Source of the DNA: Alphaproteobacteria bacterium
Lineage (GTDB): Bacteria > Pseudomonadota > Alphaproteobacteria > Micropepsales > Micropepsaceae
Reading direction: 5' to 3'
NCBI GenBank assembly: GCA_025350465.1
Contig: JANXXU010000002.1
Span: forward strand, 1-64,000
DNA length: 64,000 nucleotides
Below are positions 1 through 64,000 of this stretch, in pieces (position 1 is the stretch's first letter; each line of letters opens with the position of its first letter). Made by a program: the position numbers and the translations under genes. The notes under the pieces were generated by a model. That model saw only the letters and a list, made by a program, of their open reading frames with translations, had not been told where the DNA came from and did not search any database.

Positions 1-75
1 TGGCTGGGGTACTAGGATTCGAACCTAGGAATGGCGGAATCAAAATCCGCTGCCTTACCACTTGGCTATACCCCA
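1..75 (-). tRNA. tRNA-Gln (anticodon TTG)
   Basis: The reverse strand folds as a complete cloverleaf. The acceptor stem pairs TGGGGTA (75-69) with TACCCCA, followed by discriminator G and an encoded CCA at 3-1. The T arm reads GGTTCGAATCC. The anticodon stem GCGGA/TCCGC encloses the loop TTTTGAT, giving anticodon TTG, which reads CAA (Gln). The gene sits at the window edge and no integrase or attachment-site repeat is visible beside it. Confidence 0.95.
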
Positions 76-245
76 ACAGTTGTCGGAATCGCCGGGCAAA
101 ACGGCCGCCCGATTGCGAAGGCGCGGGACCTTAAGGGCGCCGCCAGGTCAACGCAATGGGGCTTTGCCCGTTTCGTCCTCGAGCGCGGTCGCTTGTGGTG
201 CCGCGCCTGCTTTGGCAGCATGAGTCCCTCGTAAGTGGAGGCCAC

Positions 246-1799
246 ATGTCGGGCAGATTGATCAGCGGCGCGCGCGAGCTTCCCCTCACGCAACTCAGCG
301 AGCGCGTGGAGCGCGCCGCATCGGCCCTCGCCTCGATCGGCATTGGGCGCGGCGACGGCGTTGCGCTAATGCTGCGCAACGACTTCGCATTCTTCGAGGT
401 GGCGGGCGCGGCAGGCGCGCTCGGCGCCTATTCGGTTCCAGTGAATTGGCACTTCACGGTCGAAGAAGCCGCCTACATCATCGCCGACTCCGGCGCGAAG
501 GCCGTGATCGTGCACGCGGATCTCATGCCCGTCGCGTCGAAGGCGACGCCCGCCGGCGTGCCGATCTTCGTCGTCGAGACACCGGCCGAGATCGCGCAGG
601 CCTATCAGATCGACGCCGCGCAGTGTGCCGCACCCGCGGGTGCCGCTTCATGGAACAAGTGGATCGCGGGCTTCGAGCGACGCGCGCCGGCCCTCGCCGA
701 TCCGCCGGGCGCGATCATCTACACATCGGGCACGACGGGGCGGCCCAAGGGCGTTCAGCGCGTCCCGCCGACACCGGCGCAAGCGCTCGCGCTGACGAAG
801 CTGATTGCGCGTGCCTTCGGCTGCTACGAATTGCTGGTCGAGCAAAAGCCCGAGCACATCGTCACCGTGGTGACGGGGCCGATGTATCACTCCGCGCCCA
901 ACGCCTATGGCGGCATGGCGGTGCGTACGGGCGCGGACGTCATCCTCGAGCCGCGCTTCGATCCGGAGGAATTGCTGGCGCTGATCGAGCGCCACCGCGT
1001 GACACATCTGCACATGGTGCCGACGATGTTCGTGCGCCTGCTCAAATTGCCGCCGGACATACGCGAGAAATATGATCTGTCGTCGCTCAAATTCGTCGTG
1101 CACGCGGCAGCGCCCTGCCCGCCCGACATCAAGCGCGCGATGATCGAGTGGTGGGGGCCGGTGATCAACGAATACTACGGGGCGACCGAAACGGGCGCAG
1201 TCGTCTTCTGCACGGCGGAGGAATGGCTTGCGCATCCTGGCACGGTCGGGCGGCCGCAAGCGGACGTGAAGCTCGTCGTGCTGAACGACGCGGGCGAGGA
1301 GGCCGCCGTCGGTGAAGCCGGCGACGTTTATGCGCGACTCACGACCGCCGGCGATTTCACCTATCACGGCGACGACGAGAAGCGGCGTAAGGCAGAGCGC
1401 AACGGCCTCATCGGCGTCGGCGATATCGGCTACGTCGATGCCGACGGATTCCTGTACCTCTGCGACCGGCGCAATCACATGGTGATCTCGGGTGGCGTGA
1501 ACATCTATCCGGCCGAGATCGAAGGCGAACTCTTGAAGCTCAATGGCGTCGCCGATTGCGCGGTGTTCGGTATTCCGGACACCGAGTTCGGCGAGGCGCT
1601 TTGCGCCGTCGTGCAGGCGCAACCGGGCGCGCGGCTTTCGGCGGACGACGTACGCAGCTTCCTGCGCGATCACGTCGCAAAATACAAAGTGCCGAAGGTG
1701 GTGGAGTTTCGCGCCGAACTGCCGCGCGAAGACTCCGGAAAAATCTTCAAACGCAAACTGCGCGACCCCTATTGGGAAGGCGCGGGACGAAAGATCTGA
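246..1799 (+). CDS. AMP-dependent acyl-CoA synthetase
   Basis: This 518-residue member of the ANL adenylating superfamily activates a carboxylic acid to its acyl-CoA through an acyl-adenylate. The phosphate-binding motif YTSGTTGRPKG lies near residues 157-167, the ATE-type motif (YYGATETG) near 310, the hinge region DRRNHMVISGG near 402-412, and the C-terminal catalytic lysine lies in the SGKIFKRKL segment near 498. The frame is open from 156, but ATG 246 is preceded by GGAGG at a good distance and matches the family length. Substrate is not evident; annotated relatives include fatty-acid and bile-acid CoA ligases. It stands alone on this strand, followed by a strong palindrome. Confidence 0.9.
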   Translation: MSGRLISGARELPLTQLSERVERAASALASIGIGRGDGVALMLRNDFAFFEVAGAAGALGAYSVPVNWHFTVEEAAYIIADSGAKAVIVHADLMPVASKATPAGVPIFVVETPAEIAQAYQIDAAQCAAPAGAASWNKWIAGFERRAPALADPPGAIIYTSGTTGRPKGVQRVPPTPAQALALTKLIARAFGCYELLVEQKPEHIVTVVTGPMYHSAPNAYGGMAVRTGADVILEPRFDPEELLALIERHRVTHLHMVPTMFVRLLKLPPDIREKYDLSSLKFVVHAAAPCPPDIKRAMIEWWGPVINEYYGATETGAVVFCTAEEWLAHPGTVGRPQADVKLVVLNDAGEEAAVGEAGDVYARLTTAGDFTYHGDDEKRRKAERNGLIGVGDIGYVDADGFLYLCDRRNHMVISGGVNIYPAEIEGELLKLNGVADCAVFGIPDTEFGEALCAVVQAQPGARLSADDVRSFLRDHVAKYKVPKVVEFRAELPREDSGKIFKRKLRDPYWEGAGRKI

Positions 1800-1802
1800 T
1801 TT

Positions 1803-1839
1803 GCCTGGGAGCGCGGGCGTCCCGCCCGCGCTCCCAGGC
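1803..1839. repeat. REP-like GC-rich palindrome, probable bidirectional terminator
   Basis: A perfect 17-bp inverted repeat (1803-1819 and 1823-1839) with a 3-nt TCC loop fills the 44-bp gap between the convergent CoA-synthetase and GST genes. The core GCGGGCGTCCCGCCCGC resembles dispersed intergenic palindromes seen in many GC-rich genomes. Its position between two gene ends fits transcription termination on both strands, although there is no run of T residues. Confidence 0.7.
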
Positions 1840-1843
1840 CTTC

Positions 1844-2455
1844 TTATGCCTTCGCGCTTGGGCGGTCTTTGACCCGGGCGTACCAGGAATTGAGGTTTGC
1901 CGCGTCCGGGTTGATCTGCTGACCGACTTGCTTGCCGAAATCGAGGAAGCAGAAGAGCAGAATGTCGGCGAGGGTGAAGCGGTTACCGGCGAGGTATTGG
2001 CGGCCGGCGATCATCTTGTCGAGCCACAGCTCGCGGTCCTGAGCGACCTTCTTCAAACCGGGCGCGGCTTCCGGCGCGGTCGGGATGCGATCCTTGAAGA
2101 GAGCCAAGCCTTCCGAATAACGAAAGCCGTTCGCCAAGGGCTCGACGATGTTAAGGTCAGCGCGCCGCGTCCACATGCGCGTCTCGGCGCGTTCTTTTGC
2201 GTTGGTGCCGATCAGCGCCGGCGACGGATGCGTCTCTTCGAGATATTCGCAGATCGCGGTGATTTCACTGATTGTCGATCCGTCGTCGAGTTCGAGGCAT
2301 GGCATTTGGCCGGCCGTGTTCTTGGTCATGTAGGGCGCCTGGCGATTTTCCCCCTTCATCAGGTCGACCTCGACCAGCGGCACATTGATGCCCTTCTCCG
2401 CCATGAACATGCGCACGACGCGCGGGTTGGGTCCGATCGAATTGTAGAATTTCAT
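1844..2455 (-). CDS. Glutathione S-transferase family protein
   Basis: 203 residues, the usual length for a cytosolic GST. The N-terminal thioredoxin-like domain (about 1-80) contains the N-P-R-V segment after the first strand (SIGPNPRVVRMF), the cis-Pro region (AGQMPCLELDDG) and the SE glutathione-contact pair (ISEITAICEYLEE). The all-alpha C-terminal domain follows, with the conserved N-capping region FTLADILLF. Predicted to conjugate glutathione to electrophiles or to act as a glutathione-dependent isomerase; substrate unknown. ATG 2455 begins the domain directly, so the start is secure. It is convergent with the upstream CoA synthetase. Confidence 0.88.
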   Translation of the reverse strand: MKFYNSIGPNPRVVRMFMAEKGINVPLVEVDLMKGENRQAPYMTKNTAGQMPCLELDDGSTISEITAICEYLEETHPSPALIGTNAKERAETRMWTRRADLNIVEPLANGFRYSEGLALFKDRIPTAPEAAPGLKKVAQDRELWLDKMIAGRQYLAGNRFTLADILLFCFLDFGKQVGQQINPDAANLNSWYARVKDRPSAKA

Positions 2456-2653
2456 GGGGTGCGCTCCTCGGGAGGGGTGGGTGTTCCGGCGGCAGAACTT
2501 GGCCCCGCCCGCGGCACCTCGTCAACGTCAAGATTCGGAAGGCCGCGCTGCGCGCCTCCGGTTTGAAGGGACGTGTACTCAAAATGCTCCCTCTCCCTTC
2601 CAAAATGGAGGCGCGAGGGGTGAACAATTTGCGACCGGACAATTGGAAGCCGA

Positions 2654-3586
2654 TTAAACCAAACGATAGAGGTTGCGCGACGTCGGCGATCCATCGGTAG
2701 CCACGCGACCTGCCGCTACCATGTGCTGCAAATGGGCCAGCACCGACATCGCGGCGGCCGGATGCAGGCGCTTGTCGTGCTCGGAATAGATCACGTCGAC
2801 CATCGCCGGAATACGATCGATCCCGCGCTTCAGACAGGCGGCGATTTGATCTTCGCGCGCATGGCGATGGGCAATGAGTTCTGTCACGAAATGACGCGGG
2901 TCGCGGATCGGGCCGCCATGGGTCGGGTAGTAGATCGCGTCGTCGCGCAGGCGCAATTTTTCAAGGCTCGCGAAATATTGTGCCATGTCGCCGTCGGGCG
3001 GTCCGATCACAGTCGTCGACCAGCCCATGACGTGATCGCCGCTGAAGAGGGTCTTCTCCTCGCGCAGGAAAAAACAAATGTGGTTCGAGGTGTGGCCCGG
3101 CGTAAAGACGCAATCGAAGGTCCAGCCGTCGCCCTTGATTACATCGCCGTCGCGCACCGCGTGATCGGGGCGAAATGCCATGTCGCCGCCCTCCTCCACA
3201 GCAACGCCCTCGATCAATTTGCCCGCGCCGTGCGGACCGAAGCCGTGGGTCGGCGCGCCGGTCGCTGCCTTGAGCGGCGCGGCGGCGGGCGAATGATCGT
3301 TGTGGGTATGTGTGATCAGAATGTTGGTGACGGTTTCGCCTTTCAGCGCCGCCTCGATCGCTGCGACATGCTCGTCGATCAGCGGGCCCGGGTCGATGAC
3401 CGCGACCTTGCCGCGACCGACGATGTAAGTGCCGGTGCCGTGAAAGGTGAAGGCGTTCGGATTGCGCGCGAGGACACGCCGCAGTAACGGCGAGACTTCG
3501 ACAGGCGCGGCGTAAACGGGCGTAAAGTTGCGATCAAGCGGCAGCTTGGGCAGCGTGACGCCAAGATCGGATGCTCTCAGCGTCAC
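2654..3586 (-). CDS. MBL-fold metallo-hydrolase
   Basis: 310 residues of the metallo-beta-lactamase superfamily, LACTB2/glyoxalase-II-like subgroup. The first metal-binding motif THTHNDHSP is at 92-100, followed by a PGHTSNH histidine motif near 170, an SGDHVMG aspartate motif and a late PTHGGP histidine; together these can build a two-zinc site. The C-terminal helical part resembles the winged-helix extension of LACTB2-like proteins. I start it at GTG 3586, 18 bp after the DUF1499 gene stops and preceded by AAAGGAC, although the frame is open much further upstream antisense to that gene. Co-transcription with DUF1499 is likely. Confidence 0.85.
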   Translation of the reverse strand: MTLRASDLGVTLPKLPLDRNFTPVYAAPVEVSPLLRRVLARNPNAFTFHGTGTYIVGRGKVAVIDPGPLIDEHVAAIEAALKGETVTNILITHTHNDHSPAAAPLKAATGAPTHGFGPHGAGKLIEGVAVEEGGDMAFRPDHAVRDGDVIKGDGWTFDCVFTPGHTSNHICFFLREEKTLFSGDHVMGWSTTVIGPPDGDMAQYFASLEKLRLRDDAIYYPTHGGPIRDPRHFVTELIAHRHAREDQIAACLKRGIDRIPAMVDVIYSEHDKRLHPAAAMSVLAHLQHMVAAGRVATDGSPTSRNLYRLV

Positions 3587-3603
3587 GTACTCTTGTCCTT
3601 TGT

Positions 3604-4332
3604 TCAAGCCGCCTTCAGGCGCGTGAGAAACTCGCGAATGCGCGCCGCGTTCTTGCCCAAGTCCGATATCCCGACGCGCGACATCGAACGGATGTCGAGC
3701 TTGGATCCCGTGCCGGCCGCCGCGATGCGGATGACGACGTCGTCCTTGAAGCCGAACCACATTGTCGTGTCGGTCGCTTCGATGCGCCCATCGTTCGGCT
3801 CGGCAGCTACGATTTGCCAACCCATGTCGGTTGCGACTTTTTTCGCCTTCTCGAACACTTCGGCGGGCGGCTTGTCGCTCATGAAAGGCTGAATGTCGGC
3901 AAAGGCTTTTTGTTGTTCCGCTGCGTCGGCAGGCTTGTAGTCGGCGCCGTTCGCCGCGGCCTTTCGCGCGTCCATCAGCGCGACGAAGAGCGGCGGGTTC
4001 GCCGTGTCGGTCGTGATGTCGTGGATAGCGGGCACGCTTTCCGCGGTCGACTTCATTTTCAGCGGGACGTAGATCGAGCCCGCCAGCACCAGCCCCAGGA
4101 TCACGAACATCAGGCCCTGCGCCGAGCGCGAGAACAGCGCGACGATCAACCAAAGCGCGGCAAGCGCACCCGTGCCGATCGCGACGTAGCTGCCGTATTT
4201 CAACCCGGTGAACGCGAGGCCCAGATCGACGTGGGCGAAGCGATAGGCCGGCCCTGCGCCGAGGATCATCGCCGCTGCGATGAACCCAACCAACAATACA
4301 AAGCGTCCGAGCATTCCTGCCGAGTTCGTCAT
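3604..4332 (-). CDS. DUF1499 membrane protein
   Basis: 242 residues. Three hydrophobic segments lie in the N-terminal half (roughly 8-28, 47-67 and 72-90), followed by a soluble DUF1499 domain (about 105-240). That domain carries characteristic features: NPPLF, a P-x-F segment, the AEPNDGRIEATDTTMWFGFKDD stretch (split here as AEPNDGRIEATDT then TMWFGFKDD) and a final S-R-V-G-x-SDLGKNAARI motif. Function of the family is unknown; it is usually membrane-associated. It lies 22 bp downstream of the acyl-CoA ligase and 18 bp upstream of the MBL hydrolase, so the three genes probably form one operon. Confidence 0.85.
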   Translation of the reverse strand: MTNSAGMLGRFVLLVGFIAAAMILGAGPAYRFAHVDLGLAFTGLKYGSYVAIGTGALAALWLIVALFSRSAQGLMFVILGLVLAGSIYVPLKMKSTAESVPAIHDITTDTANPPLFVALMDARKAAANGADYKPADAAEQQKAFADIQPFMSDKPPAEVFEKAKKVATDMGWQIVAAEPNDGRIEATDTTMWFGFKDDVVIRIAAAGTGSKLDIRSMSRVGISDLGKNAARIREFLTRLKAA

Positions 4333-4354
4333 CGCAATTGCTAATCCCCAAAAG

Positions 4355-6001
<1,647 letters not shown>

Positions 6002-6184
6002 GTCTTTCTCCCGAAGTGTCGTGCGCGTTGGCGCCTCGTGTTGGCGCGATCTTATGAGCCGCCGATATCAGGAACAATACGAAGCCGCGCGGCATCCGGT
6101 TTGCCTCCCCAGGCGCACAAACGCTCACAGGCTTGACTGACGGACTTTAGGCCGCGAGCGTAGCGCTCAGAAAGCGGTGAACTC

Positions 6185-7567
6185 ATGCCCCTAACCAATG
6201 CCCAGACGCGCGATGTCGAAGCGCTGATCCATCCCTACACCAACCTGGCGCGGCACCGCGAGGTCGGGCCGCTGATCTTGGAGCGGGCGAAGGGCATTTT
6301 CGTCTACGACAATCGCGGGCGCGACTATATCGACGGGCTGGCGGGCTTGTGGTGCGTCAGCCTCGGCTACAACGAAGAGCGGCTGATCGAAGCGGCGACC
6401 AAGCAGATGCGCGAGATGCCTTATGCGCACATCTTCGCCGGGCGCAGTCACGAGCCAGGCATCGCGCTCGCCGAAAAGCTGAAGGAGGTGGCGCCCTTCA
6501 CGGCCTCCAAAGTGTTCTTCGCCAATTCGGGATCGGAGGCGAACGACACGCAGGTCAAGCTCGCCTGGTACTATTGGAACGCACGCGGCAAGCCGCAGAA
6601 GAAAAAAATCATCAGCCGCATCAAGGCCTATCACGGCGTGACGATCGTCAGCGCCAGCTTGACCGGGTTGCCGGGCAATCACCGCGCTTTCGATTTGCCG
6701 CTGGCGATGACGTTGCATGCCGACTGCCCGCACGCCTATCGCTTCGCCGAAGCCGGCGAGGACGACGACGCCTTCGCCGAGCGGCTGGCGGGCAATCTCG
6801 ACGCGCTGATCGAGCGCGAAGGTGCCGACACCATCGCCGCCTTTATCGCAGAACCCGTGATGGGCGCCGGCGGGGTGATTATCCCGCCCGCGACTTATTT
6901 CGATCGCATCCAGCCGGTGCTCGCCAAGCACGACATTCTCTTCATCGACGACGAGGTGATCACCGGCTTCGGGCGCACGGGGAACTATTGGGGCGCGCAG
7001 ACCTACAACATGCGGCCACACACGGTGTCGTGCGCCAAGGCGCTGTCGTCGGCCTATATGCCGATCTCGGCGGTCCTGATCCCGGAGGACATGTATCAAG
7101 CGATGCTGGAGCAGAGCCGTGCGATCGGCGTATTCGGGCACGGCTTCACCTATTCGGCGCATCCGGTCGCGGCGGCCGTCGCCAACGAGACGCTGAAGAT
7201 CTACGAAGAGCGCAACATCCTCGCCCATGTGCGGCGCATGAGCGAGCCATTCGTCGAGCGCCTGCGCGCCTTGCGCACGCACGCGCTGATCGGCGAAGCG
7301 GTGGGCGTCGGGCTGCTAGGTGCAGTCGAACTCGTCAGCGACAAAGCCGCTAAGAAGAACTTCCCGGCCGAGAAGATGGTGGCGGCGGCGTGTTGCCGGT
7401 TCGCCGAGGAAGAAGGGTTGCTCGTGCGCGCGCTCTTGGGTGACCGCATCGCCTTCTGCCCGCCGCTTGTGATTACCGAGGCAGAAATCAACGAAATGTT
7501 CGATCGCTTCGCCCGGGCGCTCGACAAGACGGAGGCGTGGGTCAGGAAGGAAGGCTTGCGCGGCTAG
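6185..7567 (+). CDS. Class III (omega) aminotransferase
   Basis: 460 residues, PLP-dependent fold type I. The phosphate-binding segment ANSGSEAND, the aspartate contacting the pyridine nitrogen in [14 protein letters not shown], and the Schiff-base lysine at about residue 285 ([12 protein letters not shown]) are all present. Such enzymes transfer amino groups between omega-amino compounds (diamines, beta-alanine, taurine or similar) and pyruvate or another keto acid. It is divergent from the acyl-CoA ligase, with a 183-bp intergenic region. The amino donor is not predictable here. The start ATG 6185 agrees with family length. Confidence 0.9.
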
Positions 7568-7569
7568 CT

Positions 7570-7610
7570 CAAGAAGTCGTGGATGGCCGGTCTTCGCCGA
7601 CCATGACAGA
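7570..7610. repeat. REP-like palindrome
   Basis: ATGGCCGG (7583-7590) and CCGACCAT (7597-7604) pair with one G-U, enclosed by AAGTCGTGG upstream and GACAGAC downstream. This matches my memory of a common alphaproteobacterial intergenic repeat of the type AAGTCGTGGATGGCCGG...CCATGAC. The same CGGACCATGACAG end recurs in the element at 40535-40600. It lies directly after the aminotransferase stop and may act in termination. Confidence 0.5.
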
Positions 7611-7648
7611 CTGTGATGTACGCGGGTGCGGCGGTTTTGGGGGCTGCG

Positions 7649-9076
7649 ATGAAGTGGGTTGGGCGGATTTTGCTTGGGCTGGTGATCGTGCCGGTTGCCG
7701 GCGGCGCAGGCGCGTATTTCTATTTTGAGGCACCGGTCCCCGATGCGCGGCTGGCTTGTTACTACGGCGCTTATGAAACGGACCAGCACGAGTTGATCGT
7801 CGTCACGCCGACATCCGGTCGTGAGGCGCTGCGTATTGTATTGATGAACGGCGAGACGTGGCGATTGGAGCCGACGACACCGATCGACCATACCCCGATC
7901 CAGTTCTCCGCTTCGATGGGCTGGGCCGACGTCATCAGCGAGGGCGCCACCTTTCAATTTGGCTCGTGCGCAGAAGGCACAGTCACCACCAACATCGGCC
8001 TACTTGCGACGCCCGTCGTCGCGCATCGCATCGACCTCGACGCGACCGATGCAACGTTCGAAAGCCACGGCTTGAAACTCTTCGGGCGCCTGGTGATGCC
8101 TAAGTCTCGCGATCCGGTGCCGGTCGCTGTGTTGGTGCACGGATCGGAAGGCGATTCAGCGGTACTGTTCAACCGCCTGCAATATCTCTTCCCGGCGAAC
8201 GGCATCGGCGTCTTCGTCTACGACAAACGCGGCACCGGCAAGTCAGAGGGCAGCTATACGCAAGACTTCAATCTGCTTGCCGACGATGCGGCGGCGGCGC
8301 TGACGAAGGCGCGCGCGCTTGCCGGCGATCGCGCCTCGGACGTCGGCTTCCAAGGCGGGAGTCAAGCGGGCTGGATCGAGCCCCTCGCCGCCACGAAAGC
8401 CAAGACCGATTTCGTGCTCGTCGGCTTCGGTCTTGCCGAAACGCCGGCCGATGAAGATCGAGATTGCGTCGTTGTCGATCTTCGCGATGCCGGATACAGC
8501 GACGCCATTATCGCCAAGGCCCGCGAAATCACCGATGCAACGGCGCGTGTGATCTCCTCGCATTTCACCGAAGGCTTCGAACAATTCGAGGCAGTCAAAG
8601 TGAAATACGGCAATGAGGCTTGGTACAAGGCGATCAAGGGCCAATACAGCGGCGATTTGCTCAAGTACCCCTCGTTCGCTCTTCGGATCGCAGGCCCGTT
8701 CTTCGAGGTCGGTACGCCCTTTGCGTATGACAGTCTGCCGCCATTGCGTGCTTATGATGGGCCTCATTTGTGGGTGATCGGCGGAAGCGACAGCGTGGCG
8801 CCAAGCGAACAGACGCTACGGGTTCTACGCACCGTGCAAGTCGATAGGCCGAAACTCGCTGTCGTCGTCTTTCCAAACGCCGACCACGGCATTATCGAGT
8901 TCGAGCGCAAGAACGGCGAGCGGGTTTCGACGCGCTTCTCGCCGGGCTATTTCGATCTGATGGTCGACTGGATCAAGACGAAGAAGATCAACGTGCCCCC
9001 CGACAGCGCCGTCGTCTACGTTCACACCGCCGACAACACGCCGCCGAGCGGATCTTCGGTGATGGACACGCCTTAG
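7649..9076 (+). CDS. Membrane-anchored or secreted alpha/beta hydrolase
   Basis: 475 residues. An N-terminal hydrophobic segment (about 4-24) predicts a signal anchor or signal peptide, so the catalytic domain should be periplasmic. The hydrolase domain shows the oxyanion region VLVHGSEGDS, YDKRGTGKSEG, the nucleophile elbow G-G-S238-Q-A-G and the late histidine in PNADHGI. These fit an X-Pro dipeptidyl peptidase/BAAT-type hydrolase with an N-terminal beta-rich domain. Earlier GTG 7613 and ATG 7616 are possible, but ATG 7649 has GGGGG just upstream and puts the hydrophobic segment at the N-terminus. Substrate unknown. Confidence 0.8.
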   Translation: MKWVGRILLGLVIVPVAGGAGAYFYFEAPVPDARLACYYGAYETDQHELIVVTPTSGREALRIVLMNGETWRLEPTTPIDHTPIQFSASMGWADVISEGATFQFGSCAEGTVTTNIGLLATPVVAHRIDLDATDATFESHGLKLFGRLVMPKSRDPVPVAVLVHGSEGDSAVLFNRLQYLFPANGIGVFVYDKRGTGKSEGSYTQDFNLLADDAAAALTKARALAGDRASDVGFQGGSQAGWIEPLAATKAKTDFVLVGFGLAETPADEDRDCVVVDLRDAGYSDAIIAKAREITDATARVISSHFTEGFEQFEAVKVKYGNEAWYKAIKGQYSGDLLKYPSFALRIAGPFFEVGTPFAYDSLPPLRAYDGPHLWVIGGSDSVAPSEQTLRVLRTVQVDRPKLAVVVFPNADHGIIEFERKNGERVSTRFSPGYFDLMVDWIKTKKINVPPDSAVVYVHTADNTPPSGSSVMDTP

Positions 9077-9093
9077 AGTCCGTCTCCACGATT

Positions 9094-10032
9094 TCAGATG
9101 CGAGGAAACGTCGGATGTTCTTCGAATCCGGCCGGATCTTGATGGATGAAGACCTCGGCGTCGGGAAACGCGAGGCGGATTGCATCCTCGACCTCGTCGC
9201 TGATGCGATGGGCATCGACCAGAGCTATTTCGGGCGCGAGTTCCAGATGCAGCTGAATGAAGCCGCGATGGCCGGAATGGCGCGTGCGCAAATCGTGCAG
9301 ACTAATGACCGCCGAATGAAGCTTGACGATGTCTTTGATGCGCTCGCGGTCGGCATCGGCGAATTCGCGATCCATCAACTCGTCATAAGAGGCACGCAGT
9401 ATCTTCACCGCGCCCCAGCCGATGACGCCGGCGATGGCCAAACCGATGAGCGGATCCGCAATGGTCCAACCGAGCCAACCGGCAAGGACCAACGCAACAA
9501 TCACTCCGGCGTTCATCGCCAGATCGCCGACGTAATGGAGACTGTCGGCACCGATCGCGAGCGAACGCGTGCGGCCGATAACAAAGCGCTGGAATGTCAC
9601 CAGCGCCAAGGTGAAGGCGATCGAGATCAGCATGACGACAACGGCGAGCACCGACTGCGGCACTGCATGCGGCTCGACGATTCGCTCGATCGACTGAAAC
9701 AGCAGGAACGCCGAGGAGCCGGCGATGAAGGCGGCCTGACCGAGGCCCGCGATCGCTTCGGCTTTGCCGTGGCCGAAACGGTGCTCGCGGTCGGCCGGCG
9801 TCAATGCGTGACGCACGGCAAGCAAATTCAACCCTGAGGCTAGAAGATCGAGGGACGAGTCGACGAGCGAGGCGAACATGGCGACCGAGCCCGTCAGCAC
9901 CCACGCCCAGGCCTTAATCCCAATCAGCAATCCTGCAACCGCCACTGCGGCGTAGGTCGCGAGCTTCTTCAGGCGCTCTGCGGTGACCCCGCTGTGCACC
10001 CGATCGGCTTCAGCGACGCGTGTATCCATCAT
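9094..10032 (-). CDS. Cation diffusion facilitator (FieF-like)
   Basis: 312 residues, CDF family of proton-coupled exporters of Zn(II), Fe(II) or similar divalent metals in the inner membrane. Six transmembrane helices are expected in the first 210 residues. The transport-site pairs are visible: D-x3-D in [10 protein letters not shown] and H-x3-D in DSLHYVGDL, the DD-HD set typical of zinc/iron CDFs. A cytoplasmic C-terminal domain with the [10 protein letters not shown] core follows. ATG 10032 overlaps the pdxH stop (ATGA), implying translational coupling; an upstream open extension only overlaps pdxH. Confidence 0.9.
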
Positions 10033-10655
10033 GGAAAGAGCCGCTCCGTCATCCAGGGTGCCCCCCCCGCGGATCGCTTGTAGACAAGCCGATCGTGGAG
10101 GCGAAACGGGCGGTCGCGCCAAAATTCGATATGCAGCGGTTCGACGCGAAACCCAGACCAGTGCGGCGGGCGCGGTACCTTGCTCAGTGCATATTTCGCC
10201 GCATAGCGCGCAACTTCCTTCTCCAGTTCAAAACGACCTTTGAGTGCGCGCGATTGGCGTGAAGCCCAAGCGCCGATCTGACTGTCCTTTGGGCGCGAAG
10301 CAAAATAGGCGTCGGCCTCAGCGTCGCTGACCAGGGTGACGGGGCCGCGCACGCGCACCTGGCGCCGTAGGCTTTTCCAGTGAAAACATAGCGCCGCCTT
10401 GCGCGAGGCGAGGAGTTCCGTGCCCTTCGCGCTCTCAAAGTTCGTGTAGAAGACAAACCCGCTCAAATCGACGCCCTTCAAAAGCACCATTCGCACGTCG
10501 GGCAGGCCCGTCTCGTCAACGGTGGCCAAGGCCATCGCCTCTGCGTCGTTCGGCTCCTTCTTGCGCGCCTCTTCGAACCAGGCGGCAAACAACCGGATAG
10601 GGTCGTCGACCGGTGCGATCTCGACCTCCGGCGCGGGAGCGGACGTATCATTCAT
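10029..10655 (-). CDS. pdxH: Pyridoxamine 5'-phosphate oxidase
   Basis: 208 residues. PdxH oxidises pyridoxine or pyridoxamine 5'-phosphate to PLP with FMN and O2. Recognisable family features are [30 protein letters not shown], the FMN-contacting [29 protein letters not shown] and the C-terminal [11 protein letters not shown]...EFW segment ending in RLFP. An ATG at 10691 is in frame but overlaps a TATAAT box, so ATG 10655 is preferred. PLP made here would serve the PLP enzymes at 6185, 20547, 21667, 37835 and 63596. Coupled to the CDF gene. Confidence 0.94.
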
Positions 10656-10689
10656 GCGATTTGTGGCTCGCGGTGTGTTAGGCCGGTCC

Positions 10690-10695
10690 ATTATA
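10690..10695 (-). promoter_or_regulatory. Possible -10 box of pdxH
   Basis: TATAAT on the reverse strand overlaps the in-frame ATG at 10691. If used, transcription would begin downstream of that ATG, supporting ATG 10655 as the pdxH start. No convincing -35 hexamer is seen 16-18 bp upstream, so confidence is low. Confidence 0.3.
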
Positions 10696-10777
10696 TAGAC
10701 TCGTCGTCAGCCGCGCCCACCTCCTTATGCGGTTGCAATTGAGAGCCGCTTGCAAACCGATGCCACATGTTCGTCCG

Positions 10778-11803
10778 ATGACCATGTTCGTCCGTGGGCT
10801 GATCGTTTTGGCCTGTGCCCTCGCACTCGCCGCCTGTGCAACCAACGTGGTTCAGGAAAAGGCAACACGCTTCGACCAGGGCATAGCGGCCTATGACGCC
10901 GGCGATTTTGCACAGGCCTATCAAATTTGGAGCAAACTCGCGGATGAAAACGATCTCGCCGCCATGCGCAACACTGCAAACCTTCTGCGCCAAGGCAAGG
11001 GCGTCGCTAAGGATGAGCATGCGGCCTTCGAGCTTTATAAGGAAGCGGCCGAAAAGGGCCTCGTGACGGCGATGGCGAATGTCGCCGACATGTATTTGGC
11101 CGGTGAAGGTGTCGCGCGCGATCCAAAGGCTGCCGCAGGGTGGTACGCACGCGCCGGCATTGCCGGCTTGTCACTGGCCCAAGTCAGACTCGCGGACCTC
11201 TATCTGCAAGGCACCGGTGTCGGCAAAGATCGGGCCAAAGCGCAAGCCCTGCTCGAGCGCGCCGCGCGCAACGGCTATGCCCCGGCGCAAGCGCGTTTAC
11301 GAGATATGGGCGTTACGTTGCCGCCGGAAACGCAGCCGAGTTCATCGAGTGATGATCCTTGGCGCGGTTCGAACTACGTCGCGCCGAGCGAACCTCGGCC
11401 CGTCGTGCTACCTGCGGAACAAGCACACCGGCCGGTGCCCGGCGACGCGCTAACGCCGGACATGGTTTCATCGATGGGCGCGGATGACGCCATTGTGATG
11501 AAAGAAGGACTCACCGCTTATCAGGCAGGGAACAAGGTTTCGGCGTTCACGTCATGGCGCCAAGAAGCCGACAAGGGCGTTCCGGAAGCCCAGACGCGCG
11601 TAGCCTTGCTGTATGCGCGCGGCGAAGGGACCAAACGGGACATGATAGAGGCTTATCACTGGCTCAGATTGGCGGCCGCCCAAGGAAATGCAGGTGCTTG
11701 GATCGAGCTACCTCAGGTTGCAGCCGAACTCTCCCCCGCGGAGCGCGCCATGGGGGAATCCATTGTCCGCTTGCCGAACGGCGCGCAAAATAAGCCCCCT
11801 TGA
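10778..11803 (+). CDS. Sel1-like repeat lipoprotein
   Basis: 341 residues. The signal peptide ends in the lipobox L-A-A-C20, so it is probably a lipoprotein. Sel1-like repeats of about 36 residues follow: a block from about 35 to 180 (LADENDLAAMRNTANLLRQ, then AAEKGLVTAMANVADMY and AGIAGLSLAQVRLADLY) and another around 260-310 ending in HWLRLAAAQGNAGAWIEL. These repeats mediate protein-protein contacts. The region 185-235 is a low-complexity linker. In-frame ATG codons at 10727, 10760 and 10784 are alternatives; I chose the one giving a compact signal peptide. Divergent from pdxH. Confidence 0.78.
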   Translation: MTMFVRGLIVLACALALAACATNVVQEKATRFDQGIAAYDAGDFAQAYQIWSKLADENDLAAMRNTANLLRQGKGVAKDEHAAFELYKEAAEKGLVTAMANVADMYLAGEGVARDPKAAAGWYARAGIAGLSLAQVRLADLYLQGTGVGKDRAKAQALLERAARNGYAPAQARLRDMGVTLPPETQPSSSSDDPWRGSNYVAPSEPRPVVLPAEQAHRPVPGDALTPDMVSSMGADDAIVMKEGLTAYQAGNKVSAFTSWRQEADKGVPEAQTRVALLYARGEGTKRDMIEAYHWLRLAAAQGNAGAWIELPQVAAELSPAERAMGESIVRLPNGAQNKPP

Positions 11804-11929
11804 GGATATTAATCTCGTTCACCATTTGCCCCCGACGGTTGCGTCATAGTATGGCAGTGGCGGGATGGGGGCCTCTCTATATCTTAAATCGATGGCGCAA
11901 TTGAAATCGCTGTTTGAACGCGACGGCTG

Positions 11930-13000
11930 ATGTACGAACTCTACTCATTGTTTGGGGTGCCTCGCTCCGCAACCGACGAGGAAATCAAACAAGCGTTTCG
12001 CACTCTGGCGAAACGTTTTCACCCCGACACGTCCGAAGGGGCAGCCGACAAGGGCCGGCGCTTCAAGGATTTGAGTTCGGCCTATGAAATTCTCGGCGAC
12101 CCGATCAAGCGGCGCGCCTACGACCGTGGCGAGATCGACGGTTACGGCAACCCGCGCGCCGGCTATGCGCCTCGCGCCGAGCGCGAGCCGGAGCGCGAAC
12201 GTGAGCGCGCGAAGGACGCCAGGGCCGAGGAGAAGGAAACGGCCAGCGCACAGCGCGACAGCACACGCTCAAACGGCGGCGCCTCGGCGGCGTTTCGCTC
12301 GGCGTTCGAAAAGGCATTCGGCAACGGCCCCGCCGCAAACGGCGCGGCCGCCAACGGCGCCAACGCCAACGGCGATGCACGCAAGCAAAGCCGCGTGGAG
12401 GATTTGTTCTCGGAGTTCTTCGGCGACCGCTCGACGGGCAAGAAGCGCCCGGCTCACGGCAAAGGCCTCGACACCAGCTACGACCTTGCAGTGACGTTTG
12501 AGGAAGCGGCGCTCGGCGGCACGCGTCGCGTCAAGATGCCCAACGGCAAGCGCTTCGACGTTCGTGTGCCTGTCGGCACGCGCGAAGGGCAAGCCATTCG
12601 GCTAAAGGGTTTAGGCGAGAGTGGCGCCGCCGGAGGCCAGGACGGCGACGCGATGATCACGGTCAACATCGAGCCGCACCCCTTCTTCCGCCGCGAGGGG
12701 CGCGACATCCACCTCGATCTGCCCATTACGCTCACCGAAGCGCTGCAAGGCGCGAAGATCAAAGTGCCGACGTTGCACGGATCGGTGACAATGGTCATTC
12801 CGCCAAGCGCCAATGCGGGTCAGGTCTTCCGGCTCAAGGGCAAAGGCATTCCGAGCCACGCCATCCACCCGGCCGGCGACGAATTCGTCACGCTGCAGAT
12901 CATGCTGCCCGACAAGACCGACGCCAATCTCGCCGACGTCGTCAAGCGGTGGGAGGCAGCCAACCCCTACAACCCGCGCAAGCGGTTTGGGGAACAATAA
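11930..13000 (+). CDS. DnaJ-class co-chaperone lacking the zinc-finger domain (CbpA-like)
   Basis: 356 residues. The J domain spans about 1-65 with the Hsp70-stimulating HPD at 31-33. A long charged, Ala/Asn-rich linker follows (about 75-170, with repeated ANG units). Two beta-rich C-terminal substrate-binding domains run from about 180 to 345 (TSYDLAVTFEEAALGG, then PLPITLTEAL-like DLPITLTEALQGAKIKVPT). No CxxCxGxG zinc-binding repeats are present, so this is a type II/CbpA-type protein rather than DnaJ proper. It should deliver unfolded clients to DnaK. The start is at the first residue of the J domain. Confidence 0.9.
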   Translation: MYELYSLFGVPRSATDEEIKQAFRTLAKRFHPDTSEGAADKGRRFKDLSSAYEILGDPIKRRAYDRGEIDGYGNPRAGYAPRAEREPERERERAKDARAEEKETASAQRDSTRSNGGASAAFRSAFEKAFGNGPAANGAAANGANANGDARKQSRVEDLFSEFFGDRSTGKKRPAHGKGLDTSYDLAVTFEEAALGGTRRVKMPNGKRFDVRVPVGTREGQAIRLKGLGESGAAGGQDGDAMITVNIEPHPFFRREGRDIHLDLPITLTEALQGAKIKVPTLHGSVTMVIPPSANAGQVFRLKGKGIPSHAIHPAGDEFVTLQIMLPDKTDANLADVVKRWEAANPYNPRKRFGEQ

Positions 13001-13014
13001 GTTCCTCAACTTCG

Positions 13015-13034
13015 CCCCCGCGACTGCGTGGGGG
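13015..13034 (+). terminator. Hairpin after the dnaJ-like gene
   Basis: CCCCCGCG (13015-13022) pairs with CGTGGGGG (13027-13034) around a 4-nt loop, with one G-U pair. It lies 15 bp after the stop codon and before the TPP riboswitch, so it can separate the two transcription units. The flank GGGGGAGGAAAGA recurs in the hairpin at 43445-43482. Confidence 0.45.
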
Positions 13035-13070
13035 GAGGAAAGACGTGACCGCAGCGACCTGTTGGAGTAG

Positions 13071-15035
<1,965 letters not shown>

Positions 15036-15070
15036 TTAGGCTGGCATTAACCGGCGGGTCCGGCGCCCGC

Positions 15071-15099
15071 TTGCGGCAACGAAACCGAAAGCATATTAG
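15071..15099 (+). promoter_or_regulatory. Putative promoter of the efflux operon
   Basis: TTGCGG (15071-15076) and TATTAG (15094-15099) are separated by 17 bp, a reasonable sigma-70 pair. The -10 region overlaps the left edge of a perfect palindrome, and the first gene starts about 50 bp further on. Confidence 0.45.
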
Positions 15100-15117
15100 A
15101 CTAGACCGTCTAGTCTA
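15097..15117. promoter_or_regulatory. Palindromic operator, probably for the TetR regulator at 17819
   Basis: TAGACTAGAC-C-GTCTAGTCTA is a perfect 10+1+10 palindrome starting at the likely -10 box of the emrA-like gene. It is nested inside a second inverted repeat, CGAAACCGAAA (15080-15090) and TTTCGGTTTCG (15121-15131). Position and symmetry suit binding of a dimeric TetR protein, which the operon itself encodes. Confidence 0.7.
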
Positions 15118-15150
15118 CTTTTTCGGTTTCGCTGGCGCCAAACGGGGGCC

Positions 15151-16239
15151 GTGGCTTTGCGTAGAAATATTCTCATCAGCGTCGGCGCGATCGCCGGCCT
15201 TGCGGCGCTTTATATCGGCATTATGTGGCTGACGCTGTGGCGCTTCCAAGTTTCCACCGACAACGCCGCCGTTCAAGCCGACATCGCGACGATCGCGCCG
15301 AAGCTTTCGGGCTATGTCGCCGAAGTAAACGTCGCCGACAATCAGACGGTGCGGCGCGGCGATGTCCTCATGACGCTCGACACCTCCGATATTCTCCCGC
15401 GTGTCGACCAAGCACGTGCGACCGTCGACGCCAAGAAAGCGGCGATCAAGAACATCGACGCGAAGGGCGTCTTGCAGAGGGCGATGATTGCCCAAGCCCA
15501 AGCCTCGGTCGTCAGCGCGCAAGCTGACGCGGCGCGCGGTGGCAAAGACCTCGCCCGCTACCAACGTCTAGCGCGACGCGGTTACGCAAGCAGCCAAAAG
15601 TTGGAACTGACGCGCGCCGATGCGGACCGATTTGCCGCTGCGGTCACGCACGCGCGCGCGGCCCTCGAGGCCGAGCGCGATCAGATCGGTGTCATCGAAA
15701 CGTCGAAAGTACAGGCTCAAGCCGACCTGGAGCAGGCCGAAGCGCAGTTGGCGCTGGCCCAGAGCGATCTCACCAACGCAAAGATCATCGCACCGATCGC
15801 TGGCGTCGTCGGCAATCGCACGGTCCGTACCGGCCAATACGTGCGTGCCGGCGCTCAGGTTATGGCGATCGTGCCGCTGCCGCTCGTTTACGTCGTCGCG
15901 AACTTCAAGGAGACGCAAGTCAGTCACATGCGGCGCGGACAGGCAGTGGCGATCAGCATCGACGCCCTGCCCGGCATGGCGTTCGAAGGGCGCGTCGACA
16001 GCTTTGCGCCGGCGAGCGGATCGCTCTTCAGTTTGCTGCCGCCGGAGAACGCGACAGGCAACTACACCAAGATCGTGCAACGCATACCCGTGAAGATTGC
16101 GGTCGAAGGCGACATCGCCAAAATTGCGCTCCTGAGGCCCGGCATGTCGGCGGGCGTCGTCATCGACATGCGCGACGCCGGCGAGCGCGAGCCGGTTCCG
16201 GCCAAGTCGGCGCCGCAAAACGCGGACGCGCAACATTGA
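15151..16239 (+). CDS. HlyD/EmrA-family efflux periplasmic adaptor
   Basis: 362 residues. One transmembrane anchor lies near 8-28, followed by the biotinyl-lipoyl-like half (APKLSGYVAEVNVADNQTVRRGDVLMTLD), a coiled-coil hairpin rich in Ala, Gln and Lys (about 85-205), and the second lipoyl half (APIAGVVGNRTVRTGQYVRAG). This is the EmrA/VceA-type membrane fusion protein that links an inner-membrane MFS pump to an outer-membrane channel. GTG 15151 follows GGGGG. Its stop overlaps the start of the EmrB-like gene. No TolC-like outer-membrane factor is adjacent. Confidence 0.9.
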   Translation: MALRRNILISVGAIAGLAALYIGIMWLTLWRFQVSTDNAAVQADIATIAPKLSGYVAEVNVADNQTVRRGDVLMTLDTSDILPRVDQARATVDAKKAAIKNIDAKGVLQRAMIAQAQASVVSAQADAARGGKDLARYQRLARRGYASSQKLELTRADADRFAAAVTHARAALEAERDQIGVIETSKVQAQADLEQAEAQLALAQSDLTNAKIIAPIAGVVGNRTVRTGQYVRAGAQVMAIVPLPLVYVVANFKETQVSHMRRGQAVAISIDALPGMAFEGRVDSFAPASGSLFSLLPPENATGNYTKIVQRIPVKIAVEGDIAKIALLRPGMSAGVVIDMRDAGEREPVPAKSAPQNADAQH

Positions 16240-17822
16240 GCGGATCCCCCGCCAGCGCTCGACCTACGCCTGCGTCCAGTCCGCCGCTGACGGCACGCAC
16301 GCTCATCGGCTTCTTCGCCATGGCCTTCGGAATGTTCATGGCAATCTTGGATATTCAAATCGTGTCGGCGTCGCTTGCCGAGATTCAAGCGGGCCTTTCG
16401 GCGTCGGCCGACGAAATCACTTGGGTCCAGACCTCGTATCTGATTGCCGAAGTGGTGATGATCCCGCTTTCTGGCTATCTGTCGCGCCTGCTCTCGACGC
16501 GCATCCTATTCGTGATTTCGGCGAGCTCGTTCACGGCGATGAGCGTGCTGTGCGCGATGTCGACGTCGATCGAACAAATGATGGTGTTTCGCGCGTTGCA
16601 GGGGTTCCTGGGCGGCGCGATGATCCCGACCGTCGTCGCCGGCTCCTACATGATGTTCGGGCAAGGACGCGCGGCGGGCATCAGCGTCGTTGTCGGGTTG
16701 ATCGCGACGCTTGCGCCCACCGTCGGTCCGACGCTCGGCGGATATCTGACACACGCACTCTCCTGGCACTGGCTGTTCCTGATCAACGTGCCCATCGGCA
16801 TCGTCATCACCAGCATCGTCTGGTCGCTCGTCGATATCGACAAACCGAATTGGAAGCTGCTCGAAGGCATCGACCTAACCGGCCTTGCCCTAATGGCGAT
16901 GTTCTTAGGCTCGACCGAGTACGTGCTCGAGGAAGGAACGCGCAAGAACTGGTTCGAGGACGAGGGCATCCGCACCTTTGCGGTCATCGCCGTACTCGGT
17001 GGCATCGCCTTTTTCATGCGGGTGCTGAGCGCCAAGAACCCGATCGTCAATCTGAAAGTCTTCCGTGATCGCAATTTTAGTCTCGGCACGGCCTATGGCT
17101 TCATCCTCGGCATCGGCCTCTATGGCATCGTCTATTTGATGCCCGCCTTTCTCGGGCGCGTGCGCGGCTACAACAGCTTGCAGATCGGCGAGATGTTGTT
17201 CGTCACCGGCATCTTTCAGTTCATCAGCGCGCCGATCGCGGGCATCTTGTCGCGCCGCTTCGATACACGATTGGTGCTTCTGGGCGGGCTCGTCCTCATG
17301 GCGCTGTCGTCCTATATGTTGTCGGGCGTAACCTCCGATTGGAGCTTCGACGAATTCCTCGTGCCGCAGATTATGCGCGGCGCGGGGCTCATGTTTTGCA
17401 TGATCCCGGCGAACGTGCTCGCAATGTCCAGTCAGGAAGGCGACACGCTCAAAGACGCTTCCGGCCTGTACAATCTAATGCGAAATCTGGGCGGCGCGCT
17501 CGGCCTTGCGGTACTGAACACCGAGCTCACGGATCGGCTTGCTTTTCATTACGAGCGGCTGGGCGAAAGTCTCAACGCGGGCCGCGCGGTCGCCGAAGAT
17601 TCGCTCGCGGGGCTCACCCAACGCTTCTCCGACATGATGCCGGGGGAAGCGGACCTTGGTGCTCTCAAAGCCATCTCCGGTTTTGTGCGCCAGCAAGCAG
17701 CGACGATGGCGTTCGCCGATTGCTTCCTATTGCTGGCCATCATCTACGCACTTGCGGTGCTCACCGTCCCCCTGCTCGGCAAGCCGCGCCACCTTGTCGA
17801 AGAGATGTTGGAGCCGGCATGA
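16236..17822 (+). CDS. DHA2-family MFS drug exporter (EmrB/QacA type)
   Basis: 528 residues with about 14 predicted transmembrane helices. DHA2 signatures include MAILDIQIVSASLAEIQ in TM1 (the D-x-x-I/T-V motif), RALQGFLGGAMIPTVVA, and the antiporter motif C region PTVGPTLGGYL. It should export hydrophobic toxic compounds in exchange for protons, through the adjacent adaptor. The apparent start is TTG 16236, overlapping the adaptor stop by 4 nt; a later ATG would lose part of the N-terminal cytosolic tail only. The gene end overlaps the TetR gene ATG. Confidence 0.9.
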   Translation: MSGSPASARPTPASSPPLTARTLIGFFAMAFGMFMAILDIQIVSASLAEIQAGLSASADEITWVQTSYLIAEVVMIPLSGYLSRLLSTRILFVISASSFTAMSVLCAMSTSIEQMMVFRALQGFLGGAMIPTVVAGSYMMFGQGRAAGISVVVGLIATLAPTVGPTLGGYLTHALSWHWLFLINVPIGIVITSIVWSLVDIDKPNWKLLEGIDLTGLALMAMFLGSTEYVLEEGTRKNWFEDEGIRTFAVIAVLGGIAFFMRVLSAKNPIVNLKVFRDRNFSLGTAYGFILGIGLYGIVYLMPAFLGRVRGYNSLQIGEMLFVTGIFQFISAPIAGILSRRFDTRLVLLGGLVLMALSSYMLSGVTSDWSFDEFLVPQIMRGAGLMFCMIPANVLAMSSQEGDTLKDASGLYNLMRNLGGALGLAVLNTELTDRLAFHYERLGESLNAGRAVAEDSLAGLTQRFSDMMPGEADLGALKAISGFVRQQAATMAFADCFLLLAIIYALAVLTVPLLGKPRHLVEEMLEPA

Positions 17823-18442
17823 AGAAGGGCGCGGCAGCGGCGTTGGCGACAAACGGATCGACCGGCCGGCGAGAGCGGATCCTGGCGGCCGCCGCCAAGG
17901 TGTTCCGGACGCAAGGCTACGACGCGCCGATGGACGAGATCGCCGCCGAGGCCGATGTCGCCAAGCAGACGCTCTACAACCAATTCGGCTCAAAGGAAGA
18001 TCTATTTCGCGCATTGATCGCGGAGCGAGCGTCGGCGCTGCAAGCCCAGTTGATGGATGCGTCGCACAGCGCGAAGCCGCGCGACGTGCTCATCCGGTTG
18101 GTGCGCGAATATTACGCGCTGGGTCTCACGCCGAACGGCCTCGACTTCATGCGCATGTTGATCTCGGTCTCGGGCCGCTTTCCGGAAATGGCGCGCGATT
18201 TCTATGAGGTCGGTCCGGGACGTACACTGAGCGCCCTCGCCCAATGGATCGAAGGCGAGGTCCGGCTCGGACGGATGTCGGTCAGAGAGCCGCGGGTGGC
18301 CGCAGAGCATTTCCTTTCGATGATCCTGGGTCACGTGCAGTTGCGCGGACTTCTAAATGTTGGCCGCGCGCTGCCCTCGCGCGAGATCGAGCGCCGTGCC
18401 GCCTATTGCGCCGACACGTTCCTGAAGGCTCACACCCGATGA
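17819..18442 (+). CDS. TetR-family regulator of the efflux operon
   Basis: 207 residues. The N-terminal helix-turn-helix spans about 18-65 (RERILAAAAKVFRTQGYDAPMDEIAAEADVAKQTLYNQFGSKEDLF, written here in two halves at the HTH: MDEIAAEADVAKQ and TLYNQFGSKEDLF). The ligand-binding C-terminal domain resembles the AcrR/YfiR-type C-terminal family. ATG 17819 overlaps the stop of the MFS gene (ATGA), so it is the last gene of the operon and likely autoregulates it through the palindrome at 15097-15117. The frame is open much earlier but that part lies antisense in phase to the MFS gene. Confidence 0.9.
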   Translation: MKKGAAAALATNGSTGRRERILAAAAKVFRTQGYDAPMDEIAAEADVAKQTLYNQFGSKEDLFRALIAERASALQAQLMDASHSAKPRDVLIRLVREYYALGLTPNGLDFMRMLISVSGRFPEMARDFYEVGPGRTLSALAQWIEGEVRLGRMSVREPRVAAEHFLSMILGHVQLRGLLNVGRALPSREIERRAAYCADTFLKAHTR

Positions 18443-18605
18443 ATATTTACGTTTGACAGGCCGTTGACTTCGGTTGGCTGTTATTCAGCGCGTTTTCGGT
18501 ACACTGGTCTGAGGCGAAACAGCCACAGTTAACCAAAACACACGTCAGCCGCGAAGAATTCTCCCCAGTACGCTTGACGGGACCCCGGGTAATCGTGCCG
18601 ATTCT

Positions 18606-18623
18606 CCCCAACAAAAGTTGGGG
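18606..18623 (+). promoter_or_regulatory. Hairpin covering the ribosome binding region of the autotransporter gene
   Basis: CCCCAAC (18606-18612) pairs perfectly with GTTGGGG (18617-18623) around an AAAA loop, 7 nt before ATG 18631. The right arm supplies the G-rich part of the only Shine-Dalgarno-like sequence (GGGGTGGG), so folding would hide it. Such a hairpin could act as a translational switch or thermometer; this is inference. Confidence 0.4.
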
Positions 18624-18630
18624 TGGGTCC

Positions 18631-20451
18631 ATGGAAGACGCGCGTATCCGCGCCTTTTCGCGTTTGGTTGGTTCAAAAATTCAAACGCTGATCCTCCCCA
18701 TGGTGGCGAGCGCTGCGCTCTTCGCCGCGTCGGGCACCGCGCAAGCGACTCCGATCTGTCAAAACCTCGGGGCCACCGACCCCATGACGGCTGGCGACGA
18801 CACTTGCAAAATCACAAGCCCGCAATCAGGTCCCCTTGACGCGCTTGGAAACGGCACCGTCGGGGATACATTGCAGCTCGACGGCACGGGCGGATCGTTT
18901 TCGTTTGATACTTCCACCATCACCGCAGGCGGGTTTGTAAACTTCGAGAACGCGGCGGTCCTAGGCCCCGTCACGCTTACGGGCGTGAACACCGGCGCAC
19001 TGAGCTGGACGGTCACGTCCGGAACACTCACCATCGCCAACTCAAATGCGCTCAACGCCGCCACGTCAGTCACGGTGGCCTCGGCTGGAACCATAACGGC
19101 TACGGTTTCTTACGCCACCAATGTGCTGGTCAACCACGGCTTCGTTGAGGGCAATGCAACGTTCAATGGAACTTTGACCCTAGCCGCCGTGACAAACGAT
19201 GGAACGCTGGCACCCGGCGTCGGCGTGGGCAACATCGGCACAATGACTGTTGCCGGCAATTACACGACCGAGGTCCTCGCCCATGCCAACATGGACGTCA
19301 ATCTGGTCACCGGCGCGAGCGATTTCATTCACGTCACCGGCTCGACTGGCGGTGGAACACTGATCGCCATCAATCCGACAAATGTTTCGCCGGGCATCGC
19401 GACCACCGGCAACGGCATCCTTCTCTGGCGGATCGAGGGTAGCGGAGCCATCAATCAATTTGGCTTGGCGGCGCCAGTGGTCAGCACCAACACTCCCTAT
19501 CAATATTTGCTGAACTACGTGACCGACTATTCCGGCCCCAGCGACGGTCTGTTTTTGAAGTCGGCGCTGCGTCAGGAGTTCTACGGCGACGCAGCGTTGT
19601 TGTCGGGTGAGCAGGCGACGATCCGCACTTGCTTCCGCAGCGATCAGCGTATTCCCGATTCGCCGCGCGGGCGCGAGAACGTGCGTGCCTGGACCGACCT
19701 CAAGACCGCGTCGTTCAAGACGGACGTCCAGAGCGGCATCAAAATGGACGAGAAGATGAACTGCGTCACCGGCGGCATCGACCTCGGCTTGGGCGAAGGC
19801 ATCCGTTTCGGCGTCGTGGGTGGCTACGGCGGCTCGTCAATCAATGTGACGACGCCAGGCGGGATTGGAACCCTAGATGGCACAACGACCGCCGTTGAAG
19901 GGCTGTTTTCGATGGGCACGCCGCAATACTTCTTCAACGTGACGGCGGGTTACGCGACCACGGATTGGACCTTCGACGGCCCCGCGCCGCTTTCGATTGA
20001 TGCCACGCACGGCGCCACGCAAAAGGGCGTCATTGGTTCGGCCGAGGCGGGCACCACAGTGAATTTGACGCCGTTCCGCTTTAAGTTCATCGCCGCGGTG
20101 AACTATGACCACACGAGTTGCGGCAACAATTGTCTGCTCAATGGAACGACCGAAAGCACGGGCATTTTGGACGCCAAGGGCACGATCCGCGTTGAAGCAA
20201 TGACGCACCAAATCAATCCGTATGTCGCCGTGTCATTCTCCGACGACCTTTCGAAGGGCGACACCGTGTCGTTCGGTAGCCAGACGCTGACGGCGGACAC
20301 GGGGCATAATCTGTTGACGCTGAACGCCGGCTTCAACGCTCCGGTCGATGAAGGGGTCCTAGTCTTCGGCGACGCCTCCGTGCTCGACGGAATGGGTAAC
20401 ACGGGCACCACAGGTTACTCGATCGCCGGTGGCCTTAAGGCCTATTGGTAG
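18631..20451 (+). CDS. Autotransporter-like outer-membrane protein
   Basis: 606 residues. The long charged N-terminus followed by a hydrophobic core ends in ASGTAQA|TP, a good Sec cleavage site near residue 39. The passenger (about 40-320) is Gly/Thr/Asn-rich and contains short repeats such as GTLTIANSNALN and TLAPGVGVGNIGTMTVAGNYT of the autotransporter-associated beta-helix type. From about 330 a barrel domain follows, with alternating strands (VRAWTDLKTASFKTD, GIDLGLGEGIRFGVVGGYGGS) and an aromatic C-terminus (YW). The protein should be displayed on the cell surface. An upstream in-frame ATG (18574) is less likely. Adhesion or another surface role cannot be specified. Confidence 0.8.
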   Translation: MEDARIRAFSRLVGSKIQTLILPMVASAALFAASGTAQATPICQNLGATDPMTAGDDTCKITSPQSGPLDALGNGTVGDTLQLDGTGGSFSFDTSTITAGGFVNFENAAVLGPVTLTGVNTGALSWTVTSGTLTIANSNALNAATSVTVASAGTITATVSYATNVLVNHGFVEGNATFNGTLTLAAVTNDGTLAPGVGVGNIGTMTVAGNYTTEVLAHANMDVNLVTGASDFIHVTGSTGGGTLIAINPTNVSPGIATTGNGILLWRIEGSGAINQFGLAAPVVSTNTPYQYLLNYVTDYSGPSDGLFLKSALRQEFYGDAALLSGEQATIRTCFRSDQRIPDSPRGRENVRAWTDLKTASFKTDVQSGIKMDEKMNCVTGGIDLGLGEGIRFGVVGGYGGSSINVTTPGGIGTLDGTTTAVEGLFSMGTPQYFFNVTAGYATTDWTFDGPAPLSIDATHGATQKGVIGSAEAGTTVNLTPFRFKFIAAVNYDHTSCGNNCLLNGTTESTGILDAKGTIRVEAMTHQINPYVAVSFSDDLSKGDTVSFGSQTLTADTGHNLLTLNAGFNAPVDEGVLVFGDASVLDGMGNTGTTGYSIAGGLKAYW

Positions 20452-20546
20452 GCGCCGCCGCCCTCGCTATTGCATCGCTTCCGGCGAACGGGAATAAGAT
20501 CGCCCCGTTTCATCCACCGGGGATGCGGACGCGCCCGCGGCCAGCC

Positions 20547-21662
20547 ATGACCGATGCAAAGTTAGACGAGCTCGCAGCGCGCCTCCTCCATCACGGCGCG
20601 GAGAAGCTTTCGCCCGGCGCTTCGGTCGTGCCTTCCATCGTCCCGGCGGCTGTGTTCCATCTGCCTGGCATTCCCTCCAACGCACCCTATCAATACGGCC
20701 GCTTTCACAATCCGACGTGGGAGGCACTTGAGGAGGCATTAGGTCTTCTTGAGGACGCAGAGACGATCTTGTTCCCGTCTGGAATGGCCGCCATAGCCGC
20801 CCTTATGTTCGCAACGGTTGCCAACGGCGAGCGAGTACTGATCCCGAGCGACGGTTATTACGCGACGCGCGCTTTGGCCGATCAGTTCTTGAAGCCACTC
20901 GGCGCTCTAATCGAAGAACGCGCGACGGCTAAGTTCCTCGACGACGGGTTTGCCGGATTCAAACTGGTGCTGGTCGAAACGCCGTCCAATCCGGGGCTCG
21001 ATGTTTGCGATATCGCGGCGGCGGCGCGCGCGGCTAAGCAAGCCGGAGCTTTGCTCGCCGTCGACAACACGACAATGACGCCGCTCGGCCAGAGGCCGCT
21101 GACGCTGGGCGCCGATGCCGTTGTCTGCGCCGATACCAAAGCAATCAATGGCCACTCCGACACACTTATGGGCCACGTTGCGACGCGCGACGGCGCCCTG
21201 GCGGCGCGGTTGCGCGATTGGCGCAAGTTCTCCGGTACCATCGCCGGGCCATTTGAAGCATGGCTTGTGCATCGAGGTTTGGAAACGCTGGAGGTACGTT
21301 TCGCGCGGATGTGCTCATCGGCGGCGACCATCGCCGACCGCCTGGCGGCTTCCAAGAAGCTCGTCGCGTTGCGCTATCCTGGACTGGCGAGCGACCCGGC
21401 CTTTGGCATCGCCAAGCGTCAGATGTCGACGTTTGGCACGTTGATCTCGCTGACCCTGCGCGACCAGATCGCCGCCGAGCGCTTCATCGAAACCTGCCCC
21501 CTCATCCAACCCTCGACCAGTTTCGGCGGTGTGAGAACCTGCGCAGAGCGTCGTGCGCGTTGGGGCGATGCGGTCGCCGAGGGCTTTATTCGCTTGTCGA
21601 TAGGGCTAGAGCCGGTTGAAGTTCTATGGCGCGCGCTCTCCGAAACGCTCGATACGGTTTGA
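20547..21662 (+). CDS. Cys/Met-metabolism PLP enzyme (cystathionine lyase-like)
   Basis: 371 residues of the trans-sulfuration PLP family. The substrate-loop region QYGRFHNPTWEALE is present, and the phosphate-binding segment reads FPSGMAAIAAL. Asp of LLAVDNTTMTP contacts the cofactor, and the Schiff-base lysine is K198 in ADTKAINGHSDTLMG. The family includes cystathionine beta- and gamma-lyases and synthases. It most resembles MetC-type lyases, but assignment of the reaction is uncertain. The start is unclear: ATG 20523 and 20547 both lack a strong Shine-Dalgarno; the open frame further up overlaps the autotransporter gene. Five bp separate it from the class V aminotransferase. Confidence 0.82.
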   Translation: MTDAKLDELAARLLHHGAEKLSPGASVVPSIVPAAVFHLPGIPSNAPYQYGRFHNPTWEALEEALGLLEDAETILFPSGMAAIAALMFATVANGERVLIPSDGYYATRALADQFLKPLGALIEERATAKFLDDGFAGFKLVLVETPSNPGLDVCDIAAAARAAKQAGALLAVDNTTMTPLGQRPLTLGADAVVCADTKAINGHSDTLMGHVATRDGALAARLRDWRKFSGTIAGPFEAWLVHRGLETLEVRFARMCSSAATIADRLAASKKLVALRYPGLASDPAFGIAKRQMSTFGTLISLTLRDQIAAERFIETCPLIQPSTSFGGVRTCAERRARWGDAVAEGFIRLSIGLEPVEVLWRALSETLDTV

Positions 21663-21666
21663 TGTG

Positions 21667-22836
21667 ATGTCCGACTTCGGGCGAGCGCTGCTCCCACTTT
21701 GGCATCTCGATCCAGAGGGGACGTTTCTCAACCACGGCTCCTTCGGTGCCTGCCCGCGCGGTGTACTGGCGGCGCAAAGCGCGGTGCGCGAAGAGATGGA
21801 GCGCCAGCCCGACCAATTCTTCCGGCTTAAGGCGATGCCAACAAGCGAGGAAAACGCCCTGCGCCCGACAGCCGACCGGCTTGGCCGCTTCGTCGGCACA
21901 TCGGGCGAGCGGATCGCGTTCGTCGCTAATGCCACGGAAGCCATCAACACCGTGCTCAAAGCCGTCGACCTGACGAGCGGCGATGAAATCTTGATGCTCG
22001 ACTGCGTGTACAATGCCGTGCGCTTGGCGGTGGAGGATACGTGCCGGCGCACCGGGGCTCACCCCAAGGTCGTTACGCTACCAATACCCATTGCAACAAA
22101 CGATGCCGTCGAGCGCATCATGCAGGCCGTGGGTCCGCGCACGCGCCTCGCCATCATCGATCACATCGCGTCGCCGACGGCTGTCGTCTTTCCGGTCGCC
22201 GAAATGACCACGGCTTTAAAGGCGAAAGGCGTTCGGGTTCTGATCGACGGCGCGCATGCCCTCGGTCAATTGGCGCTCGATCTCGAAGCGGTCGGGGCCG
22301 ATTGGTACACTGCGAATGCGCACAAATGGCTCTACGCACCCAAGGGCTGCGCGTTTCTATATGCGGCGGCGCATGTCGCGCAGCGCACTCTGCCCCTATC
22401 GGTCAGCCACTACCACGATCTCGGGTTTCCACATGCCTTCGACTACGTGGGCACGCGCGATGTGTCGGCCTTCTTGAGCGTGCCGGCCGCACTCGACTTC
22501 ATGGCCGGCTTCGACGTCGATGCGATCCGCCGCTACATAAACGAACTGGCGCGCGAAGGTAGCTTGTTGATGCGCGACGTGGGCGGCGAACCCGTGGCCC
22601 CCGAGGCGATGTCGTGCGCGATGCGCGCCTACGCGTTGCCGCAGCGCCGCTGCGCAGAGCCCGCGGACGCGGCGGCATTGAGACACGATCTTTGGTACCA
22701 GCATCGCATTCAGATCGCGTCATCGGCGTTTCAGGGCAAGCTGCTGTGCCGGCTATCGGCGCAAATCTACAACGAACGGTCCGATTTCGAGCGCGTTGTC
22801 GACGTTCTGCAGCGTCGCGGCTGGGCCGGGCGTTAA
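21667..22836 (+). CDS. Class V aminotransferase-fold PLP enzyme (isopenicillin-N-epimerase-like)
   Basis: 389 residues. Features match the class V branch that includes isopenicillin N epimerase and EgtE-like C-S lyases: LNHGSFGACP at the N-terminus, ANATEAINTVLKA, the cofactor aspartate and histidine in VLIDGAHALGQL, and Schiff-base lysine K220 in ANAHKWLYAPKG. The actual reaction could be epimerisation, C-S lysis or desulfuration. ATG 21667 starts 5 bp after the previous PLP gene, so the two are probably co-transcribed and may act on the same sulfur or amino-acid substrate. Confidence 0.82.
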   Translation: MSDFGRALLPLWHLDPEGTFLNHGSFGACPRGVLAAQSAVREEMERQPDQFFRLKAMPTSEENALRPTADRLGRFVGTSGERIAFVANATEAINTVLKAVDLTSGDEILMLDCVYNAVRLAVEDTCRRTGAHPKVVTLPIPIATNDAVERIMQAVGPRTRLAIIDHIASPTAVVFPVAEMTTALKAKGVRVLIDGAHALGQLALDLEAVGADWYTANAHKWLYAPKGCAFLYAAAHVAQRTLPLSVSHYHDLGFPHAFDYVGTRDVSAFLSVPAALDFMAGFDVDAIRRYINELAREGSLLMRDVGGEPVAPEAMSCAMRAYALPQRRCAEPADAAALRHDLWYQHRIQIASSAFQGKLLCRLSAQIYNERSDFERVVDVLQRRGWAGR

Positions 22837-22893
22837 CGCCGCCGACGGTTGAGACACCAGCGTATAGTGTCAAAATTCACAAATGGGGGACTC

Positions 22894-24741
22894 ATGGCGA
22901 CTCCAGCGCCGACACTCGAACCGTTTCACGTGATGCCGACCGTCGTCGACGGGCGACCGCGACTCGTCATCCGAGTTGGAATTACCGGCCATCGCAAACT
23001 GCCGCATGCGGATTTTGAGAAGCTTGACAAGGCGCTTGGCGAAATTCTGGACGTGATTGGGGACAAGGTCAGAACAATTCACGCCGATCCGTCGGCACGG
23101 GCTCTCTATAGTGAACAAGTACCGATCCTGCTGTTCATTTCGCCGCTTGCCGAAGGGGCGGATCGAATTGCCGCCAAGGTCGCGAACCAACGCGGTTGGC
23201 GCCTCGCCTGCCCGCTGCCGTTTCGCCAGGCCGCCTACGAAAACGATTTTCCGGAGACGGTTTCGGAGTTTCGAGATTTGCTCGCACACGCCGTACAGGA
23301 CCGAGCCGTCGTCGAACTCGATGGTGTCTACGATCAGGAGGAGGAGCGGCGCAACGAAGGTTATCTGGAGGTCGGGCACTTCGTTATGCGGCACAGCGAT
23401 CTCCTTATCGCGATATGGGACGGCGCACTTGCGGCAGGCGTTGGCGGCACCGGCGACATCGTGCAAAGCGCTTTGAACTTCGACGTTCCGGTTGTGCACG
23501 TCGCAGCAAGCGCACCGCATGGAATCGCCCTCCTCGACCACGACTCGCGTGCCCAACCCATCAAGCAAGGCGAAGGCGCGCCGCTTATCGCAAAAAAAGT
23601 GAACGAGATCTTGTGTCCCGATCTGGAACCGGAAGCCGACCAGACGGCGCGCAGATATTTCACTGCCGAAAACCTCACGGCGACCGACGCCGGCCGAAAT
23701 CACTACGACAAGGGACCCTTCGTCGCTTCGCCGAGATTGCCTTTCTGGGGCGCGCGCGATGTGTTCCGTTCGTTACTGTCGCTGGCAAAGAAACCGAAAC
23801 CCCCGTCGGAACCGATGCCCGCTCCCGCACCGCAGATGCCGATCAACTGCGATTTTCTCTTCGATCATTTTCAACGCGCGGATTGCCTGGCTTCGGCCTA
23901 TTCCGACATCCACCGCAGCCTATTCATATTGATTTATCTGCTCGGTGCTTCTGCCCTGATCGCGGGATTCGCCTCGCTCGCGTTTCATGACCACTGGTAT
24001 GTCAGCATCTCGTTCGTGTTCTTCGAGTTCGTCTTTTTGTGTTGCGTCGTCGCCCTCTACGGCATCGACCGAATCTGGAAATGGCGCGAGCGATGGCTCG
24101 ACTATCGCTTGCTGGCCGAGATGCTGCGCGAGGCGGACCTCCTGGCCATGATCGGACGCTCATTGACCAACAGGGCGATCTACGATCACGAGTCCGATCT
24201 GGCGCCTCGCGCCAAATGGGTATCCAAGGCTTTCCGCGCCATCGTGCGCGCCGCCGGTATTGCCGGCGGGAGCTATGACAAAGCCTATTTGGAGACCGCA
24301 AAGATATTCGCGGCCGAAGGTCGGCTTACCGATCAAATTCGCTACCACGACAAGAACGGCGATCGAACACGATCGGTGAACAATCGGCTCAGGCTCGCCA
24401 GCGCCGTGACCTTCGGCATCACGATAGTCGCAGTCTCGCTCGAGCTCTTCTGGCCATCCACTTGGGGACCGATGCTTGCGCTCGTTGCCGGAGCCCTCAC
24501 CGCGTTTGCATACGGCACGTTCGGCATTCGCAACCAGGCCGAATTCGAGATCGTCGGGCGGCGTTCGGAGCGTATGGAGACCCGCTTGCGACGGCACCGC
24601 AGCCGGTTGCGCGAAATGAGCGGTGACGGTCTGACAAGCGTTTCGCTGGGCCGCGAACTGGTACGAGCGTCCGAAGCGATGCGCCACGACGTCGCCGACT
24701 GGATCGGAATCTTCGAAACGAAGGAAGCAGAGGCGAACTAG
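22894..24741 (+). CDS. SLOG-like domain fused to SLATT-like transmembrane modules
   Basis: 615 residues. The N-terminal domain (about 20-260) looks like a SLOG/Rossmann nucleotide- or ligand-sensing domain: V28-G-I-T-G-H-R34 at the first strand, FISPLAEGADRIAA, CPLPF...Y..DF, FVMRHSDLLIAIWDG and a GGTGDIV loop. Four hydrophobic segments follow in two hairpins, about 341-363/367-390 and 498-519/523-545. Each hairpin is flanked by charged helices (WLDYRLLAEMLREADLL after the first), as in SLATT two-TM effector domains. In published comparative genomics SLOG-SLATT pairs are predicted conflict or immunity systems in which ligand sensing triggers membrane disruption. GGGGGA precedes ATG 22894. No cyclase or nuclease neighbours. 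Function is inference. Confidence 0.7.
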   Translation: MATPAPTLEPFHVMPTVVDGRPRLVIRVGITGHRKLPHADFEKLDKALGEILDVIGDKVRTIHADPSARALYSEQVPILLFISPLAEGADRIAAKVANQRGWRLACPLPFRQAAYENDFPETVSEFRDLLAHAVQDRAVVELDGVYDQEEERRNEGYLEVGHFVMRHSDLLIAIWDGALAAGVGGTGDIVQSALNFDVPVVHVAASAPHGIALLDHDSRAQPIKQGEGAPLIAKKVNEILCPDLEPEADQTARRYFTAENLTATDAGRNHYDKGPFVASPRLPFWGARDVFRSLLSLAKKPKPPSEPMPAPAPQMPINCDFLFDHFQRADCLASAYSDIHRSLFILIYLLGASALIAGFASLAFHDHWYVSISFVFFEFVFLCCVVALYGIDRIWKWRERWLDYRLLAEMLREADLLAMIGRSLTNRAIYDHESDLAPRAKWVSKAFRAIVRAAGIAGGSYDKAYLETAKIFAAEGRLTDQIRYHDKNGDRTRSVNNRLRLASAVTFGITIVAVSLELFWPSTWGPMLALVAGALTAFAYGTFGIRNQAEFEIVGRRSERMETRLRRHRSRLREMSGDGLTSVSLGRELVRASEAMRHDVADWIGIFETKEAEAN

Positions 24742-25172
24742 GCCTGAACCGCCGCCCAGAGAAAGACGATCGTCGCCGCTGCGCCCATGGCGCTACGCGC
24801 CGCGTGGAGCCAGCCCCATTTCTGAATGAGTACGCGCGCGTTGGGTCCGACATTGGCCGGCTCGATCGCCATAAGTGTGGTGTTCGTCGGCCCGACGACG
24901 CGAAGCGTGTATGGCCAATTGCCAAGGATCAGCAGCGCCCCGAGCAACCAGCGCCAATTCCAGCCGTAGAAGAAGGCAATGATCGCCAGGAGCCCGCTCA
25001 CGGCCGCGAGGCCAGCCTGCATGATGCGGCCGTGCTTGTAGGAAGGTTTCCATTCGGCGAGCAGCGCCGCGTCATCGAGCTTCAGTCGCGCAGGGTGTTC
25101 GGCGACGTTGACGTAAACCGCCGCGCCCGTGAACAAGGCGGCGGTTGTCAGGGCGAGCAGGCCAAAGATCAC
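24738..25172 (-). CDS. DUF1772 membrane protein
   Basis: 144 residues with four hydrophobic segments. The N-terminal pattern ALFTGAAVYVNVAEHPARL is typical of DUF1772 (anthrone oxygenase-like family), as is the later NWPYTLRVVGPTN and the RxxI/LIQKWGWLHAARS segment. Most members are uncharacterised; a few fungal relatives oxidise anthrones, which is not evidence for this protein. It is convergent with the SLOG-SLATT gene and their ends overlap by 4 bp. Confidence 0.8.
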   Translation of the reverse strand: MIFGLLALTTAALFTGAAVYVNVAEHPARLKLDDAALLAEWKPSYKHGRIMQAGLAAVSGLLAIIAFFYGWNWRWLLGALLILGNWPYTLRVVGPTNTTLMAIEPANVGPNARVLIQKWGWLHAARSAMGAAATIVFLWAAVQA

Positions 25173-25282
25173 TTGTGGAGTCTCTATCGATTATTGAGGT
25201 GGAGCATCGTCTTATAGCAAGAACCCTGGCGCGACGGCCATATTTTGGTGATGATGCGCAATCGTTCGGTCTGAGGTGATCC

Positions 25283-25684
25283 ATGGCCTATGAGGCCGGC
25301 GGCGGCGGTCGTAAGCGCACTGGACGCAACGTCTTGGGCGGGCCGCTGGCGCCTTGCAATGATGCACCGTTGACCGGTTTTTATCGGGACGGATGTTGCA
25401 ATACCGGCCCCGAGGATGCTGGCTCGCATACGGTTTGCGCCGTCATGAGCGCCGAGTTCCTCGCCTTCTCCAAAGCGCGCGGCAACGACCTCTCGACGCC
25501 GATGCCGGAATACGAATTTCGTGGCCTCAAGCCCGGTGACCGCTGGTGTCTTTGCGCGCCACGATGGCAAGAAGCGTATGCCGCCGGCATGGCACCAAAG
25601 GTTGTCCTCACAGCGACTCATGAAGGCGCGCTCGAACATGCAACTCTTGCTGACCTCAAACGATTCGCCATCGATTTGAACTGA
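25283..25684 (+). CDS. DUF2237 family protein
   Basis: 133 residues, nearly the whole length a DUF2237 domain. The family pattern is very well kept: NVLGGPLAPC, TGFYRDGCCNTGPED, HTVCAVMSAEFLAFSK, GNDLSTPMPEYEF, LKPGDRWCLCAPRW and the final THEGALEHATL. Four or more conserved cysteines suggest a metal or redox role, but the family has no established function. TGAGG lies 6-10 nt before ATG 25283. It is widely found in aquatic and soil bacteria. Confidence 0.88.
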   Translation: MAYEAGGGGRKRTGRNVLGGPLAPCNDAPLTGFYRDGCCNTGPEDAGSHTVCAVMSAEFLAFSKARGNDLSTPMPEYEFRGLKPGDRWCLCAPRWQEAYAAGMAPKVVLTATHEGALEHATLADLKRFAIDLN

Positions 25685-25725
25685 GGTTTGGCCGTCGGCG
25701 CACCTTGGAACAAGCCTGGCGCGGT

Positions 25726-25754
25726 TTGACCGCACTGGCGAATTTGACTAGCGT
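25726..25754 (+). promoter_or_regulatory. Possible fabI promoter
   Basis: TTGACC (25726-25731) is followed 17 bp later by TAGCGT (25749-25754), about 50 bp before the fabI ATG. The -35 match is good, the -10 match poor. Confidence 0.3.
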
Positions 25755-25804
25755 CCGCCGCACCTACATCACAAATCCGGCGCGCGCCAAACCGCGATCA
25801 AAAA

Positions 25805-26647
25805 ATGAGCCAAAACAACGGTTTAATGAAGGGCAAGCGCGGCCTCATCATGGGTGTAGCGAACGATCGCTCGCTCGCCTGGGGCATCGCCAAAGTGGCC
25901 CATCAACACGGGGCGTCGCTGGCGTTCACCTATCAGGGCGAACCCTTGAAGCGGCGCGTACTGCCGCTCGCCGAAGGCGTCGGGTCGAAACTCGTTCTGC
26001 CGTGCGACGTGACCGAACAGGGATCGATCGATTCCGTCTTCGAGGCGCTTGGCAAAGCCTGGGGCTCGATCGACTTCGTCGTGCACGCCATTGGTTTTTC
26101 GAACAAGGACGAGTTGCGCGGGCGCTATGTCGACACGACCTACGACAACTTCGCCATGACCATGAACATCTCCTGCTACTCGTTCACGTCGGTCGCGCAG
26201 CGCGCGGAGAAACTGATGACGAACGGCGGCTCGCTGCTGACGCTGACTTATTTCGGCGCCGAGAAGGTTATGCCCCACTACAACGTCATGGGCGTCGCCA
26301 AAGCGGCGCTCGAGGCGTCGGTCCGCTATCTCGCCGAGGATTTGGGCAAGAAACAGATTCGCGTGAACGCAATCTCGGCCGGACCGATCAAGACGCTGGC
26401 CGCTTCGGGAATCGGCGACTTTCGTTTCATCCTGAAGTGGAACGAACTCAACACGCCGTTGCGCCGCAACGTCACGATCGAAGACGTCGGCAATGCCGGG
26501 CTCTATTTGCTCTCCGATCTCGGGAGCGCTGTCACGGGCGAAGTACATCACGTCGATGCGGGATTTCACACGGTTGGTCTCGCCGCGGTCGACCGGGCGG
26601 CCGACAGCGCGCAATTGCTCGGCACGCTGTCGCGCGACGAGGATTGA
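25805..26647 (+). CDS. fabI: Enoyl-[acyl-carrier-protein] reductase (NADH)
   Basis: 280 residues. FabI performs the last reduction in each round of type II fatty-acid elongation. The nucleotide-binding segment GLIMGVANDRSLAWGIAK, the HAIGFSNKDELRGRYVDT region, and the catalytic Y-x6-K (YNVMGVAK) are all present, as is ISAGPIKTLAASGI. Triclosan-type enoyl reductases share this layout. No strong Shine-Dalgarno precedes ATG 25805, but the start agrees with the family. The gene is 42 bp upstream of aroC and probably co-transcribed with it. Confidence 0.96.
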   Translation: MSQNNGLMKGKRGLIMGVANDRSLAWGIAKVAHQHGASLAFTYQGEPLKRRVLPLAEGVGSKLVLPCDVTEQGSIDSVFEALGKAWGSIDFVVHAIGFSNKDELRGRYVDTTYDNFAMTMNISCYSFTSVAQRAEKLMTNGGSLLTLTYFGAEKVMPHYNVMGVAKAALEASVRYLAEDLGKKQIRVNAISAGPIKTLAASGIGDFRFILKWNELNTPLRRNVTIEDVGNAGLYLLSDLGSAVTGEVHHVDAGFHTVGLAAVDRAADSAQLLGTLSRDED

Positions 26648-26689
26648 TGCCGGGCGCTCGCATTCTCGCAGTGCCGGACTAGGCGGAAT

Positions 26690-27790
26690 ATGTCGCACAA
26701 CACCTTCGGCCACCTCTTCCGCGTGACGACCTGGGGCGAAAGCCACGGGCCCGCGATGGGCTGTATCGTCGACGGCACGCCCCCAGGCATCGCGCTCAGC
26801 GAAGGCGACATTCAGCACTGGCTCGACAAGAGGAAGCCCGGAACATCGCGCTTCGTGACGCAACGGCGCGAACCGGATGCCGTGAAGATTCTCTCGGGCG
26901 TGTTCGGCGATGAGGATACGGCGGGCCAAGTGACGACCGGCACGCCGATCGCGCTCCACATCGACAATGTCGACGCCCGCTCGCGCGACTATGAAGGCAT
27001 CAAGGATAAGTTCCGGCCCGGCCACGCCGACTACGCTTATTTCATCAAATACGGCGTGCGCGACTATCGCGGCGGCGGTCGCCAATCGGCGCGCGAGACG
27101 GCGGCGCGCGTGGCGGCGGGCGGCATCGCGCGCAAAATCCTCGATCAGCTGGTGCCCGGCGGCGTGCGCATTCGCGGCGCTCTGATCCAACTCGGCAAAC
27201 ACACGATCGATCGCAAGAAATGGGATTGGGCACAGACGGAACAGAATCCGTTCTGGTCACCCGACGCGAGCGTCGTCCCCGGCTGGGAGGCCTATCTCGA
27301 CGATCTGCGCAAGGCGGGTTCGTCGTGCGGCGCGGTCATCGAACTCGTCGCAGAAGGCGCTCCCGCGGGACTGGGTGCGCCGGTTTACGGCAAGCTCGAC
27401 GCGGAATTGGCCTCGGCGCTGATGTCGATCAACGCGGTCAAGGGCGTTGAGATCGGCGCCGGTTTCGCGGCAGCTGCCCTCTCGGGCGAAGAAAACGCTG
27501 ACGAGATGCGGATGAAGGACGGCAAGCCCTTCTTCCTGTCGAACGGCGCAGGCGGGATTTTGGGTGGCATCTCGACCGGCCAAGACATCGTCGCGCGCTT
27601 CGCCGTCAAGCCGACGTCCTCGATCCTCGCGCCCCGCAAAACGATTACCCGCTCCGGCGAAGAAACCGAGATCCAGACGACAGGCCGCCACGATCCGTGT
27701 GTCGGCATTCGCGCCGTGCCCGTCGGCGAAGCCATGATGGCCTGCGTGCTCGCCGACCATTTGCTGCGCCACCGCGCCCAGTGCGGCTAG
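26690..27790 (+). CDS. aroC: Chorismate synthase
   Basis: 366 residues. AroC converts 5-enolpyruvylshikimate-3-phosphate to chorismate using reduced FMN, the last common step of aromatic amino-acid synthesis. Signatures are complete: [20 protein letters not shown] at the N-terminus, [29 protein letters not shown] (split across about residues 104-132), and [19 protein letters not shown] near 290. The C-terminal motif [16 protein letters not shown] is intact. Its end overlaps the GTG start of the following acetyltransferase gene by 10 bp. Confidence 0.97.
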
Positions 27791-28392
27791 TTCTCAAAAC
27801 GCCACGCATGATGTTGCGCCCGATGCGACCGTCGGACGCCGAGGCGCTGCACGAGGTGTGGAGCGACGCCGAAGCCATGCGTTATTGGGATTGGCCGCCG
27901 ACGCGCGATGCCGCCGTGACGCGCAGCGTCGTCGCACGCCAATGCGAGGAAGCAAAAAACGGTAGCGCACTCTATTGGGCGATGTGCGTCGACGGGCGGC
28001 GCGCTGCAATCGGCGCCTGCGACCTCTCCGAAATCGATACGCACCATCGGCGCGCCGAAGTCGGCTTTCTGGTGGCACGCGAATTTTGGGGCCAGGGCTA
28101 TGCGATCGAGGCGATGCGCGCGATCGTGGCCTATGCGACGAACGCGCTGAAACTCGAGCGGCTGTCGGCGCGTACCCACAGCGGCAACGAAAGCTCGGCG
28201 CGCCTCCTCAAGCGGCTTGGCTTTGTGCGCGAGGGCACGCTGCGCGCGTTCGTCTGGCGCGAGGGAACGCGGCGCGATTGCGAAATCTATGGACTGCTGC
28301 TGCCGCGCTCACTCGACGAAAAACCGCGCGTCAGCGCTTCGCGAAAGCCACGACCTTCGACAAGTAAGCAGGCGTCGAGGAAACGAAAGTGA
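27781..28392 (+). CDS. GNAT N-acetyltransferase (RimJ-like)
   Basis: 203 residues. The GNAT fold is seen in [25 protein letters not shown] (first strand and helix, about 4-28), [24 protein letters not shown] (acetyl-CoA-binding V-x-R/Q-G-x-G/A region, near 100-123) and the [20 protein letters not shown] segment of RimJ/RimL-type enzymes. It likely acetylates an amino group on a protein or small molecule. The GTG start at 27781 lies inside the end of aroC. The Lys/Arg-rich C-terminal tail overlaps the convergent methyltransferase gene by 62 bp. Confidence 0.85.
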
Positions 28393-29374
28393 ACCCGGCG
28401 CTCTCGAATGCGCCTCGCACATCCCAGGCGAGATAGCTTTCGTAGTAGGGTTCGTGGAACGCTTGCGGAAACAATTCCATCAGCGCTTCGAAACCGGAGG
28501 CGTCGCCGTCTTGGATGGAATCGAGCATCACGAACAAGCCGCCGGGTTTCAACACCCGAGCGATCTCGGCGGCGACGACGTGGCGAACCTTCGGCGGAAG
28601 TTCGTGGAAGAGGAAGATCGCCGTGACGATGTCATGGCTCGCGTCCGCGACGGGCATCGCCTCGGCATTGGCTTCGACGAAGTCCGCGTCACGCCAGCCC
28701 CGCAACGCTTGACGCGCGGCGGCGACATAGTTCGGCGACAGGTCGAGGGCCGTCACCTTCAGCTTCGGCCAATTGGTCTTCACCAGCGCTAGGAAGCGGC
28801 CGGTACCACACGCCACGTCAAGAAGGCTAAAACCTCGCTGGTCCCTGCCCCCCAGGTGCGCCGAGATCGGCACCAGGACCTGCCGGCGCATGGCGTCCGC
28901 GGTGCCGGAGAACAATGTTTCGACCTGGAAGTCGTAGATGCGCGCCGATTCCTCGCTCAACCAGCCGCCCGATTGGTAATGAAAATTTTGCAGGTAATAG
29001 CGCGGAAATTTGGCGCGGGCCTCCTCGCTCAGCACTTCATCGTGCGCGCGGTCGCGGCGGCGGCGCGCGACGTTGGGAACATCGCGCAGGAACTCGCGCG
29101 AGCGCACCAAGCTGCGAAACGCCCGGCGATCAAGACCGTCCGGTGCCGCGTAGAGGCCAGCATCGATGTTCGCCCAATCCTGGTCGAACAGCGCCCGCAT
29201 GGCGCGCAGAATTTGATCGCGCCTCGGCCATTTGTTCTGGAGCTTGACGTCCCTGTGCTCGAAAGCTGTCGGACCGCCCATGCGGCGCGCCAGAATGTGG
29301 TGCCCGGCATACCAAACAACGCGGGCGTAAGCTTGCGCCGAGTATGCCAAGCGGCTGAGCGACGGTCCTGCCAT
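28331..29374 (-). CDS. Class I SAM-dependent methyltransferase
   Basis: 347 residues. The C-terminal two thirds hold a Rossmann methyltransferase fold: motif I LLDVACGTGRFLA near 180-192, the acidic end of strand 2 in VTALDLSPNYVAAARQ, motif II-like NAEAMPVADASHDIVTA, and RVLKPGGLFVMLDS. The N-terminal 160 residues are family-specific and helical, with no recognised domain. It probably methylates a small molecule or lipid quinone-like substrate; this cannot be refined. It is 52 bp downstream of the RNA methyltransferase on the same strand. Confidence 0.82.
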   Translation of the reverse strand: MAGPSLSRLAYSAQAYARVVWYAGHHILARRMGGPTAFEHRDVKLQNKWPRRDQILRAMRALFDQDWANIDAGLYAAPDGLDRRAFRSLVRSREFLRDVPNVARRRRDRAHDEVLSEEARAKFPRYYLQNFHYQSGGWLSEESARIYDFQVETLFSGTADAMRRQVLVPISAHLGGRDQRGFSLLDVACGTGRFLALVKTNWPKLKVTALDLSPNYVAAARQALRGWRDADFVEANAEAMPVADASHDIVTAIFLFHELPPKVRHVVAAEIARVLKPGGLFVMLDSIQDGDASGFEALMELFPQAFHEPYYESYLAWDVRGAFESAGFTFVSSTPAYLSKVVAFAKR

Positions 29375-29426
29375 GGCAAGAAGTTAGAGGCTACGAGGTT
29401 GCCGGGCAATCTCCCTCCGCGCGGGT

Positions 29427-30662
29427 CTATCTCTCGAATCGGGCCACTAGTTCGACCTGGGTGGCCCATAGGAACTGATCGATCGGCGTGACGCTGTGCA
29501 ATTTGTAACCGCCGTCGATCAGCGTGCGGGCGTCACGGGCGAATGTTGCCGGGCTGCAAGACACCATCACGACTCGCTTTACTTTCGCCTGAGCCAGTTG
29601 CTCGCACTGCGCCTTGGCGCCGGCGCGGGGCGGATCGAGGACGATGGCGTCGAACGCCTCAAGCTCGACGTTCAAAAGCGGCCGGCGGAAAAGATCGCGG
29701 CGCTCGACTGTAATCAATTTCAAGCCGTGCGCGTGTTTCGCCGCGTCCTTCAGTGCGGACACCGCGTCGATATCGGCCTCGAACGCCGAGACCGCGGCGC
29801 TCTTGGCCAGCGGGAACGTAAAGGTGCCGCAGCCGGCGAAGAGGTCGGCGACCTTGCGCGAGTTGCCGACACCTTCGACGACGAGCGTCTGCATCGCTTG
29901 TTCGGCGGAAGGCACGGCCTGCAGGAACGCGCCGGGCGGCGGGCTCACATAGGCGTCAGCCCATTTGAGCGCCGGCACATGCGTTTGAGCCACCATATCG
30001 TCGTTCACCGTCAGTCGTGCGAGATGGAGCTGCGTCGCGAGCTTGGCAAGGCGCGTGCGGCGCGGTCCGTCGATCGCCACGCCGGGCAGTCCTAGAGTCA
30101 TGTCGATGCCGGTGTCGGTCACCGTCAAGCCGATCTCGCATTGGCCCGAACGCGGCAGCTCGCCGGCCAACGCCTCGCGCAGTTTCGGCACGAGTTCCTC
30201 GAGCCGGCGGTCGATCACATGGCATTCGGCGATATCGACGATGAACGTGCTGCCGCGCTCCTGAAAGCCGAGTACGATCGCGTCGCGCGTTTGCTTGGCC
30301 GAAAGGGTCGCGCGGCGGCGCGAGCGCGGCGCAACGCTCACCAGCGGCTTCATCTCGAATTCCAGGATGTTGCGCTGGGAAAGCGCTTGGCGCACCTGAT
30401 CGACCTTCCACGCCGCATAGGCATCGGCGCTTAGGTGCTGAACGGCACAACCGCCGCAAGAGCCGAAATGGCGGCATGGCGCCTGCACGCGCGCCGGTCC
30501 GGGCGCGACGATCTCGATCACGCGGCCGCGGATGCCGTCGAACTCGGCGCGCACGCGATCGCCGGGCACGGTGTAGGGAACGTAGAGACCTTCAGCCGTT
30601 TCGCCGTCACCCTCGTGACCGAGGGAGAAGATTTCGACTTCGCGGATGGGGCCCGGCGTCAC
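29427..30662 (-). CDS. 23S rRNA (uracil-C5)-methyltransferase, RlmD/RumA family
   Basis: 411 residues. The [4Fe-4S] cluster ligands C63-x5-C69-x2-C72 ([11 protein letters not shown]) and a fourth Cys in AECHVI are visible. The SAM-binding motif [16 protein letters not shown] lies near 270-285 and the catalytic nucleophile in [14 protein letters not shown] near 365-378, with LDPPRAG upstream. The N-terminal part resembles a short TRAM domain. RlmD methylates U1939 of 23S rRNA in E. coli. GTG 30662 overlaps the dxs stop (GTGA), so it is coupled to dxs, an arrangement known in alphaproteobacteria. Confidence 0.9.
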
Positions 30663-32572
30663 GCGCGCAGACTGCCTGCCGCCTCCTGGCCCAAAGCCAA
30701 CAGAGCCGTGGCGACTATTTGCGGCGCGTTCAACGCAGCGACGTCGTACTGCTTCTGGGGCGTATCGTGATCGATGAAAATATCGGGCAGTGTCAGCGGC
30801 CGGAACTTGCAGCCGCGATCGAACAATCCGGCCTTGGCCATGAACTGCATGACGTGCGCGGCGAAGCCGCCGATCGCACCTTCTTCGATCGTGATCAGAA
30901 CTTCATGATCGCGCGCGAGCCGGCGAACCATATCCTCGTCGAGCGGCTTGCAGAAGCGTGCGTCGGCAACGGTGGTCGAGAGGCCGCGCGCATTGAGTTC
31001 GTCCGCGGCCTTGAGGCATTCCTGCAAGCGCGTGCCGAAACTGAGCAGAGCGATCTTCGTGCCTTCGCGAACGATGCGGCCCTTGCCGATCTCAAGCGGT
31101 GTTCCTTTGGCCGGAAGCTCGATGCCGACGCCGTCGCCGCGCGGATAGCGCACGGCGCTTGGTCCGTCGTCGATCGCCGCTTGTGTCGCCACCATATGGC
31201 GCAACTCGAGCTCGTCGGCCGCGGCCATGATCACGAAACCCGGCAGCGTGCCCAAATAGGCGACGTCGAACGCACCGGCGTGCGTGGCGCCGTCCGCTCC
31301 GACTAGGCCGGCGCGATCCATGGCGAAGCGCACGGGCAGCTTCTGGATCGCCACGTCGTGCACGACTTGGTCATAGGCGCGCTGCAAGAACGTCGAATAG
31401 ATCACCGCGAACGGCTTGAAGCCCTCGCAGGCGAGACCCGCCGCGAAGGTCACGCCATGCTGCTCGGCGATGCCGACGTCGAAGCAGCGGTTGGGAAAGC
31501 GTTTGGCAAAGAGATCGAGACCCGTTCCGGCCGGCATTGCCGCGGTGATGGCGACAATCTTCGGGTCGACCGCTGCCTCGGCGATCAGGCTGTCGGCGAA
31601 GACCTTGGTATAGCTCGGCGCATTCGACACGCTTTTCTTTTGCGCGCCGGTGATGACGTCGAATTTGACGACGCCGTGATATTTGTCATGCGAGTTTTCC
31701 GCGGGCTCGTAACCCTTGCCCTTCTTCGTCACCACGTGCACCAGGATCGGACTGTCGATCTCGGCGTCGCGCACGTTGGCGAGTACGGGCAAAAGATGAT
31801 CGAGATTGTGGCCGTCGATCGGTCCTACGTAATAGAGGCCCAGTTCCTCGAACAGCGTGCCGCCCATCCACATGCCTTTGGTGTACTCCTCGGCACGGCG
31901 CGCCTTGTCTTCGACGAAGCGCGGCAGCTTTTTTGCAAGCTGCTTGGCGAAGTGGCGCAGCGATTGATAGGCCGACGAAGACACGACGCGAGAAAGATAC
32001 GCGCTCATGGCGCCGACCGGCGGCGCGATCGACATGTCGTTGTCGTTCAAAATGATGATGAGGCGCGAGCGCGTGGCGCCCGCATTGTTCATCGCCTCAT
32101 AAGCCATACCGGCCGACATCGCGCCGTCGCCGATCACGCAGACGATGTTGCGCTTCTCGCCGCTCAAATCGCGGGCGACCGCCATGCCGAGGCCGGCCGA
32201 GATCGAGGTCGAAGAGTGCGCCGCGCCGAAGGGGTCGTATTCGCTCTCGCAGCGCCGGGTGAAGCCGGAGAGGCCGCCGCCCTGGCGCAGCGTGCGAATG
32301 CGGTCGCGCCGGCCGGTTAGGATCTTGTGCGGATAGGCTTGGTGCCCGACGTCCCAAAGCAGCCGGTCGTGTGGGGTCTTAAAGGTGTGATGCAGGGCGA
32401 CCGTGAGTTCCACAACCCCAAGTCCCGCGCCCAGATGCCCGCCGGTGATGGAAACGGCGTCGACGGTCTCGGCACGCAGTTCCTCGGCGAGCTGTTTCAG
32501 CTCATCGCGCGACAGCCCGCGCAGATCGGCGGGTTCTTTGACTTTGTCGAGAAGCGGCGTGCTCAAGGCCAT
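30659..32572 (-). CDS. dxs: 1-deoxy-D-xylulose-5-phosphate synthase
   Basis: 637 residues. Dxs condenses pyruvate with glyceraldehyde-3-phosphate using thiamine diphosphate, the entry step of the MEP isoprenoid pathway. The thiamine motif [18 protein letters not shown], the N-terminal [16 protein letters not shown] and [16 protein letters not shown], the catalytic-glutamate region [16 protein letters not shown] and the C-terminal transketolase domain are all intact. The frame is open to 32665 but ATG 32572 gives the usual MALSTPLLD-type start. It requires thiamine diphosphate, to which ThiC in this window contributes. Confidence 0.96.
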
Positions 32573-32640
32573 GGGTGATACTGAGTAACGCTCTGAATTG
32601 AATAAGCTAAGGCGTGCGTTGGACGCTTTTTGTGCGTCAT

Positions 32641-33543
32641 TTAGGCGCGCCGGCCCACGACCCAACCGGAGATTCCGCGCAAAAGGTCGGCCTTTTCGTC
32701 GAACAGATCAAGGTGGGTCATCGCTTGATCGGCCAGCAGCCGTGCCTGCGACCGCGCGCGCTCCGGCCCCATGATTGTGACGAATGTCGCCTTCCCGCGG
32801 TTTCGATCCTTGCGTGCTGCCTTGCCCATCAGACTGGGTTCCCCCTCGACGTCGAGCAGATCGTCGGCGATCTGGTAGGCGAGGCCGACGTCCTGCGCAA
32901 AATTGAGCAGGCTCTGGCGCATGTGCGGCGATGCCTTGCCCATGATGGCGCCTGCTTCGCAAGCGAAGGTGATGAGCGCGCCCGTTTTTGAGCGTTGCAG
33001 TCGCGTGATGTGACCGGCGTCGATCGGTTTGCCCTCCGACGCGATGTCGATCATCTGGCCACCGACCATGCCGTGCCACCCGGCCGCATAAGCCAGGCGC
33101 GCAACCAAATCGCAGCGCACATGCGGGTCGGGGTGCGTCTCGCCGGCGGCGAGGAGCGCGAAGGACAAGGTTAGCAACGCATCGCCGGCCAGGATCGCCG
33201 TCGCTTCATCGAAATGCCGGTGTGTCGACGGTTTGCCGCGACGCATATCGTCGTTGTCCATCGCGGGCAAATCGTCATGGATGAGCGAATAGGTGTGCAC
33301 GCATTCAATCGCCGCCGCCACGCGCGAGAGCGCGCGCCGATCGACGCCGAACAAGCGGCCGCTCTGCAGAACCAGGAAGGCGCGAAAACGCTTGCCGCCG
33401 CCGAGCGTCGCATAACGCATCGCCTCGATCAGCCGGGCCTCGGCACCGATCGGCGGAGGCAACAGCTCGTCGAGCACCTCTTCCATGAAGATGCCGGCTT
33501 CCTTGAGCGCAGGTTCGATCGGTGCGATCGGCGAAGAGTTCAT
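32641..33543 (-). CDS. ispA: Farnesyl diphosphate synthase (short-chain polyprenyl synthase)
   Basis: 300 residues. The first Asp-rich motif D90-D-L-P-A-M-D ([18 protein letters not shown]) and the second (IADDLLD) bind the magnesium-diphosphate groups. The [11 protein letters not shown] segment near 48-58 contacts isopentenyl diphosphate. IspA makes the C15 precursor for quinones, undecaprenol and hopanoids. It sits between xseB (7 bp) and dxs (68 bp), the standard order in alphaproteobacteria. Confidence 0.94.
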
Positions 33544-33550
33544 GAGCGTG

Positions 33551-33808
33551 TCATGTGGCGTCGAACGGAACGCTGGTTGCTTTACCGGACGGCGTGAGCA
33601 CGATCTTTTCGATGCGCGCTTCGGCGCTACGCAATTTGGCTTCGCAGTGGGCCTTCAAGGCCGCGCCGCGCGTATACATCTTGATCGAGTCTTCCAAATC
33701 GACTTGACCCTTCTCCAAGCTCTGTACGATTTCTTCGAGCTGCTTGAGGGCTTGTTCGAAGCTCATCGGCGTAATTTCGGCGGCGAGGTCGTTGCTTTCC
33801 TTGGTCAT
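33551..33808 (-). CDS. xseB: Exodeoxyribonuclease VII small subunit
   Basis: 85 residues. XseB, with XseA, forms exonuclease VII, which degrades single-stranded DNA from both ends. The family pattern SFEQALKQLEEIVQSLEKGQVDLEDSIKMY (here about residues 15-45) and the helical remainder GAALKAHCEAKLRSAEARIEKI are clear. ATG 33808 gives the standard length; the longer open frame upstream has no family match. First gene of the xseB-ispA-dxs operon. Confidence 0.93.
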   Translation of the reverse strand: MTKESNDLAAEITPMSFEQALKQLEEIVQSLEKGQVDLEDSIKMYTRGAALKAHCEAKLRSAEARIEKIVLTPSGKATSVPFDAT

Positions 33809-33850
33809 CGGCAGCGAAGATCTGTTCCGGAAGGTACAACTGTTCCGCGC

Positions 33851-33879
33851 TCTATAGCGCTCCCTCGATGTGAGGTCGA
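33851..33879 (-). promoter_or_regulatory. Putative promoter of xseB-ispA-dxs
   Basis: On the reverse strand TCGACC (33879-33874) and TATAGA (33856-33851) are separated by 17 bp, 43 bp before the xseB ATG. Both hexamers match 4 of 6 consensus bases. Confidence 0.4.
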
Positions 33880-33922
33880 GCGGCGTTGTCGGCACGCAAG
33901 GCGCCGGGTTAAACTTTTGGCC

Positions 33923-34190
33923 ATGAGCGAGCGCAAGAATATATTCCAGTTCGAAGGCCGGGACGGCACCCCGATCGCCGCCTATCGCTGGCCGCACGCG
34001 GCGCTATTTTGCGCCGCTGCGGAGGCTGCGCGAGTCGGGCATCGCGATCTACGCCAACGATCATCGCGGGCATGGACGAACAGCGCCGAGTTCCGCCACG
34101 CTCGGCGATTTCGGAACCCGCGGGTTTGCCGCGCTGGTCGACGACATGGCGGCCTTGCGGTGCAGCGACAGTCTATACCTCACCGAATGA
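33923..34190 (+). pseudogene. Remnant of an alpha/beta hydrolase (monoacylglycerol-lipase-like)
   Basis: ATG 33923 opens a typical N-terminus (SERKNIFQFEGRDGTPIAAYRWPHAA). The frame then loses sense near 34001, and the expected continuation appears one base over from 34002: YFAPLRRLRESGIAIYANDHRGHGRT, then DFGTRGFAALVDDMAAL, ending at a stop at 34188-34190. The usual oxyanion segment (HGxGEH) is missing at the junction, and everything after VDDMAAL, including the nucleophile elbow and the catalytic Asp and His, is gone. So there is a frameshift with an internal deletion plus a 3' truncation. (Segments are quoted in parts.). Confidence 0.75.
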
Positions 34191-35022
34191 TCGCGACGCC
34201 TATTGCAAGGCGCTTGAGAAGATCCGCGACGACAACAAGGTCGCGAGATAGAGACTTCGCCAAGGCGCAAGCGCTACGTGCCAAAGGCCACATTCTTTCG
34301 CTGTGGCAAAGACGTCGCCGTTCGACTGTCGGCACGCCCTCGTTTGCTGTTGTTCGCTGTAAATTGCAGGAATCTACAGCGACAAATATGCTGCACCATG
34401 CGCGGTCCCACATTTGTGGCGCCGTATTCCGTGCGCAAAGTTCCGGGCACACATCGCGCTTTCGGCCGCGACCGCCTCAGATCCAGATTCACGATGTCAA
34501 AGGCCGTCGAGCCCTCGCTTGAGCCGGGCCAGATACGAGAACAAAGATAGAACAACGCGATGCCCATTGCAAGAATTTTCAACTGCGCTTCGTCCGATCT
34601 CATGAAAGGCGCGCGGAGAGCGTTTCGTCATTGAGGCATTGCTGCGTCCAGCTCCGGCAACGGGAAAATAGGTATTGGACTGCACCCCATCGGCGAGACA
34701 CGGCAATCAGGGACAGGTTGCGACGATCTTCGTTAGGCGCTGCTGTGCCGCGCCCAGCGAAGGCGAGTTTGCCAGTATCCTGTCGCCGAATCCACGAAGG
34801 GGAGCCGCTTCCGCCTGGCTGGGCCGCGCCGGAAAAGCCACGTCCCATCGGCGATTGCACCTGAGCGGCCGCCTCGGTCCAACTTAAATGCATTGAAGCG
34901 ATGAACGTCGCCTTCCGGCGAATCCTAGCCAGTTTCACGCCACGACAAATGACCTGATTTGACCTTTTCGAGTCGTCACCATGTCCTGTTACGGTTGTTT
35001 GCCATCGAAGGAGGTAGCTGAG
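34191..35022. other. Gene-poor degenerate stretch
   Basis: About 830 bp between the broken hydrolase and the orphan secreted protein. Short open frames occur on both strands (for example 34180-34452 and 34600-35091 on the reverse strand), but none has a ribosome site with a recognisable domain. One short coding-like phrase ends at 34251 (residues ALEKIRDDNKVAR), suggesting another decayed gene. I see no transposase, tRNA, terminal repeat or attachment site. Confidence 0.5.
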
Positions 35023-35574
35023 TTGAGTATAGCTCCCAGGATGCTTCCATTTTTTTTTGTATTCCCGCTGCTCATGAGCTTTGGATCGCATGCGACTGCA
35101 CGAACAGTGCAGAGCGAGCCATGGAGGGAATCAATTCATCGGACAGCTGACGCCTACGCCGAGAGCGCAGGCCTCACTCTGTTACGAGACGGTGACGCTC
35201 CAGAACTAAGGGTATGGATTGAGGATGTCATGTCGGGTGACGTGGTCGGGCGCGTGATTACCGCCAGCCACACGACGAAATACACGCTGCATGTTCAGGT
35301 AGATCGGCGCGGCTTGGTGACCGTCACCAGCCTGAGCAAGAGCCAGCTCCAGCCGGGGCGAGCGTCCGCGTCGATCCAAGGCCTTTTGTCTGAGTTACAA
35401 ACCCTCGACGGTCAGGATTGGGCCTGCGCGGTGGACGGAGACTCGACGACGGTGGAGGGAGTTGCAAGCGGCAGGCGATTTGTATTCCGGTCAAGCAACG
35501 CTTGGCTCTGCCAGGATGCCAGATCGGCGTTGGTCGGACGAGTTTTGCATATTGTTATCGAACCGTGGCCTTGA
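35023..35574 (+). CDS. Orphan secreted protein of unknown function
   Basis: 183 residues if translation starts at TTG 35023, which has a near-perfect GGAGG at 8-nt spacing; ATG 34981 is in frame but puts 14 polar residues before the signal peptide and includes the ribosome site. Signal peptide: RMLPFFFVFPLLMSFGSHATA, with cleavage expected after ATA. The mature domain (about 30-183) is mixed alpha/beta, ends in HIVIEPWP and has two cysteines (near 144 and 167) that could form a disulfide. I recognise no family. Its surroundings are degenerate, so it may be acquired DNA or a lineage-specific gene. Confidence 0.6.
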   Translation: MSIAPRMLPFFFVFPLLMSFGSHATARTVQSEPWRESIHRTADAYAESAGLTLLRDGDAPELRVWIEDVMSGDVVGRVITASHTTKYTLHVQVDRRGLVTVTSLSKSQLQPGRASASIQGLLSELQTLDGQDWACAVDGDSTTVEGVASGRRFVFRSSNAWLCQDARSALVGRVLHIVIEPWP

Positions 35575-35791
35575 GCTGTCGCCAAATGCCAACGAATGTT
35601 CGCTTTCGGCGAATACTGTTGAAAAACTCAAACACGAGGTGGCGCAAGAATTTGCGCAAAATTTTTTTGAAGATCGAAATACCGAAATACAGGGACAGCA
35701 TACCTATTGCAGCAGCTTCTGTTGTCTCGGCTTCGGCTCGCTGGCTTCGCGGCGCATCCGAGGTACGCGGGGCGTGTCACGGCCCCTCCAC

Positions 35792-35844
35792 CCGCCTTCG
35801 CTAAAGCTACGGCTGGTCCCCCTCCCCCGCTAAAGCGAGGGAGG
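35792..35844. repeat. Dispersed repeat unit with terminator-like hairpin
   Basis: The segment 35792-35816 (CCGCCTTCGCTAAAGCTACG then GCTGG) matches a motif I have seen repeated in intergenic DNA of many bacterial genomes. It is followed by CCTCCC-C-CGC (35821-35830), loop TAAA and GCG-A-GGGAGG (35835-35844), a 9-bp stem with one mismatch, ten bases past the end of the deacetylase gene. The hairpin may terminate that gene. Confidence 0.5.
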
Positions 35845-35853
35845 ATGAGCGAC

Positions 35854-36783
35854 TCAGGCCGCCATCAGCGCTTTGACATGCGCGGCCGTTGACGAAGCCA
35901 GCGCCACGAGGTCGTAGCCGCCTTCGAGCGTAGAGACGACGCGCGAGCCGCAGCGCGCTTTGGCGACGGCGCACACCTTCTCGGTCACCCAGGTATAATC
36001 GGCCTCGGTCAAATTCAAATTCGCCAGCGGATCACGGCGGTGGGCGTCGAAGCCCGCGGAGATGAAAATGAAGTCCGGTTTGAACGCATCCAGCGCCGGC
36101 AGTATTTTGCCTTCCCACGCCACGCGGAATTCGGTGCCGCCGCTGCCGGGATCGAGCGGCACGTTGAGGATGTTGTGCGCCCTGCCCTGCTCTTGCGGGC
36201 GGCCGGTGCCGGGGTAAAGCGGCATCTGGTGGCTTGAGGCGAAGAAGAGATGCTCGTCCTCGGCAAACATGACTTGCGTGCCGTTGCCGTGGTGGACGTC
36301 GAAATCGACGACGGCGACGCGATCGAGGCGATGATGCTGGCGCGCATGAAGAGCGCCGATGGCGATGTTGTTGAAGAGGCAAAAGCCCATCGCCTTGGTG
36401 GGCTCGGCATGATGACCCGGCGGGCGCACGGCGCAGAACGCGTTCTTGGCGCCACCGGCCATCACGAGATCGACCGCGCCGACCAACGCGCCCGCCGCGC
36501 GCAACGCCGCCTCGCCGGAGCCCGGCGACATGTGCGTGTCTGCATCGAGTGCCGCATAGCCGCGCTCCGGTACCGCGCGCAAGACGGCACTGATGAAATA
36601 GCCGGGGTGAACGCGCGCGATCTCTTCTTGCGTTGCGGAGCGCGCATCCTCACGCACGAGAAACTGAAATTCTTCGGCCTCGAGCGCCGCGAGAACCGCA
36701 CGCAAACGGTCCGCCGACTCCGGGTGACCGGGCGGCGTTTCGTGGTACAAGCAGGCCGCATGCGTGAATAAAGCGGTCGTCAT
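35854..36783 (-). CDS. Histone-deacetylase-family (AcuC/polyamine deacetylase-like) amidohydrolase
   Basis: 309 residues. The zinc-dependent arginase/deacetylase fold is recognised from RPPGHHAEP (catalytic His pair near 124-125), GFCLFNNIAIGA, the zinc ligands in VVDFDVHHGNGTQ (D160/D162/H164 region), ISAGFDAHRRDPL and the catalytic-tyrosine motif LEGGYDL near 290. Bacterial members remove acetyl groups from acetylpolyamines, acetyl-CoA synthetase or other acetyl-lysines; the substrate here is unknown. ATG 36783 is only 27 bp from the divergent transporter start, and no Shine-Dalgarno is visible, so a leaderless message is possible. Confidence 0.9.
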   Translation of the reverse strand: MTTALFTHAACLYHETPPGHPESADRLRAVLAALEAEEFQFLVREDARSATQEEIARVHPGYFISAVLRAVPERGYAALDADTHMSPGSGEAALRAAGALVGAVDLVMAGGAKNAFCAVRPPGHHAEPTKAMGFCLFNNIAIGALHARQHHRLDRVAVVDFDVHHGNGTQVMFAEDEHLFFASSHQMPLYPGTGRPQEQGRAHNILNVPLDPGSGGTEFRVAWEGKILPALDAFKPDFIFISAGFDAHRRDPLANLNLTEADYTWVTEKVCAVAKARCGSRVVSTLEGGYDLVALASSTAAHVKALMAA

Positions 36784-36810
36784 CTTGGGCAGTGTGTTGC
36801 ACGGGCGCGC

Positions 36811-37827
36811 GTGCCGCAAGCCGCAAATCTTGAAAGTTTGGGACCCGTGGGCGAGGACGCAGAGCAAGGCCTGGTCTATGCCTATCTTCTCGACGCCAAG
36901 GGCGGCGCGCGCGAAGTCGGCTGGCCCGAGGTGCGCGCCTGGACGCCCGAGATGGGCGCGCTCTGGGTTCACCTGAACCGCACCAAGGAAGACGCCGAGC
37001 ACTATCTGCGCCGCGAGGCGGGGCTCGACGACATCGCCGCCGAGGCGCTCCTCGCTGCCGACACCCGTCCGCGCATGGCGGCGCAAGGCGCAGGGCTGAT
37101 CGTCAATCTGCGCGGCATCAATTTCAATCCGGGCGCCGACCCGGAAGACATGATCTCGCTACGCGCTTGGATCCAGAAGAAACGGATCATCACGTCGCGC
37201 GCACGCCGCTTAATGGCGGCCGACGACATTCGCGCGCGCTTGGCGCGCAACGCCGGACCCAAAGACGAAATCGACTGCCTGTTCGAATTGGCAAAAGCGA
37301 TGCTGATGCGCGTCGGCCACGTGGTCGAAGAGCTTTCCGACAAGGTCGATGCGCTGGAAGATCAAGTCGTCTCCGGCGACACGCGCCGGATCCGTGACGA
37401 GCTTGCCCAGGCGCGCAAGCGCGCGATCGCCATCCGCCGCCATCTGGCGCCCCAACGCGAGGCCTTGACGCGGTTGCAGGCCGAAAAGCACGAAATGCTC
37501 GACTCGATCGACGCGGCGCACTTTCGCGAGCTTGCCGACGATACGACCCGCTATGTCGAAGACCTCGACAGCGTGCGCGAGCGTGCGACCGTCATTCAGG
37601 ACGAAGTGCTGAACCGCCTGACGGAGCGGCAGAACCGCAACTCCTACGTGCTGACCATCGTGGCTGCGATCATGCTGCCGTTGAGCTTCATCACCTCGTT
37701 GTTCAGCACCAGCTTGCCCGGCATGCCGCTCAAGGGCGACCCCAACGCGTTCTGGCTATTGCTGATCGTGCTTGGCGTTATAGTCGTGCTCGAGATCGCC
37801 CTGTTCCGGCTGACGCGTTGGTTGTGA
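36811..37827 (+). CDS. CorA/ZntB-family metal transporter with altered GxN signature
   Basis: 338 residues. The layout is that of ZntB: a cytoplasmic funnel domain (about 1-270) with a long acidic and coiled helix near 150-270, then two C-terminal transmembrane helices (about 276-298 and 312-333). The family's Gly-x-Asn filter should follow ITSLF at the end of TM1; here residues 299-301 are S-T-S (FSTSLPGMPLKGDPNAFW). The rest of the loop, including the D-P-x-A-F-W entry to TM2, is normal. Zn(II) or other divalent transport is expected but selectivity could differ. GTG 36811 is the proposed start; GTG 36847 is an alternative. Confidence 0.85.
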   Translation: MPQAANLESLGPVGEDAEQGLVYAYLLDAKGGAREVGWPEVRAWTPEMGALWVHLNRTKEDAEHYLRREAGLDDIAAEALLAADTRPRMAAQGAGLIVNLRGINFNPGADPEDMISLRAWIQKKRIITSRARRLMAADDIRARLARNAGPKDEIDCLFELAKAMLMRVGHVVEELSDKVDALEDQVVSGDTRRIRDELAQARKRAIAIRRHLAPQREALTRLQAEKHEMLDSIDAAHFRELADDTTRYVEDLDSVRERATVIQDEVLNRLTERQNRNSYVLTIVAAIMLPLSFITSLFSTSLPGMPLKGDPNAFWLLLIVLGVIVVLEIALFRLTRWL

Positions 37828-37834
37828 GACGGCA

Positions 37835-38839
37835 ATGGATTTGACCCAGTTCCCGCGCGTGATGCTGGGCCATTGGCCGACGCCGCTCGAACCAATGGAC
37901 CGATTGAGGTCGCATCTGGGCGCCGCGTGCCCGAAACTTTACGTGAAGCGCGACGACTGCACGGGGCTTGCCACCGGCGGGAACAAGACCCGCAAGCTCG
38001 AATTTCTGATGGGCGAGGCACAAGCCGAGGGCGCGCAAATCGTCGTCACCTTCGGCGCCGTCCAGTCGAACCACGCGCGACAGACGGCGGCGGCGGCGGC
38101 GAAACTCGGGCTTGAATGCGACCTCATCCTGCTCGACATGGTCCACGGGCGCGGGCCCGCTTACGCCACATCCGGCAATGTGCTGCTCGATAAATTGCTC
38201 GGCGCGCGAATCCATCTGGCGTCGCCCGCGGCGGCGCAAGTCACGCTGCAGAGCATCCTGCTCAAGCACAAAGCGGCCGGACGCAAAGCCTATGTCGTGC
38301 CGCTCGGCGGATCGAATTCGACGGGAGCGCTCGGCTATGTCTCGGCCTACCGCGAGCTTGGCGCGCAATGCGCCGATCACAACATCACGGTCAGCGCGAT
38401 CGTGCATGCGGTGTCGAGCGGCGGGACCCAGGCCGGACTGGTCGCCGGTGCCGCGTTCTACGATCACCGGACGCGGATCCTGGGCGTCAACGTTTCGCGC
38501 CCCGTTGGTGCCGGAATTGCAGACAATGTTCGCGAAATCGCGCGCGAGACGTTGGAGCGGCTCGAAGGTGTGCCGCCCGGCCTCGACCGGCGCGTCGAGG
38601 TCGTCGACGGTTTCATCGGCGAAGGCTACGGCATTCCGAGCGACGCCATGCGCGAAGCAATTTTGCTGGCCGCGCGGTACGAGGGCCTGATCCTAGATCC
38701 GGTCTATTCCGGAAAGGCTTTCGCGGCGCTCTTGTCGATGGTGCGCGCCGAGAAGTTCGGCGCGTCCGATACGGTGGTGTTCCTGCACACGGGCGGCAAT
38801 GCCGTGCTACCGGCGTATATAGGCGAGTTAAGCCAATAA
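37835..38839 (+). CDS. D-cysteine desulfhydrase / ACC-deaminase-family PLP enzyme
   Basis: 334 residues, fold type II PLP family. Schiff-base lysine K51 is in GGNKTRKLEFL, the VQSNHARQTAAAAA helix forms the carboxylate site, GGSNSTGALGYVSA is the phosphate cradle region and SSGGTQAGLVAG follows. The family includes D-cysteine desulfhydrase, ACC deaminase and L-cysteate sulfo-lyase; all produce a 2-oxo acid and ammonia. Product specificity is not decided here. It starts 7 bp after the transporter gene, suggesting co-transcription. Confidence 0.87.
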   Translation: MDLTQFPRVMLGHWPTPLEPMDRLRSHLGAACPKLYVKRDDCTGLATGGNKTRKLEFLMGEAQAEGAQIVVTFGAVQSNHARQTAAAAAKLGLECDLILLDMVHGRGPAYATSGNVLLDKLLGARIHLASPAAAQVTLQSILLKHKAAGRKAYVVPLGGSNSTGALGYVSAYRELGAQCADHNITVSAIVHAVSSGGTQAGLVAGAAFYDHRTRILGVNVSRPVGAGIADNVREIARETLERLEGVPPGLDRRVEVVDGFIGEGYGIPSDAMREAILLAARYEGLILDPVYSGKAFAALLSMVRAEKFGASDTVVFLHTGGNAVLPAYIGELSQ

Positions 38840-38850
38840 GAATAAAGAAA

Positions 38851-39028
38851 TTTGAACCACGAAGATCACAAAGCACACGAAGGCCTTGGCGCACTTCACA
38901 GGCGTTGCGAACAGCTCTCGTTGGTTGGTCGGCATTCGCCGACCCAATGACATCAGCGACGTACTTCACATCACCTTCGATAGAAGCCATGAGCGGCTTC
39001 GTGTGCTTTGTGCGCTTCGTGGTTCAAA
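38851..39028. repeat. Long imperfect inverted repeat (MITE-like)
   Basis: Two 32-nt arms, 38851-38882 and 38997-39028, are reverse complements except for two positions (each starts or ends TTTGAACCACGAAG and CACAAAGCACACGAAG). They enclose 114 bp with no open frame of note. The arms contain the CACGAAG repeat found between genes in many bacteria. The whole can fold into a very long hairpin. It lies between the desulfhydrase-like gene and a convergent secreted-protein gene. Confidence 0.75.
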
Positions 39029-39042
39029 CTCTTTCTTGTTTG

Positions 39043-39645
39043 CTATGGTAGCGCGATCGTTGCCCAGCCGGAGGGGTCGTAACGATCAGACGCGACCGGA
39101 AGAACGAGATCTGGCTTCTCATGTGCCAAGTCCCGCACTTCGACACGCAGGCGCCATGTCGAACCGGGGAATTGCGAGCGCGCGATCAAGAATTCCTGGC
39201 CGTCATAGGGTTTAAGCTGTTTCGCCAACGGCGCCGTCGCGTCGGCGTTAGCTCTGAGTTCCACCACATTCGCCGTCCAATTCGCATTGTTGTGCCATAC
39301 GTAAGCAGGCTCGGTATCGGTCCAGGTTGCGCCGTCGAGCTTGCGCTCGCCGACATTCATATCGGCATGCAGATTCCAAACCTTTCCGTCGGCGGCAGTC
39401 ACGAACAGATCGGTGAATTGCGGACCGCGCGGCGAATTCTTGACGGCGATGGCGACGTTTTCCGCATCAGCCTTGATCAAGACCGTAACGCCCTCGCCCA
39501 TCGCGATGCGCTTGGCGTCGGACCATTCGGCGCTCGCTATGTGCCCGTCGGTCGCGATTTCAGACGTCGTCGTCGCCGGCACCTTGATCGTGCCGGTGGC
39601 AGCGGCCGCCAGAATCAACGAAACCAGGCTCAGCCACAGACCCAT
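39043..39645 (-). CDS. Secreted protein with a CBM9/DOMON-like domain
   Basis: 200 residues. A signal peptide (about 1-17, GLWLSLVSLILAAAATG) is followed by a single beta-sandwich-like domain. The opening TDGHIASAEWSDAKRI resembles the start of carbohydrate-binding-module-9-like domains, and alternating strands (VTVLIKADAENVAIAVKNSP) continue the pattern, then ADGKVWNLHADMNVGERK. No catalytic residues are evident. It is 13 bp downstream of the SDR gene on the same strand. Ligand binding is an inference. Confidence 0.6.
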   Translation of the reverse strand: MGLWLSLVSLILAAAATGTIKVPATTTSEIATDGHIASAEWSDAKRIAMGEGVTVLIKADAENVAIAVKNSPRGPQFTDLFVTAADGKVWNLHADMNVGERKLDGATWTDTEPAYVWHNNANWTANVVELRANADATAPLAKQLKPYDGQEFLIARSQFPGSTWRLRVEVRDLAHEKPDLVLPVASDRYDPSGWATIALP

Positions 39646-39658
39646 GACCGCCTTCCCC

Positions 39659-40519
<861 letters not shown>

Positions 40520-40534
40520 GTCTCCGCCCCTTGT

Positions 40535-40600
40535 TGTCATGGTCCGCCCCCGGGTCGCGGCTCCGCCTTGCCCGAGGGTAAACTCCGGCGGACCATGACA
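40535..40600. repeat. Inverted repeat / REP-like element
   Basis: TGTCATGGTCCGCC (40535-40548) and GGCGGACCATGACA (40587-40600) are perfect 14-bp arms, with a GC-rich centre that can fold further (GCGG/CCGC). It is just upstream of the SDR gene start. The GACCATGACAG end is shared with the element at 7570-7610, so both probably belong to one repeat family. Confidence 0.7.
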
Positions 40601-40680
40601 GCTTAAGCTGTTGGGTTGTGTGAAGCCATCCTACGAGCCGGCGCCTAGGGCCATGCAAGGTACAACGACGAGAGCCCGTA

Positions 40681-41754
40681 CTAGGCGCGGACGTACCAAT
40701 CCACGCCATCGGCATCGCGCGTGCGCTTGACCTTGCCGCGGGCGATCAGGCAATTCAGATGCGCCAGGCTTTCGCCGGTCGCCATGCCATAGTTGCCGGC
40801 GGTGATACGGGCGCGAAACAGCGCGGGGAAGACATCGACGGCGCGCTTGGGCATCGCGCAGAGCTCAAGCAGCTTGTCCAGACTCTCCTCATGTCCGTCG
40901 ATGAGCTGGGTCAGACGCGTATGCACGCCGTAGAACGGTTCGTTGTGCGAGGGCAGGATCAGCGTGTCTTCCGGAATGAGCGTGCGCAAATTGTGGCAGG
41001 ACGCAATCCAATCATCGAGCGGATCGGCATCGGGTTCGGTCGGGAAGACACTGACGTTTGATGAAATGCGCGGCAGGATTTGGTCGCCCGAAATCATCAC
41101 CTTGAGTTCGGGGCACCAAAGACAAGCGTGCTCCGGTGCGTGGCCCCGGCCGACGACGATGCGCCACCAGCGACCGCCGATCATCAACTCCTCGCCGTCC
41201 TGCAAGCGGCGATAGGCTTGCGGCAACCGATAGACTCCCATGCCGAAGCCGCCGAAGCGCTTCTTGTAGGTCTCGAGCATGTCGTCGGGAAAACCCGCGG
41301 CCTTGTAAAAGCGCATGCCTTCGGCCGGCGCTTCGAGGCCCGTGTCCATCACCAAGGTGCGGCAAAGCAAATAGTCCGTGCGCGACATATAGAGCGGCAC
41401 GTCGAACTTCTCGACGAGCCAGCCGGCGAGCCCCACGTGATCGGGATGGAGATGGGTCACGATCACGCGGGTGATCGGCCTGCCGCCGGCGTGGGCGCCG
41501 ATAACCTGCTCCCAAAGCTTGCGCGTCGTGTTGCCATTGATGCCGGTATCGACGATCGCCCAGCCTTCGCCGTCCTCAACCATCCAGACATTGATATGGT
41601 TCAGTTGAAACGGCAGCGGCATGCGAATCCAGAGCACGCCGGGCGCAACCTTGATCGCAGTCCCTGGCTCAGGACGCGCCGGAAACGGATATTTGAGACC
41701 GTTGCGCTCAAGGGGCGCGGAAGCGTCCTCAGTCCCATCCAAGGTGATCGTCAT
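40681..41754 (-). CDS. MBL-fold metallo-hydrolase
   Basis: 357 residues. Metal-binding motif VTHLHPDHVGLAGW near 102-115, a GRGHAPEHACLW histidine motif near 205-216, MISGDQILP and a late PSHNEPFYG histidine define a two-metal site. The N-terminal domain reads VAPGVLWIRMPLPF and the C-terminus has a winged-helix-like region. ATG 41754 is preferred to an in-frame TTG at 41760. Substrate unknown; it differs from the hydrolases at 2654 and 41915. It is divergent from the second MBL gene. Confidence 0.85.
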   Translation of the reverse strand: MTITLDGTEDASAPLERNGLKYPFPARPEPGTAIKVAPGVLWIRMPLPFQLNHINVWMVEDGEGWAIVDTGINGNTTRKLWEQVIGAHAGGRPITRVIVTHLHPDHVGLAGWLVEKFDVPLYMSRTDYLLCRTLVMDTGLEAPAEGMRFYKAAGFPDDMLETYKKRFGGFGMGVYRLPQAYRRLQDGEELMIGGRWWRIVVGRGHAPEHACLWCPELKVMISGDQILPRISSNVSVFPTEPDADPLDDWIASCHNLRTLIPEDTLILPSHNEPFYGVHTRLTQLIDGHEESLDKLLELCAMPKRAVDVFPALFRARITAGNYGMATGESLAHLNCLIARGKVKRTRDADGVDWYVRA

Positions 41755-41914
41755 GTGCAAACATTTCTTTCAATAGCTCGACTCCGTCAGGCTATGCTGC
41801 AGTGCGAGATAGAGCAAATTGCAATCGCGACAGTGCTCGTTTGCCGCAGTTAGCCGCCGTTTTGGGGCTCGCATACGGCGTGCTTTGATCGGCCAACCAA
41901 GGGGAGTTTGATTC

Positions 41915-42853
41915 ATGACGTGGCTTCGTCGTGCCGGCATTGCCTTGGTCGTGCTCCTGGTGCTCGGCGGCGCGGCCTATTGGTATTATGTCGCCGACGG
42001 CGCGGTGCCGGCGCAGACGAGCTACAAGACCGACATCGCGGGCTGGCGTCAGCTGGTCAGCGGCGACACGAGCCAATCGCCCAACGAGATTCGCATCGAG
42101 TTCGTCGGGCGCGACACGATGCCCTTCATCGCCGTGCAAGGCGGCGGCGCGAGCAAGGATTTCGCCCGCACGCGCGCCTCGTTTCAGCTCAACGGCCCGG
42201 CCGGCAGCGTCATCATCGATTCCACAATGGATAAAGAGATTGCCGCAAAGGCGCAGCGGGGCGACGGCGCGACATTCGACGAGGCGGCGTACGGACGCGT
42301 CATATCGGCGATGGGCGTGGCTGCGCATGTTGCGGTGACGCACGAACACATCGATCATATCGGCGGCGTGTTGCGCTTTCCTTCACCGGAGCGGCTAGCC
42401 GAACGCCTCGTGCTGACCAAACAACAATTCGAAGGACTCGAGCATTCGAAGGGTATCGCGATCCCACCCGCCTACGCGGCGATGGCGCATCTCGACCTAA
42501 CCGCGCCGACACGCATCGCGCCGGGCGTCGTCATGATTCCGGCGCCGGGTCATTCGCCAGGTAGCGCGATGTTCTATGTGCGCCTTGCGGACGGACACGA
42601 AGTACTCTTCCTCGGCGACGTCGCATGGGCAATTTCCAACGTGCGCACGCCGGCGATGCGGCCGCGCTTTGTGGAACAATTCTTCATGGCGCCCGAAAAC
42701 CGCGCCGAGGTCGGCGATGAGATCCGCGCACTCTACGATTTGTCGAAGGCCGAACCCGGCCTGGTGATGATCCCCGCGCACGATGATGCTTATATCGGCG
42801 AGTTGATCACTTCCGGCTTGATCAAGCCTCAATTCGTCATCGACGGGCCTTGA
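41915..42853 (+). CDS. Membrane-anchored MBL-fold hydrolase
   Basis: 312 residues. An N-terminal hydrophobic helix (about 6-25) anchors or exports the protein; the catalytic domain follows with VTHEHIDHIGG near 141-151, PAPGHSPGSAMFYV, FLGDVAWAIS and a late PAHDD. The catalytic part should lie in the periplasm. No Shine-Dalgarno is strong but AGGGGAG lies 12-18 bp before ATG 41915. The following TMEM175-type gene starts 5 bp after the stop and may be co-transcribed. Confidence 0.82.
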   Translation: MTWLRRAGIALVVLLVLGGAAYWYYVADGAVPAQTSYKTDIAGWRQLVSGDTSQSPNEIRIEFVGRDTMPFIAVQGGGASKDFARTRASFQLNGPAGSVIIDSTMDKEIAAKAQRGDGATFDEAAYGRVISAMGVAAHVAVTHEHIDHIGGVLRFPSPERLAERLVLTKQQFEGLEHSKGIAIPPAYAAMAHLDLTAPTRIAPGVVMIPAPGHSPGSAMFYVRLADGHEVLFLGDVAWAISNVRTPAMRPRFVEQFFMAPENRAEVGDEIRALYDLSKAEPGLVMIPAHDDAYIGELITSGLIKPQFVIDGP

Positions 42854-42858
42854 GCGCA

Positions 42859-43434
42859 ATGCAAAAGGGCCGCCTGGAAGCGTTCAGCGACGGCGTCTTC
42901 GCCATCATCATCACGATCATGGTGTTGGAATTGAAGGTACCGCACGGCACCGACTTTTCGGCGCTTGCGCCGCTGGCGCCGGTGTTCATCAGCTATGTGC
43001 TGAGCTTCGTCAACGTCGGCATCTATTGGAACAACCACCATCATTTGCTGCAAGTCGCCAAGACGATCGACGGTCGCGTCCTCTGGGCGAACTTGCATCT
43101 GCTGTTTTGGCTCTCCCTCTTCCCGTTCACGACGGGATGGATGGGCGAAAACGAATTCGCGCCGGCCGCGGTCGCCGTCTACGGCGTCGTGCTGCTGATG
43201 GCGGCGGTGGCGTACACCATCCTCGTGCGCGTTCTCATCGCGCTGCACGGCAAGGACTCGACCATCGCGACGGCGATCGGCAGCGACGTTAAAGGCTACG
43301 CTTCACTCGCCATTTACGCGACTGCGGTCGCCTTGTCGTTCGTACAAAGCTTCGTGTCGCTCGCGCTCTATTTCGTCGTCGCCGCGATATGGTTCATCCC
43401 CGACCGCCGCATCGAACGGAAAGTGGCGAAGTGA
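42859..43434 (+). CDS. TMEM175/DUF1211-family potassium channel
   Basis: 191 residues with six hydrophobic segments. The family signature R-x3-F-S-D-G in RLEAFSDGVFAIIITIMVLE marks the first helix, and a H-rich ISYVLSFVNVGIYWNNHHH region follows. Bacterial members assemble as tetramers of six-helix subunits and conduct potassium with modest selectivity. ATG 42859 is used; a TTG at 42850 overlaps the previous stop. The context gives no signal for regulation. Confidence 0.85.
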   Translation: MQKGRLEAFSDGVFAIIITIMVLELKVPHGTDFSALAPLAPVFISYVLSFVNVGIYWNNHHHLLQVAKTIDGRVLWANLHLLFWLSLFPFTTGWMGENEFAPAAVAVYGVVLLMAAVAYTILVRVLIALHGKDSTIATAIGSDVKGYASLAIYATAVALSFVQSFVSLALYFVVAAIWFIPDRRIERKVAK

Positions 43435-43444
43435 ACGCAGTCAT

Positions 43445-43482
43445 TTTCTTCCCCCGTTCACGCGCAACAACGGGGGAGGAAA
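43445..43482. terminator. Bidirectional terminator hairpin
   Basis: TTTCTTCCCCCGTT (43445-43458) pairs with AACGGGGGAGGAAA (43469-43482) over 14 bp with one G-U, loop 10 nt. It sits in the 75-bp gap between the convergent channel and VOC genes, and is T-rich at the edges on each strand. The GGGGGAGGAAAGA arm recurs near 13030. Confidence 0.65.
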
Positions 43483-43509
43483 GAGATGCGCCGCTCAGGG
43501 GCGCCTGCT

Positions 43510-43998
43510 TTAGCTCGCCTTGCGCTTCGCCGCCTGCCAGGCGTCGAGCTTGGCGCGGGCGCCGTTCGTCTTCGGATTGAGCATCCCTTCCTTCTCCGGC
43601 ACGCGCGCGGTCAGTTCGATCACATAGCCGTTGGGATCGCGGAAATAGATCGAGCGGCAGAAATCGTGATCCGAGATCCCACGCGTCTCGATGTCGGCGG
43701 TCTTGCCCTTGGCTAACATCGTGTCGAGCGTTTTGGAGTCGACCTCGAGCGCGATGTGCAGATCGAAATCGTGCTGTTTCTTGAACTCGAAGGGCATGCC
43801 GGGCACCTCGAAGAAGGCGAGAAACGAGCCGTCGCCGAGCCCAAAGAAAATGTGCACCGCGTCGACCTGGCGGCCGGTTTTCGATTGCTTGAGCTCCAGC
43901 GTCTCGGCGAGCGGCAGCCCCAGAAAATCCTCGTAGAATTTCCGCGTCTCTTCTGCGTCGCGGCAGCGATAGGCGTTGTGATGAAGACCTTTGATCAT
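43510..43998 (-). CDS. VOC-family (glyoxalase/dioxygenase-like) protein
   Basis: 162 residues. Vicinal-oxygen-chelate fold: metal-binding His early (GLHHNAYRCRD near 4-14), beta-alpha units, FLGLPL, HIFFGLGDGSFLAFFE and RDPNGYVIELTARVP with the conserved Glu of the second half. The fold suits glyoxalase, ring-cleaving dioxygenase or epimerase activity; the last would fit the CoA-metabolism context. ATG 43998 overlaps the stop of the CoA-transferase gene (ATGA), so the two proteins are translationally coupled and probably act in one pathway. Confidence 0.83.
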   Translation of the reverse strand: MIKGLHHNAYRCRDAEETRKFYEDFLGLPLAETLELKQSKTGRQVDAVHIFFGLGDGSFLAFFEVPGMPFEFKKQHDFDLHIALEVDSKTLDTMLAKGKTADIETRGISDHDFCRSIYFRDPNGYVIELTARVPEKEGMLNPKTNGARAKLDAWQAAKRKAS

Positions 43999-45227
43999 GG
44001 CTTGCCTCTTTGCTCAGTCGGCATTGATGTGGCAGCAGCGCCGGCCGCAATCAAGCGCTCGACCTCCGCCGCCGAGCAACCGAATTCCTCAAGGACGGCG
44101 CGGGTGTGTTCGCCGATGTCGGGCGCCATCTGCGGTTGCGATTTGACGACGCCGTCGATGCGGATCGGGCTGTCGACCGTGCGCAAGCCGCCGCCATTGG
44201 TGAATTCGGGCAGCATGCCATTGGCCTTCACCTGCGGGCAGGAAAGATGGTCGCCCGCCTGAGCGATCGGTCCGAACGTAATGCCGGCTTTCAGGAACTT
44301 GGTTCGCCACTCCTCCCAATCGCGCGCGATGAAGATGTCTTCGAGCAGGCCGACTAAGGTCGGCGTATTCTCCTTGCGCAATTCGGGCGTCAGGAAGCGC
44401 GGATCGCGTTGCCATTCGGGATGGCCAACGCATTCGGTCAGCAATGGCCATTCGCGCGCCTGGTTCAACAGAACAAGCATGAACCAGCGATTGTCTTTGC
44501 AGCGGTAGATCTCGGTGAGAGCGCCACGCTGGCCGCGCTGCAAGCGCGTCGAGAAATCGGCGTCGCAAATCGCCGCCTGCATCCAGCAACCGTTCGACCA
44601 CAAGCCGTTGGCGAGAAGCGATGTCGAGACGACGCCGCCCTTGCCGGTTTTCTCGCGGCGATAGAGTCCCGAGACGATCGCACCAAAAAGCGCGACCGCG
44701 GTGGGATGGTCGCCCATGCCCGGCACGGAAAATCCGGGCTCGGTCGCCGGCGTTGCGCGCACCGCGTCCATCATGCCGGAACGCGCCCACCAGGCGGTTG
44801 CGTCGTAGCCGGTGCGATCTTTCTCAGGTCCGATCTCTCCATAGGGCGTGAGTGAAGCGTAGATAAGGCGCTCGTTCAGCGGCAGCACGTCGTTTGGCGT
44901 CAGCTTTAGCCGTTCGCGGATCGGGCCGGGAAAATTGGTGATGAAGACGTCGGCCTTACGAATGAGCGTTTCGAGGATCGGCCGCGCGGCTTCGTGCTTG
45001 AGATCGAGCGCGAGGCTCTGCTTGTTGCGGTTATCGAGCGTCCAGAAATAGTCGCGGCTTGCCGGCGGCATGCCAGGCACTTTCATCAATTGGCGATAGC
45101 TGTCACCCGCATCCGGCGGCTCGATCTTGATGACCCGCGCGCCGAAGTCCGACATGATGGTCGCCGCCGCAGGCCCCGCGATGAAGCTCGCGCAATCGAT
45201 GACGAGCAGGTCTTCGAACAGCGACAT
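43995..45227 (-). CDS. CaiB/BaiF-type (family III) CoA-transferase
   Basis: 410 residues. Features of the interlocked-ring family III transferases are present: VIDCASFIAGPAAATIMSDFGARVIKIEPP, the NRNKQSLALDLKH segment, catalytic Asp in VPGMGDHPTAVALFGAI, and a TPYGEIGP region. CoA moves between carboxylic acids such as formyl, succinyl or aromatic ones, and the acceptor is not identifiable. ATG 45227 is preceded by GGAGG; the open frame to 45260 is spurious. Coupled to the VOC gene. Confidence 0.9.
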   Translation of the reverse strand: MSLFEDLLVIDCASFIAGPAAATIMSDFGARVIKIEPPDAGDSYRQLMKVPGMPPASRDYFWTLDNRNKQSLALDLKHEAARPILETLIRKADVFITNFPGPIRERLKLTPNDVLPLNERLIYASLTPYGEIGPEKDRTGYDATAWWARSGMMDAVRATPATEPGFSVPGMGDHPTAVALFGAIVSGLYRREKTGKGGVVSTSLLANGLWSNGCWMQAAICDADFSTRLQRGQRGALTEIYRCKDNRWFMLVLLNQAREWPLLTECVGHPEWQRDPRFLTPELRKENTPTLVGLLEDIFIARDWEEWRTKFLKAGITFGPIAQAGDHLSCPQVKANGMLPEFTNGGGLRTVDSPIRIDGVVKSQPQMAPDIGEHTRAVLEEFGCSAAEVERLIAAGAAATSMPTEQRGKP

Positions 45228-45337
45228 GTGAGGTCCTCCAGGCTGAGAGCTGTTTATCATAGCCGTGGCGTTCGGAACCTGCAGCTTTGTCAGGGCGCGG
45301 CTGGTAAAAGGACGCCGAGAGACAGGAGAAGAACGAC

Positions 45338-45733
45338 ATGGCCGCCAGCCTCAAGCAGATGATGGAAGCCGCCAATGCGGTCGTACCGCGGATCACGCCT
45401 GAACAAGCAAGAGAGATGATGGCAAAGGGCAACACGCTCATCGTCGATGTGCGCGACGGGCCCGAAGTGGAAAAGAGCGGCAAGATCGCCGGCGCACTGC
45501 ATGTGTCGCGCGGCATGCTGGAGTTTCGCGCCGATCCCGAGACGCCCTACCACGACAAGAACTTCGACAAGGGCAAGACCGTCATTGTCTATTGCGCCTC
45601 GGGCGGCCGCTCGGCCCTAAGCGGCAAGGTGCTCAAGGACATGGGCTACGCTCACGTCTACAATCTTGGCGCGTTCAAAGATTGGGCTGAAGCCGGCGGC
45701 GCCGTCGAAAAGCCGCTCGAGACGGGGATGTAA
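45338..45733 (+). CDS. Rhodanese-like sulfurtransferase
   Basis: 131 residues, single rhodanese domain. The active-site loop YCASGGRSALSG, about residues 87-98, carries the catalytic cysteine and the DVRDGPEV motif lies near 36-43, with the final GAFKDWAEAGG. It transfers sulfane sulfur from thiosulfate or a persulfide, or may be a detoxification protein. AGGAG lies upstream of ATG 45338. No partner gene is adjacent. Confidence 0.9.
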   Translation: MAASLKQMMEAANAVVPRITPEQAREMMAKGNTLIVDVRDGPEVEKSGKIAGALHVSRGMLEFRADPETPYHDKNFDKGKTVIVYCASGGRSALSGKVLKDMGYAHVYNLGAFKDWAEAGGAVEKPLETGM

Positions 45734-45826
45734 GTGCGAGCGGGCGCGGTTTGCGCGCCGGCCCTTTCCCGTCTCCCGAGCGCCGTGTAGACGAGACCTA
45801 CCGGTAACGGCTTGGAGACACAGCCC

Positions 45827-46252
45827 ATGACTGCGGATCGCGTCCGATCGCTGAACGAATTCGCACGCAAGAAGCATCCTGGCCTCGTCGGCGTCGAACT
45901 CGAAATTTGCGAGGCCGATCTCGTGACGGGCCGCCTGATTGTGAGCGAGGAAGTGGTCGCGGGTAACGGTATGCTCTGGGCGCCCGTCGTCATCACGTTG
46001 GCCGACTGGCTCTGTGCCGCCGGCATGTCGCCCAATCTTGAGCCGGGCGTGGGCTTCACCACCGTCGAACTCAAAACCAACTTCCTCGGGAGCGCGGCAG
46101 TCGGCGAAATCGTAACCGGGCGCGCCACGCCGATGCACAAGGGCAAGACCACGCACGTCTGGGACGCCGTCATCCGCAACGAGACAAAGGGCAAGACAAT
46201 CGCCCTCTTCCGCTGCACGCAGATGATTTTGTATCCGCGCGCGCCGAACTAG
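45827..46252 (+). CDS. PaaI-type hotdog thioesterase
   Basis: 141 residues. The HotDog fold is indicated by NGMLWAPVVITLADWLCAAGM with the central helix Asp, followed by TTVELKTNFLGSAAVGEIVTGRATPMHKGKTTHVWDA (quoted as two adjoining strands, VGEIVTGRA and TTHVWDAVI) and the end IALFRCTQMILY. Such enzymes hydrolyse acyl-CoA. GGAGA lies 10 nt before ATG 45827, favouring it over TTG 45812. Convergent with the hydrolase at 46263. Confidence 0.85.
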   Translation: MTADRVRSLNEFARKKHPGLVGVELEICEADLVTGRLIVSEEVVAGNGMLWAPVVITLADWLCAAGMSPNLEPGVGFTTVELKTNFLGSAAVGEIVTGRATPMHKGKTTHVWDAVIRNETKGKTIALFRCTQMILYPRAPN

Positions 46253-46262
46253 CGCGGCAATG

Positions 46263-47156
46263 TCAGCGCTCGCCGATCCCAAGCGCCGCTTGTAGAAACT
46301 CGATCTGATCCCGCACAATCTTATCTACAAGTGGCGGGTGGTAGACCTCAAAATGATCCGCATCGTAGTGGATCGCCCTGCCCTTGGGCGCGCGCTTAGC
46401 CGCTCGCGCCGCAATCTTCGGGTGCATCAGATTTTCCCGATCGCTTACACAAACGAGGAACGGGCATTCGATGCGGCGCGCATGATTGATCGCTCGATAG
46501 GTCAGCATGTCGACCGCGATTGCCGGCCCGACGCGGTTGTCCCAGTCCATGCCCGGCGGCATGATCGAATACCATCCGGCGCGCGCGCCCTTCACGTTCA
46601 TCATGCCGAATTCACCCGGCTCCACCACCAGCGGAATGTAATAAGGTTTCAGCCAGAAATGGGACCGCACGAGATCTGATGTAATCGGCCACGCTAGGCG
46701 CGCCATGTGACGGGGCCCAAGCTTCAGCGCTGCGCTCAAGCCGTCGATCATCGGGCAGTTCACGACCAGCGCCGCCACATCGCGCCGCCGCGCGGCGATG
46801 ACCATCGCGTGGCTGGCGCCGAACGATGTGCCCCACAGCGCCACGCGCTTCCGGTCGATCACGGCCTGCGATTGTGTGAAATCCAAAGCGGCTTCGGCGT
46901 CGATCAACAGATCCTTGACGCGGATGCGCTGGCGCGGCTCGCCCGGGGATGCGCCGATCCGCCGGAAATCGAACGACACCACTGCAAGGCCCGCAGCAGC
47001 GAACCAGCGCTCGTAATTGGGCAGCGCCATCTCGTGCGTCGCGCCGAAGCCATGGATCAGCACAACGGCCGGAAACGGCCCCCGGCGCTCAGGCAGGGTA
47101 AGCCACGCGGCGCATTGTCCGGGTCCTGCTGGAAACGTCGCACGAATGGTGGTCAC
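46263..47156 (-). CDS. Alpha/beta hydrolase under twin TetR operators
   Basis: 297 residues. VVLIHGFGATHEM gives the oxyanion region, GTSFGASH the nucleophile elbow near 110-117, and DADHFEVYHPP the catalytic histidine near 268-278; the acid is probably the Asp of VCVSDRENLMHP. BAAT/dienelactone-type serine hydrolase. GTG 47156 has no strong Shine-Dalgarno. A strong promoter with two operator-like palindromes lies in the 86-bp divergent region shared with the TetR gene, so it is very likely that regulator's target. Confidence 0.85.
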   Translation of the reverse strand: MTTIRATFPAGPGQCAAWLTLPERRGPFPAVVLIHGFGATHEMALPNYERWFAAAGLAVVSFDFRRIGASPGEPRQRIRVKDLLIDAEAALDFTQSQAVIDRKRVALWGTSFGASHAMVIAARRRDVAALVVNCPMIDGLSAALKLGPRHMARLAWPITSDLVRSHFWLKPYYIPLVVEPGEFGMMNVKGARAGWYSIMPPGMDWDNRVGPAIAVDMLTYRAINHARRIECPFLVCVSDRENLMHPKIAARAAKRAPKGRAIHYDADHFEVYHPPLVDKIVRDQIEFLQAALGIGER

Positions 47157-47170
47157 GGCCCGTTCCGATC

Positions 47171-47212
47171 TTTACGTACACTGTACGTAAATACTATACG
47201 TACAGTGTACGT
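47171..47212. promoter_or_regulatory. Two tandem palindromic operators
   Basis: Operator 1 is TTTACGTACA-C-TGTACGTAAA (47171-47191), a perfect 21-bp palindrome. Operator 2 is ACGTACA-G-TGTACGT (47198-47212). They share the core ACGTACA-S-TGTACGT and their centres are 24 bp apart. They lie in the divergent hydrolase/TetR region and should be bound by the TetR protein at 47243. Confidence 0.75.
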
Positions 47213-47218
47213 TGTCAA
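47191..47218 (-). promoter_or_regulatory. Promoter of the hydrolase gene
   Basis: On the reverse strand a perfect -35 TTGACA (47218-47213) and TAGTAT (47196-47191) are separated by 16 bp. Operator 2 fills the spacer exactly and operator 1 overlaps the edge of the -10 and the start site, so bound repressor would block RNA polymerase. Confidence 0.65.
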
Positions 47219-47242
47219 GTCGCGTGCCGATGGAGAACGCTG

Positions 47243-47890
47243 ATGCCGCCCGCAGCCCGCCTCTCGCGCGAGAAGATCGCCGCCGCCGCGCTGGCCCTCG
47301 CTGATCGCGAAGGTCTGGACGCGTTGAGCATGCGCAACGTCGCGAGTGCCCTCGGCGTCGGGGCGATGTCGCTTTACAACCACGTGCGCGACAAAGCCGA
47401 TCTGGAGAGCCTCCTGCTCGACGCGGTCTTCGCGCCAGTCAAACCGGCGTCCCGCAACGGCAATTGGGAAGCGCGCGCGAAAGCGTCGGTCCGAGCAATA
47501 CGAACGGCGCTTAACTCCCACCCAAGCCTTGCGCCGCTTCTACTGAAGCGAACGACGAGCAGCGAAGCTGCCTTGCAGCCGATTGAAGATCTGCTGTCCG
47601 CGCTCGATGTCGGCGGCTTTAAGGGCCGCGCGCTGCTTCGCGCCTATCACACGCTATTGGGATTCCTGACTGGATTCGTGCTGACCGATCTAACCGGCGC
47701 GCTATCGATTCGAAATCAACGGTCGCTGCCCGATGTCGCGAAATCCGTGATGGACCTCGACAGCACACGCTTTCCGCATCTCAGGGCATGCGCCAAGATG
47801 GCGACCCAATCGAAACCCGGCGAAGAGTTCGAATATGGCCTATCGGCTGTACTCGCGGGGTTGAAGGATGCCGAGGGCCTCAAACGCTGA
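47243..47890 (+). CDS. TetR-family regulator
   Basis: 215 residues. HTH near 10-60 (LSREKIAAAALALADREGLDALSMRNVASALGVGAMSLYNHVRDKADLE, seen as the helix pair MRNVASALGVGAMSLYNHV). The C-terminal domain resembles TetR_C-type ligand-binding regions. GGAGA lies before ATG 47243. It should repress itself and the divergent hydrolase by binding the palindromes at 47171-47212; the inducer may be a substrate of the hydrolase. Convergent with the SDR at 47925. Confidence 0.9.
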   Translation: MPPAARLSREKIAAAALALADREGLDALSMRNVASALGVGAMSLYNHVRDKADLESLLLDAVFAPVKPASRNGNWEARAKASVRAIRTALNSHPSLAPLLLKRTTSSEAALQPIEDLLSALDVGGFKGRALLRAYHTLLGFLTGFVLTDLTGALSIRNQRSLPDVAKSVMDLDSTRFPHLRACAKMATQSKPGEEFEYGLSAVLAGLKDAEGLKR

Positions 47891-47919
47891 CCCGCCGGGG
47901 GCTCGCTGCGCGGGGTCAG
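47887..47919. terminator. Possible terminator between tetR and the SDR gene
   Basis: CTGACCC (47887-47893) and GGGTCAG (47913-47919) form a 7-bp stem, extended by GC pairs with a one-base bulge. It overlaps the TetR stop codon and lies between two convergent genes. Confidence 0.4.
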
Positions 47920-47924
47920 TGAGG

Positions 47925-48695
47925 TCACGCAAATCCAGCCCGGTCGGCGGCGCCGTGGACGGTGATTTTCTCCCCGCTCACATAGGTGTTGCGGTCGGAG
48001 ACCAAGAACCGCACCACGTTGGCGATGTCGTCCGGCGAACAGACGTGGCCGAAGGGCATCGTCTTGTCGAGGTCGTGGATCGCCGCAACCCCGCGCGCCT
48101 TGGCCAAGCGCTGTCCCATATCGGTGTCGGTCAGCGGCGGCGCGACGACGTTGACGTAGATGTTGTTCGGCCGCTCTTCCTTGGCGAGCGTGTAGGCGAG
48201 CGCTTCGCCGGCCGCCTTGCCCATGTTGTACGGCGAGCCGCGCCCGGCATATGCGAGTGTCGCGACGCTCGAGATCACGATAATGTCGCCGCGCTTCGTG
48301 CCGCGCATCTGCGGCACCACCAGTTTTGAGAGATAGAACGGCGCGAAGGCGTGGACGCCGACGACGCGCTGCATCTCGGCCGGATCACCTTCGGCGACGG
48401 TGTGACCGCGGCTGGCGATGCCGGCATTGTTGATCAGGATCGAGATCGGGCCGAGTTCGCTCTTCACGCGCTCGACCATCGCGGCGTCTTCCTCGAAATT
48501 GTCGACGGAGGCGCGATAGGCAGCGGCGCGGCGGCCGAGCTTTTTGATCTCGGCGACGACCTTTTCGGCTTCACTGTCTTCGCGGCGGTAGTTGACGGCG
48601 ACGTCGGCACCGTCGGCGGCGAGACCCAGCGCAATTGCACGGCCGATGCCGCGGCTCGCGCCGGTGACCAAGGCTACGCGACCAGTGAGTGACAT
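47925..48695 (-). CDS. Short-chain dehydrogenase/reductase (3-oxoacyl-ACP reductase-like)
   Basis: 256 residues. Cofactor motif VTGASRGIGRAIA near 10-22, NNAGIAS near 87-93, catalytic Ser in VISSVATLAYAG and Y-N-M-G-K (SPYNMGKAAGEAL). The ordinary length and the R at the second strand (VNYRRED) suggest NADPH preference. GGAGAA lies 9 nt before ATG 48695; the frame open to 49001 is spurious. It could act as a FabG-like reductase or on an alcohol. Convergent with the TetR gene. Confidence 0.9.
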   Translation of the reverse strand: MSLTGRVALVTGASRGIGRAIALGLAADGADVAVNYRREDSEAEKVVAEIKKLGRRAAAYRASVDNFEEDAAMVERVKSELGPISILINNAGIASRGHTVAEGDPAEMQRVVGVHAFAPFYLSKLVVPQMRGTKRGDIIVISSVATLAYAGRGSPYNMGKAAGEALAYTLAKEERPNNIYVNVVAPPLTDTDMGQRLAKARGVAAIHDLDKTMPFGHVCSPDDIANVVRFLVSDRNTYVSGEKITVHGAADRAGFA

Positions 48696-48895
48696 GAGGT
48701 GTTCTCCTTTTCGCCCGCATCCTTTCACGGGCGGACCGGGCAAGCCAAGACGGATTCCGCCCTGACCAGAACTGCCTTTCTCGGTCGTCAGGACTTGTCG
48801 CACAGGCGCAATCCTCGCTAGAGTTTGCGTTGCCGCTTGCGTGGATTGCCGGCATCGATGCGCGCTATGTGCGCCTGACCAATGGGAGCCACGGC

Positions 48896-50701
48896 ATGAT
48901 CCGCTTGCGGACGATTTTTCTTGTGGCCGCCGCGATACTGATGGCGCTCGGCCTCTGGGCGCCGGCGTCTTCGGCCAAGACCTTTCCGCCGATCGGTACA
49001 ATTCCCAATCCAGACTCGAATAAACTCATGCCCTTCCCAGTCGATCAATTCGCGCGCATGAGCTGCAAGGATTTGATCACCCTGAAGCTCGCTCAAGGCA
49101 ATATCTTGAAGACCGAAGTCATTCCGGCGGGCACGTATCCGGCGCCGAACAACGGCTTCCCGCTGATGAACCTGCCGAAGTTCTGCCGCGTCGTCGGCGT
49201 CGCAACGCCGACCAGCGACTCGTTGATCGGCTTCGAAGTCTGGATTCCCTATGACGGCAGCTATCGGCGCCGCTATCTGCAGGTCGGCAACGGCGGCTTC
49301 TCGGGCGACATCGGCTATATCGGCTTGGCCGAAGGCATTCGCCGCGGCTACGCCACCGCCTCGACCGACGACGGCAGCCAGCGCCATGGCTCCGCCGATT
49401 TCGTCTTAGGCCATCCGCAGAAGGTCACCGACTACGGGCACCGTGCGCTCAAACAGACGACCGACAAAGCGAAGTTCATCGTCAAGACGTTGATGGGCAC
49501 CTATCCCGAGCGCTCTTATTTTCACGGCTGCTCGAACGGCGGACGCGAAGCGTTGATGGAAGCACAGCGCTATCCGAACGATTTCGACGGCATCGTAGTC
49601 GGCGCGCCGGCGAATTACTTCACCCATCAATTCACCGGCTTCGTGTGGAACTCGCAGCAAATCTATCCACCGCCCGCGTCCGTCATTCCCAACATCCCGT
49701 CGTCGCTGCTGCCCATCTTGTCGAGCGCGGTGCAGGCACAATGCGCCGGCCACGACGGCGGCTTGTCGAGCGACAAATTCCTGACCAATCCGCCAGCGTG
49801 CCGCGTCAACTTCGCGCCGATCACCTGTACGGCGTCCTCGCCGCCGGGAACCTGTCTCACTTTGGCGCAGGTCGGCATCGTCAAGGCGATCTATGACGGG
49901 CCCGTGCGCGATGATGGCTCAAATGCGCGGATTTTCCCGGGCTTCGAACCCGGCGCCGAAGCGCATGCGTGCAATTGGGGCATGTGGATCACCGGCAAGC
50001 CAACCGGCGGGGCTCAGTGCGGACCGGAAGCACTTCCTCATATCGGCCTGCAGGCGCTCTTCGGCTGGGGCTTTTTCGGCTTCTTCGTCAACCACTCAGC
50101 CCTCTACAATATCCATGCGCTCAACTTCTCGAGCGACATTGACAATGCGGACGCGACATTGGGGCCGGATCTGAACGCGATCGATCCCGATCTTCACGTG
50201 TTCCACGATCACGGCGGCAAGCTCATCCAGTATCACGGCTTCGACGACACCGCTGTCGCACCGCAAAACTCGATCGATTATTGGGCACAGGTCGACATAA
50301 GGATGAGGGCGGTCGAACCGGGCTTCAGCCACGCCGATCTCGACAACTTCTACCGCTTGTTCATGGCGCCGGGCATGTCGCATTGCGCCGGCGGTCCCGG
50401 CGCCACCGCGTTCGGCAATCTGTTCAACGGCTCGGCGCCGGATGCCGATCACGACGTGCTGCGGGCGATGGAGCACTGGGTCGAGGACGGCGTTGCGCCC
50501 GAACGCATCGTTGCCCAACACCTCGCCGAAAGCCCGTCCGACCCCTATTTCGAACGGCCGCTGTGCGTCTATCCCAAGCTGCCGCACTACAACGGCTCCG
50601 GCGATCCGAATGTCGCGGCGAATTGGAGCTGCGTCGCTCCATCCCGCTTCCCGGTCATCCACTACCTGCCCGAACGGCTGTTGCCGGAGCGCCGGTATTG
50701 A
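48896..50701 (+). CDS. Secreted tannase/feruloyl-esterase-family hydrolase
   Basis: 601 residues. A signal peptide (about 1-26, ending WAPASSAKT) precedes the tannase/feruloyl esterase domain. The nucleophile motif H-G-C212-S213-N-G-G is present, preceded by RSYFHG, and the histidine is in FMAPGMSHC near 503, with an adjoining Cys; the family's linking Cys pair C212/C506 may form the known disulfide next to Ser and His. GGTGxxxxA-type substrate pockets are not discernible. Expected to hydrolyse ester bonds of plant phenolics outside the cytoplasm. GGGAG precedes ATG 48896. Confidence 0.86.
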   Translation: MIRLRTIFLVAAAILMALGLWAPASSAKTFPPIGTIPNPDSNKLMPFPVDQFARMSCKDLITLKLAQGNILKTEVIPAGTYPAPNNGFPLMNLPKFCRVVGVATPTSDSLIGFEVWIPYDGSYRRRYLQVGNGGFSGDIGYIGLAEGIRRGYATASTDDGSQRHGSADFVLGHPQKVTDYGHRALKQTTDKAKFIVKTLMGTYPERSYFHGCSNGGREALMEAQRYPNDFDGIVVGAPANYFTHQFTGFVWNSQQIYPPPASVIPNIPSSLLPILSSAVQAQCAGHDGGLSSDKFLTNPPACRVNFAPITCTASSPPGTCLTLAQVGIVKAIYDGPVRDDGSNARIFPGFEPGAEAHACNWGMWITGKPTGGAQCGPEALPHIGLQALFGWGFFGFFVNHSALYNIHALNFSSDIDNADATLGPDLNAIDPDLHVFHDHGGKLIQYHGFDDTAVAPQNSIDYWAQVDIRMRAVEPGFSHADLDNFYRLFMAPGMSHCAGGPGATAFGNLFNGSAPDADHDVLRAMEHWVEDGVAPERIVAQHLAESPSDPYFERPLCVYPKLPHYNGSGDPNVAANWSCVAPSRFPVIHYLPERLLPERRY

Positions 50702-50708
50702 GACGGCG

Positions 50709-52508
50709 CTAGATCGCCATTGAATCCACGCCCAACGCGAACGGGCCCGCTGCGCCGCGGGTGACGGGACCGAGGAGCGCTTCGGCTTGCGGCAACAATT
50801 GCTCGGCGAAGAATTGCGCGACGGCGATGCGGGTGGTGAGGAAGGCTTTGTCGGCGTCACCGCGCGCCAGGCGTTCTTGCGCCACCAACGCGCCTTTGGC
50901 GAGCAACTGGGCCCCAGTGACCAGACCCATCATCTTCAAATAGGGCGTCGCGCCGGCGAGAGCGTCGTTCACGCCGGATCGCATGCGCTCCTGCAGCCAC
51001 GCGGTTGCGCTGTCCGCGACGCGGGACGCGCGCGTAAGTTCCTTGCCGATCGAAGCGAGCGCCGGTTCGCGCTCGCAGACCGTTGCAGTCTCGCGTACGT
51101 CGTTCAGGTGTCGTCGCACGGCCTCGCCGTTCTCCAACGCCAGCTTACGGCCGATGAGGTCGATGGCCTGGATGCCATTGGTGCCTTCATAGATCGGCAG
51201 GATGCGCGCGTCGCGATAGTGCTGCGCGGCGCCGGTTTCTTCGATGAAACCCATGCCGCCGTGGACCTGGACGCCGAGCGAGGCCGCCTCGACACCGGCA
51301 TCCGTCGACCAAGCTTTGGCGATGGGCGTGAAGAGTTCTTCGCGCGCCTTCGCCGTCGCGCGCGCTGCCGGGGTTTCGCCGTGGCGCGCTTCATCGATCG
51401 CCATCGCCGTCGAGAGGCAGATCGCCCTGCCCGCTTCGGTCAACGCCTTCATCGTCCACAACATACGCCGCACATCGGGGTGGGCGACGATCTGCACCAT
51501 ATCGGCAGGCTCGTGCTGCAGACCGAAGGGCTTGCCTTGGCGGCGCTCGCGCGCGAAAGCGAAGGCTTGTTGGAAGGCGCGCTCGGCGATTGCAACCCCT
51601 TGCACGCCGACATTGAGCCGCGCCGCATTCATCATCGTGAACATGGCGGCCATGCCCTTGTTCTCTTGACCGATCAGGAAGCCGGCGGCGCCGCCGTTAT
51701 CGCCGTAGGTCATGACCGCCGTCGGCGATCCGTGAATGCCGAGCTTGTGCTCAAGGCCGACACAACGCAGATCGTTGCGCGCGCCGAGCGTGCCGTCGGC
51801 CTTCACCAGGAATTTCGGAACAAGGAAGAGAGAGATGCCGCGCGTACCGGGCGGCGCATCGGGCAACCGCGCGAGGACAAGGTGAATGATGTTCTCTGCT
51901 GCCTCGTGATCGCCCCAGGTAATAAAGATCTTTGTTCCGGTGATCTTGTAGGTTCCGTCCGCTGATTTGACGGCCTTCGTCTTCAGCGCGCCGACGTCGG
52001 AGCCCGCCTGCGGCTCTGTCAAATTCATCGTGCCGGTCCAGGCACCGGAAATCAGCTTCGGCAGGTAGGTCTTTTTCTGCTCCTGCGTGCCGTGCGCGGT
52101 GAGCGCTTCAATCGCGCCTTGACTGAGAATCGGGCAGAGGCCGAATGCGATATTCGCCGACTGCCAAAATTCCTGAAGCGCCAGCCCGAGAGTGTGCGGC
52201 AATCCCTGACCGCCGAATTCTGTAGCGCCCGTCACACCGTTCCATCCGCCTTCGACGAACTGGCCGTAGGCTTCGGCAAAACCTTTCGGTAGACGCACGA
52301 CACCGTTCTCGAGGCGAGCGCCGTCGGTGTCACCGATTCGATTGAGCGGCGCCAACACCTCGCCCGCGAATTTCCCGCCTTCCTCTAGAATTGCGTCTGT
52401 CAGATCGGCGGTGAAATCGGGAAATGCGGCTTTCCCATAAAGGCCCGGTAAACCCGCGACGGCGTCCAATGCAAAACGCAGTTGCGCGACCGGCGCGGCG
52501 TAGGTCAT
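50709..52508 (-). CDS. Acyl-CoA dehydrogenase, DmdC/FadE-type with C-terminal extension
   Basis: 599 residues, longer than ordinary acyl-CoA dehydrogenases (about 380-400). MTYAAPVAQLRFALDAVAGL opens the protein as in 3-methylmercaptopropionyl-CoA dehydrogenases (DmdC). The flavin-binding LTEPQAGSDVGALKTKA, FITWGDHEAAENIIHL, IHGSPTAVMTYG and the YEGTNGIQAIDLIGRKL motif near the catalytic Glu are intact. A C-terminal helical domain of about 130 residues follows. Substrate may be a straight-chain, methylthio or other short acyl-CoA. GAGGAAA precedes ATG 52508. Confidence 0.9.
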   Translation of the reverse strand: MTYAAPVAQLRFALDAVAGLPGLYGKAAFPDFTADLTDAILEEGGKFAGEVLAPLNRIGDTDGARLENGVVRLPKGFAEAYGQFVEGGWNGVTGATEFGGQGLPHTLGLALQEFWQSANIAFGLCPILSQGAIEALTAHGTQEQKKTYLPKLISGAWTGTMNLTEPQAGSDVGALKTKAVKSADGTYKITGTKIFITWGDHEAAENIIHLVLARLPDAPPGTRGISLFLVPKFLVKADGTLGARNDLRCVGLEHKLGIHGSPTAVMTYGDNGGAAGFLIGQENKGMAAMFTMMNAARLNVGVQGVAIAERAFQQAFAFARERRQGKPFGLQHEPADMVQIVAHPDVRRMLWTMKALTEAGRAICLSTAMAIDEARHGETPAARATAKAREELFTPIAKAWSTDAGVEAASLGVQVHGGMGFIEETGAAQHYRDARILPIYEGTNGIQAIDLIGRKLALENGEAVRRHLNDVRETATVCEREPALASIGKELTRASRVADSATAWLQERMRSGVNDALAGATPYLKMMGLVTGAQLLAKGALVAQERLARGDADKAFLTTRIAVAQFFAEQLLPQAEALLGPVTRGAAGPFALGVDSMAI

Positions 52509-52643
52509 TCGGGTTTCCTCGTTTGGACTTGCAACTCTTACGAAGCCCAAGCCGTTGAAGATGAATGGACACGCAAGCGTGATGTTGTTGTCGTGGGCCG
52601 TGATTTAGACTAGCAGCACCCCGAAACCAAGCCAGGTCCCCCC

Positions 52644-53252
52644 ATGTTGCGCCGCGTTCTGTACATCGCCGTCGTCCTAGGCGTCTCGTCGCTGCCGGTG
52701 TTAGCCGAGGTCTCAAAGAATCCCCAGAGCGCGCGCAAGGGCACATACGAGATCGACCAGAATCACACGCTTGTCACGTTTTGCACGTCGCACATGGACA
52801 TCTCGACCTATTGCGGACGGTTCAAGAAGACGACGGGCAAATTGGTCTTCAACGGTTCGCAGCCGGAACGCAGCACACTGACCGCGACGATCGACCTGAC
52901 GAGCGTCGACACGACATCGGATGAACTCAACAACAAGCTGCGCAAGGAGCTGTTCAAGACCGACAAGAACCCGACGGCGACCTTCGTCTCGACGGCCATC
53001 GCAAAAACGAGTGCCGACGAAGGAACGGTGACGGGCGATCTCACCATCAACGGTGTCACCAAGTCCGTGACACTGAAGACGAAATTCGTCGGCGGTCAGG
53101 CGTTCCCCTTTGGCGACAAATATCAGTTGGGCTTCTCCGCCCAGGGGACGTTCAAACGCTCCGACTTTGCGCTCACCGACATGGTCGGCGCACAGTTCGC
53201 CGGCGACGATGTTACGCTCTTCATCGACGCCGAATTCCTGAGCAACAACTGA
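52644..53252 (+). CDS. YceI-family periplasmic protein (with two cysteines)
   Basis: 202 residues. Signal peptide about 1-21 (AVVLGVSSLPVLA). The YceI lipocalin-like beta-barrel starts at TYEIDQNHTLVTF, has the pattern L-T-A-T-I-D-L-T-S-V-D-T, and ends with FALTDMVGAQFAGDDVTLFIDAEF. YceI proteins bind isoprenoid-like lipids. Two cysteines (FCTSHMDISTYCGRF, about residues 47 and 57) are not present in the companion at 53856 and could form a disulfide. It opens the three-gene set with cytochrome b561 and a second YceI. Confidence 0.88.
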   Translation: MLRRVLYIAVVLGVSSLPVLAEVSKNPQSARKGTYEIDQNHTLVTFCTSHMDISTYCGRFKKTTGKLVFNGSQPERSTLTATIDLTSVDTTSDELNNKLRKELFKTDKNPTATFVSTAIAKTSADEGTVTGDLTINGVTKSVTLKTKFVGGQAFPFGDKYQLGFSAQGTFKRSDFALTDMVGAQFAGDDVTLFIDAEFLSNN

Positions 53253-53260
53253 CACACGCG

Positions 53261-53836
53261 ATGCTGACAAATTCCGACAAGCGTTACGGCACTGTCGCCG
53301 TGACGCTGCATTGGCTCATCGCGGCGGCGATCATCTTCATGCTCGGCCTCGGCCTCTATATGAGCGATCTGCCGCTGAACGACGCGAGCAAGTTCCCGCT
53401 CTATCAGCTGCACAAATCGATTGGCCTGACGATCCTCACACTGAGCGTCATCCGGCTCGGCTGGAGGGCGTTCAACCGTCCGCCACCGCTGCCCGCGCAC
53501 ATGCCGGGATGGGAGCGCCTTGCGGCACACGCGTCGCACGCACTCTTCTACATCCTGATGATCGGCGTGCCGCTCGCCGGCTGGGCGATGGTCTCGTCAA
53601 GTCCGTGGAATATTCCGACGATCTGGTTCGGCCAATTCCAGATCCCGCCGCTGCCCGGTCTTGCCGAAGTCGCCGACCGCGCGGCGACTGAGAGCGCGCT
53701 GAAGGATTTGCATTCGACCCTCGCCTTCTCGATGGGCGGACTATTGATCCTGCATGTCGGCGCCGCACTGAAGCACCACTTTTGGGATCGCGACAGCGTT
53801 CTCCTCCGCATGCTCCCGTTCACCGACGTCGACTGA
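53261..53836 (+). CDS. Cytochrome b561 (bacterial di-heme membrane protein)
   Basis: 191 residues with four transmembrane helices. Histidines expected to bind heme are in VTLHWLIAA (H17), YQLHKSIGL (about H51), and LILHVGAALKHHF near 150-159. The family passes electrons between quinol and periplasmic acceptors. It starts 9 bp after the first YceI gene and 19 bp before the second. Bacterial b561-YceI neighbours are common, so a role in lipid- or superoxide-linked electron transfer is inferred. Confidence 0.9.
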   Translation: MLTNSDKRYGTVAVTLHWLIAAAIIFMLGLGLYMSDLPLNDASKFPLYQLHKSIGLTILTLSVIRLGWRAFNRPPPLPAHMPGWERLAAHASHALFYILMIGVPLAGWAMVSSSPWNIPTIWFGQFQIPPLPGLAEVADRAATESALKDLHSTLAFSMGGLLILHVGAALKHHFWDRDSVLLRMLPFTDVD

Positions 53837-53855
53837 CGCCACAAGGAGTTTCGTC

Positions 53856-54440
53856 ATGCGTATCGCACTGATCGCTTTGCTCTTGACCGCCTTGAGCGCG
53901 CCGGCTCTCGCCGCGCCGAAATGGACCGTCGATCCCGCCAAGAGCGCCGTCGGCTTCGAAATCCAAGTCGCCAGCGAGACCGTCAAAGGAACTTTCGCTG
54001 CGTACAAGGCCGACATCACCTTCGACCCGGCGAACACGGCCGGATCGAAGGCGGTCGTCACGATCGACCTCGCGTCCGTCAAGTCGGGCGACGCGACGCG
54101 CGACGGCATGTTGGGCGCCCAGCAATGGTTCAACATTGCCGCCTCGCCGCAGGCGCGCTTCGAAGCGACGATCATCAAGAGCACCGGCGCCAACGCCTAC
54201 GAGGCCACCGGCAAACTCACCATTCGCGGTGTGTCGAAGCCCGTGACGTTGCCGTTTACGTTCACCGCCAACGGCAACCAGGCCACGGTCACCGGAACAA
54301 CGACCATCAAACGAACCGATTTCGGCGTCGGCCAGGGCAAGATCGGTTCGGGTGGCCAGACAATGGATCTGGCCGCACCGTCCACCGCCGCGATCGAGGT
54401 CAAAGTCATGGTGAATTTGACCGCGACGCGCGCGCCCTGA
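53856..54440 (+). CDS. YceI-family periplasmic protein
   Basis: 194 residues. Signal peptide (ALIALLLTALSAPALA, cleavage after ALA near 19), then KWTVDPAKSAVGFEIQ and VKGTFAAYKADITFDP of the YceI barrel, with the conserved TIDLASVKSG and the C-terminal KRTDFGVGQG. It has no cysteine. A good AAGGAG precedes ATG 53856. Its partner at 52644 is distinct enough that a recent tandem duplication is unlikely. Confidence 0.88.
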   Translation: MRIALIALLLTALSAPALAAPKWTVDPAKSAVGFEIQVASETVKGTFAAYKADITFDPANTAGSKAVVTIDLASVKSGDATRDGMLGAQQWFNIAASPQARFEATIIKSTGANAYEATGKLTIRGVSKPVTLPFTFTANGNQATVTGTTTIKRTDFGVGQGKIGSGGQTMDLAAPSTAAIEVKVMVNLTATRAP

Positions 54441-54478
54441 CTTTCGTTTGCGCCCGTGCGCCGCTATGAGTGCGGCGC

Positions 54479-55447
54479 ATGAGCGAACCAAAATCCATCG
54501 TCGAGCCCACGCCTGCGCAGATCGGCCGCGCCGCGCAGCTGTTGCGCGAAGGACAGCTGGTCGCTTTTCCGACTGAGACCGTCTACGGGCTAGGCGCCGA
54601 CGCCTCGAACGAACGGGCGGTCGCCGCTCTCTTCACCGCGAAAGGCAGGCCGCGCTTCAATCCGCTGATCGTGCATGTGAAAAACCTCGAAGCAGCGCGC
54701 GAACACGGCCGCTTCAACGCCGCCGCACAGCGTCTGGCAGAGGCGTTTTGGCCGGGACCATTGACCCTCGTTGTCTCGCGCCATCCCTCGTCGCCCATCT
54801 CTTTGCTTGCGACCGCCGGGCTCGAGACCATCGCCATTCGCTGCCCGAAGAATGCCATCGCACAAGCGCTGCTTGCGAAATTCGGCGGACCGATAGTGGC
54901 GCCGAGCGCCAACCGCTCGGGCACGGTGACGGCGACGACGGCCCGCCATGTTTGGGAAAGCTTGGGCGGCGCTGTGGATTTGATTCTCGACGGCGGGCCG
55001 ACGGCACATGGATTGGAATCGACAATCGTCGAAGTGACCGATGCAGAGGCGACGTTGCTGCGGCCCGGCGCAATCCCGCGCGAAGTGATCGAGGCGCTCG
55101 TCGGCCCGCTTGCGCAAGCGAACGAGCGCGAAGATGCACCCCACTCTCCCGGCCGCCTTCGGAGTCACTACGCCACCGTGCAGCCCTTGCGCCTGAACGC
55201 CACAAGCGTCGATGCTGACGAGGCGCTCCTCGCGTTCGGCGCGCCGCTCGGCGGCGCGAGGCGTACGCTGAACTTGTCGGCCTCAAGCGAACTCACAGAG
55301 GCCGCGGCGAACCTCTTCGCAATGCTGCGTGCGCTTGATACGAACGACGTTTCGGCCATTGCCGTGATGCCGGTGCCCGAAACTGGACTCGGTGAAGCCA
55401 TCAACGACCGCCTGAAACGCGCCGCGGCGCCAAGGGACGTGCCATGA
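54479..55447 (+). CDS. Threonylcarbamoyl-AMP synthase (Sua5/YrdC type)
   Basis: 322 residues, the long Sua5 form with a C-terminal Sua5-specific domain (about 210-322). The N-terminal YrdC domain shows FPTETVYGLGADA, the K-G-R-P...N-P-L nucleotide/threonine-binding motif (KGRPRFNPLIVHV), and VAPSANRSG. It makes threonylcarbamoyl-AMP for the universal t6A37 modification of ANN-decoding tRNAs. ATG 54479 and GTG 54470 are both possible starts. The gene is 38 bp after the second YceI and 7 bp before the FAD dehydrogenase. Confidence 0.93.
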   Translation: MSEPKSIVEPTPAQIGRAAQLLREGQLVAFPTETVYGLGADASNERAVAALFTAKGRPRFNPLIVHVKNLEAAREHGRFNAAAQRLAEAFWPGPLTLVVSRHPSSPISLLATAGLETIAIRCPKNAIAQALLAKFGGPIVAPSANRSGTVTATTARHVWESLGGAVDLILDGGPTAHGLESTIVEVTDAEATLLRPGAIPREVIEALVGPLAQANEREDAPHSPGRLRSHYATVQPLRLNATSVDADEALLAFGAPLGGARRTLNLSASSELTEAAANLFAMLRALDTNDVSAIAVMPVPETGLGEAINDRLKRAAAPRDVP

Positions 55448-55454
55448 TGCGCAC

Positions 55455-56894
55455 ATGACAAGCGTGACGCCAATTTCACCTCAAACACTCGGCCGCCTCA
55501 AATCTGCTGCCGGCATCGGCGGCTGGAGTGAAGACACGGCTGAGATCGCGCCGCTCGTCGCCGAGTGGCGCGGCAAATATCAGGGGCGCACGCCGCTTTT
55601 GCTCAAGCCCGATTCTGTCGAAGCCATCGCCGCGGTCGTGCGCATTTGCGCCGAGACGCGCACCGCGATTGTGCCGCAGGGCGGCAATACCGGCCTCGTC
55701 GGCGGACAAACACCAAGCGCGCAAGGCGATGAAATTCTCCTGTCGCTACGGCGCTTGAACCGGGTGCGCAATGTCGACGCGCTCGGCAACACCATGACAT
55801 TGGACGCGGGCGTTATTCTTGCCGATGCGCAGACGGCGGCGAACGACGCCGACCGGCTGTTTCCCCTGAGCCTTGCTTCGGAAGGCTCGGCGACGATCGG
55901 CGGGCTGATCTCGACGAACGCCGGCGGAACCGGCGTGCTCGCCTACGGCAACACGCGCGAGCTTGCATTGGGCCTTGAGGTCGTCTTGCCGGACGGGCGC
56001 GTATGGCATGGACTTTCGGGGCTTCGCAAAGACAACACGGGCTACGACCTCAAGCAATTCTTCATCGGTGCCGAAGGCACGCTCGGCATCGTCACCGCGG
56101 CAACGCTGAAATTGTTTGCGAGACCCGCGGCCATCGAAACTGCATTCGCCGCCGTCCCAACCGTTCAGGCGGCCGTCGAACTCTTGAGCTTTGCCCAGAC
56201 ACACGGTGGCACAGTGACCGCCTTCGAATTGATCCCGCGCATCGGGCTCGACTTCGTGCTGCGCCACGTACCCGGCACCCGCGATCCGCTCGGTGCTGCG
56301 CACCCTTGGTACGTGCTGATCGATATTTCATTGAAGGCCGGCGAGGCAACGGGCGTGGCAGCCGACTTGCTTGTCGAGGCGGCGAACAAGCGTCTTATTC
56401 TCGACGGCGTCGTTGCGCAATCCGAGGCCCAAGCGCGCGCATTGTGGAAACTGCGGGACGAAGTGTCGGGCGCGCAGAAGCCGGAGGGCGGCAGCATCAA
56501 GCACGATGTGTCGGTGCCGCTCTCTGCAATACCGGCGTTCATCGAGCGCGCCGGCGCGGCTGTTGCGAAACTGGTGCCCGGTGCTCGTCCAGTGCCATTC
56601 GGCCATATCGGCGACGGCAATATCCATTTCAACATCAGCCAACCGACCGGTGTCGACACACAAACATTTCTAGCGCGTTGGTATGAAGTCTCGCGCGCCG
56701 TGCACGACATCGTCGTACATGACTTCAACGGCTCGATCAGTGCCGAGCACGGTGTCGGCCAAATGAAGGTCGACGAAATCGCGCACTACAAGTCGTCCGA
56801 GGCCATCGACACGATGCGCGCGATCAAGCAGGCGCTCGACCCGCTCAACATCATGAACCCGGGCAAGGTCGTGCGCGTCAGGCCGCCTGTTTGA
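55455..56894 (+). CDS. FAD-linked D-2-hydroxyacid dehydrogenase (GlcD/D2HGDH-like)
   Basis: 479 residues. The FAD-PCMH domain has PQGGNTGLVGGQTP (FAD pyrophosphate contact) and SLASEGSATIGGLISTNAGG near 137-156. The C-terminal FAD-oxidase domain carries PFGHIGDGNIHFNI and SISAEHGVGQMK, the metal and substrate-contacting histidines of D-2-hydroxyglutarate and D-lactate dehydrogenases, and ends LDPLNIMNPGKV. Likely oxidises D-lactate, D-2-hydroxyglutarate or glycolate. Its 3' end overlaps the convergent glucan-synthase gene by 17 bp. Confidence 0.9.
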   Translation: MTSVTPISPQTLGRLKSAAGIGGWSEDTAEIAPLVAEWRGKYQGRTPLLLKPDSVEAIAAVVRICAETRTAIVPQGGNTGLVGGQTPSAQGDEILLSLRRLNRVRNVDALGNTMTLDAGVILADAQTAANDADRLFPLSLASEGSATIGGLISTNAGGTGVLAYGNTRELALGLEVVLPDGRVWHGLSGLRKDNTGYDLKQFFIGAEGTLGIVTAATLKLFARPAAIETAFAAVPTVQAAVELLSFAQTHGGTVTAFELIPRIGLDFVLRHVPGTRDPLGAAHPWYVLIDISLKAGEATGVAADLLVEAANKRLILDGVVAQSEAQARALWKLRDEVSGAQKPEGGSIKHDVSVPLSAIPAFIERAGAAVAKLVPGARPVPFGHIGDGNIHFNISQPTGVDTQTFLARWYEVSRAVHDIVVHDFNGSISAEHGVGQMKVDEIAHYKSSEAIDTMRAIKQALDPLNIMNPGKVVRVRPPV

Positions 56895-59499
56895 ATTCCG
56901 GCTCGATCACGGGATCGGGCTCGGGCGCGAAGGTCGGCACGGGCTGCGGCGCTGCTTGCGGCAGAATGCTGATGATCGCCATGGCCAGCGTCGCCGCATA
57001 AGGCAGCGCTTGCACCGCCAGCATCCCCATCCAGACCAGCGCGCTCGGATCGTCGGTGCCGCGGACCTGCAGGGTTGCGAAGATCGCCCAAATCAGCGCG
57101 GCTAGCAGCGCGATCTCTTCCCAGGCGATGGCGACGACTTGGCGCAACGGCGCGGCGTGCTCGAGCTTAGGCGTGCGCAGAAACGGTTTACCGGAGGTCG
57201 TTAGGCCCGAGAGCACGGCGCGGGCGACCGTGTGCGACAAGGACAAACCCGCGACCGACGCCGCGATGGCGCCGACGACGCCGGTCTTCACGCGATAGGG
57301 ATAAAGCCAGAGCGTCTTGGTGATCTTGACGGCGAAGAGCGCCAGCGCAACGCAGGCGAGCGAGGTCAACGGCACATCGAAACGGCGAGAGTCGGCCGAC
57401 ATCAACAGCGTCCAGACGATGCCGCCCAGGGTGAAGAAGAAGGCGAGCGCATCGGCGATCCACGGCAACCAGCCGGAGATGAAGTGATATTTCTGCGCGC
57501 CCGACAACTTGGTCCTGTTGGTCAGCAACGCCACCATATGGCGCTTGAAGATTTGCATGGCGCCATAGACCCAACGATGGCGCTGCGCCTTGTAGGCGGC
57601 GAGCGTATCGGGCATCAAGCCGCGGCCGAGGCTGCGGTCGATGTAGACGGATTCCCATCCCGCTTCGAACAGGCGCAGGCCCAATTCGGTGTCTTCGGTG
57701 ATGCACCATTCGGCCCAGCCGCCGACCTCGGCAAGCGCGTTCTTACGCATCATCGTCATCGTGCCGTGCTGGATGATGGCGTTGTCTTCGTGGCGCTCGA
57801 CCATGCCGATGCGGAAGAAGCCGGCGTATTCCTCATAGGCCATGCGCTTGAACATGCTTTCGTCGGCGTCGCTATAATCCTGCGGCGCCTGCACCAGGCC
57901 GACTTTCGGATTGTGGAAGTGCGCGGTCGCGATGGTCAGCCAGTTGGGCTCAACCTGATAGTCGCTGTCGATGACGGCGACGATTTCCGCGCGCGGATCG
58001 GCGACGGAGAGGGCAATGTTCAGGGCGCCGGCCTTGAAACCCTTCACGTCGTCGAAATGGAAAAACCGGAAGCGCGGCCCCAAGCCGCGGCAATGCTCTT
58101 CGACTGGCTGCCAGACCTCGGCATCGCGCGTGTTGTTGTCAAGCACGACGACTTCGAACTCGGGATAGTCGAGGCGCGCCAGCGCGCTCAAGGTTCGCAC
58201 CACCATCTCCGGCGGCTCGTTGTAGCAGGGCACGTGGATCGAGACGAAGGGTTTGGCGGCCTCGAGCGCGGTCACGATGGGCCGGCGGCGCGTGCGCCAT
58301 ATCGCGTGCGCCATCTCGATGCCTTCGGTCAGGATGACGGCGGCGGCAAGTGAGCCCACCGGAATGACGATGGCAAAGACGGCGATCGTCATCAGATCAG
58401 CGTATTGCAGCGCAGCGCCCCAAAAAATGCCGATCGTACCCGACACCATGACGGCAATGCTGGCGGCGAGAAATAGAATGCCGCCGAAGCCAAGATGGGG
58501 CGTGCGCTTTAGCAGCGTGGCCCCGGCGCCGACCGACAACAGGATGGCGACAAGCGCAATCCACGGCCATTCAGGGAGCGAGGAGACGACGCCGCGGAAG
58601 TCGAATTTCGGGTGACCTTCCGCATCGAAGACGCCCCAATAAGCGCCGACAGCACCTTCTGGCGCGCCCTTCCACGGCTGGTCGTAGGCTTCGATGATGT
58701 AGTAAGGCCAGCTGCTGGCCTGGGCCGTCGAGACGAAGTTGCGCAGGAACGCAGCCTCGTTCGCAGTGGCCGGAACGGCGCTCCTGAATGGACGACCGGC
58801 GGACGGCCAGCCGACCTCAGCGATGAAGATCGGCTTACCCTTGAACTGCTTCTCCAACGCGGCAACGTGGAGCTTCAATTCGCGAAAACTGTCGTCGGCG
58901 GAGATGCCTTCCCAGAATGGAATGAAGTGCGCGCCGATGAAGTCGGCCGCCTCGGCTAACCCAGGATTCGCTGCCCATACGTTCCACGGCTCCGCCGTAG
59001 AGACGGGGATGCGATACGGCAACGCGCGCTTCACGCGGCGTATATAAGACGTGATTTGGTCGACCGTGAGTTCGCCGCGCACGCCAAAGGCTTCGTTGCC
59101 CACGAAGACGCGATCGACGATGCCGGGGCAATCGCGAATCGCCTTTAGTGCGGTTGATATTTCTTGATCGTTGGTCGCCGCATCGGGCCCGAGCCAAATG
59201 CCGAGACCGACGCCCCTGAGACCAACCTCGGCAGCGACGCATGGTACCTGATCGAGGCCGCGCGAGACCGAATAGGTGCGGACATGATTGCCGATCTTCG
59301 CGAGCTGGGTCAGGTCGCGTTTGATGCGGTCGCGAGGAATGTGGTTCGCGAGCTGGGTGTTGTAGAGGCCACTTGGGTTGTAGGAGAAGCCGTACGCTTT
59401 ACCCCGCCAGTCCGGCGCATCGACTTGCCAGTCCATCGAGAACCAGAGGCCAAGCGTTGCGAGGGAAACGAGGGCAAGCGCAAGATTGACGGAACGCAT
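56878..59499 (-). CDS. GH17-GT2 fusion: NdvC-like beta-glucan synthase
   Basis: 873 residues. After an N-terminal hydrophobic segment, a GH17-like (beta/alpha)8 domain (about 35-315) contains GNEAFGVRGELT with the acid/base Glu and IFIAEVGWPSAGRP with the nucleophile Glu. Transmembrane helices follow (about 315-400). A GT2 domain (about 410-640) has PCYNEPPE, VVLDNNTRD, the DSDYQ motif, WCITEDTELG and the QRHRW (Q-x-x-R-W) signature, then several C-terminal helices. In Bradyrhizobium NdvC is linked to cyclic beta-1,3;1,6-glucan formation. The same role here is inference. Confidence 0.88.
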   Translation of the reverse strand: MRSVNLALALVSLATLGLWFSMDWQVDAPDWRGKAYGFSYNPSGLYNTQLANHIPRDRIKRDLTQLAKIGNHVRTYSVSRGLDQVPCVAAEVGLRGVGLGIWLGPDAATNDQEISTALKAIRDCPGIVDRVFVGNEAFGVRGELTVDQITSYIRRVKRALPYRIPVSTAEPWNVWAANPGLAEAADFIGAHFIPFWEGISADDSFRELKLHVAALEKQFKGKPIFIAEVGWPSAGRPFRSAVPATANEAAFLRNFVSTAQASSWPYYIIEAYDQPWKGAPEGAVGAYWGVFDAEGHPKFDFRGVVSSLPEWPWIALVAILLSVGAGATLLKRTPHLGFGGILFLAASIAVMVSGTIGIFWGAALQYADLMTIAVFAIVIPVGSLAAAVILTEGIEMAHAIWRTRRRPIVTALEAAKPFVSIHVPCYNEPPEMVVRTLSALARLDYPEFEVVVLDNNTRDAEVWQPVEEHCRGLGPRFRFFHFDDVKGFKAGALNIALSVADPRAEIVAVIDSDYQVEPNWLTIATAHFHNPKVGLVQAPQDYSDADESMFKRMAYEEYAGFFRIGMVERHEDNAIIQHGTMTMMRKNALAEVGGWAEWCITEDTELGLRLFEAGWESVYIDRSLGRGLMPDTLAAYKAQRHRWVYGAMQIFKRHMVALLTNRTKLSGAQKYHFISGWLPWIADALAFFFTLGGIVWTLLMSADSRRFDVPLTSLACVALALFAVKITKTLWLYPYRVKTGVVGAIAASVAGLSLSHTVARAVLSGLTTSGKPFLRTPKLEHAAPLRQVVAIAWEEIALLAALIWAIFATLQVRGTDDPSALVWMGMLAVQALPYAATLAMAIISILPQAAPQPVPTFAPEPDPVIEPEFKQAA

Positions 59500-59688
59500 C
59501 TGCCGTTACCAACCCACCTGGGCATTCAGAAAGGACTCTTCAGTCCGTGCCTGCCCCGCCTGCCCTGGTCGGTGCCGCCCCTTGCTGCGATGCAACATAT
59601 CACGAAAAAAGGCTAAATCGTGGCGCGCCATCGCCACACCTCGTCAGAACCGCGTTAACAACGCGCGACAGGCCGTCGCGGGCATCAC

Positions 59689-60204
59689 CTATTTGATGTC
59701 GACGAGCTCGATTTCGAACACCAAGACCTGGTCGGGCTTGATCGGGCCCTTGCCTTCCCGGCCGTAGCCGAACTCGGGCGGCAGGGCCATTTCCCACTTG
59801 TCGCCATTGCGCATCAGCGGCACCACTTCTTGCCAGCCCTTCACAACACTTTGGAGCTCAAATTCAACCGGCTTGTCGGCAGTAGTCTGGTCGAAAACAG
59901 TGCCGTCGATGAGGCTGCCTTTGTAGCGGACGATGACAGTGGACGCCCAGGTTGCCTTGCGTCCCTTGCCCGAGCCCGTTGTCAGAACGCGATAAGCGAT
60001 GCCGTTGTCGAGAACCTTGACCCCTTCCTTGTGCTTATAAGCGTCAAGGAAAGCCTGCATTTTGGCCCAATTGGCCTCGTCGCGCGCGGGCAGATAGTCC
60101 GGGTGTGCCGGCTTGGCCGGCTTGTCACCGCTCAAACTGAATGAACAAGCCGTGAGACCAAAGACTGCGACGAACGCCAACAGGACAGCACGACCCCACG
60201 ACAT
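59689..60204 (-). CDS. FKBP-type peptidyl-prolyl isomerase lipoprotein
   Basis: 171 residues. Signal peptide with lipobox L17-T-A-C20, so a lipidated envelope protein. The FKBP domain (about 75-171) shows VRYKGSLIDGTVFDQT, VVKGWQEVVPLMRNGDKWEMALPPEFGYGREG and LVFEIELVDI. It probably assists folding of periplasmic or outer-membrane proteins. GGGAG precedes ATG 60204, favouring it over an in-frame ATG at 60222. Confidence 0.9.
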   Translation of the reverse strand: MSWGRAVLLAFVAVFGLTACSFSLSGDKPAKPAHPDYLPARDEANWAKMQAFLDAYKHKEGVKVLDNGIAYRVLTTGSGKGRKATWASTVIVRYKGSLIDGTVFDQTTADKPVEFELQSVVKGWQEVVPLMRNGDKWEMALPPEFGYGREGKGPIKPDQVLVFEIELVDIK

Positions 60205-60342
60205 CGGTGACTCCCGGATCAAACAAGAGGGCGTGAGACTTGCCCGGGCTTCACAATTCTTTCAAGGGGTCGCGGAGACAGGGGTCTGACGGCGCCCGGT
60301 GCAACCGATAAGATCGGCCGCACTGCACGAAGGACATTCACC

Positions 60343-61137
60343 ATGGCCGAAGCGCCGATACTGACCAAAGAGCTCGACGGGGCGGTTGCGATCTTGACCT
60401 TGAACCGGCCGGAAGCGCGAAACGCGCTTTCGGAGGAGTTGATGGGTGCACTGCAAACGGCCCTCGACCAGGCCGCCGGCGACAAGGCGGTCAAGGCCGT
60501 CGTGATCGCGGCAAGCGGACCTGCCTTCTGCGCCGGGCACGATTTGAAGCAGATGACGCCCCACATGAGCGACCCCGACAAGGGCCGCGTCTATTTCGAA
60601 AAACTGTTCGCGCAGTGCTCGCGTTTGATGCAGGCGATCGTACGCTGTCCGAAGCCGGTGATCGCGCAGGTGCACGGCATCGCGACGGCGGCGGGCTGTC
60701 AGCTGGTGGCGAGTTGCGATCTGGCGGTGGCGAGCGACGCGGCGCGCTTTGCCACGCCCGGCGTCAATATCGGTTTGTTCTGCTCGACGCCGATGGTGGC
60801 CTTGTCGCGCAACGTGCCGCGCAAGCAGGCGATGGAGATGCTGCTCACCGGCGATCTCATCGATGCAAAGACCGCCAAGGCCATCGGCCTCGTCAATCAC
60901 GTGTCGACGCACGACGAGTTGCGCGTCACGACGATGCATCTGGCGCACAAGATCGCGAGCAAATCGCGCGCGAGCGTCGCGCTCGGCAAAGAGGCGTTCT
61001 ACCGCCAGCTCGATATGAGTTTGAGCGAGGCCTACGACTACGCCAGCGAAGTGATGACGCGCAACATGATGATGGCCGACGCCAACGAAGGCATCTGCGC
61101 CTTCATCGACAAGCGCACGCCCAAGTGGGAAGCGTGA
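60343..61137 (+). CDS. Enoyl-CoA hydratase/isomerase-family protein
   Basis: 264 residues, crotonase fold. NRPEARNALSEELM near 20-33, the oxyanion-hole residues in PAFCAGHDLKQM and GIATAAGCQLVASCDLAVAS near 115-134. The usual second catalytic Glu of the active hydratases is not apparent (ATPGVNIGLFCSTPMVALSR has no Glu), which resembles the ECHDC3 subgroup. Hydratase, hydrolase or isomerase activity cannot be assigned with confidence. AAGGA precedes ATG 60343. The aldo/keto reductase follows after 42 bp. Confidence 0.85.
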   Translation: MAEAPILTKELDGAVAILTLNRPEARNALSEELMGALQTALDQAAGDKAVKAVVIAASGPAFCAGHDLKQMTPHMSDPDKGRVYFEKLFAQCSRLMQAIVRCPKPVIAQVHGIATAAGCQLVASCDLAVASDAARFATPGVNIGLFCSTPMVALSRNVPRKQAMEMLLTGDLIDAKTAKAIGLVNHVSTHDELRVTTMHLAHKIASKSRASVALGKEAFYRQLDMSLSEAYDYASEVMTRNMMMADANEGICAFIDKRTPKWEA

Positions 61138-61179
61138 GCCGCCGCTTCGCAACCGATTTTCGCTAAAGGAGACGAGACG

Positions 61180-62211
61180 ATGGACTATCGCCAATTGGGA
61201 CGTTCGGGATTGACCGTGCCGGTGCTGACGCTGGGCACGGGCACGTTCAGCGGCAAAGGCGGTTTGGCGGCCTGGGGCTCGACCGACGCGGCCGAAGCAA
61301 CGCGGCTCGTCGATGTCTGCCTTGAGCATGGCCTCATGTTCGACAGCGCCGACATCTATTCGGGCGGCGCCTCGGAAGAAATCTTGGGCGCGGCGATCAA
61401 GGGGCGGCGCGACAAGGTCTTGATCTCGACCAAGGCGACGTTTCGCTCCGGCAAAGAACCGAACGAGGTCGGCTCGTCGCGCTTTCATCTGACGCGCGCG
61501 GTCGAGGGCGCGCTCAGGCGCCTCGGCACCGATCACATCGATCTCTTCCAGCTGCACGGCTACGACGCCAAGACGCCGCCGGAGGAAGTGCTCTCGACGC
61601 TCGATGCGCTGATCCGCGCCGGCAAGATCGGCTATATCGGCGTCTCCAATTTCTCGGGCTGGCATTTGATGAAGGCGCTGGCGACGGCGGATCGCTACGG
61701 CCTGCCGCGCTATGTTGCGAACCAGACCTATTATTCGCTCGTCGGGCGCGATTACGAGTGGGAGTTGATGCCGCTCGGTCTCGATCAGGGCGTCGGCGCG
61801 GTCGTGTGGTCGCCGCTCGGTTGGGGCCGCCTCACGGGCCGGATCCGCCGCGGCAAGCCGCTGCCCGAAATCAGCCGCCGCAACGTCAAGGGCTCGAACG
61901 ACATGGGGCCGCCGGCGGACGACGAGTATGTCTTCAAGGTCGTCGACGCGCTCGACGAGGTCGCGGAAGAGACGCGCAAGTCCGTGCCGCAAGTGGCGCT
62001 GAATTGGCTCCTGCAGCGCCCGACCGTCGCCACCGTCATCATCGGCGCGCGCAACGAACAGCAGCTGAAGGATAATCTCGGCGCCGTCGGTTGGGCGCTC
62101 ACGCCCGAGCAGATCAAGAAGCTCGACAAAGCGAGCGCGCTGACGATGCCTTATCCTTATTGGCACCAGCGCCAGTTCGTCGAGCGCAATCCGTTTCCGA
62201 CGCGGGTGTGA
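61180..62211 (+). CDS. Aldo/keto reductase
   Basis: 343 residues, (beta/alpha)8 NADPH oxidoreductase. The catalytic tetrad is visible: Asp and Tyr in FDSADIYSGGASEEILG (about 66-82), Lys in VLISTKATF and His in LFQLHGYD near 125-132. The YIGVSNFSGW and IIGARNEQQLKDNL cofactor-binding segments follow. It probably reduces or oxidises an aldehyde or sugar. GGAG is 9 nt before ATG 61180. Convergent with the SDR, 4 bp apart. Confidence 0.92.
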   Translation: MDYRQLGRSGLTVPVLTLGTGTFSGKGGLAAWGSTDAAEATRLVDVCLEHGLMFDSADIYSGGASEEILGAAIKGRRDKVLISTKATFRSGKEPNEVGSSRFHLTRAVEGALRRLGTDHIDLFQLHGYDAKTPPEEVLSTLDALIRAGKIGYIGVSNFSGWHLMKALATADRYGLPRYVANQTYYSLVGRDYEWELMPLGLDQGVGAVVWSPLGWGRLTGRIRRGKPLPEISRRNVKGSNDMGPPADDEYVFKVVDALDEVAEETRKSVPQVALNWLLQRPTVATVIIGARNEQQLKDNLGAVGWALTPEQIKKLDKASALTMPYPYWHQRQFVERNPFPTRV

Positions 62212-62215
62212 CACG

Positions 62216-63043
62216 TCACTTCGCTTTCGGCAGTGCGTAGACCGCGCCGACGACGCCCTCGAAGACCCGGCCGGGCAAGAGGCGCCGCGCGGTGATGGCG
62301 GCGCGCTCGATCGGTGTGGCGCAGACGTAGCGCAGCTTCGGCCTCTTGGCGGCGATGGCACGCGAGACGAGGCGCGCGACCTTGTCGGCGGGCGGACCGG
62401 CGTGTTCGGCCTTCGCCATCACGGCGACGGCGTGCCGCGCGCGCGCCGCGTAGATGGCGCTTGATTTCGCTGCCTCAGTCCATTCGCGCGCGTTGGGGAA
62501 ATTGGAGTTGGTGTCGCCGGGTTCGATCATCACGACGTCGATGCCGAAGGGTTTGACTTCGATGCTGAGCGCTTCGCTCATGCCTTCGAGCGCGAATTTC
62601 GAGGCGCAATAGGCGCCCTGAAACGGGATGCCGACACGCGCGCCGAGCGATGAGATCTGGATGATGCGGCCGCGGCCTTGTTCGCGCATCGCCGGCAGCA
62701 CCGCTTGGCACACGCGCAAAGGGCCGAGGAGGTTCGTCTCCAGCTGGCGGCGCATGTCGTCGGGCGCGGTGTCCTCGATCGCGCCGGCGAGGCCGAAGCC
62801 CGCGTTGTTGACGAGGACGTCGATACGCCCGGCCGCCGCCAGCAGCTGCGCCACCGCTTGCGCCACGGAGTCGTCGCGGCGCACGTCCATCGTCAGCATG
62901 CGAACGCCGTCGGCCGGGGCTGCGCTGCCCGTGTTGCGCGAGGTTCCAAAGACCGTGTGCCCCTCGCCCGCAAGGCGCTTGGCGATCGCCGCGCCGATGC
63001 CCGACGAGGCGCCGGTGACGAGGATAATTTTGGCTTCCGCCAC
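62216..63043 (-). CDS. Short-chain dehydrogenase/reductase
   Basis: 275 residues. TGASSGIGAAIAKRLAGEG near 10-28, NNAGFGLAG near 84-92, the Ser in QISSLGARVG and Y-C-A-S-K in GAYCASKFALEG near 151-162. The family is oxidoreductases for retinol-, steroid- or 3-keto-type substrates with a longer C-terminus (about 190-275), ending in an RLLPGRVFEGVVG segment. GTG 63043 has AGGAG upstream. It is divergent from the CoA-binding protein gene with a 25-bp spacer. Confidence 0.88.
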   Translation of the reverse strand: MAEAKIILVTGASSGIGAAIAKRLAGEGHTVFGTSRNTGSAAPADGVRMLTMDVRRDDSVAQAVAQLLAAAGRIDVLVNNAGFGLAGAIEDTAPDDMRRQLETNLLGPLRVCQAVLPAMREQGRGRIIQISSLGARVGIPFQGAYCASKFALEGMSEALSIEVKPFGIDVVMIEPGDTNSNFPNAREWTEAAKSSAIYAARARHAVAVMAKAEHAGPPADKVARLVSRAIAAKRPKLRYVCATPIERAAITARRLLPGRVFEGVVGAVYALPKAK

Positions 63044-63068
63044 GGCGCTTACTCCTTATGATTGGGCG

Positions 63069-64000
<932 letters not shown>

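Follow-up and report, generated by a model that had tools for sequence, protein, structure and literature searches.

The asparagine of the Gly-x-Asn (GxN) filter is treated as a signature of CorA, ZntB, and Mrs2 proteins. In the window (the whole stretch of 64,000 nucleotides that was analyzed here), one gene for a protein of this type has Ser-Thr-Ser (STS) at the place of this motif (Table 1), raising the question of whether the filter Asn has truly been lost and, if so, what has become of the protein, for which the first-pass annotation had offered a lineage-specific change in selectivity, a sensor, or a decayed channel.

Table 1. The gene for the STS protein, its C-terminal elements, and its flanking genes (positions in the window)
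Feature	Positions	Strand	Residues or size	Basis or comment
Histone-deacetylase-like gene, divergent	35854..36783	-		Pfam Hist_deacetyl, 302.7 bits; marks the orthologous locus
ZntB/CmaX-like CorA-superfamily gene	36811..37827	+	338 aa	Putative GTG start
TM1, pore helix by alignment	37627..37704	+	273-298	Alignment to T. maritima CorA
Ser299-Thr300-Ser301 replacing Gly-x-Asn	37705..37713	+	299-301	phmmer alignment
Remaining periplasmic loop, LPGMPLKGDPNAFW	37714..37755	+	302-315	
TM2	37756..37824	+	316-338	Alignment to T. maritima CorA and CmaX
Pyridoxal-phosphate (PALP) enzyme gene	37835..38839	+		Pfam PALP, 166.2 bits; 7 bases past the stop

Judged by its sequence, the STS protein is a member of the CorA superfamily that is closest to CmaX and ZntB. 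It matches the Pfam CorA model (PF01544) with 226.3 bits over residues 50 to 333 (curated cut-off, 27), and its best solved relatives are CmaX of Pseudomonas aeruginosa (7nh9; 224 bits over residues 17 to 338), followed by ZntB of Escherichia coli (5n9y; 150.7 bits over residues 21 to 337). By alignment to T. maritima CorA, ZntB, and CmaX, a long stalk helix is followed by two TM helices at the C terminus. The score against the NCBIfam ZntB equivalog NF007092 was 216.5 bits, below the cut-off of 292, and at the end of TM1, where 2-TM-GxN proteins (CorA/ZntB/Mrs2/Alr) are defined by Gly-x-Asn, residues 299 to 301 are STS. By sequence-based descent, the protein is thus a CorA-superfamily member, yet it falls outside the GxN definition and below the NCBIfam ZntB cut-off. 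It is doubtful that translation starts at the GTG codon because the alignments with the eight nearest relatives begin only at residues 11 to 19 and the open frame extends a further 13 codons upstream. An AlphaFold2 monomer, built on an alignment of 5 sequences, had a mean pLDDT of 55.9, with residues 299 to 306 below 50, too low to inform on the shape of the mouth.

The claim of the first-pass annotation that STS stands in the place of GxN was borne out. The open reading frame reads LPLSFITSLF, STS (codons AGC ACC AGC), and then LPGMPLKGDPNAFW; in phmmer alignments, S299-T300-S301 pairs without a gap with GIN of CmaX (7nh9), GVN of ZntB (5n9y), and GMN of T. maritima CorA. Around TM1, residue n of the STS protein is residue n+13 of T. 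maritima CorA, and Gly312 and Asn314, named as the filter residues of the latter in the accessible part of PMC3629940, align to residues 299 and 301. The register is held by P290, P306, and F314, each of which is present in all eight members of the clade described below. A gapped alignment that would place another Asn in the filter was considered and rejected, as the alignment is gapless and Asn312 adjoins the F314 anchor; column 312 is Asn in five clade members and Asp in three.

A search of the genus with the STS protein gave a CorA match at an E value of 0.001 or better in 10 of 11 genomes and a ZntB-like orthologue in 7 of them, the STS genome included. The nearest relative (G004) is 83% identical and has SVS, and GVS is found in four full-length orthologues (G010, G007, G005, and G003) and in that of G002, of which a contig end leaves a 90-aa fragment. 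The sister genus, represented by one genome (G018), has an orthologue that is 60% identical, also with GVS. Together, the STS protein, the six others from its genus, and the one from the sister genus make up a clade of eight proteins, all of which have Ser at position 301 (six GVS, one SVS, and one STS), while Thr300 is seen in the STS assembly only; one or two evolutionary events underlie all such clade counts. GVN is found in a sister lineage that is 53 to 54% identical (G019 and G020), and the other CorA proteins read in the family have GMN or, in one case, GIN. At the family level, 10 of 96 genomes, including the STS genome, gave a match at an E value of 1e-20 or better; the order-level search covered the same 96 genomes. 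At the protein level, loci L003, L004, L005, and L006 duplicate L008, L010, L012, and L011, respectively. These data support the lineage-specific change proposed in the first-pass annotation in that Ser301 marks one clade; what the homologues share is the exchange of Asn for Ser, the exact STS being confined to this assembly. Close homologues with GxN, which the first-pass annotation had regarded as evidence against its claim, were not among the six nearest full-length homologues, all of which have SVS or GVS, and GxN appears only at 53 to 54% identity.

GVN, GVS, SVS, and STS are each present in living relatives, and because the sister lineage carries GVN, the filter likely changed in the order GVN, GVS, SVS, STS, as judged by parsimony. 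Ser301 is encoded by AGC or AGT within the genus and by TCC in the sister genus. From these codons, either Asn would have been lost once, followed by a switch between codon families that kept Ser, or Ser would have been reached twice.

To place these changes in a wider context, we drew on searches of the class, in which 92 of 385 genomes had a match at an E value of 1e-30 and 89 of the 93 rows besides that of the STS protein were read (leaving out G123, which is partial, G290, G262, and G184), and of the phylum, in which 108 of 398 genomes had a match at 1e-40 and 73 of 118 rows were read, that of the STS protein included. The phylum rows read were the best-scoring ones, three from earlier sets, and 40 hand-picked across families, with 45 rows unread. 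There were 195 nonidentical frames, of which 165 score at least 100 bits against the STS protein: the 8 with Ser for Asn, 156 with Gly and Asn, and one piece of L088, whose frame is broken by a stop, that ends short of the motif. As loci L089 and L153 hold one and the same G122 protein, the 156 amount to 155 ZntB-like proteins outside the clade, and Gly as well as Asn is conserved in 155 of 155, which places STS beyond chance. Among the 30 lower-scoring frames, all 29 other CorA proteins keep Gly and Asn; the 30th is the second piece of L088, with GAN. The middle residue is more variable (I in 70, V in 37, M in 25, A in 8, T in 8, and S in 7 of the 155); it is often small or polar (e.g., in L082 and L094), a broader range than the GMN, GVN, and GIN forms met in the accessible literature. 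In a tree of 158 rows, 150 of them with GxN, a single branch separates the eight losses of Asn from the other rows (SH-aLRT 97, from a quick IQ-TREE search with the motif columns left in), and there was no further loss of GxN among these rows. Across the 155 outside proteins, ten positions show conservation of at least 97%. The clade differs from them at 299 (two of eight members) and 301 (eight of eight) and has a single departure at 304 (Ser in G018), and the other seven positions are kept in all rows that cover them.

The pore also has features that set the clade apart, although these are observations on one clade that inheritance alone may explain. Ser or Thr is present at 278, 292, and 296 together in eight of eight clade members and in 1 of 155 proteins outside it. 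Since this one protein, L027, belongs to the GVN sister lineage, the polar pore lining may predate the loss of Asn. The equivalent of residue 278 in T. maritima CorA is Met291, the counterpart of Met336 of human MRS2, which has been proposed as a gate (PMC10632456, accessible part). In the loop, Asp or Glu at 310 together with Asn or Asp at 312 is found in eight of eight clade members and 8 of 155 others. All eight are invariant at columns 281, 285, 289, and 292, which alignment to T. maritima CorA marks as pore facing.

We favor, with a probability of roughly one half, the reading that the STS protein is a working cation path with an intact CorA fold, a Ser-for-Asn filter, and changed selectivity. 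Here, the filter Asn would have become Ser in the common ancestor of the two genera, or twice on neighboring branches, and the filter Gly would have become Ser later, in the lineage of the STS genome and G004. The protein would still form a pentamer with a central cation path. At the mouth of CorA and Mrs2, a hydrated divalent cation is bound by five Asn side chains that lie over five Gly carbonyls; with the shorter hydroxyls of five Ser residues, the cation would be bound more loosely and the opening would be wider, while Ser for Gly at 299 would add a side chain and leave the backbone carbonyl in place. The Ser mouth would also prolong the Ser/Thr-lined stretch of TM1 (278, 292, and 296). 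On this comparison of filters, the mouth of the STS protein is probably wider and less selective, and hydrated divalent cations (Zn, Co, Ni, and Mg) are predicted to pass through it faster or with less discrimination. A bolder and less likely reading is that the natural serine-ring filter and the Ser/Thr-lined pore give the channel a permeability that is new, such as weak selectivity among hydrated cations.

An altered filter may have been tolerated because normal CorA, MgtE, and ZnuA proteins are present. In the STS genome, there is a single further CorA, which has GMN and shares 22% identity with the STS protein across 212 aligned residues, together with a single MgtE and two matches to ZnuA. 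The six other orthologue-bearing genomes of the genus (G002, G003, G004, G005, G007, and G010) likewise all carry MgtE and a further CorA of the GMN type, and ZnuA is present in five of the six, none being found in G005. With these transporters present, the supply of Mg and Zn need not depend on the STS protein. In G018, the second CorA (contig C45:10419-11462, minus strand) is matched by Pfam CorA in two pieces with approximately 190 bases between them, which share one open frame of 514 aa, as if with an insert.

The presence of CorA, MgtE, and ZnuA, which could cover transport, is also in line with the main rival, a nonconducting sensor or regulator in which the cytoplasmic domain and TM1 would sense metal or the state of the membrane and the mouth would be closed to ions, so that the loop drifts. 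The loss of both Gly and Asn in the STS protein and G004 fits with a sensor, as does the distribution of divergence along the protein. Relative to the soluble part, the median distance in TM1 was 0.30 for clade pairs (n = 21) versus 0.53 for GxN pairs of similar divergence (n = 135), while the medians for residues 299 to 315 were 1.49 versus 0.88 and those for TM2 were 1.83 versus 1.31; these pairs are not independent, the ranges overlap, and the fragment rows L013, L088, and L085 were left out. These ratios suggest that the pore helix is held at least as tightly as in GxN relatives and that the mouth and outer helix drift more. Thus, of the first-pass view that the rest of the loop and both helices look normal, the part on TM1, which is well kept, stands, while the loop and TM2 differ more between clade members. 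A sensor is less easily reconciled with the invariance of pore-facing columns 281, 285, 289, and 292 in eight of eight, or with position 301 being Ser throughout, in either of two codon families, instead of varying, which suggests that this position still matters.

The gene neighborhood also speaks against a sensor, since no signaling gene was recognized beside the STS gene, its neighbors being the histone-deacetylase-like gene and the pyridoxal-phosphate enzyme gene. In a comparison of eight relatives (leaving out the G002 fragment), the histone-deacetylase-like open reading frame adjoins the gene on the opposite strand in seven (G004, G007, G005, G003, G018, G019, and G020), and none is listed within the flanks of approximately 1.5 kb of the G010 gene (L009). 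Among the loci compared, only the STS locus and that of L003 (SVS) have a PALP gene directly downstream; for L004 (GVS), the nearest PALP match is approximately 2 kb downstream. Based on these data, we consider a sensor or regulator rather unlikely, albeit the strongest of the rivals.

Slow decay, in which the filter would go first and then the loop, with the gene disappearing from the genus, we regard as unlikely still more clearly. It draws on the absence of a ZntB-like orthologue from 4 of the 11 genus genomes, i.e., G001 (64% complete), G006 (92%), G008 (86%), and G009 (82%); as G006 is 92% complete, true gene loss is likely in at least one of them. The loop and TM2 are more divergent, as described above, and in comparisons of the STS protein with each of its five full-length relatives in the genus, dN is higher for residues 273 to 338 than for the soluble part (e.g., 0.264 versus 0.150 with G010). 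Because GVS pairs have about equal values (soluble part versus residues 273 to 338, 0.105 and 0.118, 0.063 and 0.057, and 0.134 and 0.187), and because the order is reversed in the GVN pair G019-G020 (0.258 for residues 273 to 338 versus 0.377 for the soluble part), the whole TM part appears to have evolved relatively faster in the STS lineage. The gene is nevertheless under purifying selection. As estimated by the method of Nei and Gojobori with Jukes-Cantor correction, and only roughly so because dS was 0.7 to 1.7, dN/dS of the STS protein for the soluble part and residues 273 to 338, respectively, was 0.137 and 0.167 against G004, 0.14 to 0.23 and 0.27 to 0.35 against G010, G007, G005, and G003, 0.29 and 0.23 against G018, and 0.44 and 0.36 against the GVN protein of G019. 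The divergence of the loop and TM2, together with the values of 0.27 to 0.35, fits partly relaxed constraint and, like the four absences, counts against a working cation path. However, the values of approximately 0.14 to 0.17 against the nearest relative and the strong conservation of TM1 make simple decay unlikely, and the open frame is full length in seven of eight clade members (the eighth being interrupted by a contig end), with Ser301 kept in all eight. The decayed channel of the first-pass annotation is therefore disfavored, with the drift of the loop and TM2 and the four absences remaining on its side.

Finally, an assembly or sequencing error, for which the first-pass annotation had pointed to 37690-37710, close to the STS codons, or a misalignment is highly improbable: Thr300 is seen in the STS assembly alone, but Ser301 recurs in eight genomes and Ser299 in two, which refutes an error at 299 and 301, and the alignment is gapless with P290, P306, and F314 in register.

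Among known systems, CmaX, the best solved relative, has GIN and E. coli ZntB has kept GVN, in contrast to STS here. ZntB has been described as a Zn transporter that a pH gradient stimulates and whose filter is wider than that of CorA (PMC5670123, accessible text). T. maritima CorA and eukaryotic Mrs2 belong to the same fold family but have GMN; T. maritima CorA also has an acidic MPEL motif in the loop (PMC3629940, in the part available), which the STS protein lacks. In the available portions of three reports (PMC3629940, PMC11919701, and PMC10404273), the hydrated cation in CorA and Mrs2 sits between Asn side chains and Gly carbonyls. Speaking against a working cation path, changes to GMN usually harm function: a yeast Mrs2 mutant with G-M-N changed to A-A-A had reduced growth (PMC11919701, accessible part), and complementation by plant AMN or GIN forms was weak or absent (PMC9948656, accessible part). 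These plant MGT/MRS2 variants are natural departures from GMN that keep Asn (PMC9948656 and PMC13048270, as far as their accessible text goes), whereas Asn is lost here. Bacterial CorA or ZntB proteins without the filter Asn were not found in the titles, opening abstract lines, and text passages of the literature matches listed, a coverage that mostly leaves out subscription papers. 

The STS protein and its relatives thus represent one bacterial clade that replaces the filter Asn, with living intermediates and mostly at one orthologous locus, and the clade is a natural test of what the filter Asn is for. GVN, GVS, SVS, and STS provide a ready series for assaying the roles of Gly versus Asn in conduction and selectivity. 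If the reading as a serine-ring channel with a new permeability is true, it would show that the supposedly universal Asn is dispensable for conduction.
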